Source: Lactiplantibacillus mudanjiangensis (GTDB taxonomy: Bacteria; Bacillota; Bacilli; Lactobacillales; Lactobacillaceae). From it: 64,000 nucleotides of DNA. Below are positions 1 through 64,000 of the stretch, one piece after another (position 1 is the stretch's first letter; each line of letters begins with the position of its first letter). The notes beneath the pieces were generated by a model, which did not search any database, was not told where the DNA came from, and saw only the letters and a list, made by a program, of their open reading frames with translations. The stretch spans positions 1 through 64,000 of the forward strand of contig NZ_BJDY01000006.1 of assembly GCF_005405385.1 (NCBI RefSeq). The letters run 5' to 3'. Both the position numbers and the translations under genes were made by a program.

Positions 1-513
1 AAACCTGGCACCACTGAGCCTGAAAATCCTGGGACTACCGAACCCGGAAAACCTGGTACCACGGAACCTGAGAAACCTGGGACTACCGAACATGATATCC
101 CTAGCACTAACGAACCTAGCAATCCTGAGACTGCTAAACCCGAGACTCCTGTGACCACTAAGCCTAGCAATCCTGAAACTACTAAGCCAGAGAATCACGT
201 ATCAGCTAAACCGGTATCCCCTACTAGCACAGCTAAGCCCCAAAATCCGACCTTGGCACAATCAACAACGCCAACGGGTACCGTCAAGCCGTCACTAACT
301 ACGGTTCCTAGCGCTACTCGACCAGTATCAAGCGTTCAATCGACCTTGTCAGCCGTATCATCAACGCCAGTCACAACCAACACAACAGCAAGTAAAGCCA
401 TGACTCGCTTGCCACAAACAAACGAGTCGACAAATTGGTTAGCGGTTATCCTTGGTTGTAGCAGCTTATTATTAAGTTTCGGCTTAATCTACTGGTACCG
501 CCGGAAAATTTAA
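1..513 (+). CDS. C-terminal part of a sortase-anchored cell-surface protein (5' end outside window)
   Basis: The reading frame is open from base 1, so the gene starts upstream of the window. The visible part begins with degenerate Pro/Thr/Glu repeats (units like PGTTEPEN and KPSNPETT), a typical wall-spanning stalk. It then has a Ser/Thr-rich stretch, an LPQTNE sortase signal, a hydrophobic segment (LAVILGCSSLLLSFGLIYW) and a positively charged tail (YRRKI). This is the standard architecture of a protein covalently attached to peptidoglycan by sortase A; the LPQTxE variant is typical of the L. plantarum group. The functional N-terminal domains are not visible, so adhesion or enzyme activity cannot be assigned. 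A strong hairpin terminator follows. Confidence 0.9.
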   Translation, partial: KPGTTEPENPGTTEPGKPGTTEPEKPGTTEHDIPSTNEPSNPETAKPETPVTTKPSNPETTKPENHVSAKPVSPTSTAKPQNPTLAQSTTPTGTVKPSLTTVPSATRPVSSVQSTLSAVSSTPVTTNTTASKAMTRLPQTNESTNWLAVILGCSSLLLSFGLIYWYRRKI

Positions 514-533
514 CTTGTCTTCTCAATAAAAAG

Positions 534-594
534 ATCCCCAGATTTAAACATGCTGGCTACTCATCGTAGTTCACGTTTAAATCCGGGGATTTTT
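534..594. terminator. Intrinsic terminator, bidirectional
   Basis: A long inverted repeat pairs ATCCCCAGATTTAAAC with GTTTAAATCCGGGGAT. T-rich sequence follows on the plus side and an A-run precedes it, so it can serve both the surface-protein gene and the convergent small gene. Confidence 0.8.
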
Positions 595-601
595 CACTTT
601 T

Positions 602-817
602 TTATTTAACTTCACGATGACCTAACATTGGATATAAACCAAATACAACCAATAAGGCCAAAATTACGCCAACAACGGCTGAAGTGCCTAATTGTAACGT
701 AAAGGTTTGATGCGTGGCACTAACGATTTGATCACCAATGTATCCAATAACCAAACCAAAAATAGCACCCCAAAAAGCAGTAATGATGGTGCCTGAGAAC
801 CAATGACTCTTACTCAT
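602..817 (-). CDS. Small two-segment membrane protein, function unknown
   Basis: Encodes 71 residues starting MSKSHWFSG. The start was chosen because GGGAGGTTT lies at good spacing before this ATG; the upstream in-frame ATGs have no ribosome site. Two hydrophobic segments (about residues 8-28 and 43-63) flank a short polar loop (GDQIVSATHQTF), and the tail is charged. Glycine-rich helix faces suggest a small integral membrane protein. I do not recognise a family. It stands alone, converging on the surface-protein gene. Confidence 0.65.
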   Translation of the reverse strand: MSKSHWFSGTIITAFWGAIFGLVIGYIGDQIVSATHQTFTLQLGTSAVVGVILALLVVFGLYPMLGHREVK

Positions 818-957
818 GATAAACCTCCCAGTAACGCTAATATTAATCATCATATGGATCGTTCTTTTATTGCTGACATCACTGCGCCAAAATAAAAGAA
901 CTCGTTGTTAGTTTATCTTAATCCGAATTGACTAAAATTGCTAGTTTTTCTAAAAAG

Positions 958-1842
958 TTAATCGTTTTCACGATCTAATTGTTCCAATGCCGTCTTCAAT
1001 TGGGCCTGGTTATCCGCATCTAACGATGGATATGCCAATGGTAACTGACCTAACCGTTGATTAATAATTTCTGACACGCACAATCTTGAATACCATTTAC
1101 TATCAGATGGAATCACGTACCATGGCACTGACTTAGTTGCCGTATTGGTGATGGCTTCATCATAGACACGTTGATAGTCGTCCCAATATTGACGTTCACG
1201 AATATCCGCCGCAGAAAACTTCCAATTATGACTCGGAATTTCAATCCGCCGAATGAACCGTTGCTTCTGTTCAGCCTTCGACATATGCAAGAAGAACTTC
1301 AGCACCGTATATCCATTATGTTGTAAATAATCTTCAAAATAACGTAAATCCTTAAACCGACGATTAAAGAAGTCATCGTTCACTTGCTCCGGTGACTCAA
1401 TATCGCCAATATGTTCATTCACAATGATATTGGGATGAACGCGACTCACTAGCACATCTTCATAATAAGACCGATTAAAGATACCGATCATGCCGCGCTT
1501 CGGTACTTGATTATGAATCCGCCATAGATAATCATGTGCCACTTCATTGCTAGTCGGTTGCTTAAACGAAGTCACTACACAGCCTTGCGGATTAATCCCG
1601 CTCATAATATGCGCAATCATACTATCCTTACCAGCCGCATCCATCGCTTGAAAGATAATCAACACGCCATGTCGATCTTGGGCGTACAACTTGCCTTGGA
1701 GCTCCGTTAATTGTTTGATATTTTTGGCAATCTGATTCTTAATTACTTTTTCATCGGTATATTCTGCCGCTGGGGCAGTCGCCTGTTCGGTTAAGTTTAA
1801 CGTTTGTTTACCAGTATATCGGTACTGTTTTTCAAAATTCAC
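958..1842 (-). CDS. Polyphosphate kinase 2 family (PPK2) phosphotransferase
   Basis: PPK2 enzymes transfer phosphate between polyphosphate and nucleotides (AMP, ADP or GDP depending on class) in the cytoplasm. The protein shows the P-loop-like FQAMDAAGKDS motif, followed by SGINPQG, the SFKQPT segment, and the lid/Walker B region FNRSYYEDVLVSRVHP; all are diagnostic of PPK2. At about 294 residues it is a single-domain enzyme. The GTG start was preferred because AAAGAGGTGG lies about 6 bases upstream. The frame stays open to a TTG at 1869 that would overlap the nitroreductase gene. It is the second gene of a probable operon with the nitroreductase. Substrate class cannot be read from the motifs alone. 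Confidence 0.88.
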   Translation of the reverse strand: MNFEKQYRYTGKQTLNLTEQATAPAAEYTDEKVIKNQIAKNIKQLTELQGKLYAQDRHGVLIIFQAMDAAGKDSMIAHIMSGINPQGCVVTSFKQPTSNEVAHDYLWRIHNQVPKRGMIGIFNRSYYEDVLVSRVHPNIIVNEHIGDIESPEQVNDDFFNRRFKDLRYFEDYLQHNGYTVLKFFLHMSKAEQKQRFIRRIEIPSHNWKFSAADIRERQYWDDYQRVYDEAITNTATKSVPWYVIPSDSKWYSRLCVSEIINQRLGQLPLAYPSLDADNQAQLKTALEQLDREND

Positions 1843-1855
1843 ATGTGCCACCTCT

Positions 1856-2410
1856 TTAACGATAGTCAACTAATTGCGATAACGGCTTGTGTTCAGCTAG
1901 CTTACCAGCCTTAGCTGCTTGACCAACTGAAACCAACAATAACGGTTGATACCGCCGTGGATCAAGATTCAGGATCTGATTAAACATCGCCGCATCAAAC
2001 CCAGTCATCGGATTGGTATCATAACCAGCATCTTTGGCGAGCAACATAAACTGCATCGCCACCAACCCAACATCGAGCGCCCCAATCGCTTGATGACTCG
2101 TTGGCGCTGGACGTTGTGCTGGTTGAAATGGCTTTGCCTCATCACGATTTTCCAGATCATTTACAAATAACACCACAGCTGCTGAAGTCGTTAACTGACT
2201 GGTGTTACCGGTAGCCGCAGTTAATTGTTGTCGTACCTCTGGCGAGTCAATCACCAAAGCCCGGATTGGCTGTTGATTCAACGCCGTTGGGGCTAGAAAA
2301 GCTGTTGTTAACAACCGGTTCAGTTCGGTACGATCAATGGGTTGACCATCGTATTGTCGTACAGAATGCCGGGTTTGCATGATATCAATGATTGGATTGT
2401 TAGTTGTCAT
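1856..2410 (-). CDS. Nitroreductase-family flavoprotein
   Basis: A 184-residue FMN-dependent NAD(P)H oxidoreductase. The N-terminus IDIMQTRHSVRQYDGQPI is the classic FMN-phosphate binding start of the nitroreductase fold. LAPTALNQQPIRALVI, GALDVGLVAMQFMLLAKDAGY and the late LLLVSVGQA segment complete the family pattern. The physiological substrate is unknown; quinones or nitro compounds are typical in vitro. GGAAGTGGCACA precedes the ATG. A good promoter lies just upstream and the PPK2 gene follows within a few bases, so the two are probably co-transcribed. Confidence 0.85.
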   Translation of the reverse strand: MTTNNPIIDIMQTRHSVRQYDGQPIDRTELNRLLTTAFLAPTALNQQPIRALVIDSPEVRQQLTAATGNTSQLTTSAAVVLFVNDLENRDEAKPFQPAQRPAPTSHQAIGALDVGLVAMQFMLLAKDAGYDTNPMTGFDAAMFNQILNLDPRRYQPLLLVSVGQAAKAGKLAEHKPLSQLVDYR

Positions 2411-2430
2411 TGTGCCACTTCCTTTAGTTC

Positions 2431-2459
2431 AGTATAAATCAGCATCGTTGGATTGACAA
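2431..2459 (-). promoter_or_regulatory. Sigma-A promoter of the nitroreductase-PPK2 operon
   Basis: On the minus strand, TTGTCA and TATACT are separated by 17 bases, about 20 bases before the nitroreductase start codon. Confidence 0.7.
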
Positions 2460-2515
2460 AAAGTGAATATTTCCAACTTTTTAGCGATAAATGTTAGTTA
2501 ATCTGTCCGTAAACA

Positions 2516-2544
2516 TTGTCACGCTTACCGGGAACGTTTACAAT
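2516..2544 (+). promoter_or_regulatory. Sigma-A promoter of the nucleoside hydrolase gene
   Basis: TTGTCA and TACAAT with exactly 17 bases between them, about 57 bases before the start codon. Confidence 0.7.
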
Positions 2545-2601
2545 TAAAACATAAGTTTTAGTTAGACCCATTTAGGACCGACTCAAGGAGGAATTTGGCT
2601 C

Positions 2602-3561
2602 ATGGCAAAACGTAAAATGATTTTAGATTTAGATACTGGGATTGACGATGCAATGGCGATCGCTTACGCGGTTGGCGCACCCGATGTTGATTTAATTGGG
2701 ATTATTAGTTCTTACGGAAATGTCTTGGTTGATCAAGCCGCTAAGAATAGCTTACAAATCTTAGCCTTACTTGGTGCAACCGACGTTCCCGTCTATGTGG
2801 GCGAACCCCACTCCAGTACAACTGAACACTTTGATGTGATGCCAATTTCTGCTCAAATCCACGGTAAAAACGGGATTGGGGAAGTTGACTTGCCAGAACC
2901 AACGCGGCAACCAGAAAAACAATCTGGGGTGGACTTCTTAATCGATGCCGTTCATCAATATGGTTCAGACCTCACCTTAGTGCCAACTGGTCCCTTAACC
3001 AACTTAGCAGCCGCTATTGAAAAAGCACCCGACATCGCCAGCACCATTGGTAATGTCACGATCATGGGTGGCGCGTTAACCGTTCCTGGAAACGTCAGTC
3101 ACTTTGCCGAAGCCAACATTAACCAAGATGCCGAAGCCGCTAATACGGTCTTCACTAGTGATATCAAGTTAACGATGGTTGGTTTAGATGTCACCTTACG
3201 GACCTTATTAACAACTAAGGAAACCGGTCAATGGCGTGACTTGAAGACGACTGCCGGTGAAAGATTCGCCGATATCGTTGATTACTACATCGATGCTTAC
3301 AAAGTCACCAGTCCTCATTTACACGGTTGTGCGTTGCATGATCCATTAGCAGTTGGGGTTGCGTTAGATCCTAGCTTTGTTAGAACGTTAGATCTCAACA
3401 TGTTTGTTCAAGCTAGTGGCGAAGATTACGGCCGCACCATTGGTGATCCTGCTCGGTTAACCGAAGCTAATCCTAATGTGACCGTTGCGTTAACAGTGGA
3501 TACCGATCGTTACCTCGACACATTCATGACTTACTTAACTGATTTATTCAAACAAAATTAA
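2602..3561 (+). CDS. Nucleoside hydrolase (inosine-uridine preferring family)
   Basis: Nucleoside hydrolases cleave the N-glycosidic bond of ribonucleosides for base salvage and ribose use. The N-terminal MILDLDTGIDDAMAIAYA matches the calcium-binding DTDxGxDDA signature. The ISSYGNV segment, LTLVPTGPLTNLA, TIMGGAL and the C-terminal HDPLAVG histidine-aspartate pair are all present. At 319 residues it is full length for the family. AAGGAGG lies at ideal spacing before the ATG. It is monocistronic, between its own promoter and a strong terminator. Substrate preference is not determined by what is visible. Confidence 0.92.
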   Translation: MAKRKMILDLDTGIDDAMAIAYAVGAPDVDLIGIISSYGNVLVDQAAKNSLQILALLGATDVPVYVGEPHSSTTEHFDVMPISAQIHGKNGIGEVDLPEPTRQPEKQSGVDFLIDAVHQYGSDLTLVPTGPLTNLAAAIEKAPDIASTIGNVTIMGGALTVPGNVSHFAEANINQDAEAANTVFTSDIKLTMVGLDVTLRTLLTTKETGQWRDLKTTAGERFADIVDYYIDAYKVTSPHLHGCALHDPLAVGVALDPSFVRTLDLNMFVQASGEDYGRTIGDPARLTEANPNVTVALTVDTDRYLDTFMTYLTDLFKQN

Positions 3562-3569
3562 GCTAATCC

Positions 3570-3618
3570 AAAAGTTGGACCTGCATTTTCGAATTGAAGA
3601 TACAGGTCCAACTTTTTT
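3570..3618 (+). terminator. Intrinsic terminator after the nucleoside hydrolase
   Basis: AAAAGTTGGACCTG pairs with CAGGTCCAACTTTT, followed by a T-run. Confidence 0.85.
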
Positions 3619-3645
3619 AGTGTTTACTAAACATTGATGCAGCAC

Positions 3646-4048
3646 TTGCCACCTACCGTTCGCCCACATTGAGCCGGAACGCTGTGAGCGGACTGGTCGA
3701 GCCATAGAACGGTCTCGACCATCGTTTTGAACCGCCAAACCCGCGTTTCAAAAGCGCCGGGCTCTAAGCGATAAATCGCTAAGAGCTTCCCACGGCTGAG
3801 CTCAATGTGAACTCACTCTTGGTTATAATAGTGATTACTAGGTTAACGCAGACAACTAACCGAAGTCAGGCAATGATGGCGCCGGCCGTGACGACATCGT
3901 TAGTCCGAATGTTTTTTCTGAACTTACGATGTGGACGACTTTTGAGACTAGCGGTTTTGGCTAGGCTTAAAAGCGAGGTGGAAGCCAGCTTTTCGGCTGG
4001 AACCGATCCCTACAGCCGGCAGAATCATTGGCTGACGTAGGTGACTAA
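3646..4048 (+). repeat. Intergenic structured repeat element, copy 1 (full)
   Basis: About 400 bases with no plausible gene. It shares its whole length with the copies at 7178, 12788, 21308 and 59957. The left end TTGCCACCTACCG and right end GACGTAGGTGACTAA form an imperfect terminal inverted repeat. Internal inverted repeats include CACATTGAGCC with the later GGCTCAATGTG (here one change), GGTCGAG with CTCGACC, CTCTAAGCGAT with ATCGCTAAGAG, and a right-hand arm beginning GTCAGGCAATGAT and closing ATCATTGGCTGAC. A TATAAT sits at 3824-3829 between the two arms. Conserved CTTTCAACC at 4063 extends the homology to the right. Any short frames in it are not conserved between copies. Confidence 0.85.
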
Positions 4049-4133
4049 TTTAACATAATTATCTTTCAACCTTTAGCTGTTTATCTAAATCTCATGTCTC
4101 ACCATCAACTTAATTCTTTCAATGATAAACGCA

Positions 4134-4176
4134 ATAAAAAAGCCCAGTGCTCACATCAATCATGAGTACTGAGCTA
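4134..4176 (-). terminator. Intrinsic terminator after the HAD gene
   Basis: On the minus strand AGCTCAGTACTCA pairs with TGAGCACTGGGCT, followed by TTTTTT. Confidence 0.8.
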
Positions 4177-4187
4177 TCGTTATTTCA

Positions 4188-4958
4188 TTAAATCCAACCA
4201 ATCGCTTTGAGGCCATTTTGAATGCCATCATGATCACAATCCGTCGTTGTCAAATTGGCACACGCTTGAATGGCAGGTTCGGCATTACCCATCGCAATCC
4301 CAATCCCAGCACTGCGCAGCATTTCTCGATCGTTATCATTGTCACCAAAGGCCACGATATCTTTTTCATCCACGTTCAGTTTAGCTGCCAATTTGGCGAC
4401 CCCTTCAGCCTTTGAACCAATCTTCGGGATCACATCGACGCCATTTTCCGCAAACCGCACGAATGAAAACTCGTCAGCGTGCGGTAAGTTTGCGTCCATT
4501 TCAGGCCGATAAAACATCATCGCTTGATAAATTGGATGTTCTCGATAGTAGTTCGGTACGTAATCTGGTAGCGGCGCGCGGAAGTCATGTAAGACTTGCT
4601 TGGTGGCAACGCTAGGTTGCGTATGGGCATGTAAGCCATCTAAAGATTCAAAAATGATATCGACATGTTGTTCATCGGCTGCTTCAACCAACGCCGCAAC
4701 ATTGTGCATCGACAAGGTCTGTTGATGCACTTGTTGCTTATTGGCAAACGCCGCTGAGCCATTACACAAGATAAAATCTTGTAAATCCAACGCTTTAATA
4801 ATTGGCCGCGCCAATCGTAAGTTCCGACCAGTCGCAATTGCCACGTTAATCTTTTGTTGTTTTAACTTTTGAATACTGGTGATCGTGCTGTGTAACAACT
4901 TTTTGTTACGTGCCAACAACGTATTATCAATATCAAAAACCGCTAATCTCGCTACCAT
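4188..4958 (-). CDS. Cof-type HAD-IIB phosphatase
   Basis: A haloacid-dehalogenase hydrolase of 256 residues. Motif I is FDIDNTLL (nucleophile Asp at about residue 9), the IATGR segment holds motif II, and GDNDND near residue 208 is the motif IV acidic cluster followed by MLRSAGIGIAMGNA. The middle part is the C2B cap of the Cof subfamily, which dephosphorylates sugar phosphates, PLP or FMN-type metabolites; the substrate cannot be assigned here. It starts 5 bases after the LacI-type regulator stop, so the two form an operon and the regulator may respond to a substrate of this enzyme (inference). Confidence 0.88.
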   Translation of the reverse strand: MVARLAVFDIDNTLLARNKKLLHSTITSIQKLKQQKINVAIATGRNLRLARPIIKALDLQDFILCNGSAAFANKQQVHQQTLSMHNVAALVEAADEQHVDIIFESLDGLHAHTQPSVATKQVLHDFRAPLPDYVPNYYREHPIYQAMMFYRPEMDANLPHADEFSFVRFAENGVDVIPKIGSKAEGVAKLAAKLNVDEKDIVAFGDNDNDREMLRSAGIGIAMGNAEPAIQACANLTTTDCDHDGIQNGLKAIGWI

Positions 4959-4963
4959 ATTAA

Positions 4964-5899
4964 TTACCGCCTAATAAATTCTGATTTAATCAACTTATGC
5001 GTGGTCGTCTGGCCCGTCGCCAGCTTAAACGCCGCCCGTCCTAGAGCTTCTAAGTGATGATCGATGGTTGAAAATTGACATAATCGACTAGATAATAAAT
5101 TCTCTTGCCCAATAATTGGCGGTGGTGTTAATTGGTGATCCGTAAAGTAGGTTTGAACCCCAGCCCCAATGTCATCGCCATTTGTAAACACGGCATCCAC
5201 ACCAGGGGTTAAGTTAGCGAAGTATTCGCCAGCTCGATACCCATCTTCATAAGTCACTGCACCCACAAACAAATGTTGCGATGTTAACTTACCATACACT
5301 TGTTGATACGCGCTGCGCGTCACCCGCGTGCTGGCACTAATCACATTATTTCGACTAAGCACGACGCCCATCTTCTGATAACCCTGCGCTTGTGCCCACT
5401 TTAAGGCACTAATATACGAGGCTTCACGATCGGTATAAGCCGCCGCTAGTGGGCGCTCACCTGGATCTTCACAACAAACGATTTGACCGTACTTGCGGTA
5501 CCGTTCCAGTGTTTCAAGTGAACTACTTCGTGAGGTAAAAATTAACGCATCATAAGCCTTACTCCGCAACTGATCGAGGTATCGCCGTTCAATGGTTAAA
5601 TCATAATTAGTTGGTAATAACGTAATTTTATAGCCAGCTTCAAATGCCGCACTAACTAAGCCGTCAATGATTCTGGCAAAGTAGGGATGATTGGCATACG
5701 GCATCACCACGCCAACTGTCTTCGTTTGACCATTACTTAAATTACGAGCCACCCGATTGGGTACATAGTCCAGTTGTCGCATAATGGCTTCAACCTTCGC
5801 CCGCTTTTCATCGGCCACGTATTTTTGGTGATTAATTACACGCGATACGGTTGACACGGAATAACCGGAAAGTCGCGCGATATCATGAATATTTGTCAT
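4964..5899 (-). CDS. LacI/GalR-family transcriptional regulator
   Basis: 311 residues from the ATG at MTNIHDIARLSGYSVSTVS, preceded by AGGAG. The frame runs 24 codons further upstream, but without a ribosome site. The first 50 residues are the LacI helix-turn-helix with hinge (SVSTVSRVINHQKYV...VPNRVARNLSNG). The rest is a periplasmic-binding-protein-like effector domain (TKTVGVVMPYANHPYFARIIDGL). It leads the operon with the HAD phosphatase. The effector is unknown, probably a sugar or sugar phosphate. A short dyad, ATACATTAGTGTAT, around 5990 upstream could be an autoregulatory site, though this is weak. Confidence 0.9.
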   Translation of the reverse strand: MTNIHDIARLSGYSVSTVSRVINHQKYVADEKRAKVEAIMRQLDYVPNRVARNLSNGQTKTVGVVMPYANHPYFARIIDGLVSAAFEAGYKITLLPTNYDLTIERRYLDQLRSKAYDALIFTSRSSSLETLERYRKYGQIVCCEDPGERPLAAAYTDREASYISALKWAQAQGYQKMGVVLSRNNVISASTRVTRSAYQQVYGKLTSQHLFVGAVTYEDGYRAGEYFANLTPGVDAVFTNGDDIGAGVQTYFTDHQLTPPPIIGQENLLSSRLCQFSTIDHHLEALGRAAFKLATGQTTTHKLIKSEFIRR

Positions 5900-6198
5900 A
5901 GTTGCCACTCCTATCTTCCATATTGTACCGTTAGATAGGTCGACTTGCACCAAAATCCCGACCGTGACCAAGGCTTTATTGAGAATGTCTATACATTAGT
6001 GTATGAAACCGGTCCCAGGTCAAGCACAAACTTGCAAATCGACCATTATTTTTTTAGTTATCGTTGACCGTTATCCCTAGTAACGCCAGATTAGACTCAC
6101 CCCAATTCATAATCGACACTCAGCGAAAGCTTGACACCTATTCAAATCCCGGAAAACCGACTATACTGAACGTATTCCAATTCGAACGAGGTATGCTG

Positions 6199-7062
6199 AT
6201 GTTAATTCTTGATCAACTTCAACAGGCGGCTGATTTTACGGCCACCGAACAACGCATCGCCACTTACATTTTGGCGCATTTATCGACCGTCACCGACCTG
6301 TATATTAAAGACTTGGCTACGGCTACTTACACATCACATTCAGCAATTATTCGTTTAGCGCAAAAACTAGGCTACCGCGGCTATCGTGAGTTTCAACGGG
6401 CGTTGAGTACCGCGGCCATCACCCAGGCCCAAACGGTACAGCAGGTCGATCCTAACTTTCCGTTTGATCCGACTGATGACGATCAACTGATCGCCAAAAA
6501 GATGGCCGATCTGACAGTGACGACCGTGCAAAAATCTTTTGCTCAGCTAGATATCCCTACTTTGACGGCCATTGCGACTGAACTCATGCAAGCAAACCGG
6601 TTATTCATCTTTGCTCAGGGTGATTCGCAATTACGCGCCCGGAGCTTTCAAAATAAACTCGTTAAAATCAATCGTTTTGCGATCATCGCGGATGAGTACG
6701 CTGATGCCGCTTGGAACGCGGCTAATATTGGCCCAAATGACTGTGCCTTCTTTATTTCTTATGGTGGTACCACTCAGGTTCATCAACAGTTTGCCCAATA
6801 CTTCCATGATCAGCAATTGCCAAGTGTTTTATTAACTGGCAATCCCCAATCGCCGCTACTGCCGTTAACCCAGTATCACTTGATTTCGATGCAGTCGGAA
6901 ACTAGCTTTGCTAAAATTGGGACATTTGCCTCACAGGCCGCATTTGAATACTTACTCGACAGCCTGTTTGCGGTCATGTATGCCCAGAATTTCAAGCATC
7001 ATTTAACGGACTTACAACATAAGCAACAATTAATTCAGAATGGCCCATTGCATAATAAATAA
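6199..7062 (+). CDS. RpiR/MurR-family regulator (HTH plus SIS domain)
   Basis: 287 residues starting MLILDQLQQAADFTATEQ. The N-terminal 75 residues are an RpiR helix-turn-helix (TEQRIATYILAH...DLATATYTSHSAIIRLAQKLGYRGYREFQ). The middle and C-terminal part is a sugar-isomerase (SIS) fold that binds phosphosugars (RLFIFAQGDSQLRARSFQNKL, FISYGGTT). The ATG at 6199 was preferred to the one at 6193 because GAGG at 6188-6191 is then correctly spaced. A TATACT at 6162-6167 lies inside the longer open frame, arguing against an upstream start. No sugar operon is adjacent, so the target is unknown. Confidence 0.88.
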   Translation: MLILDQLQQAADFTATEQRIATYILAHLSTVTDLYIKDLATATYTSHSAIIRLAQKLGYRGYREFQRALSTAAITQAQTVQQVDPNFPFDPTDDDQLIAKKMADLTVTTVQKSFAQLDIPTLTAIATELMQANRLFIFAQGDSQLRARSFQNKLVKINRFAIIADEYADAAWNAANIGPNDCAFFISYGGTTQVHQQFAQYFHDQQLPSVLLTGNPQSPLLPLTQYHLISMQSETSFAKIGTFASQAAFEYLLDSLFAVMYAQNFKHHLTDLQHKQQLIQNGPLHNK

Positions 7063-7067
7063 CCACA

Positions 7068-7106
7068 ACGGGACCGCCGGCAATCACCGACGGTCCCGCT
7101 TTATCT
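7068..7106 (+). terminator. Intrinsic terminator after the RpiR gene
   Basis: CGGGACCG..CGG pairs with CCG..CGGTCCCG around a short loop, followed by a T-rich stretch. Confidence 0.75.
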
Positions 7107-7177
7107 TACTTACTAAAGGTTGAAAGTTAAATGTATTGGTCAAAACCTTAGCAACATTGACTTAAGTTGGATTAAAT

Positions 7178-7584
7178 TTGTCATCTACGCCAACCAGCGA
7201 TTCTGCCGGCTGTGGAGACCGGTCCCAGCCAAAGTACGGGCTGCCACCTCGCTTTTGAGCCTAGTCAAAACCACTAGTCTCAAAAGTCGTCCATATCGTA
7301 AAGTCCGGGGAAATCACCCGGACTAACGATATTTTCACGGCCGGCGCCATCACTGGCTGACTTCGGTTATTATTCGGATGCTAATTAATTTAGCGATCAC
7401 TATTATAACCGAGAGTGAGCTCACATTGAGCCCAGCCGTGGGAGCTCTTGGCGATTTATCGCTTAGAGCTCGGCGCTTTTGAAACGCGGATTTTGCGGTT
7501 CAAAACGACGGTTCAGACTACTTTTGGACTGAACCGGTCCGCCCACAGCGTTCCGACTCAATGTGGGCGAACGGTAGGTGGCAA
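7178..7584 (-). repeat. Intergenic structured repeat element, copy 2 (full, inverted)
   Basis: Reverse-complement copy of the element at 3646. Its right end (TTGTCATCTACGCC on the plus strand) comes first and its left end (GGTAGGTGGCAA) last. Internal stems are kept: read in the element's direction the left arm has GGTTCAG with CTGAACC. The conserved flank CTTTCAACC (reverse of 7113-7126) is also present. There is no gene in this stretch. Confidence 0.85.
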
Positions 7585-7645
7585 GTAGGACTAGTTTTGA
7601 TCGATGAATGCTTATCATATCAACGATTATTGCTAAAACCTTTAG

Positions 7646-8671
7646 TTACTTCGTCTTCACTTGTTTAATCCCAGTTTCCAACATTTCAATTTGCAAAATG
7701 GTTTCTTCATCTTTAACGGTCTTTGGTTTACCGTCAATAATCGCCGCATACAAGCCTTGATAAACTCGACTATAATCGCCGACTTCTGAGACAACTTTTT
7801 CTTCATGATACTGTTGATTGTCATCCATATAAGTCAACGTGCCGTAATCTTCAGGTTGATCAATTCCAAAGTCAGGATGACCAACTGGCAAGTAAAAGTG
7901 CTTTAAATCATATTCTTGCCGGTCTTTATGGGCTTTGACGAATTGGCCTTTTTTACCGTAAACCACAAAGCTCGGACGGGCTTTAATCCGGAAATAGCTG
8001 GACTTCACGGATACTTTTAACGTCCCATAATATAAGTCGAGATCAAAATAATCATTCATCCGATCTGCCCCTAACAATTGACGTACATCGTAATGCATGT
8101 CATCAGGACGGCCAAAGTAAGAGATCACTTGATCCAACGTATGACAAGCATGCCCATATAAATAACTCGTATCTAATGAAAAATGATCGACATTAGTTGG
8201 CACTTCGGGACGGAAATAGTCATACGACATTTCAACTTCTAACAGATCCCCCAATTTGCCACTTTCAATAACTTTTTGAACCGTCAAAAAGTCAGAATCA
8301 TAGCGACGGTTTTGATAGCATTGAACCAGCAACTGCTTTTCTTTAGCCAACGCAAACAAGTCTTTGGCTTCAGCTGAGGTTTCCGTAAATGGCTTTTCAA
8401 CTAACGCATTCTTACCATGATTTAACACATCTTTGGCAATTGAATAGTGCGTATGACTAGGCGTCGTGACTACCACCAGTTGAATTTCAGGATCATCATA
8501 AATATCTGCTAAATTCGTCGTATAGTTCACACCTGCAATCGGCGTCCAATTTTGCCGACCTGAACGTGAATAAATCGTCTTAACCCGGATTTGATCGGTT
8601 AATTTTAACGCAAATGGTAAATGATACCGATTAGTACTCTTCCCATTCCCAATATAAGCAATTGTTAGCAT
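7646..8671 (-). CDS. Gfo/Idh/MocA-family NAD(P)-dependent oxidoreductase
   Basis: 341 residues. The N-terminal Rossmann fold begins MLTIAYIGNGKSTNRYHLPF, with an unusual GNGKST nucleotide loop. VVVTTPSHTHYSIAKDVL and the VEKPFTE motif (Lys of the EKP signature) are hallmarks of the family. The C-terminal half is the mixed beta-sheet substrate domain. GGAGG precedes the ATG at good spacing. Family members oxidise or reduce sugars, inositols and similar compounds; the substrate is not evident. It is transcribed alone, divergent from the antiporter, with a TATAAT about 34 bases before the start. Confidence 0.9.
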   Translation of the reverse strand: MLTIAYIGNGKSTNRYHLPFALKLTDQIRVKTIYSRSGRQNWTPIAGVNYTTNLADIYDDPEIQLVVVTTPSHTHYSIAKDVLNHGKNALVEKPFTETSAEAKDLFALAKEKQLLVQCYQNRRYDSDFLTVQKVIESGKLGDLLEVEMSYDYFRPEVPTNVDHFSLDTSYLYGHACHTLDQVISYFGRPDDMHYDVRQLLGADRMNDYFDLDLYYGTLKVSVKSSYFRIKARPSFVVYGKKGQFVKAHKDRQEYDLKHFYLPVGHPDFGIDQPEDYGTLTYMDDNQQYHEEKVVSEVGDYSRVYQGLYAAIIDGKPKTVKDEETILQIEMLETGIKQVKTK

Positions 8672-8890
8672 ATTAGTCCTCCATCTGATTGTTTGATACT
8701 TTTATTATACTGATTCGGCTACTGGAAAACAGGGATTCCCCACATTCTGGGACTTAAATTCAGTGCGATCCACTAATTCAGCCCTAACGCTAAACATCAC
8801 GTTCAAGATTGCCTGTTAATTTAGTACCCTTACTGCTTAAACTGCGTTAAACTTAAACAAATTCATCTCGTAACAAGGAGAAATTTTTAA

Positions 8891-10894
8891 ATGGATACTG
8901 TTTTTTTAGTCTTACTTTTAATCGCAGCGGTCATCGGCGCCAATGCCGTGTATGCCCGCTTTAAACTCGTGCCCGTGGCCTTTCTACAAATTGCCGCTGG
9001 TCTCGTCTTATCGCTGACCCCACTCTATCGAAATTTTGAGCTTGAGCCAGAAATTTTCCTACTCGTCATTATTTCAGTGCTCATGTTCAATGATGGTCAG
9101 AATACAAACATCCGTAAGCTATCGCATCAACTGGGAACTACGATGTCGTTAGCGGTCGTTTTGGCAATCGTCACCATCCTGATTGTCGGTACCGTGACGC
9201 ACTTCTTAATCCCAGCCTTTTCACTCGCTTTATCTTTAGCTTTGGGAGCCATCATTACGCCAACCGATGCCGTGGCCGTTTCGTCCATCACGACCAAAGT
9301 TTCCGTACCCAAAGCTGTGATGAGCACGTTGGAGAATGAATCCTTATTTAATGATGCTTCCGGGATTGTGGCCTTTAACTTAGCGATTGCGGCCATCACA
9401 ACCGGGCAATTTTCCGTTTGGCACGGGATTACGAACTTTCTATACGTTTTTGTCGGTGGGATTCTAGTCGGCTTACTCCTCGGCTACATCATCGTGGCCA
9501 TGCGGATCAACTTGATTAACGCCCAAGTCGACACCCCCTCCGTCATTGTGCCCTACACCTTACTAACGCCTTTTGTCGTCTACTTAATTGCGGAAAGTTT
9601 GGGCGTTTCGGGCATCTTAGCCGTGGTTGCCACTGGCCTGATTCACGGCGTCCAACAAGAACGGTTGCGACTCACCACCTCACGGCTACAAATTGTCATG
9701 AGCACCACTTGGTCAATTGTCGCCAGCATTTTAAATGGGATTGTCTTTGTTTTGTTAGGTGTTTCGCTACCGAGTGTGATTAGTCACTTGCAACAACGTG
9801 ATACGGGTTCAGTCGCGATCTTAATTGGCCTGGGCGTCTTACTGTATGCCCTGATGACCGTTATCCGATTCTTATGGTTACAATTTGACTTTGCCAAATT
9901 GCGGGCCTGGGATCATCATGAGAAAGCCAAAAATAGTTGGCTGATTGCGCTAAGTGGCGTGCATGGGACGATTACTTTAGCGATGGCCTTCTCACTACCT
10001 TTAACGTTGAATCACCAAGCGTTTATGTATCGCAATGACTTAATCTTCGTCGCTGCGGTGGTTATTTTGACCAGCTTGCTAGTGCCAACACTCGTCCTAC
10101 CACTGATTTTACCAGCCAAAGTCGATCAAGTAACCGAAACAGATTTAGCCAAGGCCAAAGTTGAAATGGTCACGAGTGCCATTCATATGATCCAAGCCCG
10201 CTACGGTGAAAGTCCTAGCGCCAGCAAAGTTATCATGATTCTGGAAGGCCAACGCAATCTAGACGGTCGCCCCGATCGCGCCCAACTGAATCAACTTTTT
10301 GATCAAGCCTACAATATCGAAGAAACAACTGTTGAACAAATGCTAGCAAACGGCGAAGTAACCTTACCAGTTGCCCAAAAGTATTTACGTGTGGCTAGCC
10401 AAACCCGGTTGCAAAATCAACAGTCGTTCTGGCAACGATTCCGTTTATTTATCAAATTTGTGATTATTGGCAAATTTTTCTGGAGTAAACAATCACGCGC
10501 ACGTCGACGGGCCCATCAAAAAGCCCGCCAAAAAGGCCTCGATCGCAAACAATTAAAAGCACGGAATCGTGAATTCTGGAGTCAAATGCGCGCTATTGAA
10601 CAAAAACCTTATCAGGCTATTGTGACCTGGTTAAACGATAGTTATACGGTTGATAACCATCAAGCCATCGGTATCGTTCGTCGCGCTTACGACCAACGAC
10701 ATCAACGGCTGTCTGGAACACGGGATCTTCAAGACGCCCAAAATGAACTCTTGATTCAAGCGTTCCAATTAGAATACAACTTCGTGCAAGCACAAACCGC
10801 GCAACAAAAGTATGATCGAGCTTTGAGTAATGCGTTATATGAGCAAATTTCAACCGATCAATTGGTTTATTTGCAATCAGTTAACGTCGAATAA
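8891..10894 (+). CDS. CPA1-family Na+/H+ antiporter with long cytoplasmic tail
   Basis: 667 residues. The first about 415 are highly hydrophobic with about 12 membrane helices. LALGAIITPTDAVAVSSI and ENESLFNDASGIVAFNLAI carry the Thr-Asp and Asn-Asp ion-binding motifs of cation:proton antiporter family 1. Residues about 420-667 form a charged, helical cytoplasmic domain rich in Arg, Lys and Gln, as in NhaP/YjcE-type proteins, probably regulatory. AAGGAGAAA precedes the ATG. It is monocistronic with a clear terminator, and is expected to act in pH or sodium homeostasis at the cytoplasmic membrane. Confidence 0.9.
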   Translation: MDTVFLVLLLIAAVIGANAVYARFKLVPVAFLQIAAGLVLSLTPLYRNFELEPEIFLLVIISVLMFNDGQNTNIRKLSHQLGTTMSLAVVLAIVTILIVGTVTHFLIPAFSLALSLALGAIITPTDAVAVSSITTKVSVPKAVMSTLENESLFNDASGIVAFNLAIAAITTGQFSVWHGITNFLYVFVGGILVGLLLGYIIVAMRINLINAQVDTPSVIVPYTLLTPFVVYLIAESLGVSGILAVVATGLIHGVQQERLRLTTSRLQIVMSTTWSIVASILNGIVFVLLGVSLPSVISHLQQRDTGSVAILIGLGVLLYALMTVIRFLWLQFDFAKLRAWDHHEKAKNSWLIALSGVHGTITLAMAFSLPLTLNHQAFMYRNDLIFVAAVVILTSLLVPTLVLPLILPAKVDQVTETDLAKAKVEMVTSAIHMIQARYGESPSASKVIMILEGQRNLDGRPDRAQLNQLFDQAYNIEETTVEQMLANGEVTLPVAQKYLRVASQTRLQNQQSFWQRFRLFIKFVIIGKFFWSKQSRARRRAHQKARQKGLDRKQLKARNREFWSQMRAIEQKPYQAIVTWLNDSYTVDNHQAIGIVRRAYDQRHQRLSGTRDLQDAQNELLIQAFQLEYNFVQAQTAQQKYDRALSNALYEQISTDQLVYLQSVNVE

Positions 10895-10901
10895 TCGGTC
10901 T

Positions 10902-10938
10902 AAATCAACGTTTTGATTAAAACGTTGATTTTTTTTTG
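10902..10938 (+). terminator. Intrinsic terminator after the antiporter
   Basis: AATCAACGTTTT pairs with AAAACGTTGATT, followed by nine T residues. Confidence 0.85.
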
Positions 10939-10948
10939 ATAAAAAAGC

Positions 10949-10979
10949 TTGTCTTAGACCTACTCTAAGGTGCTAAGCT
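10949..10979 (+). promoter_or_regulatory. MerR-type promoter (19-bp spacer with dyad) of the DXS-like gene
   Basis: TTGTCT and TAAGCT are 19 bases apart, too long for unaided sigma-A but normal for MerR-activated promoters. The spacer contains the perfect dyad CTTAGACCTACTCTAAG (10953-10969). A near-identical dyad occurs in the promoter at 26759-26789. Confidence 0.6.
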
Positions 10980-11022
10980 AAGTTCATGTTCGATAGTTCA
11001 AATGAAAGTGAGCAACTTAAAT

Positions 11023-12771
11023 ATGGAAACACCAATTTTAAATACAATTGATTCACCAGCTGATTTAAAACAGCTAGATTTAACCCAATTAACCGCCTTA
11101 GCCGCAGAATTACGGCAAGTACTGCTAAATAAAGTCAGTCAAACTGGCGGTCACGTGGGCCCAAACTTGGGCGTCGTTGAGTTAACGATTGCCTTTCACA
11201 CAATTTTCAACTCACCAACTGATAAAGTTGTTTGGGACGTTTCACACCAATCTTACACGCATAAGATTTTAACCGGCCGCAAACAAGCGTGGTTAGATGC
11301 TGAACATTATGCCGATGTCAGTGGCTACACCGAACCAGAAGAAAGTCCTCACGACTACTTCAATATCGGTCATACCTCAACCTCGATTGCCCTCGCAACC
11401 GGAATGGCTTCGGCGCGTGACTTACAACATAAAACGGGTAACGTCATGGCTGTGATTGGCGATGGTTCCTTATCTGGTGGTTTAGCCTTAGAAGGATTGA
11501 ACATGGCAGCGACCTTAAACTCGAATTTAATTATTCTGGTCAACGATAACAACATGGCGATCGCCGAAAATCATGGTGGCTTATATACGAACTTGAAGGA
11601 ACTCCGTGAAACCCACGGTCAAGCTAAGACCAATTTATTTACCGCCATGGGTCTTGACTATCGTTACGTTGAAGATGGTAATGATTTGGCCACGATGCTA
11701 GCTGTTTTCAAGGACATTAAAGACATTGACCACCCAATCGTTTTACACGTTCACACCGAAAAGGGTCATGGTTATCAACCAGCCATCACCCATAAAGAAG
11801 CATTCCATTGGCATGTGCCATTTGATTTAGCCACTGGCAAGACCTTACACCCTAGCACTGGTGAAACGTATACCGATGTTATGCATCAAGTGATGGAAAC
11901 CGAATTAGCTGACCATCAAACACCCATTACCGCCATTACAGCCGCTATTCCGGGCATGTTTGACTTGAAACGCTTTGGCAACCGTCATCCTGAACGTTAC
12001 TTCGATGTAGGGATTGCCGAACAAGTTTCCATTAGTATCGCCGCTGGTCAAGCTAAGCAAGGCATGCGTCCCATTGTCTTCCATTCAGGCACATTCTTAC
12101 AACGGGCTTACGACCAACTCTCCCATGATTTAGGCATCAACAAACTGCCAGTGACCATCATGGTTGGCGGTGGTCACATTAGTGAAGGTGACCCCACTCA
12201 TCAAGGTATCTTTGATGTGGCAATGTTAGCCAACATTCCTGGGCTCACTTATTTGGCCCCAACCACGAAAGAAGAACTCGCGGCGATGATGCAATGGTCC
12301 TTACATCAAACTGATGGTCCAGTTGCCATTCGCGTGCCAAGCAATGAGGTACAATCCGCCCCATTAGTTGAGTTTAATGCACATCAGATGCATACCTTGC
12401 ATGCTGGAAAAAAGGTCGCTATCTTAGGTGTTGGTAGTTTATTACCATTAGCAGAAACGGTTCAACAACAATTGGTTGACCATGATATTGATGCCACCGT
12501 GATTGATCCGCGTGATATTTCAACGTTAGACACAACCACCTTAGCTAACTTAAAAGCTGATCATCAACTCGTTGTGACCTTAGAAGAAGCAAGTCTCAGT
12601 GGTGGTTTTGGCGAAAAAGTTGCCAGCTATTATGGTAACAGCGGCATGCATGTCTTAAACTTTGGTGCCGCTAAACGGTTCAATGACCACGAAACGACCG
12701 CCGAACTCTGGCATGAATTCAACTTAACCCCTAAACAACTGGTCAACCAGATTACGACTAATATTCACTAA
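11023..12771 (+). CDS. 1-deoxy-D-xylulose-5-phosphate synthase-like thiamine-diphosphate enzyme
   Basis: About 582 residues with the three-domain transketolase/DXS layout. Seen are GGHVGPNLGVVELTIAFH, WDVSHQSYTHKILTGR, the ThDP/Mg signature GDGSLSGG...NDNNMAI, the pyrimidine-domain DVGIAEQVSISIAAGQA and a C-terminal transketolase domain. True DXS condenses pyruvate and glyceraldehyde 3-phosphate, but lactobacilli generally use the mevalonate pathway and no MEP-pathway partner is in this window. The real reaction may therefore differ (inference). The second Met was taken as start because GTGAG lies upstream of it; 11002 is an alternative. Expression is probably under a MerR-type regulator. Confidence 0.8.
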   Translation: METPILNTIDSPADLKQLDLTQLTALAAELRQVLLNKVSQTGGHVGPNLGVVELTIAFHTIFNSPTDKVVWDVSHQSYTHKILTGRKQAWLDAEHYADVSGYTEPEESPHDYFNIGHTSTSIALATGMASARDLQHKTGNVMAVIGDGSLSGGLALEGLNMAATLNSNLIILVNDNNMAIAENHGGLYTNLKELRETHGQAKTNLFTAMGLDYRYVEDGNDLATMLAVFKDIKDIDHPIVLHVHTEKGHGYQPAITHKEAFHWHVPFDLATGKTLHPSTGETYTDVMHQVMETELADHQTPITAITAAIPGMFDLKRFGNRHPERYFDVGIAEQVSISIAAGQAKQGMRPIVFHSGTFLQRAYDQLSHDLGINKLPVTIMVGGGHISEGDPTHQGIFDVAMLANIPGLTYLAPTTKEELAAMMQWSLHQTDGPVAIRVPSNEVQSAPLVEFNAHQMHTLHAGKKVAILGVGSLLPLAETVQQQLVDHDIDATVIDPRDISTLDTTTLANLKADHQLVVTLEEASLSGGFGEKVASYYGNSGMHVLNFGAAKRFNDHETTAELWHEFNLTPKQLVNQITTNIH

Positions 12772-12787
12772 TCAAAGGTAGATCGAC

Positions 12788-13185
12788 TTGACGCCTGCCG
12801 TTCGCCCACATTGAGCCGGAACACTGTGGGCGGACCGGCCCAGCCAAAAAGCGGTCTGGACCGTCATTTTGAACCACAAAAACCGTGTTTCAAAAACGCC
12901 AAGCTCTAAGCGATAAATCGCTAAGAGCTCCCACGGATGGGCTCACTGTGGACTCACTCTCGGCTATATTAGTTACCAAATTGATTAACCTCAAATAACC
13001 GGAGCCAGCCAGTGATGGCGTTGGCCGTGAAAACATCGTTAGTTCGGGGGGGTCCCGGGCTTACGATGTGGACGACTTTTGAGACTAGCGATTTGGGCTA
13101 GGCTTAAAAGCGAGGTGGAAGCCCGATTTTTGGCTGTAACCGGTCCCCACAGCCGACAGAATCACTGGCTGGCGTAGGTGACTAA
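12788..13185 (+). repeat. Intergenic structured repeat element, copy 3 (full)
   Basis: Full-length copy running from TTGACGCCTGCCG to GCGTAGGTGACTAA. The right arm's closing stem is perfect (GCCAGCCAGTGAT with ATCACTGGCTGGC). In the left arm CACATTGAGCC now faces GGCTCACTGTG, with one mismatch, and the TATAAT of other copies is TATATT. Conserved CTTTCAACC follows at 13237. There is no gene in this stretch. Confidence 0.85.
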
Positions 13186-13260
13186 CTTAACCTAACACCA
13201 ACCAATACTGATAAGATTTCAGGTTTCTATCATCATCTTTCAACCATCAGTTCACGATTT

Positions 13261-13295
13261 AACGCCCCCGACCAATTTGGCCGAGGGCGTTTTTG
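13261..13295. terminator. Intrinsic terminator
   Basis: AACGCCC..CG pairs with CG..GGGCGTT, followed by TTTT. It lies between the repeat element and the nicotinamidase-like gene and probably ends transcription from the DXS-like gene. Confidence 0.65.
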
Positions 13296-13356
13296 ATTGC
13301 TTTTTTTTGATCAACCAGACATACTTAACCTATCCTAATAAGCTGGAGTTGATCAT

Positions 13357-13911
13357 ATGGCAACTAACGACGCGTTACTAATTATTGATTATACGAACGA
13401 TTTTGTCGCCACGGACGGTGCCCTGACTTGTGGTGAACCCGGCCAAGCACTCGCTGAAAAAATTGTGACATTGGCCGAAACAACCCTAGAAAATGATGGT
13501 TGGGTGTTACTGCCAACTGATGTTCACACGCCACATGATCCGTATCATCCTGAAAGTAAACTGTTTCCGCCACATAATGTGCGTGACACTTGGGGTCGAG
13601 AACTCTACGGCCCGGTTAAACCTTGGTTCGAACAAGCCAAAACTAACGATCACGTCTGGCAATTCGATAAAACCCGTTACAGTGCCTTTGCAGGGACTGA
13701 TCTCGACTTACGGTTACGTGAACGCCACGTTGATACGTTACAACTGACTGGCGTCTGTACTGATATTTGCGTCTTGCATACCGCGGTTGATGCCTATAAC
13801 CTAGGCTATCAACTCATCATCCATCGTTCTGCCGTGGCCAGTTTTAATCCAACCGGTCATGCTTGGGCGTTGGAACATTTCGCCAATACCTTAGGTGCCC
13901 AAGTCGTCTAA
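13357..13911 (+). CDS. Nicotinamidase/isochorismatase-family cysteine hydrolase
   Basis: 184 residues of the cysteine-hydrolase fold. The expected catalytic triad is visible: Asp in ALLIIDYTNDF (residue 11), Lys in QFDKTRYSAF and Cys in GVCTDICVLHTA. The TDVHTPHDPYHPES segment supplies the metal-binding Asp/His residues found in nicotinamidases. This favours nicotinamide deamidation to nicotinate for NAD salvage, although related enzymes with other amides cannot be excluded. Upstream there is a GGAG-type ribosome site (GCTGGAGTTGATCAT). It is monocistronic between terminators. Confidence 0.82.
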   Translation: MATNDALLIIDYTNDFVATDGALTCGEPGQALAEKIVTLAETTLENDGWVLLPTDVHTPHDPYHPESKLFPPHNVRDTWGRELYGPVKPWFEQAKTNDHVWQFDKTRYSAFAGTDLDLRLRERHVDTLQLTGVCTDICVLHTAVDAYNLGYQLIIHRSAVASFNPTGHAWALEHFANTLGAQVV

Positions 13912-13926
13912 CCTTAATAAACAGCT

Positions 13927-13966
13927 AACGCCTCAAATCCAACCATGGACTTGAGGCGTTATTTTA
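13927..13966. terminator. Bidirectional intrinsic terminator
   Basis: AACGCCTCAA pairs with TTGAGGCGTT, with TTATTTTA after it. It serves the nicotinamidase-like gene and the convergent secreted-protein gene. Confidence 0.75.
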
Positions 13967-14608
13967 ATAGTAATAATTGGTTTCCATAATTAAACCTGGT
14001 TTAACAACTGGCACGGTCACCGCTGGGCTAGCCTTGCGATCGGCTTTTTTAGCGGTAACCGTCAATTTGTATTTGGTCGCCGTAATATCAGTCAAGCCGA
14101 AGAATGCAGTCGTTGTTTCATTATATTGCTTAGTCAAGAAGCGACCATTTTTATAAACAGTTGCCACACTGGCTGCGGGGACCTGCGCCGTCACCATTAA
14201 GCTTCCAGTAACGCCACTACGATCCGTTCGCGTAACTAATGGTTTTTGCGTGGCATAACGAGCCGACGTAATTGTTTGAACCTTCGTAATCCGCTTACCT
14301 TTCGCAGTGGTTCCATAAAGCTTGAAATTCCGGTAACCGGTGAACGCCTTGCTAACTTTAAACTGCTGCTTTTTAACCGTTGTCGTTGTATGTTTGGTTT
14401 TGCCGTAAGTCACGACGATATGCTTAACTTTCCCGTTGCTGGTCTTACCTGTAAACGTAGCTGTTTTGTTAGCGGCTTGATACGTTACCGCTGACGTCGT
14501 TAATTTTGCTTTAATCGTCGTTTTCGCTTGTGCCGTTATCGTTCCCGCGGTCACTAAGCTCCCCAGACTTAGTCCCAAGAGTCCCATTAATTGCCAATTT
14601 AATTTCAT
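13964..14608 (-). CDS. Secreted protein of unknown function
   Basis: 214 residues from MKLNWQLMGLLG; GGGGGAATTAGTC precedes this ATG. The N-terminus is a Sec signal peptide (positive start, hydrophobic core LMGLLGLSLGSLVTAGTIT, then AQAK cleavage region). The mature part is Lys/Thr-rich with beta-strand-like repeats. Segments such as FTGKTSNGKVKHIVVTYG and FKLYGTTAKGKRITK resemble bacterial Ig-like extracellular modules, similar in style to the secreted protein at 62512. There is no catalytic motif or anchor. It is probably released or loosely wall-bound. Confidence 0.7.
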   Translation of the reverse strand: MKLNWQLMGLLGLSLGSLVTAGTITAQAKTTIKAKLTTSAVTYQAANKTATFTGKTSNGKVKHIVVTYGKTKHTTTTVKKQQFKVSKAFTGYRNFKLYGTTAKGKRITKVQTITSARYATQKPLVTRTDRSGVTGSLMVTAQVPAASVATVYKNGRFLTKQYNETTTAFFGLTDITATKYKLTVTAKKADRKASPAVTVPVVKPGLIMETNYYY

Positions 14609-14730
14609 GACTAATTCCCCCAATTTTTTTGTTTTCCTAACACTTTAGAACGTTATTATAACTGATCTTATCATTCACCGCTACTATCCTTGAAAGTTGC
14701 TTTAGTGACAAATCTAACTAATACTCGCAG

Positions 14731-14759
14731 TTGTCTTCACCTTTTTTTACTTTTATACT
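14731..14759 (+). promoter_or_regulatory. Sigma-A promoter of the immunity-like gene
   Basis: TTGTCT and TATACT separated by 17 bases, 74 bases before the chosen start codon. Confidence 0.65.
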
Positions 14760-14832
14760 TACTCGTGGGGGGAACATGGTACCCATTAAATTGGTTGCCA
14801 ACCTAAATATTATTCATAGGGAGAAGATATTT

Positions 14833-15120
14833 ATGACTACTACTGCTGCAGATTTACTCCAAGCAATTGACACCGCCTACAACGATGCCGAGATTCAAGC
14901 CGAACCAGAACTTAAGGAACGGTTGATGACCGCTGCCAAACAATTAGGGGATAAAAAAGATTATCACAAAGTGGCGGCCGAACTTAGCCAAGCTTTGAAG
15001 TACTGGGGTATGGCCCACTTGCACGGACCTAAGGCACTCGATGCTGTTTATGAAGCAACGATCGAAGCCAGCCGTGGCTTAGCTTATCAAAAACCTTATT
15101 CAACACCGAAAAAAGCTTAA
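14833..15120 (+). CDS. Putative class II bacteriocin immunity protein (EntA-immunity-like helical protein)
   Basis: 95 residues, predicted all helical. The order of motifs (DLLQAIDTAYNDAEI, ELKERLMTAAKQLGDKK, KVAAELSQALKYWGMAHL, then a C-terminal extension) is like the four-helix immunity proteins of pediocin-type bacteriocins. Such proteins act on the inner membrane face and shield the mannose PTS receptor. The start at MTTTAADLL was chosen from TAGGGAG; an in-frame ATG at 14776 is also possible. No bacteriocin gene is adjacent; the class IIa cluster lies about 20 kb away. The assignment rests on pattern similarity only. Confidence 0.55.
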   Translation: MTTTAADLLQAIDTAYNDAEIQAEPELKERLMTAAKQLGDKKDYHKVAAELSQALKYWGMAHLHGPKALDAVYEATIEASRGLAYQKPYSTPKKA

Positions 15121-15130
15121 TTTAAACATC

Positions 15131-15166
15131 AAAGACGCCGTTGGCAATTGCCAGCGACGCCTTTTT
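15131..15166. terminator. Probable intrinsic terminator
   Basis: CGTTGGC pairs with GCCAGCG around AATT, followed after a few bases by TTTTTT. It lies between convergent genes. Confidence 0.5.
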
Positions 15167-15175
15167 TAATAAGAT

Positions 15176-15955
15176 TTAGTTGGCGTCAGTTTCAACCCAA
15201 CGCTTCAAGCAGAGTACGTTGATTGCCCCTTCAATGAGAATCACAACAATCATCACAAAAATCGTGATCCATAGTTGACCGACCCAATCAAAACTACCGC
15301 CATTATTAAACATAGTTTGTGAGATCCAGCTAACACCGTTACCGATTAACCCAGAAACGCGCAAGGTCAAGAACACCACAATAGCATAGACGATAATATT
15401 CAAAACGCCTTGTCTGAATTTAGGTAAGAACGTGCTAGCCGAACTTGTAACCAAGTGGACGAATGAAATGGTACTCCAAAATACCATGTTCAACACGAGC
15501 ACTAATACAATTATCGATAGTCCCATTAAGAGCCAACCAGATTCAATGTGCGTTGGTGTCGTCATGTCCTTTGCCATTGAAGCCAGTTCTTGCCAACCAA
15601 ATAACATGCTAATGATATAGATCCCTAATTGCACCACCGCTAAATAAACAATATTGGCTAATGACGACAATAAATTAATTGTATAGAATTTAGTTTCTTC
15701 AACTGGAATCAACCGATAACTATCCGCGGTATACACTTTTTCATGACGGATGGCAATCAAGATAACCCCAACAAAGGCCGGTACTGTCGACCAGCCCATC
15801 GCCGTAGTAAAAACGGTCATATTTGAATATTCGCCTCTAATTGCAGTCCAAATAGTCGTGACGACAATCGCCAGCAATTCTAAAACGATCAACAAGTTCA
15901 TTTGCCGAAACTTTAGCCGATTTACTGCCTTAAATACAGCCCCAAAACTAGTCAC
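15176..15955 (-). CDS. ABC-2 type transporter permease
   Basis: 259 residues with about six hydrophobic segments and no soluble domain. The GTG start (VTSFGAVFKAVNRLKFRQM) was chosen for the strong AAGGAGGGG just upstream. The frame stays open through the end of the upstream gene, so a longer start is a shadow. It overlaps the ATPase gene by 8 bases and is the third gene of a GntR-ATPase-permease operon. That arrangement is like the ytr or bcr systems, which respond to cell-wall antibiotics or export hydrophobic compounds. The substrate is unknown. Confidence 0.82.
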   Translation of the reverse strand: MTSFGAVFKAVNRLKFRQMNLLIVLELLAIVVTTIWTAIRGEYSNMTVFTTAMGWSTVPAFVGVILIAIRHEKVYTADSYRLIPVEETKFYTINLLSSLANIVYLAVVQLGIYIISMLFGWQELASMAKDMTTPTHIESGWLLMGLSIIVLVLVLNMVFWSTISFVHLVTSSASTFLPKFRQGVLNIIVYAIVVFLTLRVSGLIGNGVSWISQTMFNNGGSFDWVGQLWITIFVMIVVILIEGAINVLCLKRWVETDAN

Positions 15956-16658
15956 GGTTAACCCCTCCTTCATACAAGCTTTCATAGTAATCTTCAATAT
16001 CCATACCAGATTCGCTCCGAATCTCATCGGCCGCACGATGTACCGCAATCGTCTGGTCCTTGACCACGACAATTTCATCTAAGATTGGCGCAATTTCCGT
16101 CACATAATGATCACTAATTAATAACGTGGCTTCTTCTGGCATCCACTGAATAATACTACTGATGATCTTCTTGCGACTCATGCTATCAATCCCACTAAAG
16201 GGTTCATCCAGCAAGTACAAGTCCACTTGACGAGCTAAGGTCAATGCAATGATTAACTTTTCACGCATCCCTTTAGACAACGCACCTAACCGTAAGTTGA
16301 CGTCAATTTGCAAGAATCCCGCCAACTCATGAAACCGTTGAGGATCAAAGTCAGGATAAACCGTGTGATAAAATGCCACGACTTGGGCGACCTTTGTATT
16401 CCGGTTAAAGCCACGTAATTGTTCCGAGAAACTTAAATGACTTTTCCGTTCAGTTGGTGTTTGAGTACCACTAACCATAATCGTGCCATGACCTTGGGCA
16501 CTCCCAGTAATCAACCGCATTAACGTCGTTTTCCCGGCACCGTTTTCACCAAGCAGCCCCACAATTTTGCCTGCGGTTAACGTCAAGTTCACATCTTGTA
16601 ACAGCAACCGTTGATTCCGTTTATAGGTTAAATTCTCAATCTTTAAAATGTCAGTCAT
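15948..16658 (-). CDS. ABC transporter ATP-binding protein
   Basis: 236 residues from MTDILKIENL. Walker A is GLLGENGAGKTT, the signature region is LGALSKGMREKLIIALTLA (SKGM in place of SGGQ, normal for BcrA/YtrB-like ATPases), and Walker B is LYLLDEPFSGID, followed by a switch histidine in LLISDHYVTE. The start overlaps the GntR stop by 8 bases, indicating translational coupling. It powers the permease encoded next. Confidence 0.9.
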   Translation of the reverse strand: MTDILKIENLTYKRNQRLLLQDVNLTLTAGKIVGLLGENGAGKTTLMRLITGSAQGHGTIMVSGTQTPTERKSHLSFSEQLRGFNRNTKVAQVVAFYHTVYPDFDPQRFHELAGFLQIDVNLRLGALSKGMREKLIIALTLARQVDLYLLDEPFSGIDSMSRKKIISSIIQWMPEEATLLISDHYVTEIAPILDEIVVVKDQTIAVHRAADEIRSESGMDIEDYYESLYEGGVNRD

Positions 16659-17028
16659 GTTGGGCCGCCCCTTTCCGTTCAATGTACCGTTTTAGACTTG
16701 CTAAGATTTCCGCATCGCTTAAGTTTAATGCGTGCAATTGCTCGTAAACCAATGCCAACTGTTCCATCACTAATTGCTCCTTTAATTCGGCTAATCGCGC
16801 CGTATCATCGGTCACAAAGTTACCTTTGCCCCGCTGTGAGACGATCGTTTTTTCAGTGATCATTTCACTCAATGCCCGTTGAATCGTATTCACATTAACG
16901 GTTAAGTCAATAGCTAGTTGCCTGACCGCCGGGAGTTTATCGCCCGGTTTCAACGTGCCCGCTAAGATTTCATGATATAAATGCTGTTTAATTTGATAGT
17001 AAATCGGGATCTTATCGTCAAACTTCAC
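16651..17028 (-). CDS. GntR-family regulator, YtrA subfamily
   Basis: 125 residues from the GTG before KFDDKIPIYYQIKQHL; GGGAGG is well placed. The winged helix (GTLKPGDKLPAVRQLAIDLTVNVNTIQRALSEM...SQRGKGNFV) is textbook GntR, followed by only a short helical tail as in YtrA. Such proteins usually repress their own operon with an ABC transporter until a wall-active compound appears. It is the first gene of the operon, and a promoter with an overlapping inverted repeat sits just upstream. Confidence 0.88.
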   Translation of the reverse strand: MKFDDKIPIYYQIKQHLYHEILAGTLKPGDKLPAVRQLAIDLTVNVNTIQRALSEMITEKTIVSQRGKGNFVTDDTARLAELKEQLVMEQLALVYEQLHALNLSDAEILASLKRYIERKGAAQHD

Positions 17029-17043
17029 TTGTAACGCCTCCCT

Positions 17044-17093
17044 AGTGTTGTATCTCACTAGTACACTATAACATCATTACGATTAGTTGACAA
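17044..17093 (-). promoter_or_regulatory. Promoter and probable operator of the GntR-ABC operon
   Basis: On the minus strand TTGTCA (17093-17088) and TATAGT (17070-17065) are 17 bases apart. TAGTGT and ACACTA half-sites (17068-17063 and 17049-17044) form an inverted repeat overlapping the -10 and start region, a likely autoregulatory GntR operator. Confidence 0.6.
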
Positions 17094-17128
17094 GGATGGT
17101 CCACGTTTCAGCAATAACCATCCAGAGA

Positions 17129-17160
17129 CGAAAAAACGTTTGGGTTTCATCCCAAACGCT
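17129..17160 (-). terminator. Intrinsic terminator after the alpha/beta hydrolase
   Basis: On the minus strand GCGTTTGGG pairs with CCCAAACG, followed by TTTTTT. Confidence 0.8.
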
Positions 17161-17166
17161 GATCTT

Positions 17167-18090
17167 TTATTTAACATATTTTGCCAAAAAAGTTTTGACA
17201 TGCTGCTTATACGCCGCGTAATCATGCGTGATCGCCGTCGTATGGGCCGCACCTTTCACCAACCAAAGTTGCTTAGGCTGATGCGCATTGCGATACAGTT
17301 TTTTCGCCATTCTCGTCGGGACAAACTCATCCTTAGTGCCACTAATAATCATAATGGGCTGGTGATTTTTTTCAATTTGCGCCACCGCATCAGCTTCACC
17401 AAACGTATACCCAGCACGCAGTTTCGTTATCGCACTCGTTATGTCGACCAACGGAAACGCTGGTAAATGATAGAGCTGTTTGGCTTGATAACTGATGATG
17501 TCTTTGGCACTCGTGAAGGGACTATCCACAACATACGCTTTAATTTGTGGCAGCTGTTTTTCCCCACTAGCCATCGTCATCCCAGCCGCGCCCATACTAA
17601 TCCCACTCATCACAATTTGGGTCGTCTTCGTCTTTTTGACCACGGTTTTGGCCCATTGCAAATCATCACGGCGTTCTAACCAGCCATACCCGATCGCGGA
17701 ACCTTGACTAGCTCCGGCTGCCCGCGCATCAGGAACCAGTACGTTGTAGCCTAATTCATGATACATGCCGGCCCAAGCCCCCATTAACGATTTGTTACCC
17801 GCAAAACCATGCGCTAATACCACTGTTTTAGTGGCCCCTTTTTTCGGGATATACCAAGCAACTAATTTTAAATGATCGTGAGATTCTATCTGCCACGTCT
17901 GTTTCTTAACATGTGCATACCAATATTTTTCACGATATACCGGACTCTTTTTCGACAGTTTGGTGCTTTGGGTAATGAACGCTTTATCCCCACGTGCAAT
18001 CGCCACGTGGTAGAAATAGGCGCCGGCCCCAATCAAGCCACCACCAATTATTAAAATCAACACGCCGAGCGTGATTAACCATTTTTTCAT
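17167..18090 (-). CDS. Membrane-anchored alpha/beta hydrolase
   Basis: 307 residues. An N-terminal hydrophobic segment (LITLGVLILIIGGGLIGAGAYFY) without an obvious cleavage site suggests a signal anchor with the enzyme outside the membrane. VVLAHGFAGNKSLMG is the oxyanion-hole HG motif, GISMGAAG is the nucleophile elbow (Ser), ISGTKDEFVP carries the acidic residue and AAHTTA the final His. All are in family order for an S33/esterase-like hydrolase. The substrate is unknown. It is monocistronic with a strong terminator; GGCGG lies upstream of the ATG. Confidence 0.85.
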   Translation of the reverse strand: MKKWLITLGVLILIIGGGLIGAGAYFYHVAIARGDKAFITQSTKLSKKSPVYREKYWYAHVKKQTWQIESHDHLKLVAWYIPKKGATKTVVLAHGFAGNKSLMGAWAGMYHELGYNVLVPDARAAGASQGSAIGYGWLERRDDLQWAKTVVKKTKTTQIVMSGISMGAAGMTMASGEKQLPQIKAYVVDSPFTSAKDIISYQAKQLYHLPAFPLVDITSAITKLRAGYTFGEADAVAQIEKNHQPIMIISGTKDEFVPTRMAKKLYRNAHQPKQLWLVKGAAHTTAITHDYAAYKQHVKTFLAKYVK

Positions 18091-18195
18091 CGTTTGCCGC
18101 CAACCTTATGCCATTTATTGGTAGAAATATTGCCACTATCACTATGATAACGTTTATAATTAAAGATAACTAGCAAATATTTGGAGGGTTCGCCG

Positions 18196-19998
18196 ATGCA
18201 TTATTCTGAAACGTGGGACTTAGACAGTATTTTCCCCGGGGGCTTAGCTTCCCCGGCTTTAAAAAGTAAGTTAACCACTTTAAAACAACAACTACATGAT
18301 ACGCAAACCACCTTGACGAATTGGCGGGCCGAAGCCGATACGCCCGCTTTTGATTGGTTTCAACAATTAACTCAGGATTTACAACGCTTAGAGGCCGGAT
18401 TACTACAAAGCCAAGTGTTCGTGGTCGCGGTCCAGTCCGCTGATGCCAGCAACACTCAAGCTGGTGCCTTACTGAACCAACTCTATCAATTGGATAATCA
18501 GCGTGAAAACTTGATGACCCAATTCAAGAAAAAACTCGTGGCGTTACCCCAAGCAACTTTCGCTAAAATTGTCGAACAGCCGGAACTCAAACCGATTGCG
18601 TTTAACTTAACAGAAATGCGGAAGCAAGGCTTAGCGTTATTAGACGACCAAACCGAAGCCTTGATTAATAACTTGGCAATCGACGGTTTCCAAGGCTGGA
18701 GCGATCACTACGACACCTTAGTTAACCAGATTAAAGTGAGCTACACTGATGAACAAGGCACCAAACAAACCCTTTCTGCGGGACAAGCTCAAAACATGTT
18801 GGCCGCAGCGATGCCCAATCAGCAACGCACTGACTTAATGCACAACTGGGAACAAGCTTGGCAACAACAAGCTGCGCCGATGGCTGATACATTGAACCAT
18901 TTAGCTGGCTTCCGACTACAAGATTACAAGGCTCATGGAACCAGTGACTTCTTGCGGCGACCATTAGACTTGAATCGTTTAAGCAAAGATACCTTAACCA
19001 CCATGTATCAAGTCGTGGCTGACAGTCAATCGTTATTGTTGGACTACTTAAAACGCAAAGTCACTTTAATGGGCAAAACACAACTTGACTGGCAAGATGT
19101 TGAAGCCCCCCTCACCTTGAGTGATGCCCCACAAACCCAGACTTACGATCAAGCTGCCGACTTTGTCATCAGTAACTTCGCAGCCTTTAGTCCTAAAATG
19201 GCCAAACTCGCCAAATATGCGTTTGACCATCGCTGGATCGAAGCGGAAAATCGTCCCAACAAACGTCCCGGCGGTTACATGGAAAGTTTGCCCGAAACGA
19301 AAGAATCGCGGATCTTTATGACCTTTACCGGTTCGCCAAACGACACGGCTACTTTAGCTCATGAACTCGGTCATGCCTTTCATAGTGACGTCATTAAAGA
19401 CCTGCCACTCTGGCGACAAGACTATGCCATGAACGTGGCAGAAACCGCCTCAACTTTTGCCGAATTAATTGTCGCCGATGCCAACGTCAAAACGGCTAAA
19501 GACACGAAGACAAAGCTAGATTTGTTAGATGCAAAAATGCAAAATCCACTGGCAATGTTTTTAGACATTCGCGCCCGGTTCTTGTTTGAAACTAGCTTCT
19601 ATGAAGCAAGACAAGATCATATTGTGACGCCAACTGAATTGTCTGACTTGATGTTAAACGCGCAAAAGACCGCTTATGGCAATGCGTTAACGACTTATCA
19701 CCCGATGTTTTGGGCTAGCAAGCTCCATTTCTACATCGCTGATACGCCGTTTTACAACTTCCCATACACGTTTGGTTACTTATTCAGCCTCGGCATCTAC
19801 GCCCAAGCCAAGCAACAACCAGACTTCGAAGATCGTTACATCGCTTTATTACGCGATACGGCTAATATGTCCACCGAAAACTTAGCGAAGAAACATCTCG
19901 GTGTGGACTTAACCAAACCAGCCTTTTGGCAAGCTGGCGTTGCTTTGATTAAACGCGATATTGATGAATTTATGGCCCTCTCCGCGCCATTATTATAA
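18196..19998 (+). CDS. Oligoendopeptidase F-family zinc peptidase (M3)
   Basis: 600 residues from MHYSETWDLDSIF; GGAGGG lies upstream of this ATG. The zinc site LAHELGHAFH (HExxH at about residue 389) and the downstream glutamate helix (NVAETASTFAELIV) identify an M3B peptidase. Length and the YNFPYTFGYLFSLG C-terminal region agree with PepF. These cytoplasmic enzymes cut short peptides of about 7-17 residues and take part in peptide nutrition. The XRE gene starts 18 bases after the stop and may be co-transcribed. Confidence 0.92.
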   Translation: MHYSETWDLDSIFPGGLASPALKSKLTTLKQQLHDTQTTLTNWRAEADTPAFDWFQQLTQDLQRLEAGLLQSQVFVVAVQSADASNTQAGALLNQLYQLDNQRENLMTQFKKKLVALPQATFAKIVEQPELKPIAFNLTEMRKQGLALLDDQTEALINNLAIDGFQGWSDHYDTLVNQIKVSYTDEQGTKQTLSAGQAQNMLAAAMPNQQRTDLMHNWEQAWQQQAAPMADTLNHLAGFRLQDYKAHGTSDFLRRPLDLNRLSKDTLTTMYQVVADSQSLLLDYLKRKVTLMGKTQLDWQDVEAPLTLSDAPQTQTYDQAADFVISNFAAFSPKMAKLAKYAFDHRWIEAENRPNKRPGGYMESLPETKESRIFMTFTGSPNDTATLAHELGHAFHSDVIKDLPLWRQDYAMNVAETASTFAELIVADANVKTAKDTKTKLDLLDAKMQNPLAMFLDIRARFLFETSFYEARQDHIVTPTELSDLMLNAQKTAYGNALTTYHPMFWASKLHFYIADTPFYNFPYTFGYLFSLGIYAQAKQQPDFEDRYIALLRDTANMSTENLAKKHLGVDLTKPAFWQAGVALIKRDIDEFMALSAPLL

Positions 19999-20016
19999 TG
20001 AAATGGATGTGAGCAT

Positions 20017-20433
20017 ATGTTTCCAGAACGTTTACGAGCCCTTCGTCGTGGTCAAAAAATGACGCTCGGTGAACTCGCGACTGCTTTAAATAATCTCCCT
20101 GATGCTGATTTGACTAACCGTAAAAATACGGCCGCCCAAATTGGGAATTGGGAACGTAATTTACGGACGCCTTCTTATTTAGAAGTTCGTAAATTAGCTG
20201 AATTTTTCCACGTCACAACCGACTACTTATCGGGACGCGCTGACCAAGCTGAATACGACTTAGGTCGAATCTTCTTATCCGGTAAACCATTGACCTTTAA
20301 TCAAGAGTCGCTTTCCAGTGAAGATCGCTACGAACTCTTCCAACTGATGGACGGTTATTTACATGGCCGCCAATATCGAACAACTGATGACGCCGTTGGT
20401 CAAGAAGAACTTGACTTACATTTTGACAACTAG
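20017..20433 (+). CDS. XRE-family helix-turn-helix regulator
   Basis: 138 residues. The N-terminal 70 residues are a Cro/C1-type HTH (ERLRALRRGQKMTLGELATAL...IGNWERNLRTPSYLEVRKLAEFFHVTTDYLSG), with an unusual insertion (NNLPDADLTNRKNTAA) between helices 2 and 3. The C-terminal half is acidic and helical. GGATGTGAG precedes the ATG. It sits 18 bases after pepF and 9 bases before the methyltransferase gene, so all three are likely one transcript. The target is unknown. Confidence 0.85.
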   Translation: MFPERLRALRRGQKMTLGELATALNNLPDADLTNRKNTAAQIGNWERNLRTPSYLEVRKLAEFFHVTTDYLSGRADQAEYDLGRIFLSGKPLTFNQESLSSEDRYELFQLMDGYLHGRQYRTTDDAVGQEELDLHFDN

Positions 20434-20442
20434 GAGGTCTTC

Positions 20443-21300
20443 ATGCACCCAAAGAAATTAAAACAATTAAAAAAGCACTTAAAATCATCAACATCAGCTA
20501 AAACCAGTTACATTACTCAGATGCAACATTACCGAGAAGTCTTCAAGGACGATCCACAAATTTTGATCTTAATTAACAACGTTTTAGAAGCTGACCGTTT
20601 ACTAGCAGCAGGATTAGCACCACAGCCATTGCCGGTCTTACAAGTCCCCGATGACTTCCAAGATCAACTTTTTAAACGGATTAATGAACAATACGCCATG
20701 GGTGATCCTCGTGGTGATGCTGCTTGGAATACGTTATCGGCGGCGTTGCCAAAAGTCGATCAATTACTTCGCGACTTCCGTGATTACATCGAAGACCAAT
20801 ATGGCATGTGGGCCTACATTAGCGCCCCATTTCTAAAAGACCTCGCCGACAACCTCGGTAATGGTCCAGTCCTCGAAGTGATGGCGGGTAATGGTTATAT
20901 CTCTAAAGGCCTCAAACGCCTGCATCCAACGCAAACGGTGATCACCACTGATTCTAAAGCTTGGACGAAAGAAAACGGCAATCAAACCGGGAAACAACCG
21001 GTCACGGCGATTGAAACGTTAGATGCCGTCAATGCCTTTCAGAAGTACGCCGCTGACCTGGATTACGTCATCATGGCCTGGTCGCCAGATAAGTTAACGA
21101 TTGATTGGGACTTGCTTCAAGCAATGCGAGCTAGTGAGGTCGATGTGCCATTAATCTGCATTGGCGAAAAATACGGCGCGACCGGCTCCAAAGCCTTTTG
21201 GGATCACGCCGAGTATCAAGATGGTCCCCTCGTTGAAAAACTCAACGCGCACTACCGACCATTTGATCTCATTCATGATCAAGTTTATGTCATAAAATAA
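20443..21300 (+). CDS. SAM-dependent methyltransferase-like protein
   Basis: 285 residues. The first 110 residues are helical and charged. From about residue 140 a Rossmann methyltransferase core is visible: GPVLEVMAGNGYISKGL (SAM-binding motif I with E-x-M-x-G-x-G), VITTDSKAW (acidic residue of motif II) and DYVIMAWSPD (motif IV position). AGGAGG is ideally placed before the ATG. The substrate cannot be inferred. It is translationally close to the XRE regulator. Confidence 0.75.
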   Translation: MHPKKLKQLKKHLKSSTSAKTSYITQMQHYREVFKDDPQILILINNVLEADRLLAAGLAPQPLPVLQVPDDFQDQLFKRINEQYAMGDPRGDAAWNTLSAALPKVDQLLRDFRDYIEDQYGMWAYISAPFLKDLADNLGNGPVLEVMAGNGYISKGLKRLHPTQTVITTDSKAWTKENGNQTGKQPVTAIETLDAVNAFQKYAADLDYVIMAWSPDKLTIDWDLLQAMRASEVDVPLICIGEKYGATGSKAFWDHAEYQDGPLVEKLNAHYRPFDLIHDQVYVIK

Positions 21301-21307
21301 ACCTAAC

Positions 21308-21707
21308 TTGCCGCCTACCGTTCGCCCACATTGAGCCGGAACGCTATGGATAGACCGGCTAAGCCAAAGAACGGTCTTAGCCGTCGTTTTGAACCGCCAA
21401 ACCCGCGTTTCAAAAGCGCCAGACTCTAAGCGATAAAACCGCTAAGAGTCCCATGGCTGGGCTCAATGTGGACTCACTCTCGGCTATAATGGTTATTTAC
21501 GCAATGAGTACGTATAACCGAAGCCAGCCAGTGATGGCGCCCGCTGTGAAAACATCGTAAAGTCCGGATGGCTTTGCCGGACTTTACGATGTGGACGACT
21601 TAAGAGACTAGTGATTTTTGCTAGGCTCTTAAGCGAGGTTGAAGCCTGATTTTTAGGCTGAAACCGGTCCCCCAGCCGGCAGAATCATTGGCTGGCGAAG
21701 GTGGCCA
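21308..21707 (+). repeat. Intergenic structured repeat element, copy 4 (full)
   Basis: Full copy from TTGCCGCCTACCG to GCGAAGGTGGCCAA. This is the most divergent full copy, yet its stems remain paired. GGCTAAG (21357-21363) faces CTTAGCC (21376-21382). CTTAAGAG (21599-21606) faces CTCTTAAG (21626-21633). CATCGTAAAGTCCGG faces CCGGACTTTACGATG. No gene lies here. Confidence 0.85.
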
Positions 21708-21724
21708 ATTCAGAGCTATTAACT

Positions 21725-21767
21725 AAAATAACGCGTCTTCACATTAATTGTGAGGACGCGTTATTTT
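21725..21767. terminator. Bidirectional intrinsic terminator
   Basis: AAAATAACGCGTCTTCAC pairs with GTGAGGACGCGTTATTTT, with A/T runs at both sides. It ends the SdpI-like operon on the minus strand. Confidence 0.8.
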
Positions 21768-22355
21768 TTAAGCTAGTGGATCATGCTGATGGGCTAGATG
21801 ATAGGCGTAGCCAGTGGAGACGGCAATGACTATCGCTATAAATATCAAAATTGGTATCGGCGTTAGGTTGGCGTTTAAATAACTAAACCCAATCATCAAC
21901 CAGCCACTCGCAACTAATAACCAACCACCAAGTACATTGGTTTTATGCCAAATGATGGGCGACTGCAGTGTCCAAACGATACGAATGCCTAAGACATGAT
22001 TTGGCAACGTATCAACACATAAAACACCGACAACGCCAAATAACAAACCGACGATGACGGCCACCGTATTTTGCAAATGCCACACCCCTGGTAATAAAAT
22101 CGCTAACCAGCTGTAACTAAACCAGGCAATCGCCCAGTGACTTGCCACTTGCCAGGCTGACCACTGTAATACTGGCGCTAAAGCAAACGGCAACACTAAC
22201 GATAAACTATAAATCACCGTTATGGGTAATAGGATCGTTGGAGACACGATTAACTTAACCGATTGTGACAATGGCAACCACAGCCAGATTAATCCTAATA
22301 AATTGCAACCAGTTGCCCCTAACGCCCACCAACGTTGCTTTTCAACTGTTGACAT
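21768..22355 (-). CDS. SdpI-family membrane protein
   Basis: 195 residues with about six membrane helices. The segment LPNHVLGIRIVWTLQSPIIWHKTNVLGG is close to the conserved NxxxGIRTPWTLxSxxxWxxTHRLGG pattern of the SdpI immunity/signal-transduction family. B. subtilis SdpI protects against the SdpC toxin and sequesters the repressor SdpR. Here no SdpC-like gene or ArsR repressor is adjacent, so an immunity role is only suggested. The ATG at 22355 was preferred over the GTG at 22367 because of the upstream GGTGAG. It follows a second membrane-protein gene closely. Confidence 0.75.
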   Translation of the reverse strand: MSTVEKQRWWALGATGCNLLGLIWLWLPLSQSVKLIVSPTILLPITVIYSLSLVLPFALAPVLQWSAWQVASHWAIAWFSYSWLAILLPGVWHLQNTVAVIVGLLFGVVGVLCVDTLPNHVLGIRIVWTLQSPIIWHKTNVLGGWLLVASGWLMIGFSYLNANLTPIPILIFIAIVIAVSTGYAYHLAHQHDPLA

Positions 22356-22370
22356 TTTTCTCACCACTTT

Positions 22371-22655
22371 TCAATGATGTAGTCCTAAAATCATCATCAC
22401 GACTAGAACAACTACCATCATTCCAACTAGATAACCATAAAATAACCGATCAGCCCAAGTCACCCGTTTAATCCCCTGTACCGCTCGCGTCATACCTGAT
22501 ACAAAGAGCGCTAAAAATGCGTAACCAAAGAGACCAGCCATACTCAGACCAATCCAAGAATGTCCACTTGCCGGTTGTTGATCAATCAAATAGATACCCC
22601 ATAATAAACAGTCAAATAATCCAATCGTTGGTAAAATCGCTAGTCCTTTTCGCAT
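22371..22655 (-). CDS. Small membrane protein, function unknown
   Basis: 94 residues from MRKGLAILPTIG with three hydrophobic segments (about residues 6-22, 34-54, 70-92). There are no recognisable motifs. The stop lies about 16 bases upstream of the SdpI-like start, so the two probably form an operon and this protein may act with SdpI. A GTG at 22664 is an alternative start. Confidence 0.65.
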   Translation of the reverse strand: MRKGLAILPTIGLFDCLLWGIYLIDQQPASGHSWIGLSMAGLFGYAFLALFVSGMTRAVQGIKRVTWADRLFYGYLVGMMVVVLVVMMILGLHH

Positions 22656-22875
22656 ACACACCACACCCGTTTTACACAGATTATAGCCGTCTAAAAATCA
22701 TTACAACATTATAATGACTTCGGCTCACCTCTTTTAAAGCAAGCATACAGCAACAACCAGTAAACTAGCTCACCGCTATCTTGGTTAAGCAGCCTTACAT
22801 TAAAACGTCTTGATAAGTTTCTTACCGACAAACCGGCTATACTACCCTTAACCTTAATCGTGGAGGCTTGATGTT

Positions 22876-23307
22876 ATGCGCAACTTAATTAAACTTATCG
22901 GCATTTATCTAAGCGGCCTGCCAGTCTTCATCATCATCTTTTATTTCATGACGGCCACACCAACTGGTCAGTTGTCCCTCTCCTGGAATCTTGCCAATGG
23001 TTATTTGACCTTATCTTATCTGATTGCTTTCCCCATTTTACTTATGTGGTTGCCCAACTTACGCCGAGGTCATTTCACGATGAAATCCTTAGCCACGCGC
23101 TCAACCGAGCTCGGCTCACCTAGTCGTAATCAGGCGACTAACCCGATCGCGCCACCATCTAATCTGCAGTTACTCAATCAACAACATGATGATACGACCA
23201 ATTTTTTACTTTTCTTATTTGAACGTGGCATTTTATCGACGATTGCACTACCTGTGATTATCATTGTCGCTAGCTATAAAGGCGTCAAACACTGGCATAA
23301 AAAATGA
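22876..23307 (+). CDS. Small membrane protein, function unknown
   Basis: 143 residues. Two N-terminal membrane helices (LIKLIGIYLSGLPVFIIIFYF and LTLSYLIAFPILLMWL) are followed by a polar Ser/Asn/Gln-rich linker of about 55 residues and a third hydrophobic stretch (LSTIALPVIIIVASYKG) with a basic tail. GTGGAGG is upstream of the ATG. It is transcribed alone, divergent from the SdpI-like pair. No family recognised. Confidence 0.6.
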   Translation: MRNLIKLIGIYLSGLPVFIIIFYFMTATPTGQLSLSWNLANGYLTLSYLIAFPILLMWLPNLRRGHFTMKSLATRSTELGSPSRNQATNPIAPPSNLQLLNQQHDDTTNFLLFLFERGILSTIALPVIIIVASYKGVKHWHKK

Positions 23308-23408
23308 GCCCTTTACCTGAAAAACGTCAAGTAAAAGACTCATTCCTTATTTGGCTACTAAAAATCGAAACTTGTATTTGGCAATAATCATTAATCAAGA
23401 GTAAAACT

Positions 23409-23643
23409 ACTCTTGGTTAAACTGGTAACCACTAAATTGACCGACAATATAATCGGAGTCAGCCAGTGATGGCGCCGGCCGTGAAAACAGCGTTAGTCCG
23501 GATGATTTGTTCCGGACTTACGCTGTGGACGACTTTTGAGACTAGCGGTTTTGGCTAGGCACAAAAGCGAGGTGGAAGCCCGCACTTTGGGCTGAAGCCG
23601 GTCCCCACAGCCGGCAGAATCACTGGCTGGCGTAGGTGACCAA
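23409..23643 (+). repeat. Intergenic structured repeat element, copy 5 (right arm only)
   Basis: Only the right half of the element is present: GTCAGCCAGTGATGGCGCC through ATCACTGGCTGGCGTAGGTGACCAA. The closing stem, the CAGCGTTAGTCCGG/CCGGACTTACGCTG hairpin and the CTTTTGAG/CACAAAAG arm are kept. Everything to the left of the junction is unrelated sequence. Confidence 0.8.
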
Positions 23644-23697
23644 CTTAACACAACCAAAATACGACTTCTACTGCCATATTTATCTGTTAACTTTTAA

Positions 23698-24486
23698 TTA
23701 GCTATTTTTTACATGTGTTTGTAAAAAGGTAACTGCGGCAGCGTGCATCTTGTGTGGCACATGATGAACCCCACCTTCAGCGCGTTTAAAGATAGTCGCG
23801 GACAACGCTGGCGTTGCGGCAAACTGTTCTTTAAAGGCTTGCACATACTTATATGGCACCATCGTATCAGCGGTCCCATTAAAGAAGAACATTGGCCGAC
23901 CCGCCAAACGTTCTGGATGCAACGACAAGTCAATGGGATCTAGTTGCGCATACGTCTTCGTTAAAAGGTCAGCCGGTAATTTGGCTTGCCATTCAGCAGG
24001 TAATTGCGCCACTTGATCTTTGGCAAAAGCCACCGGTGCTGGTGAACCGATTAAGGAAACACCGGCTTTAATGTCCGGTTGTGTTGCCATAATTGCCGAT
24101 GCCGTGATACCACCCATCGAGGTTCCCATCACGCCTAAGCGATCAGGGTCAGTAATCCCTTGATTGACTAACGCCTCCACCAATCGTGGAAACTCAGCAA
24201 CGGAATGACCGACAATATTCCAGAATTGTTCTGGATGATGGGCTAGATTCGTGCCATCATTGCGACTACCATGTAAGTACGCCGTTGGTAAAATCACTCG
24301 GAAGCCAGCTCGAACCAAGTCATAGCTCGCCACTAGTTCGCTGGACGTGGGCGTCGTCCAGCCATGATAATCGATAATGGTGGGGAGTTTGGTTTGCGCT
24401 TGACTAGCCGCAAACACGTGTAATACAGGTAAATCGTCGAGCTTCGTTGCGCGCACGATTACATCTTCAAAAATTGTTGTTGTCAT
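23698..24486 (-). CDS. Alpha/beta hydrolase (acyl-peptide-hydrolase-like esterase)
   Basis: 262 residues from MTTTIFEDVIVRATKL. IIDYHGWTTPTSS holds the oxyanion HG, GVMGTSMGGITAS is the GxSxG elbow with the nucleophile Ser, FNGTADTMVP carries the catalytic Asp and VHHVPHKM the His. LHGSRNDGTNLAHHPEQFWN resembles the lid of YitV-type hydrolases. No signal peptide, so it is cytoplasmic. The start was chosen for a GGTGAT-type site; upstream in-frame Mets are less likely. The substrate is unknown. Confidence 0.82.
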   Translation of the reverse strand: MTTTIFEDVIVRATKLDDLPVLHVFAASQAQTKLPTIIDYHGWTTPTSSELVASYDLVRAGFRVILPTAYLHGSRNDGTNLAHHPEQFWNIVGHSVAEFPRLVEALVNQGITDPDRLGVMGTSMGGITASAIMATQPDIKAGVSLIGSPAPVAFAKDQVAQLPAEWQAKLPADLLTKTYAQLDPIDLSLHPERLAGRPMFFFNGTADTMVPYKYVQAFKEQFAATPALSATIFKRAEGGVHHVPHKMHAAAVTFLQTHVKNS

Positions 24487-24551
24487 CTTTATCACCATTT
24501 CTTTGCCAGGATTAATAATTTCCAGTGTAGCAAACAATCCATCTCAAACCA

Positions 24552-24592
24552 ATAAAAAAGCGTTAGTGGCCTCGTTTGACCGCTAACGCTAA
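24552..24592 (-). terminator. Intrinsic terminator after the thioredoxin gene
   Basis: On the minus strand AGCGTTAGCGG pairs with CCACTAACGCT, followed by TTTTTT. Confidence 0.8.
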
Positions 24593-24595
24593 TCT

Positions 24596-24916
24596 TTACT
24601 TTTCTAACGTATCTAAGAAATCTTCAACTTGTTTTTGCGTCTTGCGGAACTTATCCACATAACGACCAGTTTCCTCACCATCGGTAATCCCAACGAAACT
24701 AGGAATTCCCATCACACCCATGTCTTGGGCGATTTCGATGTTGGCGTCACGATCAACGGTAATCCAATCATATTGGTCGTATTTCTTTTCAATTTCTGGC
24801 ATCACTGGCTTGATAAAGGCGCAATCTGGGCACCAGTCCGCTGTGAAGAATAACATGTGTTTCCCTGTTTTGATGCGATCGCGAATTTCGGCATCGCTTA
24901 AAGTTGCTGTTGCCAT
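24596..24916 (-). CDS. Thioredoxin-family protein with WCPDC active site
   Basis: 106 residues. The dithiol motif FTADWCPDCAFIKP and the cis-proline loop GIPSFVG define a thioredoxin fold. The CPDC centre differs from the classic CGPC, so its redox potential and partner may be specialised. No signal peptide, so it acts in the cytoplasm. GGAGG at good spacing sets the start. It lies downstream of the Cys/Met lyase gene on the same strand and may be read through from it. Confidence 0.88.
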   Translation of the reverse strand: MATATLSDAEIRDRIKTGKHMLFFTADWCPDCAFIKPVMPEIEKKYDQYDWITVDRDANIEIAQDMGVMGIPSFVGITDGEETGRYVDKFRKTQKQVEDFLDTLEK

Positions 24917-24997
24917 TTCAAAACCTCCAAAAATTGTGTTTGTCTCTTTCAATAAACCAAGTTTACCACATACCAAAAGTAAGTAAAGTGTTTTGTT

Positions 24998-26122
24998 TTA
25001 CTTGACCGCCGCCGCTAATGCCTGGGCTAAGTCCGCTTGTAAATCCGCAACATTTTCTAGACCAGTTGATAACCGAATCAAGTTTGGCGTGATGCCTTTA
25101 GCTTGCCGAGCTTCCTCGGTTAAATCCGCATGGGTCTGAACCGCCGGCACCGTCACCAAGCTTTCCGCCCCACCTAAACTCTCCGCAAATGAAATCACTT
25201 TAAGGGCTCGCAAAAATTGATCGACATCAACGTTTTCAGCTAAATAAAAACTAATCATCCCGCCTCGTCCTGGATACAGCACTTTATCCACATGTGGATC
25301 TTGACCTAACGTTTTAACCAACGTTTGTGCATTAGCTTCATGTTGATGAATCCGTAATGGCAACGTTTTTAAACTACGCAGTAATAACCAAGCATCAAAC
25401 GGATCAAGCACCGCCCCAGTTGTCACTAAGTTAAATTCCAAGGCATCCGCATCAGCTTGGTGTTTCGCTACGACGGCCCCGGCTAACACGTCGTTATGGC
25501 CAGCTAAGTATTTAGTCGCCGAATGCACGACAATATCCGCACCTAAGTCTAACGGTTTTTGAATAAGTGGCGTGTAAAATGTGTTATCCACAATTAACTT
25601 AATGCCCTGGGCTTGGGTGGTTTTCGCCGTCGCTGCAATGTCGATGACTTTCATCGTCGGGTTGGATGGCGTTTCTAGCCATAACGCCACGGTTTGATCA
25701 TCAATCAATTGGGCTAACGCGGCCTGATCTTGCCCATCCCACACCGCAAATTCCAAGTGATAATGATCGTGCAATAAATCAAAGAATCGATATGACCCAC
25801 CGTAAAGATCATCGGATACAATAATCCGATCACCACTGTGAAATAACGTGAAAACTAGTTGGATCGCCGCCATGCCAGACGTCAATGCAAAGGCCGCAAC
25901 ACCATGTTCTAACTGCGCTAATGTTTGTTCCAAAATACATCGTGTCGGTTGCGCTTCTCGTGGGTAATCAAAGCCCGTCGATTGGCCTAAGCCAGCATGG
26001 CGATACGCGGTGGATAAATAGATTGGCGCTGAAATCGCACCAGTCTTATCATCATCGGTTCGGTTCCCCGCTTGTGCGAGTAAGGTTTCAATATGTAATT
26101 GGTCAGTAGTCGATTTTGTCAT
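24998..26122 (-). CDS. PLP-dependent Cys/Met metabolism enzyme (cystathionine lyase/synthase family)
   Basis: 374 residues of the trans-sulfuration enzyme family, which interconverts cystathionine, cysteine and homocysteine or degrades methionine-type substrates. The PLP lysine lies in [17 protein letters not shown]. The [14 protein letters not shown] phosphate-binding segment, [14 protein letters not shown] and VDNTFYTP are diagnostic. Beta-lyase, gamma-lyase and gamma-synthase cannot be separated by eye. Control by an upstream T-box supports a role in amino-acid supply. The substrate range is uncertain. Confidence 0.85.
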
Positions 26123-26149
26123 GATTAAGTCCTCTTTCTCTGATTAGTT

Positions 26150-26440
26150 GTTGACACAAAAAAGCGCCCCGAATCCTAGCTTGCACTAAGATTCGGGGCG
26201 CATCAGCGCGGTACCACCCGAGTTTGATAATTGGTCACCCAATTAAACTCATCAAGTTGCCATCACAACTCGCTGGGGTATCGGCCAGTGCCGCTAGCAC
26301 AGCGTTTAACCACCGTGACTAGGCATTCCGAGCTCATTTTCATTACCTGCGACAATACCGGTTTTCAATTCATCCGGCTCCCTGTGATTGCTTCTAGTAA
26401 TTACTCTACTCATCAACATGTAATTTTAATTATATTCTCA
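26150..26440 (-). promoter_or_regulatory. T-box riboswitch leader of the Cys/Met enzyme gene
   Basis: On the minus strand the T-box consensus GGGTGGTACCGCG is at 26219-26207. Directly after it comes a terminator pairing GCGCCCCGAATC with GATTCGGGGCGC (26201-26164) and a T-run. About 200 bases of Stem I and linker sequence lie upstream, with a TATAAT near the start. The specifier region contains GGAATGCC, in which AUG (Met) and UGC (Cys) overlap, so the tRNA specificity is either methionine or cysteine; I cannot settle it by eye. Confidence 0.88.
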
Positions 26441-26477
26441 TCTTACGCTAATTATCGAAGACACGTCAAGGACAAAT

Positions 26478-26735
26478 TTAACTGACTAAGACCAACTGGG
26501 CTTGAATTGCCTGCAAATCTGCTTGCAAGGCATGTTGAATTTCAAGGTTAGCCGCCGTTCGGGTACGTAACTTGGCTAGTCGCTGCGTGAGTAACCGTTG
26601 TTGCACCAGTAAATAATGCTGATGACTCGTTAACTTAACGGGTGTGACCGTACACGTCAATGGTTTTCGTGGGACCACTAGTTTAACCAGACCACATTTT
26701 TTGTTCTGTTGATTATTCGCCATTCCCCCGGCCAC
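26478..26735 (-). CDS. Small basic coiled-coil-like protein, function unknown
   Basis: 81-85 residues, start either GTG at 26735 or ATG at 26723; GAGGGG lies upstream but neither spacing is ideal. The C-terminal 50 residues are Leu/Gln/Ala-rich and predicted helical (YLLVQQRLLTQRLAKLRT). The N-terminus is basic with two cysteines. No family recognised. It is notable for its MerR-type promoter, which has almost the same dyad as the DXS-like gene at 11023, implying shared control. Confidence 0.5.
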   Translation of the reverse strand: MAGGMANNQQNKKCGLVKLVVPRKPLTCTVTPVKLTSHQHYLLVQQRLLTQRLAKLRTRTAANLEIQHALQADLQAIQAQLVLVS

Positions 26736-26758
26736 TTCCCCTCAAACTGATTATCTAT

Positions 26759-26789
26759 AGTATAGTCGCTTATACCTACTATAAGGCAA
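26759..26789 (-). promoter_or_regulatory. MerR-type promoter with dyad, upstream of the small basic protein gene
   Basis: On the minus strand TTGCCT and TATACT are 19 bases apart. The perfect dyad CTTATACCTACTATAAG (26769-26785 on plus) covers most of the spacer. It differs at two paired positions from the dyad at 10953-10969. Confidence 0.6.
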
Positions 26790-26810
26790 GCTTTTTTGTG
26801 AAAAAACACA

Positions 26811-26842
26811 AAAATCCGGTCCAAATCGGCACCGGATCTCTG
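26811..26842 (-). terminator. Intrinsic terminator
   Basis: On the minus strand AGATCCGGT pairs with ACCGGATTT, followed by T residues; it ends the gene at 26863. Confidence 0.75.
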
Positions 26843-26862
26843 GTATGTTCAATCATCGATTA

Positions 26863-27552
26863 TTAATCAGTTAAGTGTTCGAGATGTGCTGCTCGTAATA
26901 GTCGATATGCAGTAGGTCGTTGTAGCCGATCACATGAAAATGCTGGGGACGTCACTTGACTCAACCAATACGCATCGTTAGCTAATTGCCAACCTCGTGA
27001 CTGACCAGTGACACAACAAAAATCTAGCGTTGCAACTTGCGTCAATAATTGTTGACTAAGTTTGAACAATGGTTGCGGTGTCGCCAGTAATTGTAAGTCT
27101 GAAACTTTTGCCGCCAACAACCAACATCGTGCTTGATCAGCTAAGCCACGTAACTGCTGATCAGCATCGACCGTTGGTGATTTTAACTCAGCAACCGTCA
27201 AACTTAACAAGGCAGCGGCGGTGTTCAATAACGACTGATGATCTAAACAGGCTAAATAGCTTGCCAAGTACCACTGCTGTTGCAATCTGGGCGACACCGA
27301 TTGTTTTAGCTCAGCCAACACCTGCCCCATCGTCGTCAACAAACGTGCATACGCAGAGGTTTCGATTTGTCCCATTAACGTTGCCAATGAATACTGTTCA
27401 TAAATCTCACTGGCATCTGTCGCTGGGTCCCACATGAGTAGATCAACATCGTCACGAACCACTAATTCATTAACCACCGGCCGAATATCCGTTGACCAGT
27501 GACTGCTAGGTTCAAAATCATGACCAGACAACTGTAAGGCATACCGCCGCAT
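26863..27552 (-). CDS. Conserved-looking protein of unknown function
   Basis: 229 residues from MRRYALQLSGHDFEP; GAGGAGGTG is ideally spaced. The protein is largely helical with many Leu, Gln and Ala, and contains the acidic patch VVRDDVDLLMWDPATDASEIYEQY. No membrane segment, signal or catalytic motif could be recognised. Its promoter has a 19-base spacer with a dyad, the mark of MerR control. It is divergent from a MerR gene, which is the obvious candidate regulator (inference). Confidence 0.65.
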   Translation of the reverse strand: MRRYALQLSGHDFEPSSHWSTDIRPVVNELVVRDDVDLLMWDPATDASEIYEQYSLATLMGQIETSAYARLLTTMGQVLAELKQSVSPRLQQQWYLASYLACLDHQSLLNTAAALLSLTVAELKSPTVDADQQLRGLADQARCWLLAAKVSDLQLLATPQPLFKLSQQLLTQVATLDFCCVTGQSRGWQLANDAYWLSQVTSPAFSCDRLQRPTAYRLLRAAHLEHLTD

Positions 27553-27585
27553 TGAACACACCTCCTCACTTAATTGATTGTTCTT

Positions 27586-27616
27586 ACTGTAACACCTTCG
27601 GCCCACTCGAAGGCAA
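27586..27616 (-). promoter_or_regulatory. MerR-type promoter of the gene at 26863
   Basis: On the minus strand TTGCCT and TACAGT are 19 bases apart, with the dyad CCTTCG-N7-CGAAGG (27595-27613) in the spacer. Confidence 0.6.
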
Positions 27617-27680
27617 CTGGAAACTTCACTAATTTAAAAGGAGCCTCCAAGCCTTCTTTAGGCAACGATATCCCCTTTAG

Positions 27681-27709
27681 TTTACTTTTTAAAGGCAATT
27701 GGTTATACT
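27681..27709 (+). promoter_or_regulatory. Sigma-A promoter of the MerR gene at 27817
   Basis: TTTACT and TATACT with 17 bases between. The -10 overlaps CTTACTGTAACACC (27708-27721), which also occurs at 27583-27596 in the divergent promoter, so the repeat may be a shared binding site. Confidence 0.55.
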
Positions 27710-27816
27710 TACTGTAACACCAAGGTAGTTATGAGCATTTATGTTATCATAGCGATCCTTGGTCGTTCAACTTTTTTAGCTATTTTTACATCATCACTTT
27801 TTTAGGAGGGTTCTAG

Positions 27817-28254
27817 TTGTCCTATACAATTCAAGAAGTTGCCAAGCAAATGAACATTTCCACGTATAGTATTCGTTACTATCATGATCATGGCATGTTA
27901 CCTTTTGTTAAACGCGACGAAAACAATAATCGAATTTTCGAAGATACTGATCTCGAATGGTTACACATCATCGTCTGCCTCCGTCAAACAGGGATGCCGG
28001 TTGAACGTATCCAACATTACTTGGACCTCGTTCAAGAAGGCGAACAAACCGTGCCTGAACGTTACGACATGATGAAAGCCCAACAAACACGGACATTAAA
28101 TGAAATCAACGATCTACAAAACCATTTGAAAACAATCAACTACAAAGTTGACCACTACGCTGATATTTTAATCAACCATAAAGCTGATAACTTCGTGCCA
28201 TCTAACTTGGCCGAAGCCCAACAGCAAGATGTTTATCAAGAAAATCAACCGTAA
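27817..28254 (+). CDS. MerR-family transcriptional regulator
   Basis: 145 residues with a TTG start preceded by TTTAGGAGGG. The N-terminal winged helix YTIQEVAKQMNISTYSIRYYHDHGMLPFVKRDENNNRIFEDTDLEWL is classic MerR, followed by a dimerisation coiled coil and a short tail without the cysteines of metal sensors. This suggests an AdhR-like stress or small-molecule sensor. It is divergent from the gene at 26863, whose promoter has the required 19-base spacer. It ends convergent with the MFS gene. Confidence 0.9.
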   Translation: MSYTIQEVAKQMNISTYSIRYYHDHGMLPFVKRDENNNRIFEDTDLEWLHIIVCLRQTGMPVERIQHYLDLVQEGEQTVPERYDMMKAQQTRTLNEINDLQNHLKTINYKVDHYADILINHKADNFVPSNLAEAQQQDVYQENQP

Positions 28255-28261
28255 TACTAAA

Positions 28262-28298
28262 AATCTCGCTAGCCTAATTTTGCGGCTAACGAGATTTT
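28262..28298. terminator. Intrinsic terminator between MerR and MFS genes
   Basis: CTCGCTAGCC pairs with GGCTAACGAG, followed by TTTTTTT on the plus strand. Confidence 0.8.
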
Positions 28299-28299
28299 T

Positions 28300-29637
28300 T
28301 TAATGCTGTTTTTCACCCGGCATAATTAAGAAAATTGCCGCCAATAAAGCAAATAGTAATAATCCTGAACCCGTTAAAATGGCTTGTCGAAAACCAACGA
28401 GTGGCTTGTTAGATAATCCTTGAACTGCAACTAAAATAGACAAACCGACCGAACCACCAAGCTGATGCATCACATTAACAACCCCAGAAGCAGCCCCGGC
28501 ATCAGTGCCTTTTGTATGTGCCACACCAGCAGCGGTAAAGGGACTAAGTGACAACCCTTGTCCAATCCCGATCACCACCATCGGCGCAGCAATCCCTAAC
28601 CAATAGCCAATCGTCACGGTGAAGAAACTCATCCAAAACATCCCAATTAACGTCAAGGCAATCCCAGTAACCAGCAAGCCACCGTTGCCCCATTTGGCCG
28701 TCAACCGCGCAACTTGGAGCGCGATAATAAAGTTCACAATCGTTAATGGGAAGAACGCCACGCCTGCCATTAACGCGCTAAAACCAAGTTGATTTTGCAT
28801 CAATTGCGGCGTAATGAACCAAAATCCTAGCATCGATCCTAAATACAAGAACCGGCCGATATAAGCCCCTACCCGTTCACGATCGGCAAATAACCGTAAT
28901 GGCATAATTGGTTGAGCAGTCCGATGCTCCTGTAAGACAAAGATCCCTAACATCACAATCGCTAAAATTAAAGCTGGCACTTGCATCCAAGTCCCAACAA
29001 TACTATAAACTAACGCACTCATCCCGATTAATGACGTGATTGTGCCAACCCAATCCAAACGTCCAGTTTGTCCTCGATCTGCTTTTAAATACCGAATAGC
29101 TAACGTGAACATCCAAATACTGATTGGCACATTAATAAAGAACCCGACTCGCCACGTTAATAAACTAGCAAAGACACCACCGATGACCAAACTAACACTG
29201 GCACCAATCCCGGCCATCGCACCATAATAAGCAATCGCGCGAACTCGAGCTGGACCCGTATACGTATCCATCAAGATGGCTAAAGTCGTTGGCGCTAAAA
29301 TAGCTGAACCAATCCCTTGAAAGGCCCGCGCTGCAATAATCATTGGTGCATTAACCGCCAAGCCTACGATCAAAGAACCTAAGCCAAAGATCACTAACCC
29401 AATTTCAAACACACGCCGGCGACCAAATAAATCACCGGCCCGACCGCCTAATAATAAGAAACCACCAAAGGTCAACGAGTAGGCACTGCTGACCCATGAT
29501 AAGGTTTGTTGATTCAAGTTCAAGTCTTGTGCGATTTTAACAGTCCCGGTAAAGATAATCGAGTTATCTAGTAAAATCATAAAGTAGCTAAATAAAATAA
29601 TTAATAATATCCAATCAAAACGTTTCTTGTTTGTCAT
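28300..29637 (-). CDS. MFS drug exporter, DHA2 (EmrB/QacA-like)
   Basis: 445 residues with about 13-14 membrane helices. Conserved MFS motif A-like GGRAGDLFGRRRVFEIGL follows helix 2, and the segment DNSIIFTGTVKIAQDLNL fits the DHA2 N-terminus with its membrane Asp. AAAGGGGTC precedes the ATG. The promoter has a 19-base spacer with a dyad nearly identical to that of the NAD(P)-binding gene at 30924, so a MerR protein probably switches both on. It is expected to export toxic organic compounds. Confidence 0.88.
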   Translation of the reverse strand: MTNKKRFDWILLIILFSYFMILLDNSIIFTGTVKIAQDLNLNQQTLSWVSSAYSLTFGGFLLLGGRAGDLFGRRRVFEIGLVIFGLGSLIVGLAVNAPMIIAARAFQGIGSAILAPTTLAILMDTYTGPARVRAIAYYGAMAGIGASVSLVIGGVFASLLTWRVGFFINVPISIWMFTLAIRYLKADRGQTGRLDWVGTITSLIGMSALVYSIVGTWMQVPALILAIVMLGIFVLQEHRTAQPIMPLRLFADRERVGAYIGRFLYLGSMLGFWFITPQLMQNQLGFSALMAGVAFFPLTIVNFIIALQVARLTAKWGNGGLLVTGIALTLIGMFWMSFFTVTIGYWLGIAAPMVVIGIGQGLSLSPFTAAGVAHTKGTDAGAASGVVNVMHQLGGSVGLSILVAVQGLSNKPLVGFRQAILTGSGLLLFALLAAIFLIMPGEKQH

Positions 29638-29670
29638 GTTATGACCCCTTTTTCTTAAGTGAATAAATGA

Positions 29671-29701
29671 AGTTTAGACCTTCATCTGTACTTCAAGGCA
29701 A
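29671..29701 (-). promoter_or_regulatory. MerR-type promoter of the MFS gene
   Basis: On the minus strand TTGCCT and TAAACT are 19 bases apart, with the imperfect dyad CCTTGAAGTACAGATGAAGG in and around the spacer. Confidence 0.65.
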
Positions 29702-29725
29702 GGGATTATTTTCATTTTTTTACAA

Positions 29726-29757
29726 AAAAAGTTGCCGACACTTGGTCGACAACTTCA
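29726..29757 (-). terminator. Intrinsic terminator of the gene at 29767
   Basis: On the minus strand AAGTTGTCGAC pairs with GTCGGCAACTT, followed by TTTTTTT. Confidence 0.8.
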
Positions 29758-29766
29758 TGGACTAGT

Positions 29767-30402
29767 TTACCGATAGACCGGCGTATCACCATCGGTACCC
29801 GGTTTAGCGATACCGAGACTACTATTTTCATACAAATCTGGTTTCAGCATTATTTTCATAATCAAGTCTGCAATGCTAGCACGCGAAATTGTCGTGCCTT
29901 TAAACGTCTCGCCTTTTTCAGTTAAGTCATAGTCCACCTCATCATCATTCGTCATATAGCCAGCCCGAATGATGGTGTACGTTAAGGGCGATGTCTCAAT
30001 ACGTTGGGCCGCACGCCGGGTATCTTCCATGACCTCATGGCCGATTGACCGTTCTAGCCAAGCATCAAACTTAGCAGGTAATTCGTGATATAACCCTAAT
30101 CCCGTAACATAAATCAAACGTTTCACGGTACTTTCAGTCATCGCTTGAACAATATTCTTCACCATGGGTTCAAACGTTCCACCCAAGTTAGCATAGACGA
30201 TGTCCTGTCCGACCATGGCTGCTTGTAACATTGCGTAGTCATTCACGTCACCTTCGATCAACGTTTCACGTTGAGGATCAATTGGTTGTAACCGATCCGC
30301 GTGCCGCAAATATGACGTTAAATGGTTATCCGTTTCTGCCAATAATCGTTGCCGAACTAAACGGGCAATTTGTCCATGGGCACCTAAGATTAAAATATTC
30401 AT
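29767..30402 (-). CDS. NAD(P)-binding atypical SDR-family protein
   Basis: 211 residues. The N-terminal MNILILGAHGQIARLV is a GxxGxxG-type dinucleotide-binding loop of the NmrA/atypical SDR group. GDVNDYAMLQAAMVGQDIVYANLGG and RLIYVTGLGLY follow the family order, but there is no clear YxxxK catalytic pair. Such proteins act as reductases or redox sensors. TTGGAGG precedes the ATG. It has its own MerR-type promoter and is a paralogue of the protein at 30924 on the other side of the MerR gene. Confidence 0.82.
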   Translation of the reverse strand: MNILILGAHGQIARLVRQRLLAETDNHLTSYLRHADRLQPIDPQRETLIEGDVNDYAMLQAAMVGQDIVYANLGGTFEPMVKNIVQAMTESTVKRLIYVTGLGLYHELPAKFDAWLERSIGHEVMEDTRRAAQRIETSPLTYTIIRAGYMTNDDEVDYDLTEKGETFKGTTISRASIADLIMKIMLKPDLYENSSLGIAKPGTDGDTPVYR

Positions 30403-30431
30403 GTTTTTTCCTCCAATTACTTAGTAGACCT

Positions 30432-30462
30432 AGTGTAAAACTTAAAGTTAACTTGAAGTCAA
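30432..30462 (-). promoter_or_regulatory. MerR-type promoter of the gene at 29767
   Basis: On the minus strand TTGACT and TACACT are 19 bases apart, with the dyad ACTTAAAGTTAACTTGAAGT (30440-30459). Confidence 0.65.
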
Positions 30463-30463
30463 C

Positions 30464-30488
30464 AAAAAAAGACGGCACTTGGCCGCCC
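30464..30488 (-). terminator. Intrinsic terminator after the MerR gene at 30496
   Basis: On the minus strand GGCGGC pairs with GCCGTC, followed by TTTTTTT. It separates the MerR operon from the next MerR-type promoter. Confidence 0.7.
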
Positions 30489-30495
30489 CCAATCA

Positions 30496-30912
30496 TTACA
30501 TCTTATCGTTAAGTTTGTCTTGATGCTCTCGTTCCAAAGCGCGTAACTCCGCTTCAGTGCTCGCCATATGATCATAGAAATGAGCTAACTTGAAATTCAA
30601 ATGGTCAATGGCGGCCTGTAAATCATCGCGTTTCTCTTCCATAACCGCTAATTGTTCTTGTAAAATCGCCTTTTGTTCATTCGTATTGTCTTCTTGAGCA
30701 TCGAATAACTCGATATAGCGCCGTAGACTTTCGATACTCATGCCGGCATTTCGCATTTGGGTGACAAATCGAATCCGGCGTAAAATTCGTTCGTCAATAT
30801 CGCGATTGCCGACTTCAGTCCGATCAATCGCTGGAATCAAAGATTCTTTTTCATAGTAGCGAATTGCCGCCGATGAGACGCCTGTTTTTTGACTGGCTTC
30901 TTTAATATTCAT
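30496..30912 (-). CDS. MerR-family transcriptional regulator
   Basis: 138 residues: MNIKEASQKTGVSSAAIRYYEKESLIPAIDRTEVGNRDIDERILRRIRFV is the MerR DNA-binding domain, then a long coiled coil and an acidic/basic tail, with no metal-binding cysteines. It is the second gene after the NAD(P)-binding protein at 30924 (11-base gap), so it is likely autoactivated from the promoter at 31626. With three neighbouring 19-base-spacer promoters sharing AAGT-type dyads, it is the natural regulator of this local detoxification regulon (inference). Confidence 0.9.
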   Translation of the reverse strand: MNIKEASQKTGVSSAAIRYYEKESLIPAIDRTEVGNRDIDERILRRIRFVTQMRNAGMSIESLRRYIELFDAQEDNTNEQKAILQEQLAVMEEKRDDLQAAIDHLNFKLAHFYDHMASTEAELRALEREHQDKLNDKM

Positions 30913-30923
30913 GCTGTGACCTC

Positions 30924-31580
30924 CTAGTATACGGGTCGATCTTGGCCTTGTGTGTCTGAGTCCGCAATGCCAAGGCTTTCCTGTTGATATCGACTTGGCT
31001 CTTTAATGAGTTGCAAGACGATATCGGCAATGCTTTGTCGTGAACCAGAAACGCCATTATAAGGTTGGTCTTTGGTGGTCAATTGATAGTTGATCTCATC
31101 ACGATCATTTAACCATGGTAATCGTAAGGTTGTGTAAGCCAAGTCAGACGCTGCTAATAAGGCATCTGAACGTTGCGCTGGCGCCATCCCGTTGCCAATC
31201 ATTTCAAGGTTCCAGCGGCCAAATTCACCCGGTACTTCATTGTAAAGACCTAATACGTTTGTAAAGAGGACGCGTTGAACGTGGTTAGCCTGCATTGCCG
31301 CAATCACATTTTTCGTGAGTCGATTTTGTGGATCATGATCGACAGCCGCTACAAAAACGATATCTTGTCCAACCATAGCGGTATTAACCGCTGCTGCATC
31401 AGTGATGTCACCGTCAATTATGGTCACACGATCATTATCGGCTAAAGCTTGCAACCGACTCGCTTGCCGTAAGAATAAGGTTAAGCTCACATCTTGAAAG
31501 TCAGGTTCGGTTAATAATCGCTGTTCAACAATGCGTGCAATTTGACCGTTCGCTGCTAAAATAAGTATCTTTTTCATCAT
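30924..31580 (-). CDS. NAD(P)-binding atypical SDR-family protein
   Basis: 218 residues from MMKKILILAANGQIARIV; AGAGGAG lies 6 bases before this ATG. The nucleotide loop AANGQIA, DGDITDAAAVNTAMVGQDIVFVAA and RVLFTNVLGLYNEVPGEF align with the paralogue at 29767. It leads an operon with the MerR gene. Its promoter is nearly the same as that of the MFS exporter. It is probably a reductase or sensor in a response to electrophiles or similar stress (inference). Confidence 0.82.
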   Translation of the reverse strand: MMKKILILAANGQIARIVEQRLLTEPDFQDVSLTLFLRQASRLQALADNDRVTIIDGDITDAAAVNTAMVGQDIVFVAAVDHDPQNRLTKNVIAAMQANHVQRVLFTNVLGLYNEVPGEFGRWNLEMIGNGMAPAQRSDALLAASDLAYTTLRLPWLNDRDEINYQLTTKDQPYNGVSGSRQSIADIVLQLIKEPSRYQQESLGIADSDTQGQDRPVY

Positions 31581-31625
31581 TAAAAACTCCTCTACTTTTA
31601 AGGTCATCATCTAACTCATGATCAC

Positions 31626-31656
31626 AGCCTAAACCTTCATGTGTACTTCAAGGCAA
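31626..31656 (-). promoter_or_regulatory. MerR-type promoter of the NAD(P)-binding/MerR operon
   Basis: On the minus strand TTGCCT and TAGGCT are 19 bases apart. The dyad CCTTCATGTGTACTTCAAGG (31634-31653) differs from that of the MFS promoter by only a few bases. Confidence 0.65.
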
Positions 31657-31675
31657 GAGAAAATTTCCAATTCAA

Positions 31676-31707
31676 TAAAAAAACGGTCGATCCAACTACG
31701 ATCAACC
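31676..31707 (-). terminator. Intrinsic terminator of the gene at 31716
   Basis: On the minus strand CGGTTGATC pairs with GATCGACCG, followed by TTTTTTT. Confidence 0.8.
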
Positions 31708-31715
31708 GATTAATC

Positions 31716-31985
31716 TTAAAGTTTACTCTGTAAAAAAGCAGCGATCACTAGGATATAAGCAATCTCTAACACGGCGACCCCAGCTGCAATCCCTAATGCC
31801 GATAAAGTCCCCCAACGACCATCGCGCCATCGTAATTCAAAATAAAATTCAGTGAAGACAATGCCAATCAACCCGGCCCCAATTCCTAATCCGGCTTGCC
31901 AGAGTTGCCCCCACGGTCCTATAATCGTCAAAAACAGTGCGACCCAACCAGTAATAGTAACTAGGTAATTTATCAGTTTTGCCAT
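31716..31985 (-). CDS. Small membrane protein (YrdB/DUF2568-like)
   Basis: 89 residues with three or four membrane helices. The WGQLWQAGLGIGAGLIGIVFTEFYFELRWRDGRWGTL segment, with charged residues between helices, resembles the YrdB (DUF2568) family of unknown function. GGGGTGAG lies upstream. It lies downstream of the bacteriocin exporter on the same strand but has its own terminator and different base composition, so it is probably not part of the bacteriocin cluster. Confidence 0.6.
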   Translation of the reverse strand: MAKLINYLVTITGWVALFLTIIGPWGQLWQAGLGIGAGLIGIVFTEFYFELRWRDGRWGTLSALGIAAGVAVLEIAYILVIAAFLQSKL

Positions 31986-32062
31986 TACTACTCACCCCAA
32001 TACTTGCCATTATTTGCCAAGCTGAGCAATAAAGCAATGACTTAATTCATCAATTATCACGA

Positions 32063-34207
32063 CTAATAAGTCGCAATCCATAGTTTTTCATATAACCCAG
32101 CCTGTGCCATCAATACATCGTGGCTTCCATGTTCTATTAACTGTCCATGATTCATAACATACACACTGTCACATTGTTGCGCAATCTTTAAATGATGAGC
32201 GATAAAGATAATTGTTCGACCAGTAATCTGCATAAGATTCCTAATAACTTGCTTTTCAGTTAGAACATCTAGACCACTAGTCGCTTCATCTAAAATAATG
32301 GTTTTAGAGTCTTGCAATAGCGCACGCGCTAACGCCAGTCTTTGCTTTTGCCCACCCGATAGATTACTCCCCTTTTCTTCTAGGATACTCTGTAATCCCA
32401 ACGGTTGTGAGTCAATAAACTCATCTAGCCCTGCCAAATGACAAACCGAAAATAGTTCCTCATCATTAGGTGTATGACTGACACCAAACAACAAATTATC
32501 CAATATACTACCGCTAAAGAAAAAGGATTCTTGCGGTACATAGGTAATCTGACTTCTAATTTCATCAGTCTGTAAATCATCTAACTTGTGATTACCATAA
32601 CAAATTGTTCCGCTATCCGGCTCATAAAATTTGACTAATAATTTTGCCAGGGTTGACTTTCCAGAACCACTAGCACCGACAAGTGCTACCTTTTCGCCAG
32701 GTTGCACCGTTAAATTAATATTCATCAGTGTTGGTTCATCAAACTTATAACTAAAACTAACTTTTTCCATTCTAATAGTTTGACCAGTTGGCTTAACTGT
32801 TTTACTTTGAATCGGCAACTCTGGATTAATTTCAAGGACTTCATTTAATCGGTCAGCGGCTATTTTGGCGGTCTGAACTTTTGTTTGCAACGTAACGATG
32901 TTCTCCAAAGGTCCCATATAAAAACCGAGTAATGCATTGTATGTTATTAATTGGCCAATACTTAATTGACCATTGATGACATATTTTGCGCCAATCCATA
33001 AAAGAATGCCACTACAACCAAACTGAATAACTTGTTTGCAAGCCTCGTGCAATTGGCTAATCACTGAAACCCGATAAGATTTTTTCAATAAATCAGTCAA
33101 ATAGTGATTTAATTTCACAAAGATACGTGGCTCTTCACCATAAGCCTTAACGGTTTCAATTCCTTTAAGTGACTCAATAAAGTTAGCATTAAATCGCGCT
33201 CCCGATGCCATTTCATTTCGATTAACTCGATTCAATATTTGATAAAAAGCTAACATCGTACCACAGTATAACGGCACCACAATCAGTGTAATTAAAAATA
33301 AAACCCGGTTTTTCAATGACAAAATAACGCTAATAACCAATAACATGCTGACATCAATGAAAATAGTCAATACTGCACTGGCGATTGCATCAATAATCTT
33401 ACTAGCATCAACAAAACGTGTGAAAATTTCACCAGTCTTGCGCGTTTCAAAAAAGCTCATTGGCAATTTTAAAACATGCCGAATATAATGTCTCATTGAT
33501 CCAAGCCCCATTTGCTGGCCTAGTCTTGCCAGCAAAATATTACTACTAAAGTCCGTAAGTGAACGTACGACATATAAAGTAAGCAATCCTATCGACGTAA
33601 TTGTTAACAGATTTAGACTTTTCTGTGGCAAAATCGAATCTAATAAAACTTGAAAATAAAACGAACTCAGTAATCCTAGAATAGTCGTAATCAAGGTAAC
33701 TAAGATAATTATTGCCACCAAGCCTTTAAACGATTTAAGCATCTTAGTCATCTTAAAAAGATTAGTACCTAGCTGCTTAACTGGTTGGTATTCAGGTGTC
33801 GGTTGAGCAGTTAATAAAATACCTGTCCAAGACTGACAAAATTCATCAATGGATATTTTGCTTTTTCCCTTACCTGGATCGGCAATATATAATTGATGGC
33901 CCTTAATACGATAAATAACCACATAATGCGTATAATCTTCGTCAATCATTAAATGTGCAATTAATGGTAGTTGCACATTTGACTGTAATAAATAATCACT
34001 ATTAGCTTGTAGCGCTTGAAAGTCAAAGCCATAATGCTCAAAACCTCTTTTTAAACCATAGGCCGTAGTCCCTGATGAGTCGGTTTCAGATATCTCACGC
34101 AACTTTTGCAAGGATACTAAGGATCGATATTTTTTTAAAATCATCGCCAAACAGGCAACGCCGCAGTCGCTTTCATCTAATTGCGGTATATATGAAAAAC
34201 CCATCAT
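32063..34207 (-). CDS. Bacteriocin ABC exporter with C39 leader peptidase
   Basis: 714 residues in the usual three-part layout. Residues 1-140 form a C39 cysteine peptidase: catalytic Cys in LDESDCGVACLAMILKK, His in DYTHYVVIYR and Asp in LYIADPGKGK. Residues about 160-440 contain six membrane helices. Residues about 480-714 are the ATPase, with Walker A VGASGSGKST, signature LSGGQKQR and Walker B TIILDEATSGLD. These exporters cut double-glycine leaders and secrete the peptide. The likely cargo is the bacteriocin at 36767 and the inducing peptide at 36323. AGGAGG precedes two adjacent ATGs (34207 or 34204). No accessory subunit gene of the EntD/PlnH type follows. Confidence 0.95.
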   Translation of the reverse strand: MMGFSYIPQLDESDCGVACLAMILKKYRSLVSLQKLREISETDSSGTTAYGLKRGFEHYGFDFQALQANSDYLLQSNVQLPLIAHLMIDEDYTHYVVIYRIKGHQLYIADPGKGKSKISIDEFCQSWTGILLTAQPTPEYQPVKQLGTNLFKMTKMLKSFKGLVAIIILVTLITTILGLLSSFYFQVLLDSILPQKSLNLLTITSIGLLTLYVVRSLTDFSSNILLARLGQQMGLGSMRHYIRHVLKLPMSFFETRKTGEIFTRFVDASKIIDAIASAVLTIFIDVSMLLVISVILSLKNRVLFLITLIVVPLYCGTMLAFYQILNRVNRNEMASGARFNANFIESLKGIETVKAYGEEPRIFVKLNHYLTDLLKKSYRVSVISQLHEACKQVIQFGCSGILLWIGAKYVINGQLSIGQLITYNALLGFYMGPLENIVTLQTKVQTAKIAADRLNEVLEINPELPIQSKTVKPTGQTIRMEKVSFSYKFDEPTLMNINLTVQPGEKVALVGASGSGKSTLAKLLVKFYEPDSGTICYGNHKLDDLQTDEIRSQITYVPQESFFFSGSILDNLLFGVSHTPNDEELFSVCHLAGLDEFIDSQPLGLQSILEEKGSNLSGGQKQRLALARALLQDSKTIILDEATSGLDVLTEKQVIRNLMQITGRTIIFIAHHLKIAQQCDSVYVMNHGQLIEHGSHDVLMAQAGLYEKLWIATY

Positions 34208-34215
34208 GAACCTCC

Positions 34216-34959
34216 TTAAACTAGTTTAAGCCGCCGCTTCAGCTCCTTAACCTTGGTTAGAGAACACTTACAATTCATACCATTACTAAAATAAATCATT
34301 CTTGTTTTGACATCATAAGATTCAATGTTGCTAACATTAATCAACGCTGATTTTGAGCATCTAAATAACTCCGGCGTCTTCTTTTCTACAGTCTGTAATT
34401 TACCGTAAAACTCATATTCACCACTACGTGCGTATAAACTAATCCGATGGGGAATATCAGATGGTGTTAGAAGTAAAACATCTTGTAAATTCAAATTATA
34501 AATTCGACTGCCGACTGTAAATGAAAAATTCTGTTGTCTTTCTTGCGCCGCCGCTATTGATCTAGCACGTGCCAAGTTTAAGTTATCAATAAGTTCATCC
34601 CGTAATTTTTCAACCGACTGATCCTTACTAATAAAACCTAAAGCTTCCAACTGATGCTTTAATGTTGCTGGAGCCAGTTCATCATGGGTGATGATAAAGA
34701 TTAACTTAGCCTGAACATCCTTGACACGAATCTTTGCTGCTAATTCTATGCCGTCAATTTGGGCATTCAAATCTATATCTAACAAATAGATACCATTTTG
34801 AGGCTGCTCCTTATTCACATATGCTAAACATTCTTGGGGATCGGACGTACTCAACCCAAACTTAAAGTCTTCATCGTGAAATAAGACATAATTCTTAACA
34901 ATCGTCGTTATTTGTGACAATTGAGTTGGATTATCCTCACACATAACAATTGGATACAT
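34216..34959 (-). CDS. LytTR response regulator of the bacteriocin locus
   Basis: 247 residues. The receiver domain has acidic residues at MCEDN, the phospho-acceptor Asp in NGIYLLDIDLN and Lys in ISKDQS. The C-terminal LytTR DNA-binding domain spans about residues 140-247 (RIYNLNLQDVLLLTP...ELFRCSKSALINVSNIESY...NGMNCKCSLTKVKELKRRL). This is the PlnC/EntR/AgrA class that binds paired direct repeats at bacteriocin promoters. Its ATG directly abuts the kinase stop codon (TAAATG), so translation is coupled. The transporter gene follows 8 bases downstream. Confidence 0.93.
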   Translation of the reverse strand: MYPIVMCEDNPTQLSQITTIVKNYVLFHDEDFKFGLSTSDPQECLAYVNKEQPQNGIYLLDIDLNAQIDGIELAAKIRVKDVQAKLIFIITHDELAPATLKHQLEALGFISKDQSVEKLRDELIDNLNLARARSIAAAQERQQNFSFTVGSRIYNLNLQDVLLLTPSDIPHRISLYARSGEYEFYGKLQTVEKKTPELFRCSKSALINVSNIESYDVKTRMIYFSNGMNCKCSLTKVKELKRRLKLV

Positions 34960-36258
34960 TTAGCCCTCCTCCTTGGAATCATTGATGGTTATTTGAACTG
35001 TAAACTTTTTAGGCGAACTTTTATAAACAACAAAGACATTTGAATATTTACGACGAATATCATCAATAATACTTAAACCTAAACCACTATGCTTTTCCTT
35101 CGTTGTTACACCTGGCTTACGCAGCTGCTTCAAGTTGCCGACCTGATCATGTCCCGTATTCTCAATAGTTATATTTAAACTATCGGTATCTTGAAAGATC
35201 ATAATCGTGATCATGCCATCGGTCTCGTGTCCAACAGCTTCCATCGCATTATCCAATGTAATACTTAATAAACGAACCATATCAAATGACTTAATCGTCA
35301 GTGAATGGACGGGCCTGCGACATTCAAACCGAAAATCCACATGATTATGTTCGAACATAAAAAATTTATTTAGCAAGATACTCTTCATATGGATCTCATT
35401 GACATTGCCAATATCTTGATAATTATCAGTAATTTCACTCAGTTCTTGATTAGAATATAATTGTAGATCATCTAAATAATGACGAACCTTTTCTACATCT
35501 CCGATTTGAGCAAGTTCAGCCAAGCTTAATAACATATTTTTATAGTCATGTCTAAACTTTCTTAACTCCATTTGACTTTGCTCTAACTGTTCCGTATAAG
35601 TACGTAAATTATCTAATTGCTGTTGTTTAATTTGGCTCTCGTAGTGCCGCTTAATACTTAAATAAGCGCTTATAAACAGCCCCAATAAAAAAAGCAATTC
35701 AATACTTGCAAAAATTAAAGTTCCAATTGAGAATTTATTGTACACACCGATTTGATCTGCTAATTCAATGTACAAGAAAAAGATTAATATTACTCCAGAT
35801 TGTAAAGTCACAAGCAGCCACTTAAAATTTTCATTCTCAAATAAACGATTAACACTATCTCTTAAACACAAATTAATCAGCATCAAAAAAATAGCTTCCA
35901 CCAACAGCCTCGACAAAGTAAATCCCCAACCTACTAATTTAGAATTACTAACAAGACTAAGCAAAGCATCGCTAACAAAAGTAACAAGTAGCAATGATAG
36001 ATATGAAAATAATAGTAGATTTAAACCTTTTACCACTAGTTTAAATCTATAATTGATGATGTATAACAATACTATATATATTAAGTAAACAATAAAGCCA
36101 AAATTAATATTCAATATAAAGATTAACGGAACACATAAAATACCAAGCCATTTATTCAAGGTTCCCTGTTGATCCATACTTATTTTCAAAAAAAACAAGT
36201 AGAAAAAGATGATCTCTATTAAAAGCTGAAAAATATATGCCCGAGTGTCCATTTGCAC
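34960..36258 (-). CDS. GHKL sensor histidine kinase of the bacteriocin locus
   Basis: 432 residues. The first about 215 contain six or seven membrane helices that form the peptide-pheromone receptor. A coiled-coil linker leads to the H-box FRHDYKNMLLSLAELAQIG (phospho-accepting His). The HATPase region contains LDNAMEAVGHETDG (N-box) and KHSGLGLSIIDDI (G-box). This is the HPK10 class typical of bacteriocin quorum sensing (PlnB, EntK, CbnK). The GTG start is preceded by GAGGTGAT. The gene follows the inducing-peptide gene by about 65 bases. Confidence 0.93.
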   Translation of the reverse strand: MQMDTRAYIFQLLIEIIFFYLFFLKISMDQQGTLNKWLGILCVPLIFILNINFGFIVYLIYIVLLYIINYRFKLVVKGLNLLLFSYLSLLLVTFVSDALLSLVSNSKLVGWGFTLSRLLVEAIFLMLINLCLRDSVNRLFENENFKWLLVTLQSGVILIFFLYIELADQIGVYNKFSIGTLIFASIELLFLLGLFISAYLSIKRHYESQIKQQQLDNLRTYTEQLEQSQMELRKFRHDYKNMLLSLAELAQIGDVEKVRHYLDDLQLYSNQELSEITDNYQDIGNVNEIHMKSILLNKFFMFEHNHVDFRFECRRPVHSLTIKSFDMVRLLSITLDNAMEAVGHETDGMITIMIFQDTDSLNITIENTGHDQVGNLKQLRKPGVTTKEKHSGLGLSIIDDIRRKYSNVFVVYKSSPKKFTVQITINDSKEEG

Positions 36259-36322
36259 GACTTATCACCTCAAATTAATGATGCACATGATGCACCCTTA
36301 ATATAGCATATTTTATAAAAAG

Positions 36323-36472
36323 TTAGCACTTAGTGAAAAATGAATAGACACACGTTGTCACACTTTTCGCAGGATCTTTAGTATGCACTGAACCGCGAAT
36401 TTTACGACCACCATTAATTTTTTTCAAATCCTTCAATTTAATAATTCTTACTTCTGCTGTTGATTTTTTCAT
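36323..36472 (-). CDS. Double-glycine inducing peptide (EntF/CbnS-like pheromone)
   Basis: 49 residues from MKKSTAEVRIIKLKDLKKINGG; AAAGGGGATTTT is upstream of this ATG, and the longer frame lacks a site. The 22-residue leader ends in Gly-Gly with the hydrophobic/charged pattern of bacteriocin-type leaders. The mature 27-mer is basic and ends in TTCVYSFFTKC: two cysteines closing a nine-residue ring. From memory the induction peptides of enterocin A (EntF, CVFSLFKKC) and carnobacteriocin (CbnS, CVFSFFKKC) share this ending. Position directly before the kinase gene completes a three-component system. A killing function is less likely but not excluded. Confidence 0.85.
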   Translation of the reverse strand: MKKSTAEVRIIKLKDLKKINGGRKIRGSVHTKDPAKSVTTCVYSFFTKC

Positions 36473-36707
36473 TCTTAAAATCCCCTTTGCTTTGATACAT
36501 TTATTATGCATGCATTGTTCGATAATTGACTAAAAACATCTCAAAGTAAAAAATATTCTTCTTGAAATGTAATAATGTTAAATGTGCTCTTATATAGACT
36601 AAAATCATTAACTCAATATTAATTAGATCTTCCATACAAGATAAACCTCCACTGCCAATATCTCCCACACCATGTGATTTAGTAATAGTTCACATAGTTT
36701 CTTCACT

Positions 36708-36746
36708 AAAAAACACGCCAAGAAAATGGACTCTCTTGACGTGTCT
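36708..36746 (-). terminator. Intrinsic terminator after the bacteriocin gene
   Basis: On the minus strand ACACGTCAAGA pairs with TCTTGGCGTGT, followed by TTTTTT. The inducing-peptide operon downstream therefore needs its own promoter, somewhere in 36473-36700. Confidence 0.8.
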
Positions 36747-36766
36747 CAAACATAACTATTATTTAA

Positions 36767-36934
36767 TTAACATTTGCCATGACCAGCTGTAGCTACACGA
36801 TTAACACCGCATGAAAAAGCTTGTCCCCAGTTCACAGTACAACGTTTCTTTGAACATGAAAGGCCGTTACCATAATATTTACCACCGATAATTTGCTTCA
36901 TTTCTTTTTCTGAGACTACTTTAACTTTTGACAT
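36767..36934 (-). CDS. Class IIa (pediocin-like) bacteriocin precursor
   Basis: 55 residues, below usual ORF cut-offs. The leader is [18 protein letters not shown] (18 residues, double-glycine). The mature 37-mer starts [20 protein letters not shown], which is the YGNG(V/L)xCxxxxCxVxWGxA pediocin box, and has four cysteines (mature positions 9, 14, 24, 37) for two disulfides. It ends ATAGHGKC. Class IIa peptides use the mannose-PTS membrane subunits as receptor and permeabilise Listeria and related bacteria. From memory it is very like plantaricin C19 (which has SKKGC) and of the same length as plantaricin 423 and sakacin G. GGAGG precedes the ATG. It lies 89 bases downstream of the PedC-like gene. 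Confidence 0.95.
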
Positions 36935-37023
36935 AATAATTCCTCCATTTTGTTTTAGGTTTAGTGAGAAACAAATTGAAATCTAAATACAATTTATTAC
37001 CAGCTACTTTGAAACAATATTTA

Positions 37024-37557
37024 CTAGTTTTGACTGTAATCAGTTTCAAGTTGTTGCAGATCTGATAACGTGGTGTCATCACCAACAGTCATAGAAACAA
37101 CTTTTCCTTTAGAAAAGACAGCGACAGTAGGTGTTCCCATGAAGTCGAATGGGCTGTTGAATGTATCGAAAAATTGATTTCGTGTTTCCTGAGAAGCAGT
37201 TTTAAGTGAACCTTCTGGACCATAATCAAAATAATAGACTGGTTGTTTAGCTTCTTTCAAGAATTGCTTCATCACAGGTGAAAACGCACGGCAATGTGAA
37301 CATTCTTTAAAACCAATAAATACGATGAATTTATCCCCACTCGCGACTTTAGACAAATATTGATCGACATTAAATGGCTGAACACCTTTAATATTAGCTT
37401 CATAATTAGATTCACTAACTTTTGGTTGTGTCGTCACTTCAGTTTTAGTTGTCGTACTAGTCGTATCAGCATATGCCTGGTTAGGCGTTTTAAGCATTAA
37501 GCTGCTAGTAGCTAAAAGCACTGTCGCCGCAGTTACAAAAATTGATTTAAATTTCAT
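37024..37557 (-). CDS. Secreted thioredoxin-like bacteriocin accessory protein (PedC-like)
   Basis: 177 residues. The N-terminal signal peptide (MKFKSIFVTAATVLLATSSL, cleavage near YADT) places the protein outside the membrane. The core is a thioredoxin fold: DKFIVFIGFKECSHCRAFSPVMKQF with a CSHC redox centre and MGTPTVAVF with the cis-Pro. In pediocin-type clusters, PedC proteins form or shuffle the bacteriocin disulfides; the neighbouring bacteriocin has four cysteines, which fits. The gene lies directly upstream of the bacteriocin and is probably co-transcribed. An 11-base inverted repeat (37669-37679 with 37730-37740) in the upstream region could be regulatory. Confidence 0.85.
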   Translation of the reverse strand: MKFKSIFVTAATVLLATSSLMLKTPNQAYADTTSTTTKTEVTTQPKVSESNYEANIKGVQPFNVDQYLSKVASGDKFIVFIGFKECSHCRAFSPVMKQFLKEAKQPVYYFDYGPEGSLKTASQETRNQFFDTFNSPFDFMGTPTVAVFSKGKVVSMTVGDDTTLSDLQQLETDYSQN

Positions 37558-37849
37558 TATAATTCCCCACTCAACATTTATTGTTCTAGCTGATTAAACT
37601 CAACTAATATTAACGAGGGCTCTCGCTGTTCCGTTCGAACAATATCTATATTAGATCGTTTTTTACCAAAAAGTTAAACTTATTTTGTAAATGAGAAAAT
37701 CCGTCTTAACCGCAAGCTGAAACGTGCCTGTTTAACTTTTGTCAACCCATCAATTAATTTGCTAAATCTTGCCGATTACTTTTAACAAAGCTAGTTCTGA
37801 ACAGGTAGTGCGGCCACACCAATCAATTATTTATGATCACTTGAAGTTC

Positions 37850-38330
37850 ACTATTTAAATCAATCTTATCTGCTTCCATTCTTTTTAATCAGTTCAAAAA
37901 TGAAGTTGCTCTTAGGATTATCCCCAATAGCTAGATGATGTTCTTGGTCATCCACTCAAATAAAGCTTTCAATTACTCTTAAATAATCCAATGGTAATGA
38001 TAGCTGTTCAGGTGTCGGACTGATAATATCACCATCGATAAATAACCTGTTGATTGTGTAAATCAAATCGCAACCAATAGACAACCGAACAGTAAAAAAA
38101 AATATAATCGCCATGTACCTTAGTAATACTCGAATCTCTAGCAAGAGCTTATCCCTGATTTTGCTGATGAATAACTTTAAATCTTGTTAGGAATTTTTGT
38201 TCATAGTCGTTACAAATGACACCAGCATGATCAACACTTCCATCATCGATATTCAGATATTCAAAACCAACATCCATGCTTTAAACCCAAACATCATTTG
38301 ATATACTTTTCCTCGTTATAGGTGGTCTCA
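37850..38330 (-). pseudogene. Decayed protein-coding remnant, unknown family
   Basis: On the minus strand two fragments look once-coding. One starts MDVGFEYLNIDDGSVDHAG and runs to a stop near 38155. After frame changes comes another reading SPTPEQLSLPLDYLRVIES, followed in a different phase by VDDQEHHLAIGDNPKSNF. In-frame stops and shifts break it everywhere and there is no start with a ribosome site. I do not recognise the family. The rest of 37560-38590 is AT-rich DNA with no intact gene, consistent with a decaying part of the bacteriocin locus. Confidence 0.4.
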
Positions 38331-38598
38331 ATCACAGATAATTTCATCATCCATACACTTAAGTCTCATAGTTCAGCAACCTCACATTTGTTCATATCAA
38401 CCTTCAGGACTGATTTCTTTCCCCATATTTACAAATATCAACATAGGTTACGTACTCAGAAAAAAACTTGCACGGCGACTTGATTCACACCATAAGAAAA
38501 GTTCTCATTCATAACCGAATCGTACATCTATTTATCTCGCTTATTAATGCTAAAAAAAAAGCGTAGTAGAAATAAAAATTTCCACTACACCACTTAAT

Positions 38599-38800
38599 TT
38601 ATAGCCACATCGTCATCGACATTTTCCTCCGATAAGCGTTAGCTTCGTGTTCAACTACACCGTAAAGCTCATTGATAGCTTTCGGTAACGTCAACTTATG
38701 CTGCAATGAATACCGTGTAATCGCATTACTTAACTTAACTGCAACCAAACCGGGTTCTTTACCACCATATGGCTGACAATATCTTTTTCGTTTTATCCAC
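38599..38800 (-). pseudogene. Remnant of a second class IIa immunity gene (carnobacteriocin BM1-immunity-like)
   Basis: A GTG start with CGGGAATAATC upstream reads VDKTKKILSAI and then hits a stop. In another phase the sequence continues LVAVKLSNAITRYSLQHKL and TLPKAINELYGVVEHEAN to a TAA at 38599. From memory the carnobacteriocin BM1 immunity protein has a similar ISMYSIQHNFRVPDDLVKLL stretch. About 88 residues are expected and only some 65 codons are left, so an internal deletion with frameshift is likely. It lies 12 bases after the intact immunity gene. Confidence 0.55.
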
Positions 38801-38812
38801 GATTATTCCCGA

Positions 38813-39160
38813 TTAATGCCGTGGGACTTCTTCAAACAGGCTATAAAATTGCGACTTATCTGAAAAATCCGCCATATATTGGCCATTTAACCCAGCCTTT
38901 TGACCGAAAACACTCAAGTCAATTAATAACTTTTCTTCATCAGTTGGGAAGTGTAACTTGCCTTTCAATGCCACACTCCGTACATAATTAACTAACCGAT
39001 TGATTAGTGCCTCTGGATTCTTAGCACTATCCAACTTGGCATCGACTTGTGTCAACACATCGATAATGTCTAATAATTCAGTGGTTTGATCACGTACCTT
39101 CAAACTTGCCAATAAAGTTTCAATGTTTTGTTTTACTGGTGCTAATGCTTTCCCCGTCAT
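38813..39160 (-). CDS. Class IIa bacteriocin immunity protein (EntA-immunity family)
   Basis: 115 residues, helical, no signal peptide. The segments ALINRLVNYVRSVALKGKLHF and LSVFGQKAGLNGQYMADFS, then DKSQFYSLF, match from memory the enterocin A immunity protein (INRLVNY, then LSEIGRTAGINGLYRADYG and DKSQF). KLHF also recalls PedB. Such proteins bind the mannose-PTS receptor-bacteriocin complex from inside and block the pore. GAGGAGG is well placed. It lies about 1.2 kb upstream of the PedC-like gene with degraded DNA between, rather than right behind the bacteriocin as is usual. Confidence 0.88.
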   Translation of the reverse strand: MTGKALAPVKQNIETLLASLKVRDQTTELLDIIDVLTQVDAKLDSAKNPEALINRLVNYVRSVALKGKLHFPTDEEKLLIDLSVFGQKAGLNGQYMADFSDKSQFYSLFEEVPRH

Positions 39161-39276
39161 AATAAAGTCCTCCTCAAATTATTAAAACTAACTCATTAAC
39201 CAGTTCCATCATAAGCATTCCTCCAACCAAACAGAACAAAATGTCCTATCTGGCTATTTTAACTTCCTGAAATGCC

Positions 39277-39585
39277 TTATTGATTCAAAATATCTGGAAA
39301 ACGCCCCTCCGCAATAAAGGCCGCTTTGAATTGATCGACACAGGCTTTGGCGTTAACAATATCTGGTTTGATTTTTAACAACTTTTTAGCGGCCTTTTTC
39401 TTAGACAACTTTTGCTTAGTCACCTGTTTTTTAATCAAATAATTCATAAATTTGCGACCTTCTTTGGCCGAAAAATGGCAATCTAACAACACGAGTTCAA
39501 CACAATTAAAATCCACTTTTTCAGCCATTTGTGTCAACACATTGACAACAAGCTCATCATGCTCAAAGATATCAATCGTCTTCAC
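39277..39585 (-). CDS. Small protein of unknown function upstream of the immunity gene
   Basis: 102 residues from the GTG before KTIDIFEHDELVVNV; GGGGGGG lies 5 bases upstream. It is very basic in the second half (KKQVTKQKLSKKKAAKKLLKIKPD) and ends FKAAFIAEGRFPDILNQ. No membrane segment or known motif. Small, helical and beside an immunity gene, it could be another immunity-type or regulatory protein, but nothing proves this. A structured RNA candidate with terminator lies about 130 bases upstream on the same strand. Confidence 0.55.
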   Translation of the reverse strand: MKTIDIFEHDELVVNVLTQMAEKVDFNCVELVLLDCHFSAKEGRKFMNYLIKKQVTKQKLSKKKAAKKLLKIKPDIVNAKACVDQFKAAFIAEGRFPDILNQ

Positions 39586-39710
39586 TAAGTCCCCCCCGTT
39601 TCTGCCAACTATCAACTTATTATTAAAATAATAATGAGCTCAGTTTATCATTATTCCAAACAGCGGTGGCTAAATGTTCATAAACAGGCATAAACCTGAC
39701 TTAACCGTAC

Positions 39711-39916
39711 AAAAAAAGATGCGTCAACTGTTAAAAACAGTCAACGCATCTCTTCCGCAGTACTAGGTTGCCCTAGTGGGGTGATGTGTTCCACAACATC
39801 AGAGACCCAAGCATTCCGCAAATCCGTCGGAAAATCATGCCCTGCTATCAATTAAGTCACTAGCCGCTCGCGCGGAACCATCATCACTGATGATCTGACT
39901 CTATCGACTCATCGCA
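39711..39916 (-). ncRNA. Candidate structured RNA with own promoter and terminator
   Basis: On the minus strand TTGCAT and TAGAGT are 17 bases apart (39951-39923), predicting a start near 39916. About 200 bases later a terminator pairs GATGCGTTGACTG with CAGTTGACGCATC, followed by seven T (39711-39717). Between them nested long-range stems can form: TTCCGC (39877-39872) with GCGGAA (39758-39753), inside them CTAGTG (39863-39858) with CACTAG (39778-39773), plus two internal hairpins (GATGT/ACATC and TTCCG/CGGAA). No open frame of note. It could be an independent RNA or a leader of the gene at 39277. I matched it to no known riboswitch motif. Confidence 0.55.
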
Positions 39917-40000
39917 AAGATAACTCTACCATGGTTTACGGCTTTATGCAAGTCACAAAGCATGGTATATTTAGGCCAGCACTAACAGGAGGTCCATATT

Positions 40001-40642
40001 TTGACTTGGTTACTAACGATCATCACCACCATCATGCGCCCACTGACGCTTTTAGTCAGCTTGACCAATCACCTTGGTGTTTGGTCGTACGTTGTGTTAT
40101 TTTTGATTATCTTTTTAGAATCGGCATTCATCGCCTTTGCCTTTTTACCAGGCCAATCGCTACTTTTTCTCAGTAGCTCGATTGCGGCAAATGCCAACTC
40201 TAAACTCAATATTTGGCTACTACTAGCGATTTTCATTGTCGCCGCAACTAGTGGGGCCATGTTGAAATACCAACTCACCCGCCGTGCCGACCAACGCGAT
40301 AGTCGGCTTGAACGTGGCCTCAATTCTAGCAAGTTAGACACCACCAAAGCCTTATTCGATCGCCATGAAAAACCCTCCTTACTCTGGGGACGCTTTATTC
40401 CGTTTGTCGGCCTCTTCATCCCTGTCATTGCGGGCACTACTGAGATGGACTGGCATCACTTTGAAATTTGGAATTTCTTCGGTGTGCTCATCTGGGTCGG
40501 TGGTTGTTGCTTTTGTGGCTACTACTTTGGCGACTGGCCATTCGTTCAAAATAATTTTACAATCATCATGCTCGCTTTAATTATCGTGCCAATTATTTTA
40601 CGCTACGGTTATCATCAGTTTAAGCGACAAGTGGCAGACTAA
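40001..40642 (+). CDS. DedA-family membrane protein
   Basis: 213 residues with a TTG start preceded by AGGAGG. About five membrane segments. FLESAFIAFAFLPGQSLLFLSSSIAA matches the DedA hallmark E-x3-P-x5-P-G-(E/D) region, and LLWGRFIPFVGLFIPVIAGTTEMDWHHFEIWNFFGVLIW matches the conserved R-F-x-P/G-x3-P-x-x-A-G segment. DedA proteins are undecaprenyl-phosphate or phospholipid translocase-type transporters needed for envelope homeostasis. It is monocistronic with a strong convergent terminator. Confidence 0.88.
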   Translation: MTWLLTIITTIMRPLTLLVSLTNHLGVWSYVVLFLIIFLESAFIAFAFLPGQSLLFLSSSIAANANSKLNIWLLLAIFIVAATSGAMLKYQLTRRADQRDSRLERGLNSSKLDTTKALFDRHEKPSLLWGRFIPFVGLFIPVIAGTTEMDWHHFEIWNFFGVLIWVGGCCFCGYYFGDWPFVQNNFTIIMLALIIVPIILRYGYHQFKRQVAD

Positions 40643-40698
40643 ATTTAGTGCAAAAGTCCTGTCACTATGTTGCGTTTTCAACATTAAATAATCAAAAA

Positions 40699-40742
40699 AG
40701 ACCCCATAACCGTCGGGCGCTTCTCCAACGGTTATGGGGTCT
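40699..40742. terminator. Bidirectional intrinsic terminator
   Basis: AAGACCCCATAACCGT pairs with ACGGTTATGGGGTCTT between the convergent DedA gene and the operon ending at 40825. Confidence 0.8.
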
Positions 40743-40824
40743 TACTCAATTGTATTGCTTTGGCTCTATCACAAGAACTATCATACCGAATGAATGTAAA
40801 GGGATCATCAAGTTTCGGTAAAGA

Positions 40825-41298
40825 TTAGTCCTTATTTTCAGTATCGGTTTCATCGCCAGCTGCCATAATGGTATCCAACCGGTCAAGTTGAGCGTCAAAC
40901 CAAGTTGTCAATACCTTTAATGCCCCAGCTTGATCAGCCAAAACATCTTCGGCACTGCCCAGTTCATCGATCCGTAAGCCAGAACGAAAGGCTTCGGATT
41001 CTGCAATCATGTAAAGATTAATCGGCATCTCATCTTCAGCCATCGTCACTTTACCGATTTCAGTTAAGTTGGCCAGTGGCAAGTTAATAACACTCGTTTC
41101 TAGCCGAAAACTAATCGCTGGTTCATGATCAGTCGTCAATTCAGCTTGAGCCAATTGATCGTTAGCCACGACCGCTAAAAACGAATCTAACCACACCTGT
41201 AATTTGGACGTCAATTGATCATACGATGCTTGTAGCGTCACCTGTTCCACTTTTTCTGCAGTGACTTCATCAATAAAAGCTTGTACATTTCGTTGCAT
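40825..41298 (-). CDS. Acidic cytoplasmic protein of unknown function
   Basis: 157 residues from MQRNVQAFIDEVTAEKVEQV; GAGGG lies 5 bases before this ATG. Strongly acidic with an Asp/Glu-rich tail (AAGDETDTENKD). No membrane segment or motif recognised. It follows the small membrane-protein gene with only a few bases between and probably belongs to one operon with it and lplA. Confidence 0.6.
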   Translation of the reverse strand: MQRNVQAFIDEVTAEKVEQVTLQASYDQLTSKLQVWLDSFLAVVANDQLAQAELTTDHEPAISFRLETSVINLPLANLTEIGKVTMAEDEMPINLYMIAESEAFRSGLRIDELGSAEDVLADQAGALKVLTTWFDAQLDRLDTIMAAGDETDTENKD

Positions 41299-41310
41299 AA
41301 TATCCCTCAT

Positions 41311-41691
41311 TTAATGATTTTGTCGCCATCGTGTTAACAACACGACAGTATAGAAGTTAATGCCTAAACCAATTGCCGCCACAACTTCTAGCAACAATTT
41401 AATTTCCATGGCAGCCGTACTTTGATACCCCGACATCAACGCACTAATCAAGCCCAGTGAATAAATCAACAAGACTAAACCTAACACGTAAAAGCCGAGC
41501 AAACGATTCACATAAACCGCTAAGATACCTAAGAAATACAGCACCAAGGCAATTAACAACCCTTGCCACATGTGCGCCATCGAAATGGTGGTCGTCTGTA
41601 GCTTTAACGACTGCGCTGACATCAGCCAATTGACGATACCGTAACAAAAAAACGAGACGAACGCAAACGTCACTACCCGGGTGAGCTTCAC
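41311..41691 (-). CDS. Four-helix membrane protein of unknown function
   Basis: 126 residues with a GTG start and GGAGGG upstream. Four hydrophobic segments (about residues 5-25, 38-60, 66-87, 97-119) make it an integral membrane protein. It begins 22 bases after the lplA stop codon, suggesting co-transcription. No family recognised. Confidence 0.6.
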   Translation of the reverse strand: MKLTRVVTFAFVSFFCYGIVNWLMSAQSLKLQTTTISMAHMWQGLLIALVLYFLGILAVYVNRLLGFYVLGLVLLIYSLGLISALMSGYQSTAAMEIKLLLEVVAAIGLGINFYTVVLLTRWRQNH

Positions 41692-41713
41692 AAAATCCCT
41701 CCAATGATTACTT

Positions 41714-42727
41714 TTATTGGGCGATTAAATCGATAATTTCTTGACGTGGAATCCCAGTGAAGTATTGATTCAAATCAAACTCATCAAGCTTAGCCGCGAT
41801 CGTTTCATGATCATACCGCAAGCCCGTTAAAGCCGCTTCAATCTCATGCACATCACCACTACCGAAGAAATCCCCATAAAATTTAAGTTGTTGGATATGG
41901 CCATCTTCAACTAACAAGCGGGCATCAATGGTCCCCATGTCGAAATGTTGCCGCCGTTTGACACTAAATTTTGGCGACTTGCCATAAACCCAGTCCCAAT
42001 TAGCATAATAGTCTTCATAAATTTTATCAATGGCTTTTTGTTGTTCAGGCGTCACTTGATATTCTTTATCCGCAATTTCAGCCAATGAATCGACCCCAAA
42101 TAACTTGGTAATCAACACGTCACGGAATTCTGGAACAGTCATCTCTTGATATTCTGGCGCTAAGTAAGGCCGCAAGTTGGTGACCCGACTACGCACAGAT
42201 TTAATGCCCTTAGAAGCGATCTTATCCGTTGGCACGGTTAAAGCTTGTGGCACAACGTCAAGATCGACATTTAACATCAACGTCCCGTGTGAGAACGTCT
42301 TGCCATTGCGTGAATACATGGCGTTACCAGAGAATTTGCGCCCATCGACTAATAAGTCATTTCGGCCACTAACGGTCGCAGTCGTCGCCCCCATTTCATG
42401 CAGCACGTCGATAATCGGCTGGGTGAACGTTTTAAAATCGCCAAATTCTTGGCTATCACTATCGACCACAAAACTAAAGCAGAGGTTACCTAAATCTTGA
42501 TAAACGGCCCCACCACCAGATAAACGTCGGGTCACCGTAATATGATGATCACGCACATAATCCGCGTTAATTTCTTCTAGAGTATTTTGATTTCGACCAA
42601 CGATTAGACATGGTTCTTCATAATAAAAAAGCACCAATGGTTCATCAAATTCAACATTGTTCATTAAGTATTGTTCAGTGGCTAGATTACGGCCAATATC
42701 ATGATCTTTCATTGCGACATAGTACAT
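41714..42727 (-). CDS. lplA: Lipoate-protein ligase A
   Basis: 337 residues. Attaches lipoate to the E2 and H subunits of 2-oxoacid dehydrogenase and glycine-cleavage complexes in two ATP-dependent steps. Visible are the biotin/lipoate transferase core NNVEFDEPLVLFYYEEPCLIVGRNQNT, the lipoyl-binding loop TRRLSGGGAVYQDLGNLCFSF, VSGRNDLLVDGRKFSGNA (with the catalytic Lys) and FSHGTLMLNVDL. A C-terminal accessory domain of about 90 residues is present. GAGGAG precedes the ATG. A structured RNA candidate ends 50 bases before the start codon. Confidence 0.93.
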   Translation of the reverse strand: MYYVAMKDHDIGRNLATEQYLMNNVEFDEPLVLFYYEEPCLIVGRNQNTLEEINADYVRDHHITVTRRLSGGGAVYQDLGNLCFSFVVDSDSQEFGDFKTFTQPIIDVLHEMGATTATVSGRNDLLVDGRKFSGNAMYSRNGKTFSHGTLMLNVDLDVVPQALTVPTDKIASKGIKSVRSRVTNLRPYLAPEYQEMTVPEFRDVLITKLFGVDSLAEIADKEYQVTPEQQKAIDKIYEDYYANWDWVYGKSPKFSVKRRQHFDMGTIDARLLVEDGHIQQLKFYGDFFGSGDVHEIEAALTGLRYDHETIAAKLDEFDLNQYFTGIPRQEIIDLIAQ

Positions 42728-42775
42728 AGGTAGATCAGCTCCTCAGCATGAATTAAGTTAAATATACAATAAAAA

Positions 42776-43057
42776 TTAAAAAAGGACCCACAAAGTGAGC
42801 CCATTTCTAGGAAGAATCACTAAGACTTAGTGTGGATTCTTCATCCCCCAAACATCATCGATCCACAATCCGTATCCTCGTGCGTTTTTGATTGGCGGCC
42901 AAACACACTCCTCGGATATTGCGTGCCATCAATAGATGGAAGTTGGTCAGTTGGTTATCCGAAATTAGCGGAAACGCTGCATACTACACTAGCTATCACT
43001 TGACGGGTTTGTTACAACAATTGGGTAACGTTGATACTGACCTTAGATTCTTCCGAT
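42776..43057 (-). ncRNA. Large structured RNA candidate upstream of lplA
   Basis: On the minus strand TTGCAA and TATACT are 17 bases apart (43092-43064), giving a start near 43057. The RNA would be closed by GGAAGAATC-TAAG (from 43054) pairing with CTTA-GT-GATTCTTCC (ending 42810). Inside are GGTCAGT with ACTGACC, GTTAC/GTAAC, AGCG/CGCT, CCATC/GATGG and GTGTGTTT with AAACGCAC. It ends in a terminator pairing GGGCTCAC with GTGGGTCC plus TTTTTT (42802-42778). No T-box or known riboswitch signature seen. It may be a stand-alone RNA or an attenuating leader of lplA. Confidence 0.65.
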
Positions 43058-43111
43058 GGCTTAAGTATATCAGACCATGTAAGCGATTGCAAAACTAATT
43101 TAATGACAACT

Positions 43112-43186
43112 AAAAACACCCCAGTCAGCCGTTGCCAACCAGAGTGACTGAAATTAATAGCGGTCGTAATCGCTATCCATTTGATA
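43112..43186 (-). ncRNA. Short RNA candidate (about 75 nt) with perfect promoter and terminator
   Basis: On the minus strand TTGGCA (43220-43215) and TATAAT (43197-43192) are exactly 17 bases apart. Transcription from about 43186 would form a hairpin ATAGCG/CGCTAT, then a terminator CAGTCA/TGACTG followed by TTTTT. The first hairpin overlaps a nine-codon frame (MDSDYDRY) without a ribosome site, which is probably chance. It lies just before the promoter of the larger RNA. Confidence 0.55.
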
Positions 43187-43340
43187 CTTATATTATAGAG
43201 CGGGATGTAACCGTTGCCAACTTTTTCGCTCGCTTAACGCACAAATTTCCAGCCATGATCTAAACTAAAAGGCTTACACTTTTCCAAATTAATGCTAAAA
43301 TGAATTTATTAATTAGCTACTAAAAACGGGGGTAACCATT

Positions 43341-43790
43341 ATGTTACAACAATATCAAAACATCTTAGTCCCAGTTGATGGCTCTAAGGTCACCGAAGAA
43401 GTGCTAAAACGCGGCATTGAAGTTGCCAAACGCAATAACACCCATTTAGATATCTTGAACGTCTTAGAAGTCAATCAATTCAGTGACACTTACGGCGGTG
43501 CCGTCAGTGGTGACGTGATCTACAAACTCTCTGAAGACGTGCAAAAACGTTTGGAAGAACTCAAACAAGAAGCTATCGACGCCGGCGTAACCGATGTTGA
43601 CATGCATGTGCGTTTTGGGAATCCTAAAACGGTTATCGCGCGTGAATTTCCTGCCGACCATCACAACGAACTCATTATGATTGGGTCAACCGGATTATCC
43701 GCCGTCGAACGCTTAATGGTCGGTTCCGTAACGACCTACGTTAGCCGGAACGCGATTTGTGATGTCTTAATCGTCAAACCAGACAAATAA
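43341..43790 (+). CDS. Universal stress protein, UspA family
   Basis: 149 residues. YQNILVPVDGSKVTEEVLKRGIEVAKR is the N-terminal Usp strand-helix. The C-terminal IMIGSTGLSAVERLMVGSVTTYVSRNAICDVLIVK fits the G-2x-G-9x-G-(S/T) ATP-binding pattern. GGGGG lies upstream of the ATG. TTACAC and TAAAAT (16-base spacer) upstream may be its promoter. It is monocistronic. It is expected to be a nucleotide-binding stress protein in the cytoplasm. Confidence 0.92.
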   Translation: MLQQYQNILVPVDGSKVTEEVLKRGIEVAKRNNTHLDILNVLEVNQFSDTYGGAVSGDVIYKLSEDVQKRLEELKQEAIDAGVTDVDMHVRFGNPKTVIAREFPADHHNELIMIGSTGLSAVERLMVGSVTTYVSRNAICDVLIVKPDK

Positions 43791-43800
43791 TTACCTTTTA

Positions 43801-43827
43801 AATAACGCGGTAACGCGTTATTTTTTT
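43801..43827 (+). terminator. Intrinsic terminator after the usp gene
   Basis: AATAACGCG pairs with CGCGTTATT around GTAA, followed by TTTTT. Confidence 0.85.
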
Positions 43828-43846
43828 ATCCATAAGGAGCATCATC

Positions 43847-44749
43847 ATGACCTGGACCAAAAAATTAAAAATTCCTGTTGCCCTCGATCAACAAACGGTG
43901 CGGACTTGTTTACAAACCTGGTTGCTGCCCAAACGAATTCAAGGCCAACTACGGCAAGGTCGGCGCATCTGGGTCAATAATTTACCAGCTAGCGTTGCGA
44001 CAATCGTGCACACTGGGGATCAATTGACCTTACAATTTGTTCCCGCCGACTTTCGCACCGCCACATCCAACTATCTCGCCGATGCGACACAACCAATCGA
44101 GATCTTATATCAAACCTCAGATTTATTGGTGGTCAATAAACCGGCTGGCATGAAGGCTCACCCTAATCAACCGGGCGAAACGGGGTCCTTACTAAACGCG
44201 TTAGCCGCTCAACTGGCCCCAACTGAGCAAGCCCCTTACATGGTCCACCGACTCGATCAAATGACCTCAGGGGCGATGCTAGTGGCCCTCAATCCGATTG
44301 TGGTGCCCATTCTCGACCGTCTAATTAGCAGTAAGACCATTCACCGGACTTACTTTGCCTGGGTTCGCGGCTATTTTGAAACACCAACTGGCCAATTTGA
44401 CGCCCCCATCGGCCATCATCCAACCGATAAACGCAAACGGTGGGTCAACACTGCCGATGCCCAAACGGCGCTAACTGACTATCAAGTCATGCAAACAACG
44501 ACCCATCAAAGTTTGGTAAAACTTGACTTACACACTGGCCGCACCCACCAACTACGCGTACATCTAGCGGCTAGTGGTCATCCGATCATTGGCGATCCGT
44601 TATACGATGAGCAGTTTGAAACCAGTCCACGATTGCTTCTACATGCTTGGCAACTGTTATTACAATTACCATTCAGTGATCAACTCGCAACTGTTCAAGC
44701 ACCGTTACCGGATAGCTTTAAAATGACTGACAAAATCGACAACTACTAA
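43847..44749 (+). CDS. RluA-family pseudouridine synthase
   Basis: 300 residues. The N-terminal part is S4-like (LKIPVALDQQTVRTCLQTWLL...QGRRIWVNN). The catalytic domain has VVNKPAGMKAHPN, the active-site Asp motif MVHRLDQMTSGAMLVA and GRTHQLRVHLAASGHPIIGDPLY. These enzymes isomerise uridine in 23S rRNA or tRNA; the target site is not inferable. AAGGAG precedes the ATG and a strong terminator follows. Confidence 0.92.
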   Translation: MTWTKKLKIPVALDQQTVRTCLQTWLLPKRIQGQLRQGRRIWVNNLPASVATIVHTGDQLTLQFVPADFRTATSNYLADATQPIEILYQTSDLLVVNKPAGMKAHPNQPGETGSLLNALAAQLAPTEQAPYMVHRLDQMTSGAMLVALNPIVVPILDRLISSKTIHRTYFAWVRGYFETPTGQFDAPIGHHPTDKRKRWVNTADAQTALTDYQVMQTTTHQSLVKLDLHTGRTHQLRVHLAASGHPIIGDPLYDEQFETSPRLLLHAWQLLLQLPFSDQLATVQAPLPDSFKMTDKIDNY

Positions 44750-44751
44750 CC

Positions 44752-44795
44752 AAAACGGCCCCACCAGCTTGTATGCTGATGAGGCCGTTTTGGCG
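44752..44795 (+). terminator. Intrinsic terminator after the RluA gene
   Basis: AAAACGGCC..ACCAGC pairs with GCTGAT..GGCCGTTTT. Confidence 0.7.
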
Positions 44796-44827
44796 TTTAA
44801 AAAATTCACGTCTGTCTTGCTGTCACT

Positions 44828-45973
44828 TTAGCCTTCTCGTTGTGCCTCCCATGAAGCACCCTCACTAACCGTCACTTGCGGCAAGTAGCTGCGGTTTAGC
44901 AGGCCTTGCCAAGCACGGATAATTTTCGGTAGGCTAAACGCTTTTGCGCGTTGTAATGATCGTTGTGCATAAGCTTCGCGTAGGCTCAGATCAGCCATCA
45001 GCGGTTGCATGCCATGCCATAACCCGATCACATCATGGGCCGGTGTTAACACCCCGTAGCGCCCACCTTGTAAGTATTCCGCTGACCCAGTATTGGTCAT
45101 CGCCGCTACTGGCAACCCTAAGGCCATCGCTTCACCCATCACGAGTGGCATGCCTTCCCAACGTGACGTCATGACAAAGATTGACGCCTGTTGATAATGT
45201 TGACGTAAGGCCTCATCTTTCAGGGCACCGCGATAAATGATCCGATCCTGAACGTTTAAGTCGGTTAATAACTGATCGAATGTCGCCATCGCACTCGGTG
45301 TGCCTTTTCCAGCCATTGAAATCTGCCAGTCATCTGGCAATTGCCGCGCTAAAGCCAGCAAATAATCAATCCCTTTATGTTGAATATCAATCCGACCGGT
45401 AAATGCAATCGTGTGGTAGCGCAAGTCGGCTCGGTGACCGGCAGCGTTCAACGTGAGCGGATTATAAATTTTAACCGTATGTGGATTGAAGCGTGAATAC
45501 CCTTCTAAATCAGACGCGGTTAACGTCACCACCGCATCAGCCGCAATCAAGCCGGTTTTGAATTCTTTTTGCATGTGAACGTAGTATTGATATAAGTAAG
45601 TTTCAACGTTATTATGCATCCAGGCAATCACGTTTAACCGTGGCAAACTGGCCTTTATTGCTGGCGCAAAACTCGTCAACAAACCACCAGGTAAGATAAC
45701 ACTGTCATACTGACCAACTCGCAAAAACGTAATTAAGTCTGTGATCTGAATCGCATATTTTTGTAATGGCGCATCGCCAAAATAATTTAGAATTTGATCA
45801 TCGACTGGATGTGGTGCCACCACTAAGGGTGCTTGTAGCCGATAAAATGACCGTGGATGCGCTAATGAGTAATAGGTGACATCTGCTTGACTGGCCAACG
45901 CATTGCCTAAAACCGTACTCGCACGTTTAACCCCATCCATCACCAAGTTTTCAACAACAATGAGTAATTTCAT
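44828..45973 (-). CDS. GT4-type glycosyltransferase
   Basis: 381 residues with the GT-B two-Rossmann layout. IAFTGRIDIQHKGIDYLLALARQL is the start of the nucleotide-sugar domain, and SRWEGMPLVMGEAMALGLPVAA is the EX7E motif with sugar-nucleotide contacts. It should transfer a sugar to a cell-wall or exopolysaccharide acceptor at the inner membrane face. No other glycosyltransferase lies nearby, so it is an isolated gene. The ribosome site before the ATG is weak. Confidence 0.85.
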   Translation of the reverse strand: MKLLIVVENLVMDGVKRASTVLGNALASQADVTYYSLAHPRSFYRLQAPLVVAPHPVDDQILNYFGDAPLQKYAIQITDLITFLRVGQYDSVILPGGLLTSFAPAIKASLPRLNVIAWMHNNVETYLYQYYVHMQKEFKTGLIAADAVVTLTASDLEGYSRFNPHTVKIYNPLTLNAAGHRADLRYHTIAFTGRIDIQHKGIDYLLALARQLPDDWQISMAGKGTPSAMATFDQLLTDLNVQDRIIYRGALKDEALRQHYQQASIFVMTSRWEGMPLVMGEAMALGLPVAAMTNTGSAEYLQGGRYGVLTPAHDVIGLWHGMQPLMADLSLREAYAQRSLQRAKAFSLPKIIRAWQGLLNRSYLPQVTVSEGASWEAQREG

Positions 45974-46128
45974 ATGCTTATTTGGCGGTCACCGTTAGCC
46001 GTAAAGCTGAGACTGCTAGGCCGCCACTCCTCTCTTTATAAACTAAATCGAAACAAGCCAGGCTAACGTTGTAGGTATTATAGTCGATAAAATTAAAAAC
46101 TAGTTAGAAATATGCTCATGAGATTATA

Positions 46129-46163
46129 AAAAAAGGCGTTCAGCCTATGCTGAGCGCCTTTAA
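46129..46163 (-). terminator. Intrinsic terminator of the phosphoketolase gene
   Basis: On the minus strand AAAGGCGCTCAGC pairs with GCTGAACGCCTTT, followed by T residues. Confidence 0.85.
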
Positions 46164-46175
46164 AGGTTAATTAAC

Positions 46176-48542
46176 TTATTTCAATCCAGTCCATTGCCAA
46201 TCATTGACTTCTGGTAAATCATCACCGTTTTCACGGATATAAGCCGCGTGCTTGGCTAATTCATTGTCCATTTGTTGAACAAAGGCAGCACCGGTATTTT
46301 CCATCGCTGGTTGCACATTAATGGCTGACTTCGCAAGATCGAAACGATCCATTTGGTTCATCACCCGCACATCAAATGGCGTGGTGATATCCCCATTTTC
46401 ACGGTAACCATGAACATATAAGTTATGGTTGTGACGATCAAAGAAGATATCCCGAATTTGATCTTCGTAGCCGTGGAAAGCAAAGACCACTGGTTTGTCC
46501 TTAGTGAAGTAGTGGTCGAATTCTTGATCCGTTAAACCACGTGGGTCTTTTTCAGGACTCCGCAGCTTCAACAAATCAACGACATTGACGAAACGAATCT
46601 TCATGTCTGGGAAGCTAGCATGTAACAATTGGATGGCAGCCAACGATTCAAGCGTTGGTTCTGTCCCAGCTGCCGCAAAGACAATATCAGGTTCACTACC
46701 TTGATCGGTACTTGCCCAATCAACAATGCCTAAACCATTGTCAACCAATTGCTTAGCTTCTTCAATACTGAACCATTGTTGACGTGGATGTTTCGACGTA
46801 ACCACGTAGTTAATCTTCTCTTGACTCCGTAAGATAACATCGCCGACCGCTAATAGTGTGTTGGCATCAGCTGGCAAGTATTCCCGAATATATTCTGGTT
46901 TCTTTTCAGCTAAATGCGTTAATGCGCCAGGATCTTGATGGGTATACCCATTATGATCTTGTTGGAAAACTGTCGAAGACGCAATGATGTTCAATGATGG
47001 GTACTTTTGACGCCAATCAAGTTCGTTGGCTTTGCGTAACCACTTGAAGTGTTGCGTTAACATGGAATCCACAACGCGCAAGAACGCTTCATAGCTGGCA
47101 AACAAACCATGACGACCTGTTAAGACATAGCCTTCAAGCCAACCTTCAGCTTGATGTTCAGATAATTGCGCATCCAAAACTCGACCAGCTGGGGCTTCGT
47201 ATTGATCACTATCTTCATGAACAGGTTCCAACCATTGCCGATTAGTGGCTTCAAACAAGCCATATAAGCGGTTAGACATGGTTTCATCAGGGCCAAACAA
47301 ACGGAAGTTATCCGGGTTCTTCTTGATAACATCACGCAAGTAATCAGACCAAACTAACATATCTTGTTTAACATTTTCACCACGTTCAGTCGTATCAACC
47401 GCATAATCACGGAAGTTTGGTAAGTTCAAGGCTTTTGGATCAACCCCACCATTAGTGATTGGGTTAGCCGCCATCCGGGCTTGTCCTTGTGGGATGATTT
47501 CGGCAATTTCAGGTTTCAATTGACCATCAGCGGTAAAGAGTTCTTCTGGTCGATATGATTTGAGCCAATCGACTAAGGCGTCGGCATGTTGCATATCATT
47601 TTGATCAACTGGAATTGGAATTTGATGGGCCCGGAATGAGCCTTCAATCTTGTCGCCATCCCAGCTCTTAGGACCCGTCCAACCTTTAGGGGCGCGAACG
47701 ACGATCATTGGCCATACTGGCAAAGTGGCATCGTTGTTTTCACGCGCATGTTTTTGAATCGCTTGAATCTTTTCAACCGCTTCATCAACAGCTTTAGCCA
47801 TCGCTGGGTGCATCTTTTCAGGGTCATCGCCTTCAACAAAGAGTGGTTCCCAGTTCATGCTTTCAAAGTATTGGGTTAACTTTTCATCAGACGTCCGACT
47901 CAATAACGTTGGGTTAGAAATCTTGAACCCATTTAAGTTCAAGATAGGTAAGACCGCCCCATCATTGATTGGGTTGATGAACTTGTTTGATTGCCAAGAT
48001 GTTGCTAATGGGCCAGTTTCAGCTTCCCCATCACCAACAACAACGGCGGCGATTTGATCAGGGTTATCTAAGATTGCTCCAGTCCCATGTGACAATGAAT
48101 AACCGAGTTCGCCACCTTCATGAATCGATCCTGGCGTTTCAGGTGCAGCGTGAGAAGCCACCCCACCTGGGAATGAGAATTGCTTAAATAACTTTTGCAT
48201 CCCGTCTTTATCTTGGGTAATTTCTGGATAAATATCCGTGTAAGTCCCATCAAGATAAGAATTGGAAACCATTACTTGACCACCATGACCGGGGCCTTCC
48301 ACGTAGAACATCTTTAAGTCATATTTATTAATTGCCCGGTTCAAATGGGCATAGATGAAGTTTTGTCCGGCAATCGTGCCCCAATGGCCGATTGGATGGA
48401 CCTTCACATCACTGGCCTTTAATGGCCGTTCGAGTAACGGGTTCGCTTTTAAGTACAATTGACCAACGGATAAATAGTTGGCTGCGCGCCAATATTGGTC
48501 AACTTTTTGCAAATATGCTGGTGCTGAATAATCAGTTGTCAT
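46176..48542 (-). CDS. xpk: Xylulose-5-phosphate/fructose-6-phosphate phosphoketolase
   Basis: 788 residues, the full length of the family. A thiamine-diphosphate enzyme that cleaves xylulose 5-phosphate (or fructose 6-phosphate) with phosphate to acetyl phosphate and glyceraldehyde 3-phosphate (or erythrose 4-phosphate), the key step of heterofermentative pentose use. Visible are [47 protein letters not shown], the ThDP signature [13 protein letters not shown]...[11 protein letters not shown] and [19 protein letters not shown] precedes the ATG. The promoter at 48601-48628 with a palindrome upstream suggests control by the nearby GntR-family regulator. Confidence 0.97.
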
Positions 48543-48600
48543 TTTGACTCTCCTTTATCTGCATCTCATCGTTACGTATCTGACATCTTTTACAAGTTCC

Positions 48601-48655
48601 ATCTTAGCAGGTTATTTTTAGAAGTCAACCTTTTTGATAATTGGAACGGTCCAAT
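48601..48655 (-). promoter_or_regulatory. xpk promoter and upstream palindromic operator
   Basis: On the minus strand TTGACT (48628-48623) and TAAGAT (48606-48601) are 16 bases apart. The perfect 16-base palindrome core ATTGGAACGGTCCAAT lies at 48640-48655, just upstream of -35. Its half-sites GGTCCA and TTGGAAC recur at 50115-50136 next to the GntR gene. Confidence 0.65.
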
Positions 48656-48686
48656 TAATTACATTGGCAAAAATAGATTACCAAAA

Positions 48687-48716
48687 AGCCGGTGTCATCG
48701 CTGGGATAACGCCGGT
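48687..48716 (-). terminator. Intrinsic terminator of the secreted-protein gene at 48773
   Basis: On the minus strand AACCGGCGTTAT pairs with ATGACACCGGCT, followed by TTTT. Confidence 0.7.
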
Positions 48717-48772
48717 TAGGGATGTCTTAATTAAATTTTCTTAAATTGGCAGGTTTTGGCAACCTAGCTAAT

Positions 48773-49216
48773 CTATTTTAAATTGACAAATGATTCGTTG
48801 TAAGTCATGGTACGTTTGCCCGTCACCATCACATTGGCTTGTGAACTCGTTGCACTAGCCTTTTCTAATAACACGGTGACTTTTTTACCCCCAATGTTAC
48901 GTTTAGTCACTTTGTAATATGGGTTAGCGTTGCCAGTATAACCAATTCGATACCAGCCCCCCTTGGCCTTCTTGACACTTAAGTTCGAACCAGAAATCGT
49001 GTAATGATAACTACCATGTCCCATCACAATACTATGCTTGGTCATTTTAGTAAATTCAGGATTTCGATCGTTTTCCAAACGTTCGAACCACTTATGACGA
49101 AACTTGGTTGGAACGGTTGCACTTTTCTTTGCCGCTTGAATCGTTGGGGCCATGACAAAACCGCTTCTTCCGACTAACATCACAGCTACGGCGCTACTCA
49201 AGACTAATTTACGCAT
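48773..49216 (-). CDS. Small secreted protein of unknown function
   Basis: 147 residues with a Sec signal peptide (MRKLVLSSAVAVMLVG, cleavage near IQAA). The mature part is basic, with KTGNxGY-like beta-strand segments (GGWYRIGYTGNANPYYKVTK) and the tail MTYNESFVNLK. No anchor or catalytic motif. GGAGGAG precedes the ATG. It belongs to the lysine-rich small secretome seen elsewhere in this window (51948, 62512). Confidence 0.7.
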   Translation of the reverse strand: MRKLVLSSAVAVMLVGRSGFVMAPTIQAAKKSATVPTKFRHKWFERLENDRNPEFTKMTKHSIVMGHGSYHYTISGSNLSVKKAKGGWYRIGYTGNANPYYKVTKRNIGGKKVTVLLEKASATSSQANVMVTGKRTMTYNESFVNLK

Positions 49217-49322
49217 ACTTTTCTCCTCCAGATTTAAGCATCCCCATTGCTAATCAAGCCATTAGCTGGCTTAAATTCAGTTTAACAGTTCAACTAATAA
49301 AAGCCAATCACTAGTTGACCGC

Positions 49323-50042
49323 TTAAACTCTCACGAAGGTCGTATATTTCATGTATTGATAATGAATTCGCATGTTAGACACTTCAAATGGCGTCCCATC
49401 ATCTAAGAAGAAGATCCCGCTCATCACGCCCACCGGTTCTGTGGCTTTTAGATGTAATAAGTTCTGATCTGTTTCATTCGAGGCGTCGACTGCGATCGAC
49501 AAGAATGATTTGGTTACCGCGGCATGTTTAGTCTCCTGTACATAATTAAAAATAGAACCACTGATAACTTCACGATTTAATTCTGGGACTAGCTTAATCG
49601 GAATATAGCCCGTTTCAATCATAAACGGTTGGTCATCTAGCAACCGTAATCGTTTAATCTCATAAACAAACTCATCGGGTGCTAAAAATAAGTCTTGTTG
49701 CAACTCTTGACTTGCAGGAATGACTTGAAAGTCTAATAATTGAATACTGGGCTTGGCACCTTCAGTATTCAAACTATCGGTAATGCCTAAATTCGTGCCT
49801 TCATATTGAAATGAAGATTGGTTTTTAAGATATAATGGATTGATGAACGTCCCGGAACCCCGCTTCTTAAAAATCAAGCCTTGATTTGCCAAAACATTTA
49901 AGGCGCGCTTGATGGAACTCCGACTGACCTGATACTGGTCACTTAGGCTCCGTTCATCCGGTAACTTTTTATCGACAAACTCATTGGCCATGATCCGCTT
50001 TTTTAAGTCGGTCATCACTTGTTGATAAACTAAATCGGCCAT
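49323..50042 (-). CDS. GntR-family regulator, HutC/UTRA type
   Basis: 239 residues. The N-terminal winged helix (VYQQVMTDLKKRIMANEFVDKKLPDERSLSDQYQVSRSSIKRALNVLANQGLIFKKRGSGTFI) is GntR. Residues about 95-235 form a UTRA effector domain (FVYEIKRLRLLDDQPFMIETGYIPIKLVPELN). Such regulators sense sugars or sugar phosphates. The shared half-sites between its upstream region and the xpk operator suggest it controls xpk (inference). GAGGAGG precedes the ATG. An inverted repeat CTCTGCT/AGCAGAG (50052-50058, 50081-50087) brackets its -10 region. Confidence 0.9.
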   Translation of the reverse strand: MADLVYQQVMTDLKKRIMANEFVDKKLPDERSLSDQYQVSRSSIKRALNVLANQGLIFKKRGSGTFINPLYLKNQSSFQYEGTNLGITDSLNTEGAKPSIQLLDFQVIPASQELQQDLFLAPDEFVYEIKRLRLLDDQPFMIETGYIPIKLVPELNREVISGSIFNYVQETKHAAVTKSFLSIAVDASNETDQNLLHLKATEPVGVMSGIFFLDDGTPFEVSNMRIHYQYMKYTTFVRV

Positions 50043-50164
50043 GTTGGTTCCTCCTCTGCTGAATATGCTACCTGTAGTATAGCAGAGTTTACGAACCAGT
50101 GACGAAATTAAAACGGTCCATTCAAATAATTGGAACGCACTTTTAGAATTGTGAGGAATATGTC

Positions 50165-50671
50165 ATGTCAAAAAAGAAGAAGAAACAAGATCAATTAGGT
50201 AAAACCTTGGTTGAAAAAATCCTTGATAAAGCTAACGTGAGTTATCAACAATATGAATTTCCAACCGAAACTGAAGGCGATGTTGAACAACTTCAAGTCG
50301 ATCACTTGGGCGTTGACGAACATCATATCTATAAGACGCTAGCACTCATCGGCAACAAGACCGGTCCGTTAGTTGGCGTTTTACCTTTAGATGAACACCT
50401 CAGCTATAAGAAGCTCGCCAAACTATCCGGCAATAAAAAGGTCGGGATGATTCCATTAAAAGATTTGGAACGAACGACCGGCTATCAGCACGGGGCCAAT
50501 ACGCCCGTCGGTATTTGGGAAACTAAGAAATTTCCAATTTTCATCAACGATAGTGCAAAAAAGCAAGGTAAAATTTTAGTATCATCTGGCAAGATTGGCC
50601 GCTCGATTGAAATTGACGCCGAAGACCTGCGCAAGCTTGTGCATGGAACTTTCGGTGATGTTGCGGAGTGA
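50165..50671 (+). CDS. YbaK/EbsC-family Cys-tRNA(Pro) deacylase
   Basis: 168 residues. The family hydrolyses mischarged Cys-tRNA(Pro) made by prolyl-tRNA synthetase. KTLVEKILDKANVSYQQYEF, HIYKTLALIGNKTGPLVGVLPLDEHLSYKKLAKLSGNKKVGMIP with the conserved lysine loop, and GYQHGANTPVGI match YbaK proteins. GTGAGG lies upstream. It is divergent from the GntR gene; TTCAAA and TAGAAT (17-base spacer) form its likely promoter, overlapped by the GntR half-sites. The next gene starts 5 bases after the stop codon. Confidence 0.9.
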   Translation: MSKKKKKQDQLGKTLVEKILDKANVSYQQYEFPTETEGDVEQLQVDHLGVDEHHIYKTLALIGNKTGPLVGVLPLDEHLSYKKLAKLSGNKKVGMIPLKDLERTTGYQHGANTPVGIWETKKFPIFINDSAKKQGKILVSSGKIGRSIEIDAEDLRKLVHGTFGDVAE

Positions 50672-50675
50672 GGTT

Positions 50676-51452
50676 TTGAAAGCACTACTAATCAATAACT
50701 TGTTCGTTCTAGGAAGCCTGTTAGCTTTACCAGCGGGCTTTGCTTGGTTACTAACCCTCGTTAATCGTCAAACTAAAGGAAACTTAGTAACCCGTTTTGG
50801 GATTAATAGCCAAGTCTATCTTGGCTGGCTGGGCATTATCATTCACGAGACCAGTCATTTGATCATGGCGTTAATCTTTCGTCACGGCATTCAGTCCGTC
50901 AGGCTATTAAAGCTGCCTCATTTAAATCGTGAGGCAACTGACGACACTGACTTAGCACTAGGTTACGTTAACCACACTTGGAATCAACATAGCTTTTATC
51001 AAACCATTGGCAATCTATTTATCGGGGTGGCACCTATCTTTGGCTGTACCGCTAGCCTACTTGGATTAGATTACTTGCTATTTCCCGGGTTAGCGCATGC
51101 CATCTTAAAAATTGCTGCCCACCCCACGCAACCAACATGGCAAAGTAGTTGGCAGGCACTAACGACTGGTTTGGGTGGCTGGGGGGCCTTGTTAATCTTG
51201 CTAGGCTTAACGATCTTCATCGTGATCGGCGGTTTTGATCTTAGTCCCGCTGATTATCAAAATAGTGCTTTAGGACTATCTAGTACCGTTATTTTACTCG
51301 TGGTCTTCACGACAATTATCACCTTACTAGATGCCCATGCCACCGTAATTGTCGGGGCGATCGTCACTTTTGGATTAACCATGGCCATCATTTTAAGCTA
51401 CGCCTTGATCATTTCATTGATTGTCATGGCGGTAACGCGCGCCTTACGCTGA
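50676..51452 (+). CDS. Integral membrane protein with HExxH motif
   Basis: 258 residues from a TTG start; GGAGTGAGG, which overlaps the ybaK stop codon, is the ribosome site. About six membrane helices. Early in the protein, next to a helix, WLGIIIHETSHLIMALIF contains HETSH, a zinc-peptidase-like HExxH in the position typical of membrane-embedded M50-type proteases. A later second metal ligand (NPDG or similar) is not obvious; GNLFIGVAPIFG may be its counterpart. It could be a divergent intramembrane protease or a non-catalytic relative. Coupled to ybaK by its position. Confidence 0.65.
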   Translation: MKALLINNLFVLGSLLALPAGFAWLLTLVNRQTKGNLVTRFGINSQVYLGWLGIIIHETSHLIMALIFRHGIQSVRLLKLPHLNREATDDTDLALGYVNHTWNQHSFYQTIGNLFIGVAPIFGCTASLLGLDYLLFPGLAHAILKIAAHPTQPTWQSSWQALTTGLGGWGALLILLGLTIFIVIGGFDLSPADYQNSALGLSSTVILLVVFTTIITLLDAHATVIVGAIVTFGLTMAIILSYALIISLIVMAVTRALR

Positions 51453-51455
51453 TTG

Positions 51456-51553
51456 TGAGTCCATTCGCTAACTAATGATTCTACCGGCTGTGAAGAACAT
51501 AGTCGAGGTAAATCCACTTTGAGCCTTCCGACTCAAAGCGGGCTAGTGACAAG
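51456..51553 (-). repeat. Intergenic structured repeat element, copy 6 (internal deletion remnant)
   Basis: Only the two ends of an inverted copy are left: the right end with TGATTCTACCGGCTGTG and the left end with CCTTCCGACTCAAAGCGGG and GTGACAAG. Beyond it, the flank TTTTTGATCACTGAATACTTG resembles the flank of copy 2 at 7596. About 300 internal bases are missing. Confidence 0.6.
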
Positions 51554-51559
51554 TTCGAT

Positions 51560-51900
51560 TGTTTTTGATCACTGAATACTTGTCATACCAGTGATAGTTG
51601 TAAAAATATACTTTTAGATTCTACAATATTTGGTGTTGATGGATTTTCCAGCAACACCATTTTTGGTAATCGCATAAATAATTCACGGCCGCAGATCGTA
51701 GTTAACTGATTTTGGGGGCCATTATCGAAATGGCCAGGCCCAGTGCAAAAACGTCAATCCTAATCAGTATCGTGTGGTTGAGAGAAAGTGGCGGCGATGA
51801 TCATACTTGCCAAGTTACAATACGTGTGATCACGCCTTGGATGCGTAGGAAATGAAGACAGCAACCCAGTTAGTTAAAGTAACAATTTATATAGTGAAAA
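51560..51900. other. Gene-free stretch with a hairpin
   Basis: No supported gene. TGGTGTTG (from about 51631) pairs with CAACACCA, followed by TTTTT, an intrinsic terminator that probably ends transcription of the membrane protein gene. The rest, including ATCATACTTGCC and GTGTGATCACGCC inverted stretches near 51800, shows no clear function. Confidence 0.45.
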
Positions 51901-51902
51901 TA

Positions 51903-51944
51903 AAAGCCAGCTCATCTACAGATGTACTAGATGAGCTGACTTTT
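51903..51944. terminator. Intrinsic terminator after the gene at 51948
   Basis: AAAGCCAGCTCATCTA pairs with TAGATGAGCTGACTTT. Confidence 0.75.
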
Positions 51945-51947
51945 GAT

Positions 51948-52385
51948 CTATTTATTCATTTTGTACAGCTTGAACTTATATGACTTAACAGTCGATTTGC
52001 GATGATTTTTGCTGGTTGCATAAACCTTAACGGGCTTACTGTAATCGAATTCAGTTAACTTCAAGAATCCAACTCCGCCAACCAATTTTTTGTGGTAAAG
52101 TACTTTCTTTCCTTGAGTGACAAAAACCGTTGTATTTCGTTTAGTTTTGATAAATGCTGTATATGGTGGTTGTGCATATAGAACATGTATATCTTCTTTT
52201 GAGGCAAGGATTTTTTTGTTGTCCTTGAATATCTCATTGGCCTCATTTAAATATTTAATATTATAATATTGCTCAAATTTTGGTGTTGCTGTCTTAGTCT
52301 TTGTTGCGGCTAAGCTTGTGGTTGCCATCATAGATGAGGCCACAATACCGACCATTGCAATTATCATTGCTGGTTTTTTATTCAT
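51948..52385 (-). CDS. Small secreted lysine-rich protein, unknown function
   Basis: 145 residues with a signal peptide (MNKKPAMIIAMVGIVASSMM, cleavage near SLAA). The mature part is very basic and ends KSYKFKLYKMNK. The stretch KKLVGGVGFLKLTEFDYSKP suggests a beta fold of the extracellular Ig-like kind. GTGGAGATTAA precedes the ATG. It begins 12 bases after the repaired end of the metalloprotease gene, so both are likely one operon. Confidence 0.65.
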   Translation of the reverse strand: MNKKPAMIIAMVGIVASSMMATTSLAATKTKTATPKFEQYYNIKYLNEANEIFKDNKKILASKEDIHVLYAQPPYTAFIKTKRNTTVFVTQGKKVLYHKKLVGGVGFLKLTEFDYSKPVKVYATSKNHRKSTVKSYKFKLYKMNK

Positions 52386-52397
52386 TTAATCTCCACC

Positions 52398-53461
52398 CTA
52401 CTTTTGCAATTCATTTGCGCTAATAGCGTTATTTGTTCCTAGATTAATATAACTGTTTTTACCAGATTGTACAAATGCGCCATATTGACTGTTTACCACA
52501 TCGTATTTGTTAGCCGACTTACTTAGGATAAAGGTTACTTTAGTGCCTTTTTGTAATGGTTTAAGCCCGTTAACAGCGTTTGTGTCAGAACCAATGAATT
52601 GTACAGGAATCGTTTTTTATTTAAATTATTACCCTTTAAGGTGTTTGTCACTTCAAGATCTTGGGTAGTACTTGGTACTGTAGTGCTATCGCTAGACAGG
52701 TGGGTGTCTTTAGTTGCCTGAGTTGACTTGATAACTCCACTAACGATTGTGTCGCTAGGTTCTTTCATTTCTTGTACGTTGTTTACTGTTGAATCATAAT
52801 CAATGACAGTATCGGTTTGTTCTTCGTTTGCACCTGTTAAAAATAAGCTATCATGCGCGTAATCGAATTGTGTTGTGCGGCGTGTCCCTGCAGCGGTTGA
52901 ATAACGTAATTTGGCTGCACCAGAATCCGACGCCGTAACATTGACTTGGGAGCCATCGAATCCCCAGTGCATTAGTGCACTCTTTTGAGTGTTGTGTGCA
53001 AGTCCCATCGCATGTCCTAATTCGTGAGCAGCAATACCCATTCGCTGGCCTTGATTAAATTTGTTAACTCGGTCACGTATCAAAGTTACTTTACTATTAC
53101 TAATTAGACTGCCACCCTTTTGGTTGGTACTAGTATAGGCTAAAGTACCACGATGTGCTGCATTGTTCATGCTACTTGGAATTGATGCAGTACTGAAAAA
53201 TAATGCTTTTGATCCTGCGTCTGAAGTAGCAATATACTTGAAGTAACCTGTATTATTCCATTTCTTGGCTGCACCTGCCCAAACGTCCTTATAGTATGAG
53301 CTAGTGGCGTTTGTGTAGTAGTGAACGTATGGATGATTCCACCGATATGAATAAAATGGACCTGCTGCTGCGTTGGCATTAACAACTGGTACTGCAGTCC
53401 CCAAAGAAATACCAGTAAGTAGTACTAAACCTAACGTCAACTTTTTGTTGAATTTTAACAA
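52398..53461 (-). pseudogene. Secreted matrixin-like metalloprotease, frameshifted near the C-terminus
   Basis: TTG start with GGGGGAATTACA upstream; signal peptide LGLVLLTGISLGTAVPVVNANA. The zinc site AAHELGHAMGLAH is HExxHxxGxxH and ALMHWG is the Met-turn of metzincins. After residue about 280 the frame hits an A6 run (plus 52613-52618). In the zero frame the end is aberrant, but in the -1 frame a sensible tail continues IPVQFIGSDTNAVNGLKPLQ to ISANELQK and a TAG at 52398. One lost A in an A7 tract explains it. The catalytic domain is intact, so the truncated enzyme may still be active; slippage or a sequencing error is also possible. Confidence 0.8.
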
Positions 53462-53539
53462 TGTAATTCCCCCTACATTTTGTTTGGTATTGCACGAGCA
53501 ATTGTACTTTATCAAAATATTAATTTCAATCATTAAAAA

Positions 53540-53931
53540 ATAAAGTTAGGTTACTAATGTCTATGATATTAGCGTTTAACTAAATTTGTTTTTTTTTAAA
53601 TTCACACTATGTTTTATACATAAGCAGAAATGATGTCCACAACAACCTTCTAAAGGGTGGTAAATAGTCTTAGAAAGTTCTAGTTTAGGCAGATTTAGTC
53701 AAATATTATACTTGATGGCCTATGTGAAATACATTAATATTTTGGGATATTCTTCAAATTGATAAACTGCTGAATGTAGATTTTTTTTAAAAAGTCAAAA
53801 ATATCACAATGTACACTCCTGGATAAAGAAAAAGTTATAAATATTTTTATATTTATAACTTTTATCATTATTATTCATTTTTACTAATTAACCTGTTCTT
53901 GTCAGTCGCTTTACGTTGAAAAGCAACCGAA
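53540..53931. other. AT-rich gene-free stretch
   Basis: No supported gene. The one clear element is a hairpin at 53828-53866 (AAAGTTATAAATA with TATTTATAACTTT), a probable terminator for the relic methylase gene on the minus strand. Confidence 0.5.
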
Positions 53932-54480
53932 TTAGGCAGTGACACTTCCATTTAATCGTTCCGCAGCAATTTTGAAATAATCGAGTCTTAACTCCATCCC
54001 GATAAAGTGGCATCCCAAATAAATCGATGCAATCCCAGTAGAACTAGAACCCATACAGCTGTCTAAAACTATTTTTCCTGAGTGCGTGTATGTCTCGACC
54101 GGATATTCTAACAGCTCAACTGGCTTTTGGGTTGAATAAACATTGCCTTGAACCACATTCGAAAATTGTAAAATACTGATAGGATATTTCATATTTTCTT
54201 TTTGTAGAATTGCCAACGTAGTCATGCTAATAAATTTCGTACACTTTTCCCTGATCCTTGAAGTTGCTATTCCTCAATTGCGCGAAAAATCCTCCTTGTC
54301 CAAGGGCTATTGCACTATTTGGCTTAATAACATGATTGTATTATTTCCAAAGCTTACTCAAATCAATAAGTTGACCCCAATTTATTATGAGTAACTGCAT
54401 ATGGTAAATCAGTAACTATCGCATCGATACTGTCATTCGTGAAGTCAAGCATCAGTTCTAAGCAATCCCTTGTTGCAGTT
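53932..54480 (-). pseudogene. Prophage-type DNA (N4/N6) methyltransferase, decayed
   Basis: Pieces of one gene are spread over several frames. Near the 5' end DCLELMLDFTNDSIDAIVTD followed by LPYAVTHNK holds the DLPY-type catalytic motif IV. The middle reads AIALGQGGFFAQLR. The C-terminal part, in one frame, reads STQKPVELLEYPVETYTHSG then KIVLDSCMGSSSTGIAS (SAM motif I, normally DxxxGSGTT) and GCHFIGMELRLDYFKIA. Stops and frameshifts interrupt it, and a large central part is missing. This is a class of solitary methylase common in Lactobacillus prophages; no other phage gene remains nearby. Confidence 0.75.
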
Positions 54481-54774
54481 TAATCATACGACTTGACCAT
54501 CCTTTTTGGACACGATGGCTTCTTTAATCCACGCCGAGGCCGTCTCATGGTATGTGTCTTCTAAGTTCGTACCTACAAAGTGTACAATCGTAACGCACCG
54601 CAGCGACACCATTAAAGTCAGACCCATAGATTGGTGATTGGTGTAAAACGATGCTGTTAGATTCACTTGAGTATAAAACCTGAGGAAACTATAAGAACGT
54701 ATCACAAACACCTTTCATTTATCAAAAACATGATGGAAAGTACTTACTCAAATGACTCTGTAAAGGGCCCAAAT

Positions 54775-54812
54775 CGAAAAAAAGAAACCAATTCGAAAGT
54801 GAATTGGTTTCT
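54775..54812 (-). terminator. Intrinsic terminator of the HD-domain gene
   Basis: On the minus strand GAAACCAATTC pairs with GAATTGGTTTC, followed by TTTTTTT. Confidence 0.8.
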
Positions 54813-54879
54813 CATTAAGATCATTCATCAACAACCATTAACAAAGCGCTTTTTCTAATATCGAAACACTCGCTACAAA

Positions 54880-55536
54880 TTACCCCTGATCGTCCGCTTG
54901 CCATTCGGCTTTAAATTGATCAACAAAGGCCCGCATCACATTCGTTCGCTGATGTGCCAACGCTTTAGCAGCATCGGTATTCATTAAGTTTTCTAACTTA
55001 AATAACTTTTCGTAGAAATGATTAATGGCGGTACCAGGTTCGTTACGATATTGTTCTTTAGTCATATGCAGGCGCGGTTCAATCGCTGGATCATAAATTT
55101 TTTCGCCAACATGCCCTGAATAATACAATGCCCGAGCAATACCAATGGCACCAATGGCATCTAATCGGTCAGCATCTTGCACAATTTGTCCAGCTAATGA
55201 CAATGTTTGGGTGCCATTTAATGACTTGCTAAACGACATATGATCAATAATATCGAAAATGGCTTTTTGAGCAACTGGCATCACGTGTAGTGCCGTTAAT
55301 TGTTCGGCCAACGTTTGATGCGCCAACAAAGGATCAGCCATCAATTTATCATCAATCACATCATGGAGCCAAGCCGCTGCCAACGTCAAGTTCAAGTCCG
55401 CCTGTTCAGCAATTGCCAAACGCTTGGCTAACTTGACGACCCGCATTAAATGATCCGTTCCGTGCCCACTATGATCCTGGGCCAACCGATCCATCGCATA
55501 CGTTTGAATCGCCGCTAATTGCACATCCGTTATCAT
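54880..55536 (-). CDS. HD-domain phosphohydrolase
   Basis: 218 residues from MITDVQLAAIQTYAMDRL; AGGATG lies upstream of this ATG (an in-frame ATG at 55545 overlaps the site). DHSGHGTDHLMRVVKLAKRLA provides the first His, AAAWLHDVIDD the HD pair and VQDADRLDAIGAIGIARAL the last Asp, the signature of YedJ-type HD hydrolases acting on nucleotides or phosphate esters. It starts 10 bases after the LytTR regulator stop, so the two are one operon. Confidence 0.88.
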   Translation of the reverse strand: MITDVQLAAIQTYAMDRLAQDHSGHGTDHLMRVVKLAKRLAIAEQADLNLTLAAAWLHDVIDDKLMADPLLAHQTLAEQLTALHVMPVAQKAIFDIIDHMSFSKSLNGTQTLSLAGQIVQDADRLDAIGAIGIARALYYSGHVGEKIYDPAIEPRLHMTKEQYRNEPGTAINHFYEKLFKLENLMNTDAAKALAHQRTNVMRAFVDQFKAEWQADDQG

Positions 55537-55546
55537 TAAAATCATC

Positions 55547-56299
55547 CTATTCTGACGTTTGATAGTATGCGCGTAACTTTTTAATCGTCCCGCGGCTAAA
55601 GATCAAGTGATCCCCATTACTCATGGTCACAATGCCTTTATTGAAATCAATCGTCACGATTTGATCCAAGTTCAACGCATAACTCTGGAAATCGTTGAAA
55701 AAGCGCCCACCGGTCAATTGAGCCTTGATCGTACTCAAGTTCTTATGCACCACATAAGCCTGATTCGTGGTCACAATCCGCGCCGTTCGCAGACCATGTA
55801 CCTTTTCACAATACACGATATCTTTGAGTCTTAACTTTAATAATAACGCGCCACTCTTTAAATTTAAAGTTGGTTCTGGTGCTTGATTTAAGGTTGCCAA
55901 TCGTTTTTTAATCACTGTCAAAACGTCGCGAACTTGAGGCACGAACTTGGCCTTATCAAACATCTCAAGCTTTGAAATAAACCCAGTTGGTGTGGTCATC
56001 GCACTCACCGTATTGGGCATCAAGTCGTCACGAGCTGTCACGTAGACAATAAACCCATCAGGATCATAATCTCGAATCTTCGCTGCTAACTCAATCCCAT
56101 TGGTGGCCTCTTCTTTTAACACAATATCCAAAAAATACAAATTGGGCCCAGTTGTGGCCTGAACGGCTTTTAACACTGCTTCAGGCCGCCAAACTGAGGC
56201 CAACTGATAGTTAAACCCTAACGCATCTAATTGCGCTGTAATCACATCAATTAACCAAAGGCGGTGGTTTTCAAGATCATCACTGATGAAAACTTGCAT
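55547..56299 (-). CDS. Orphan LytTR-type response regulator
   Basis: 250 residues. The receiver has FISDDLENH (acidic pocket), LYFLDIVLKEEATNGIELAAKI (phospho-acceptor Asp) and ISKLEM (Lys). The C-terminal LytTR domain covers about residues 145-250 (GALLLKLRLKDIVYCEKVHGLRTARI...FFNDFQSYALNLDQIVTID). It resembles the bacteriocin regulator at 34216, but no kinase or peptide gene is nearby; it is followed by an HD hydrolase instead. It may work with a distant kinase or without phosphorylation. The ribosome site is weak. Confidence 0.85.
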   Translation of the reverse strand: MQVFISDDLENHRLWLIDVITAQLDALGFNYQLASVWRPEAVLKAVQATTGPNLYFLDIVLKEEATNGIELAAKIRDYDPDGFIVYVTARDDLMPNTVSAMTTPTGFISKLEMFDKAKFVPQVRDVLTVIKKRLATLNQAPEPTLNLKSGALLLKLRLKDIVYCEKVHGLRTARIVTTNQAYVVHKNLSTIKAQLTGGRFFNDFQSYALNLDQIVTIDFNKGIVTMSNGDHLIFSRGTIKKLRAYYQTSE

Positions 56300-56427
56300 A
56301 TCAATTCACACTTTCTCTAGTAGCATGATCAGCTCACACTACTGGCCTAAATTCCTAATATCACTTGTCTACAATTGATTGCAACACCTTGTTAATCATA
56401 CTAAAATCTCTACAGACCGGCAACCAA

Positions 56428-56474
56428 AAAAGGCGCCAAAACCCAATTAATTAAGGGATTCTAGCGTCTTTTAC
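56428..56474 (-). terminator. Intrinsic terminator of the DUF1836 gene
   Basis: On the minus strand AGACGC..AATCCC pairs with GGGTTT..GCGCCT, followed by TTTTT. Confidence 0.65.
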
Positions 56475-56483
56475 CTAGATTGT

Positions 56484-57011
56484 TCATTTTTCAATCTGTT
56501 TTGGTTTTACATGGGCCTGATTGAGTCGCATTAATTCGTCAGTTCGTAACTTATCGACAATTAATTGTGCCGCTGCAGCTGTTAAACTACCACTCAAATC
56601 TTGATCTGAAACTTGGACAGGTTCATCTAATTGATGTAAACGTGTCACCATCTCATCAATAAAGTTATCATAAGCCCGTTTCGGGTAGCCAGTGGCCGTC
56701 ACTTGGTTGATCCCCTCACGAATCATATCTAGTGGATAACTTGGTTTTAGCAAACTGATCACAATAATATCTGCTAATTGCATGATCTGGTACTTCTTCT
56801 TGACCGGCGCCAAAATCACTTGATGCTTAACGTAGTTGTTAATCATCGCAGCTGTCACAGGATCAACACCGAGTGGTTGCAGCGTTTCATTAATGAGCAA
56901 TAAGACTTGATCCATATACAGATCAAAATTTGGTAGTTCAGTCCACTTAGGCAAGATCACCTTACCCATTCGTTGTTTCCAATCCGCATAAGTTGTCACA
57001 TTGGCATCCAT
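56484..57011 (-). CDS. DUF1836-family protein
   Basis: 175 residues. LPKWTELPNFDLYMDQVLLLINETLQPLG...TAAMINNYVKHQVILAPVKKKYQIMQLADIIVISLLKP is the DUF1836 pattern, a helical family possibly related to MerR-like HTH proteins. The function is unknown. GGGAG lies upstream. It is divergent from the gene at 57160, across a perfect inverted repeat that overlaps its TTACAA/TATAAT promoter. Confidence 0.8.
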   Translation of the reverse strand: MDANVTTYADWKQRMGKVILPKWTELPNFDLYMDQVLLLINETLQPLGVDPVTAAMINNYVKHQVILAPVKKKYQIMQLADIIVISLLKPSYPLDMIREGINQVTATGYPKRAYDNFIDEMVTRLHQLDEPVQVSDQDLSGSLTAAAAQLIVDKLRTDELMRLNQAHVKPKQIEK

Positions 57012-57047
57012 CTAAATCACTCCCTGTCATTTATAATCATTATAAAC

Positions 57048-57078
57048 AGTTAAGCTAGTCTTGTAAACTAGCTTAACT
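57048..57078. promoter_or_regulatory. Perfect inverted repeat between divergent genes (operator candidate)
   Basis: AGTTAAGCTAG (57048-57058) pairs with CTAGCTTAACT (57068-57078) across 9 bases. On the minus strand it overlaps the promoter TTACAA-N16-TATAAT of the DUF1836 gene. An extended TGGTATGAT -10 for the plus-strand gene lies about 25 bases to the right. Confidence 0.55.
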
Positions 57079-57159
57079 TGTAAATGGCATTAAAATTACC
57101 GTTTATGGTATGATTTAGACCGATATTTGAAATTTAACAGAAAAGTGGTTGAAACGATA

Positions 57160-57525
57160 ATGTATGAAATGACCAAGAAACACCGGACTGGCGACGATGT
57201 TAAAGCCTTAATCCCACAACCCGTCATTGATGGTTTATGGGATCGCCTCAAAGCAATGCGTCAAGAAAAATTACTGATCGATAGTACCATGGCGGTCATG
57301 TTCAGTGACGACTTCGAAGATCAAAAGATTTTCTTCATGACCTTACAAAAAGAAGGCGCCTTTGCCAACGAATATGAACTAGCCTATGATGGCCCCAAGG
57401 ACTTCTTAGGAAAAGGAACGATCGTTATCTTTAAAGATCGGCCTAAAACCATTTCGATGACCATTTCTGATGCTAATAAGCAAGCAGCTAACACCGATGA
57501 CGCTTCAGAAACTGATGATAAATAA
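57160..57525 (+). CDS. Small acidic protein of unknown function
   Basis: 121 residues from MYEMTKKHRTGDDVKALIPQP. The frame is open to a TTG at 57127 but that start lacks a ribosome site and lies at the expected transcription start. It ends in an acidic tail (ANTDDASETDDK). The middle, STMAVMFSDDFEDQKIFFMTLQ, is mixed alpha/beta. I recall DUF960-like staphylococcal proteins of similar size but cannot establish homology. It is convergent with hsp20 via a shared terminator. Confidence 0.6.
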   Translation: MYEMTKKHRTGDDVKALIPQPVIDGLWDRLKAMRQEKLLIDSTMAVMFSDDFEDQKIFFMTLQKEGAFANEYELAYDGPKDFLGKGTIVIFKDRPKTISMTISDANKQAANTDDASETDDK

Positions 57526-57534
57526 GCACTCAAA

Positions 57535-57566
57535 AAGCCTAGCAAAATCGCTAGGCTTTTCTTTTT
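57535..57566. terminator. Bidirectional intrinsic terminator
   Basis: AAAAAGCCTAGC pairs with GCTAGGCTTTT, with A and T runs on both sides, between convergent genes. Confidence 0.85.
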
Positions 57567-57984
57567 ACTGAATCTCAATTTGGCTAGTGGTTGCCGTCAC
57601 CTTTTTAGGCAAAGTCACGGTTAGCAATCCAGCTTCAAAGTGTGCTTGAATCGCCTCAGCCCGGACATTTTTAAAATAAAATCGTCGTTTAGCCGTTGCC
57701 ACTTGGCGTTCGCGTTGCAACACGCGACCATCATCATCACGATCAAACTCATCAGGCTGATGGGTCGCTGTTAACGTCAGCCAGTCATCGGCATATTGCA
57801 CGTTAATCGCGTTCTTATCAAAACCGGGTAATGCAGCGGTTACCGTATAATCATCATCGTGCTCGACCACGTCGGTCTTCATGACTAACCGCGACGTCAC
57901 CGCCGTGTCAACATCATGATGGACCTGACGTAAAATTTTAACCGGTAATAATTTTTCAAAGTGCCGTAAAAGTTGCTGACGCAT
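57565..57984 (-). CDS. Small heat-shock protein, Hsp20 family
   Basis: 139 residues with an alpha-crystallin domain: MKTDVVEHDDDYTVTAALPGFDKNAINVQYADDWLTLTATH, then RRFYFKNVRAEAIQAHFEAGLLTVTLPKK with the A-x-x-x-x-G-x-L-x-V motif. ATP-independent holdase chaperone forming oligomers in the cytoplasm. AGAGGAGG precedes the ATG. It lies 25 bases after the gene at 58010 on the same strand. No clear CIRCE element is seen upstream; CtsR-type control cannot be judged. Confidence 0.92.
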   Translation of the reverse strand: MRQQLLRHFEKLLPVKILRQVHHDVDTAVTSRLVMKTDVVEHDDDYTVTAALPGFDKNAINVQYADDWLTLTATHQPDEFDRDDDGRVLQRERQVATAKRRFYFKNVRAEAIQAHFEAGLLTVTLPKKVTATTSQIEIQ

Positions 57985-58009
57985 ATCGGTTGCCTCCTCT
58001 AAGTTGTGG

Positions 58010-58348
58010 CTAGTACACTTGTTGACCGATAGCAGCTCCTAATAATTCAGACGCATGCTCACGGTTGCCAACTTGATCCATATCAAAAATAATTGAATCA
58101 ATGTCGCCACCTTTAAAGTCAAATTGTTCAAAATAAATGTATGGATCTTCATTTTCAGCATTGAGGAACCCAGCTTCAATCTTTTGATCAAAGCCTTCTG
58201 CCCAATCTTCATCGGCCATTTGCTTAAAATCAGCACGGGTCACATACCCTCTTTGCCGAATCAAATCCATCGCTTTTTTAACATCACTATCTTCATAGAC
58301 CAATTTCTTCGAATCCTCATGAATCTTCGTTTTCGTTTCTACTGGCAT
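58010..58348 (-). CDS. Small acidic protein of unknown function, upstream of hsp20
   Basis: 112 residues, acidic: KLVYEDSDVKKAMDLIRQRGYVTRADFKQMADEDWAEGFDQKIEAGF then FDFKGGDIDSIIFDMDQVGN. No signal, membrane helix or recognised motif. AAGGAG lies upstream. The arrangement suggests co-transcription with hsp20, hence a stress-related role (inference). Confidence 0.6.
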   Translation of the reverse strand: MPVETKTKIHEDSKKLVYEDSDVKKAMDLIRQRGYVTRADFKQMADEDWAEGFDQKIEAGFLNAENEDPYIYFEQFDFKGGDIDSIIFDMDQVGNREHASELLGAAIGQQVY

Positions 58349-58510
58349 GACTAACAGATCTCCTTTGACTTAATACCTTTAGTGTAGCACCAAACCTTGA
58401 AAACGTTAACTTATCTTCCCTAGATTGCAAATTAAGGTGACAATCCTTATAATAGTAGCTACTTCGCGTTATAATTTAGGTAACTATTAAATGAAATGAG
58501 GAATGTTTCT

Positions 58511-59878
58511 TTGGACAGTGGCCAGATAATTACAAATTTAGTCATTATTGTCATTACGTTCTGCGTCGCCGCTTTCTTTGTGGCCTGTGAATTTGCTTTA
58601 GTTCAGACCCGACCAAGCGCCCTCGAAGAAGAACAAAAAAAGCGAGATAAGCCTTCCAAACGGATTGCGACCTCGTTACACATGGTTCACAACTTAAATG
58701 AATACCTCTCAACGACTCAAGTTGGGGTTTCAGTAGCTGGGATCATTTTAGGTTGGATTGGTGAACAAACGACTGAGCACTTTGTTTTACAATTGCTCGA
58801 TGCGTTCCACCTGTCGATTAGCACGTCGATTTTACGGGCAATCAGTATTGTGGTTGGGGTTTTCGTCCTAACCTACTTAGAAGTTGTCCTCACTGAAATC
58901 GTCCCGAAAAATATTGCCATCGATATGCCACTCAAGGTAATGGCCGTAGTCACTACCCCATTACGTTGGTTCCATGTCATTTTTTATCCATTCGTTTGGT
59001 TATTAAATACCTCTTCGGCAGGTGTCGTCAAGATGCTTGGGATTCCAGTCGCTAATGAAGATAATGATGTCTACTCACAAGCTGAAATTTTGAACTTATC
59101 ACGTAACGCCGTTTCTGGTGGTGAACTTGATCGTGATGATTATCTTTACATGGAACGGGCATTTGAATTTAACGATAAGATCGCTAAAGATGTCATGATC
59201 GACCGGACGCAACTAGTTGTCATCGACATTAATGATACGGTTAAGCAAGCCATTCGGGTTTACTTGCAGAAACGCTTCAGTCGTCTTCCCGTCGTGGCTA
59301 ACAATGACAAGGATAAAATCTTAGGTTATGTCTATAACTATGATTTGATTCGTCAAGGTGAAGTCGACGATGAAATTCGGGTCAATAAGGTGTTACGTAA
59401 CATCATCACCATTCCCGAAACGACACCGATCCAAGAGATCCTACAAAAAATGATTCAAAAACAAACACCTATTGTGGTCGTTGTGGATGAATATGGTGGG
59501 ACCAGCGGGATCGTCACCGATAAGGATATTTACGAAGAACTCTTTGGGACAGTCAATGACGAAATCGACAATGTTTCAACTGAGTATGTCGAAAAACAAG
59601 ACAATGGCAATTACCGCATGAGTGGGAAGATGACGTTGTATGATTTCGAACGTTTCTTCAAAATTGATTTAAGAGAATTTGAGGATTCCGATGTCGTTAC
59701 ACTAACCGGATATGTCTTAGACAATTTTCCAAAGATCCAAGCTGGCGATACCGTCCAAATCGCAGATTTCGATTTTAAGGCCTTGGATTTTGAGAATGCG
59801 TATATCAATTGGTTTGAAGTCAGTCGTCGCGAACCTGTGGCAACCGCAACTGGTGATGACGAAGACAAAGCTGAATAG
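58511..59878 (+). CDS. CNNM/HlyC-CorC family transporter-like protein with CBS domains
   Basis: 455 residues from a TTG start preceded by GAGG (an ATG at 58496 is in frame but has no site). Residues 1-190 form a DUF21 membrane domain with about four helices (VACEFALVQTRPSALEE...VVLTEIVPKNIAID). Residues about 210-335 are two CBS domains (MIDRTQLVVIDINDTVKQAI...IVVVVDEYGGTSGIVTDKDIYEELFG). The end is a CorC_HlyC domain (MSGKMTLYDFERFF...VQIADFDFKALDFENAYINWFEV). The family exports or senses Mg2+/Co2+; haemolysin naming is historical. Confidence 0.92.
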   Translation: MDSGQIITNLVIIVITFCVAAFFVACEFALVQTRPSALEEEQKKRDKPSKRIATSLHMVHNLNEYLSTTQVGVSVAGIILGWIGEQTTEHFVLQLLDAFHLSISTSILRAISIVVGVFVLTYLEVVLTEIVPKNIAIDMPLKVMAVVTTPLRWFHVIFYPFVWLLNTSSAGVVKMLGIPVANEDNDVYSQAEILNLSRNAVSGGELDRDDYLYMERAFEFNDKIAKDVMIDRTQLVVIDINDTVKQAIRVYLQKRFSRLPVVANNDKDKILGYVYNYDLIRQGEVDDEIRVNKVLRNIITIPETTPIQEILQKMIQKQTPIVVVVDEYGGTSGIVTDKDIYEELFGTVNDEIDNVSTEYVEKQDNGNYRMSGKMTLYDFERFFKIDLREFEDSDVVTLTGYVLDNFPKIQAGDTVQIADFDFKALDFENAYINWFEVSRREPVATATGDDEDKAE

Positions 59879-59884
59879 TCTTTA

Positions 59885-59927
59885 AAATGCGATAACGCCT
59901 ACTACAGGTTGTTATCGCATTTTTATT
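59885..59927 (+). terminator. Intrinsic terminator after the CBS-domain gene
   Basis: AAATGCGATAAC pairs with GTTATCGCATTT, followed by T-rich sequence. Confidence 0.8.
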
Positions 59928-59956
59928 TAAGCCTTTTTGGATCGAATTAGCTCGAC

Positions 59957-60364
59957 TTGCCACCTTCCGTTCTCCCACCTTGAGCCGGAACGCTGTGGGT
60001 GGACCGGTTCAGCCAAAAAGCGGTCTGAACCGTCGTTTTGAACCGCAAAATCCGCGTTTCAAAAACGCCGATCTCTAAGCGATAAATCGCCAAGAGCTCC
60101 CACGGCTGGGCTCAATGTGAGCTCACTCTCGGTTATAATGGTGATTACGAAATTGATTGATATTCGCAATAAAACCGGAGTCAGCCAGTGATGGCGCCGG
60201 CCGTGACAACATCGTTAGTCCGGCTGTTTTTTCCGGGCTTTACGATATGGACGACTTTTGAGACTAGCGGTTTGGGCTAGGCTCAAAAGCGAGGTGGCAG
60301 CCCGCACTTTGGCTGGAGCCGGTCCCCACAGCCGGCAGAATCACTGGCTGACGTAGGTGACTAT
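59957..60364 (+). repeat. Intergenic structured repeat element, copy 7 (full)
   Basis: Full copy from TTGCCACCTTCCG to GACGTAGGTGACTA. Its stems are the most regular of all copies: GGTTCAG (60006-60012) with CTGAACC (60025-60031), CTTTTGAG (60255-60262) with CTCAAAAG (60282-60289), GTCAGCCAGTGAT with ATCACTGGCTGAC. TATAAT lies between the arms. CTTTCAATC at 60414 matches the conserved right flank. Confidence 0.85.
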
Positions 60365-60450
60365 TTAGCCTAACCAAGAGTATTTGGGCAAAAGCTTTAC
60401 TCCCGATTATCAGCTTTCAATCTTTATTTTAAAACTAATCATTATTAACG

Positions 60451-60470
60451 GATAATCATTATAATGATAA
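60451..60470. promoter_or_regulatory. Fur/PerR-like box
   Basis: GATAATCATTATAATGATAA contains overlapping GATAAT-N-ATTATA and ATAAT repeats like Fur and PerR sites. It lies about 215 bases upstream of the nrdI promoter, so its target is uncertain. Confidence 0.4.
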
Positions 60471-60627
60471 AAAGTAGCCCATCACAACAGTCAACAAATT
60501 TTTTTAATTTATTTGGATAAGATGGTCTATTTAGTCGACTATGTTTAACTAAACTGACGTAACACCAATCAGACCGGCATTTTGATTTAGGCTTTAATTG
60601 TTCATAGCTAAACTAGTTTTGTTAATC

Positions 60628-60691
60628 GCTTACAATTGTAAGCAGATTTAACATAAAGTTGTTTGCAAAACCATCAGGCCGGGCGTAAACT
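60628..60691 (+). promoter_or_regulatory. nrdI promoter with upstream 16-base palindrome
   Basis: TTGCAA (60663-60668) and TAAACT (60686-60691) are 17 bases apart. A perfect palindrome GCTTACAATTGTAAGC lies at 60628-60643, 20 bases before -35. It does not match the NrdR box as I know it. Confidence 0.55.
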
Positions 60692-60725
60692 TAGTATATG
60701 AAATTACAGAAATGGGGAACCAGCC

Positions 60726-61199
60726 GTGAGTGAAAACGTCATTAACATTATTTACATCTCGATTGAAGGAAATACCCGCTCATTTGTGACGGGCATGCAA
60801 GACTACGCTAAGACCCAACACGCTGCGGATGAAAGCAATCCATTAATCACCTTAAAAGAAATTAGTGAACAAACTGACTTTGCCATTGAAACGAAACCTT
60901 ATTTTGCCTTTGTCCCAACTTATTTGGACGGTGGTAACGGCATTGATACTGGCGTCAAAGAATTGTTGACCAACGTTTTGGGCGAATATTTAAACTACGA
61001 TTTGAACCCTAGTCTTTGTTTAGGCGTTGTGGGTAGTGGTAACCGAAACTTCAACGAACAATACTGCTTAACTGCCCGCCGTTACGCAGAACAATTGGAC
61101 ACTGATTTAATCGGTGATTACGAATTACGTGGCACCTCAGTTGATACTGAACGAATTTACAACGTCATGAAAGAACGGCTACACGCCCTTGGTGACTAA
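60726..61199 (+). CDS. nrdI: NrdI-like flavodoxin for class Ib ribonucleotide reductase
   Basis: 157 residues with a GTG start (GGGGAACC upstream). NIIYISIEGNTRSFV is the FMN-phosphate loop of NrdI, and VVGSGNRNFNEQYCLTARRYAEQL is its G-(S/T)-GNRNF signature. NrdI supplies the oxidant that builds the dimanganese-tyrosyl cofactor in NrdF. Usually it is encoded with nrdHEF; here it stands alone between its own promoter and a terminator. The reductase genes must be elsewhere. Confidence 0.9.
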   Translation: MSENVINIIYISIEGNTRSFVTGMQDYAKTQHAADESNPLITLKEISEQTDFAIETKPYFAFVPTYLDGGNGIDTGVKELLTNVLGEYLNYDLNPSLCLGVVGSGNRNFNEQYCLTARRYAEQLDTDLIGDYELRGTSVDTERIYNVMKERLHALGD

Positions 61200-61202
61200 A
61201 CC

Positions 61203-61241
61203 CAAAAGAACCGCCAACTCAATTGAGCTGACGGTTCTTTT
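61203..61241. terminator. Bidirectional intrinsic terminator
   Basis: AAGAACCG..CAACTC pairs with GAGCTG..CGGTTCTT, followed by TTTTT, between convergent nrdI and the MFS gene. Confidence 0.8.
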
Positions 61242-62411
61242 TTAACCATTTAACAAATGCGTCTGCCAAGCTTTAATAAGCACGCCGGCTAACGCGACTA
61301 ACATCATCAGTGTCACGCTAATAAACAAGATCGTATAAGAGAACTGTGCGACCATCATCCCACCAAACAATGGTCCTACAGCCCGTCCTAGCGACAACGC
61401 CATATTAAAGCGGCCTTGATACTTACCACGTTGATCAACCGCAGCCATATCATCAATCCAGGCCGGGACAATCGGTAAACCGACCACTTCGCCCAAGGTC
61501 AAGATAACCATAATCACGATGAAATCAATATATTGTCGCGCAAAAACGAGCCCTAGAAATGATAGCGCAAATAACGTAATTCCTAGACCAATTTGAGTGC
61601 CAATTTTAAATCGTTCGTTGAATAACGTCACTAACGGCTGACTAATAATAATTAATAGGCCGTTAATCGTCCACACTTCGCTGTATCGCCGGAACGGAAT
61701 CCCTAAATTAGTCATATGAACCGACAACAGACTCTCCCACAGCGCGTAACTGAGATAGACCGTAAAGATTAATAAACATATCATCCAGATCAATTGTCGT
61801 TTAGCACCGGTCGTCGTGTCAGGCGTCCGCCCGGTCTTTTCTGTTTCTGGTTTAATCGCGGCGACGTTAATGTTAAATTTACTCAATACAATCACGACTA
61901 ACCCAATGTAACAAGCCGTTGTCACCATGAAGACCACATCAATACCCAAATCAAGTAGATACCCAACCAACAAGGTGCCAATGACCACACCAACATTTAA
62001 GGCCAGATACAGCATATTGAAAACATAACGATTACTCTTAGTTGTCACGGTAGCTGCATAAGCATTAACCACCGTCATACTAATCCCATCGCCAAAACCA
62101 ACCACAATCAACCCGATCGCATATGGCCACAAACTATGCCAAAAAATAAGTGTTGCTAGCGTTAGGGTGGAGACTGTCACCCCTAAAATTGCTGTCCAAT
62201 AGGGCCGCCAACGATCAAACAACCGCCCCCCGACATAGTTCCCCAGAATCATTGCCAACGACATCCAGAACAACACAGTTCCCGAAAACGTTAGGCTTTG
62301 ATGGAGATAATTGTGCATGTAAACCGTCGTTAACGGCCACATGAATGCGGCACCGGCATTATTTAGCAAATTAGCTAAAAACAGCCACCGCAACCGAACT
62401 TCTTTTTGCAT
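61242..62411 (-). CDS. MFS transporter (multidrug-type, 12 helices)
   Basis: 389 residues from MQKEVRLRWLFLANLLNNAG; AGGTGAG lies upstream of this ATG. Twelve membrane segments with a central basic loop (KPETEKTGRTPDTTTGAKRQ). The motif A region is NYVGGRLFDRWRPYW after helix 2. It resembles YttB/YfmO-like exporters; the substrate is unknown. It is followed by a shared terminator with nrdI. Confidence 0.85.
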   Translation of the reverse strand: MQKEVRLRWLFLANLLNNAGAAFMWPLTTVYMHNYLHQSLTFSGTVLFWMSLAMILGNYVGGRLFDRWRPYWTAILGVTVSTLTLATLIFWHSLWPYAIGLIVVGFGDGISMTVVNAYAATVTTKSNRYVFNMLYLALNVGVVIGTLLVGYLLDLGIDVVFMVTTACYIGLVVIVLSKFNINVAAIKPETEKTGRTPDTTTGAKRQLIWMICLLIFTVYLSYALWESLLSVHMTNLGIPFRRYSEVWTINGLLIIISQPLVTLFNERFKIGTQIGLGITLFALSFLGLVFARQYIDFIVIMVILTLGEVVGLPIVPAWIDDMAAVDQRGKYQGRFNMALSLGRAVGPLFGGMMVAQFSYTILFISVTLMMLVALAGVLIKAWQTHLLNG

Positions 62412-62458
62412 GTTACTCACCTAATTTTTTCCATTTTCTTTTTAGTATACGCCTCAAC

Positions 62459-62497
62459 AAAAAAGACGCCCACTCTAAAAGAGTGACCGTCTTTAGA
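62459..62497 (-). terminator. Intrinsic terminator of the secreted-protein gene
   Basis: On the minus strand AAAGACG.TCACTC pairs with GAGTG.GCGTCTTT, followed by T residues. Confidence 0.75.
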
Positions 62498-62511
62498 CAA
62501 GCGCCGTTAAA

Positions 62512-63312
62512 CTAGAAACTTAAAACGCTTGATTTGCTGCTGGTAGCAACTTTTGAATAACTGTAGTAATGAGCACCTTGACCAAAGTTTTCTTTGACCC
62601 GGCTGTTCTTGCTATTTACAACGTAAAAGCTTGAAGCGCTCCGGAAACGTAAGTAGAAAGTTTCAGTCTTGCTGCCAGACTTAGCGCTAACTTTCCAAAG
62701 ATGCTTGTTACTGGTACTTGCAGTATAAGTCCCACTTAACAAGGTCTTGGTCTTAGCACCTGACTTGTAACGTTTAACGGTGATCTTCTTACCACTCGTT
62801 AACGTCCACTTCGTGTAATAGCCTTTGTAGCTTGATGACTTCCAAGTCCCAGTAACGCTGCTAACTAAGCCATAGGTTGAGGCCTTCTTAGTTGTTGTAG
62901 TGGTCGTCTTAGCAGCAGTTTTAGCCGTTACAGTGACGATCCGGTACATGTATGAATACTTGCCATTAGTAGCGTAGACATACAAATCAGTACCCTTCTT
63001 GTAAGTCTTTGGTAATTTAACAGTAAACTTACCCGTCTTTGATGAAGCAGTTGCTGAAGCAATCTTGCTCTTACCAGCGTTTGAACCACTAGCACCCTTT
63101 TTAGCATAAACCGTAACTTTAGCGCCTTTAGTGGCAGTCCCAGTAACCGTCTTGCTGCTGGTGTTTAACCCGTCAACTTTAATAGTCGTCTTCGTTGCAG
63201 CTTGAGCGACAGTATCAGCTGAATTGTTAGTCCCTAAAGCCGCTGGGGCAAATAAGGAAACAGCTGTAACTGTTGCTAATAAGCCTGTCATTAATTTCTT
63301 CGAAGTTTGCAT
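62512..63312 (-). CDS. Secreted protein with Ig-like (Big_6-type) domain
   Basis: 266 residues from MQTSKKLMTGLLATVTAVSL; AAAGGGAG lies upstream. Signal peptide with cleavage near AQAA. Residues about 40-125 form a bacterial Ig-like module (TIKVDGLNTSSKTVTGTATKGAKVTVY...GKFTVKLPKTYKKGTDLYVYAT). A KTTTTTTKK linker leads to a C-terminal Ser/Lys/Tyr-rich domain (SSVTGTWKSSSYKGYYTKWTL) with strong codon repetition. No LPxTG anchor. It is probably a cell-wall-associated protein of unknown role. Confidence 0.75.
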   Translation of the reverse strand: MQTSKKLMTGLLATVTAVSLFAPAALGTNNSADTVAQAATKTTIKVDGLNTSSKTVTGTATKGAKVTVYAKKGASGSNAGKSKIASATASSKTGKFTVKLPKTYKKGTDLYVYATNGKYSYMYRIVTVTAKTAAKTTTTTTKKASTYGLVSSVTGTWKSSSYKGYYTKWTLTSGKKITVKRYKSGAKTKTLLSGTYTASTSNKHLWKVSAKSGSKTETFYLRFRSASSFYVVNSKNSRVKENFGQGAHYYSYSKVATSSKSSVLSF

Positions 63313-63638
63313 CAAAAATAACTCCCTTTCTTATTTCAGACCATATTATAACCTCTTCACTTCATTCCGGCTAGTTATCTGGATTAAAAGATATAAACTT
63401 TTTAATATTTCTTCAAACAAATTTTAGATTTTCGATATAACTGACATTAGCGATCCATGTCGTATAAGACCATTCGGTAAGATCTAACCGTCGATCAACA
63501 ATGATGGGGACTAGCCGTTATTGCACGTTGCGGATCAAAACCGGTTCAATCGTAAGTACTACTCCCCTGACGATTGTCATCATTTCAAAAAACACCAATT
63601 TTTTAGGTCTGCATTCCCAACTCTGGCACAGAGATTGT

Positions 63639-63644
63639 TATAAT
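63639..63644 (+). promoter_or_regulatory. Extended -10 promoter of the last gene
   Basis: TGTTATAAT gives a perfect TATAAT with the TGn extension; no good -35 is seen. 63320-63630 holds no gene I can support. Confidence 0.5.
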
Positions 63645-63701
63645 AGATAACAACGCCGGCATTCATGCGTTAGCTGAAACCGGATTAGCGGAGGTGTTAA
63701 T

Positions 63702-64000
63702 TTGCATGCAACGAATTTTGGCCTGTCTTGGGCTTTCTTAATTTTTTGGTTGGTCTGGATTTATCAGTGGGTAAAAATGCCCCCGTTCCGATCACTATTA
63801 GGTTATACCTCCCGGCTGGCCTGTCGAGATAAAACGGCTTGGCGATTTGCCCAACGATTTTACGCCTTACTTGGTATCGAAATTTTTACTATTTTATTAA
63901 TTGCCGCAGTCTGCGGTGCGCTATTCAACATCGATTGGTTACAAAGTTTTAATTTACAAGCCATCGGTTTAGGGATCGGCTTAATTATTCAAAACGTCGC
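63702..64000 (+). CDS. Membrane protein, N-terminal part (runs off the window)
   Basis: TTG start 7 bases after GGAGG; the frame is open to the window end (about 99 codons). The sequence begins HATNFGLSWAFLIFWLVWIY with a first membrane helix, then a basic loop (MPPFRSLLGYTSRLACRDKT), a second helix (FYALLGIEIFTILLIAAVCG) and the start of a third (AIGLGIGLIIQNV). No family can be named from this part. Confidence 0.65.
   Translation, partial: MHATNFGLSWAFLIFWLVWIYQWVKMPPFRSLLGYTSRLACRDKTAWRFAQRFYALLGIEIFTILLIAAVCGALFNIDWLQSFNLQAIGLGIGLIIQNV

Follow-up and report, generated by a model that had tools for sequence, protein, structure and literature searches.

What is the repeat at positions 21308-21707 of the window (the whole stretch of DNA analysed here, 64,000 nucleotides), and what keeps its stems paired while their letters change from copy to copy? 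An earlier note, made from the sequence alone, read these changes as compensatory and suggested a functional RNA, or a DNA hairpin recognised by a protein such as a transposase.

The repeat and its copies

Positions 21308-21707 hold one copy of a repeat that is dispersed over the genome. The core of this copy, by its blastn boundaries, extends over 21306-21713 (+) and consists of two inward-facing folded domains with a short centre. The core begins 5 nt past the stop codon of the left-hand gene (20443-21300), the gene at 21768-22367 is convergent toward it, and no ORF of at least 80 aa was found on either strand of this window copy. By blastn, further two-domain copies lie at 3644-4050 (+; its right domain scores below the threshold of the covariance model R1), 7175-7586 (inverted, -), 12786-13180 (+) and 59955-60359 (+), and a copy with the right domain only, also seen by R1, lies at 23448-23643 (+). 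The window total is six copies, of which five have both domains and the sixth has only the right domain; the earlier note numbered up to seven.

The repeat is abundant in the genome that contains the window (G000, 3.29 Mb). Allowing up to 3 mismatches, a 25-mer occurs at 100 places there, 43 forward and 57 reverse (control 0), of which 96 are outside the window and 60 of these 96 were retrieved by place. At a score of at least 98.7 bits, R1 finds no fewer than 145 left domains, and mean identity among the 49 full copies of G000 is 85%.

The window has other repeats as well. Positions 1-216 hold 24-nt tandem repeats (AAACCTGGCACCACTGAGCCTGAA and relatives), which I would guess to be part of a surface-protein repeat region cut by the window edge, and a 54-nt direct repeat, 80% identical, occurs at 29675-29728 and 31630-31683, about 2 kb apart.

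The folded domain

In the 21306-21713 copy the left domain occupies 21323-21474 (R1 match on the + strand, 168.6 bits; the functional strand is probably -, outward from the centre) and the right domain 21522-21697 (R1 match on the - strand, 26.7 bits, E 6e-4 / 1.2e-3; the functional strand is probably +). The 47-nt centre between them, 21475-21521, holds a TATAAT-like stem; among the inward-facing neighbours measured, its length ranges from 26 to 682 nt. The right domain is an inverted homologue of the left: R1 finds the right half on the opposite strand in five of the six window copies, at 21522-21697, 60179-60353, 13003-13174 and 23457-23632 (all -) and at 7188-7362 (+).

Each domain, present once or twice per element, is a branched structure of about 150-175 nt in which three hairpins are enclosed by two stems; the five helices of the left domain are the closing stems P2 and P3 and the hairpins P4, P5 and P6. 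The single-copy fold of the window copy 21306-21713 reaches -185.5 kcal/mol over 405 aligned nt. Best conserved across genera are the bulge and loop of P4 (21357-21382), AGCCAAA..GCGGTCT, and the conserved letters in P3 and the P4 loop read GCtgtGggG..CGg....AGCCaaa..gCGGTCT....cCTCG. The P4 bulge and the P5 and P6 mismatches are kept within otherwise perfect stems, as invariant or near-invariant columns of a 32-copy alignment.

Of 73 neighbouring domain pairs no more than 700 nt apart, 69 are inward-facing and four tandem; among the inward-facing pairs, at least three (L192, L221 and L243) belong to separate single-domain elements by their ends. A wrong-strand duplicate match (window 59972-60123, -) is excluded from this count and from the orientation and left/right wobble counts below. 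One domain only was present at 12 of the 16 G000 loci checked for a second. Companilactobacillus huachuanensis has compact units of 317-321 nt (L194 3799-4117, L221 3709-4025, L243 6025-6344, L251 54-372 and L192 2839-3159), each with one domain between the same 14-bp ends that are described below, and with 7-9 bp duplications.

Compensatory changes

Direct reading confirms the paired stems on which the first impression was built: GGTCGAG (3695-3701) opposite CTCGACC (3714-3720), GGCTAAG (21357-21363) opposite CTTAGCC (21376-21382) in the 21308 copy, and, in the right arm of the same copy, CTTAAGAG (21599-21606) opposite CTCTTAAG (21626-21633). That stems vary while staying paired goes beyond chance, and the effect is larger than these examples conveyed. 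When 32 left domains are aligned by MAFFT without regard to structure (A1), 95.8% of the 1436 cells are paired, with changes on both sides in 15 of 45 pairs (0-4 in controls with the 3' partner slid) and 58 double-change cells (0-5 in the slid controls). Larger sets give double changes in 45 of 45 pairs, with 93.3% of cells paired and a covariation score of 0.682 (slid controls at most 0.092), among 97 domains (A3), and in 42 of 45 pairs, with 92.3% paired and a score of 0.665 (slid controls at most 0.106), among 150 domains from scans, the best 150 of 166 matches (A4). Both of these alignments are fitted to the model structure, and therefore single sequences, including 80 of the 150 rows of A4, were also folded without the model. 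These folds recovered 87-92% of the model pairs, with mean z from -7.35 to -8.72 on either strand, and z on the outward strand was below -2 in 80 of 80 and 64 of 64 cases.

Covariation above the tree background, which the earlier note proposed as the check, was sought among the 49 full G000 copies against a tree-based G-test null (R-scape-like, of my own construction), and no column pair was significant at E<=0.05. The top five pairs in that ranking are complementary columns of predicted stems, with a mixed list below them.

Since stem letters are replaced between species with pairing kept, the fold itself must matter, and selection on the fold of the inverted two-domain core is strongly supported. 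The stems are rewritten between genera with the pairing retained, and the earlier note's view that these are not passive repeats is supported. Gene conversion, named from the start as another possible source of the paired changes, is unlikely because stem sequences differ by genus and the conserved bulges and mismatches persist. A broader account would dispense with selection altogether and let hairpin-directed template switching or gene conversion keep the stems perfect mechanically. The left domain is indeed compensated with few wobble intermediates, and the many copies per genome could exchange sequence; however, such correction would remove the conserved bulge of P4 and the mismatches of P5 and P6, and the loop motifs are conserved across genera whereas the stems are not. 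I consider this account very improbable, and the counts of broken pairs given in the next section also speak against it.

Ends and mobility

Many copies are flanked, outside the folded core, by 14-bp inverted ends, CTAAAGGTTGAAAG/CTTTCAACCTTTAG. The 3644 copy has an exact terminal inverted repeat at 4063-4076 (-, CTTTCAACCTTTAG read on +), and another exact one lies beside the 7175-7586 copy at 7113-7126 (+, CTAAAGGTTGAAAG). With up to 2 mismatches, CTAAAGGTTGAAAG stands at both ends of 28 G000 units, 23 of them 500-547 nt long. Target duplications of 7-9 bp accompany 23 of these 28 end pairs; in G020 the figure is 9 of 12, and other genera give 8 of 17, the chance level being 5 in 5000 random stretches.

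The sister species G008 carries a 1565-bp insertion sequence (L129 1235-2799) with exactly the same ends on both sides. It encodes a 451-aa transposase that matches the IS4 family model NF049925 at 481.6 bits (cut-off 250) and in which YGRRWQIECYFKVAK shows, by eye, the YREK signature with Y-2-R-3-E-6-K spacing. It is inserted in a broken gene, with at most 5 bp of matching flank (by eye). This transposase has matches in seven of 21 genomes, several of them fragments or broken copies, and in G000 there are fragments only. Many copies of the repeat are MITEs of an IS4-family (ISPepr1-like) insertion sequence. As a separate observation, several contigs of G008 and G018 start less than 100 nt from a 14-bp end, as if a longer identical repeat had broken the assembly.

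Not every copy has such ends. Sorting was possible for 46 of the 49 full copies (L010, L028 and L024 could not be located and were left out), and 11 of the 46 have no end within 3 mismatches, including the 21308 copy, which belongs to the TIR class 'none' with no recognisable terminal repeat. Among the 20 copies that have both ends, the left domain shows 65 helix substitutions; 29 of its pairs are broken where 39 would be expected, and 12 are compensated where 1 would be; the 15 with one end have 75, with 34 broken (53 expected) and 17 compensated (1.7 expected); and the 11 without ends have 102, with 16 broken (66 expected) and 42 compensated (4.2 expected). Broken pairs of the right domain number 25 (56 expected) with both ends, 16 (40) with one end and 18 (58) with none, and its fold is retained in every end class. 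In the left domain, broken pairs are fewest relative to expectation in the endless copies, so copies that are immobile by these ends keep the fold equally well or better; either they are selected in place, or they descend from older lineages that have lost their ends. The shortfall of broken left-domain pairs both with two ends and with none, and the right-domain fold kept in all end classes, are what weigh against stems kept perfect by mechanical correction.

The idea that the fold exists as a hairpin for a transposase to recognise is not supported, because separate IS4-type ends and 7-9 bp duplications lie outside the core and because the endless copies keep the left-domain fold best. A particular version would be a REPIN-like system in which a Y1 (RAYT) transposase acts on folded DNA, and inverted pairs of folded units, intergenic and with many diverged copies per chromosome, are what such a system would have. 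The ends and target duplications are of the DDE type, however. By an overlap count made by eye, PF01797 (Y1) occurs in 33 of 71 carriers vs 43 of 180 non-carriers, and the 38 carriers that lack it include G008 (92 R1 matches) and G014 (71). As carriers do not require PF01797, Y1/RAYT was rejected as the mover; this version is mostly refuted and I give it almost no credence.

Distribution

At E<=1e-3, R1 has matches in 17 of 21 genomes of the genus, up to 129 in one sister, the genomes without being G001, G002, G013 and G019. A broader model, R2, built from 97 domains, matches G013 and neither G001 nor G002 (G019 is absent from the R2 table). In a survey of 251 genomes of the family, with at most 11 places scored per genome, R2 has matches in 71 genomes and 13 of 40 genera. 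A pattern scan of named genomes gave at least 80 loci. Among the matches listed, these are from lactobacilli (Levilactobacillus including L. brevis, Companilactobacillus, Lactiplantibacillus, Secundilactobacillus and Lactobacillus sp. records) except one Paenibacillus and one Rikenellaceae record, neither of which R2 matches. R2 was run on 79 of the 80 loci listed (L208, 174 nt, was left out), and 40 of the 79 entered two of the analyses.

Rfam 15 at gathering scores places no family on the element in the window, where its sole match is the Ref68 / Lacto-3 sRNA (RF02840) at 39786-39916 (-, 84.6 bits), and at E<=1 the element stays unmatched in the loci L107, L261, L216 and L203. With blastn, neither the window copy nor a copy from L. 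brevis has a match in plasmid and phage collections; as a control, the L. brevis query recovers the other five L. brevis loci tested with E below 1e-17 at the size of the plasmid database. Among the papers listed by full-text literature searches, none is on this repeat, judged by titles and opening lines of abstracts. L. johnsonii is the only lactobacillus named in the part of the survey PMC2267715 used here.

Do these copies sit at inherited sites? Outside the orthology set, three sites in sister genomes (L101, L088 and L031) share the genes on both sides with copies in G000, and matches of one flanking gene extend into other genera. A rough estimate gives an expectation of about one to three shared sites, so vertical retention of sites is not claimed. 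At the site of the 21308 copy, the element is absent in the nearest species, G006, and present by the same gene in G017, G009 and G008. Proteins that recur beside domains form clusters of up to 12. In Levilactobacillus cerevisiae (L225) a domain pair adjoins a 53%-identity homologue of the gene 20443-21300, which may be chance, and in G002, which has no R1 or R2 match, the homologue of that gene (L127) has seven in-frame stops.

Gene context

The earlier note also saw a TATAAT between the two arms in most copies. This is true of the window, where four of the five two-domain copies have it, but not of the genome, where it is found in 7 of 49 full copies and TATGAT takes its position in 16 of 49. 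The hexamer lies in a stem, CGGTTAT / ATAACCG, and a promoter scan of the centre found nothing above shuffles (chance level), so TATAAT as a promoter is not supported by that scan.

By a crude ORF caller, 64 G000 copies lie between convergent genes in 32 cases, co-directional genes in 27 and divergent genes in five, and in several copies the host genes come within 5-15 nt of the core. Such contexts invite the reading of the element as a two-way transcription terminator, or as a protector of mRNA 3' ends between convergent genes like a large BIME, and two inverted domains would suit traffic from both sides. However, no terminator or U-run was seen by eye after the domains, the same contexts are expected if promoter-proximal insertions were simply lost, and the wobble asymmetry described below does not track gene direction. 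Domains without a detected partner between co-directional genes likewise have no orientation preference, 21 same vs 23 opposite, where 'single' means that no second domain was detected within 800 nt and includes some two-domain copies whose partner went undetected (window 3661 and several G020 units). I regard the terminator reading as improbable, and a cis-acting UTR role was rejected for want of an orientation effect.

The domain would act independently of the direction of its neighbour genes, so that a transcript of its own, or a role serving the element, is likelier than being part of a host mRNA. It probably acts in trans.

RNA or DNA

The main rival to an RNA-type domain is a DNA hairpin: the domains would act as DNA, by hairpin or cruciform extrusion or as a single-stranded fold in replication, bound by a protein of mobility or chromosome upkeep. 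Between 89 and 94% of model cells are Watson-Crick with few G.T, which suits DNA, as do the promoter scan of the centre at chance level, the domains' lack of gene-orientation preference, and the window and L. brevis queries that met no plasmid or phage match with a positive control. Fold energy is lower on the outward strand in 123 cases vs 18, a difference that is compositional because the z-scores hardly differ between strands (-7.73 outward vs -7.35, and -8.72 vs -8.71); these near-equal values also favour DNA.

In A4 cell counts, G.T and A.C are both rare (133 and 230). Their like rarity suggests pairing at the DNA level, a reading that was rejected as proof because separating shared states from single-copy ones changes the picture. 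Singleton wobbles in G000 are about even, with G.T:A.C at 10:15 in the left domain and 12:16 in the right. For states common to at least three G000 copies, the ratio G.U:A.C, read outward, is 5:0 in the left domain and, in the right, 10:1 for pairs predicted on +, with 1:3 for those predicted on the other strand and 1:0 for those predicted on both. Shared states on the outward strand come to 19:3 in A4 and 9:4 in the A3 sisters; A4 singletons run opposite, at 15:31, and A4 by cells is only 230:133. The control, RNase P RNA of the same genus, has 10:0 for shared states (4:0 for pairs predicted on both strands). By cells, RNase P gives 28:2 and 17 tRNAs 14:0, and the G.U excess in the domains is weaker.

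Trained on the outward strand, a model scores above one from the same training set read inward at 33 of the 50 sites in sisters, with 16 lower, and at 64 of 84 paired sites of other genera, with 19 lower; L233 1641-1775, an R1 match without an R3 match, was left out of these pairs, and R3-only matches were not paired. The wobble asymmetry is independent of the direction of host genes.

Shared wobble pairs are tolerated mainly on the outward strand, in an RNA-like manner that is less clean than in RNase P. A DNA cruciform should be symmetric, and the shared states are one-sided, mostly outward, which speaks against it. Action as DNA is rather unlikely overall; a strand-specific single-stranded DNA fold is a variant compatible with one-sided wobbles and stays among the candidates. 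Chances are a little better than even that RNA is the selected molecule. Thus, of the original suggestion of a functional RNA or a DNA hairpin that is no passive repeat, selection on the fold stands, the choice between RNA and DNA is only partly resolved, with RNA favoured, and recognition by a transposase as the reason for the fold is not supported.

Discussion

What, then, ties together a large conserved fold and the ends of a transposon? The repeat would be a miniature transposable element family, present in many Lactobacillaceae, whose members are moved in trans by a transposase, presumably by cut and paste, and carry a domain that is probably selected as a single-stranded fold on the outward strand, most likely as RNA. 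An RNA-type folded domain carried by an IS4-ended DNA transposon is the best explanation, and taken whole it has about an even chance of being right. More tentatively, the domains may form a new class of structured RNA that is the payload of DNA transposons across a bacterial family, with one or two outward-read domains per element. Such an RNA would act in trans; it might be a partner in IS4-type transposition, or a regulator of the host made mobile by acquired IS4 ends. One genome of this family, which is well studied for food and probiotics, has at least 145 copies, and no Rfam family was matched; if the domain is RNA this is a new abundant RNA class, and if DNA, a new kind of structured mobile DNA.

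Among known systems, REPINs and BIMEs are inverted pairs of folded REP sequences, intergenic, often at gene ends, numerous per chromosome and associated with RAYT. The element resembles them in also being inverted folded pairs, intergenic, often at gene ends and many per chromosome. It differs in its unit, about 150-175 nt with several hairpins where a REPIN has a single short one, in its IS4-type ends, and in that the Y1 gene is missing in over half of the carriers.

Large ornate bacterial RNAs such as GOLLD, ROOL, HEARO and similar Rfam families have a large branched fold, heavy covariation and conserved loops. The element shares its branched fold, covariation and conserved loops with these RNAs, but it has no Rfam match, is carried by a DNA transposon and exceeds 100 copies in one genome. 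MITEs, for their part, are usually seen as empty shells, whereas the shell here carries a large fold that has been kept long enough for its stems to be rewritten between genera.

Closest by its ends is the ISPepr1 subgroup of IS4, whose members, in the part of PMC2266710 used here, are 1500-1600 bp long with ends YT-AA-YTT---A and 7-8 bp duplications. The L129 insertion sequence is like them in its length of 1565 bp, its start with CT, its YREK spacing and the 7-9 bp duplications of its relatives, and it agrees with the end consensus given in that part of the paper except at one position. The same part of the account does not mention a folded payload, and the L129 insertion sequence itself, by eye, has no such domain between its ends and its gene. 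It is in this that the MITEs differ from IS4/ISPepr1: one or two folded domains, large and conserved, lie between their ends.
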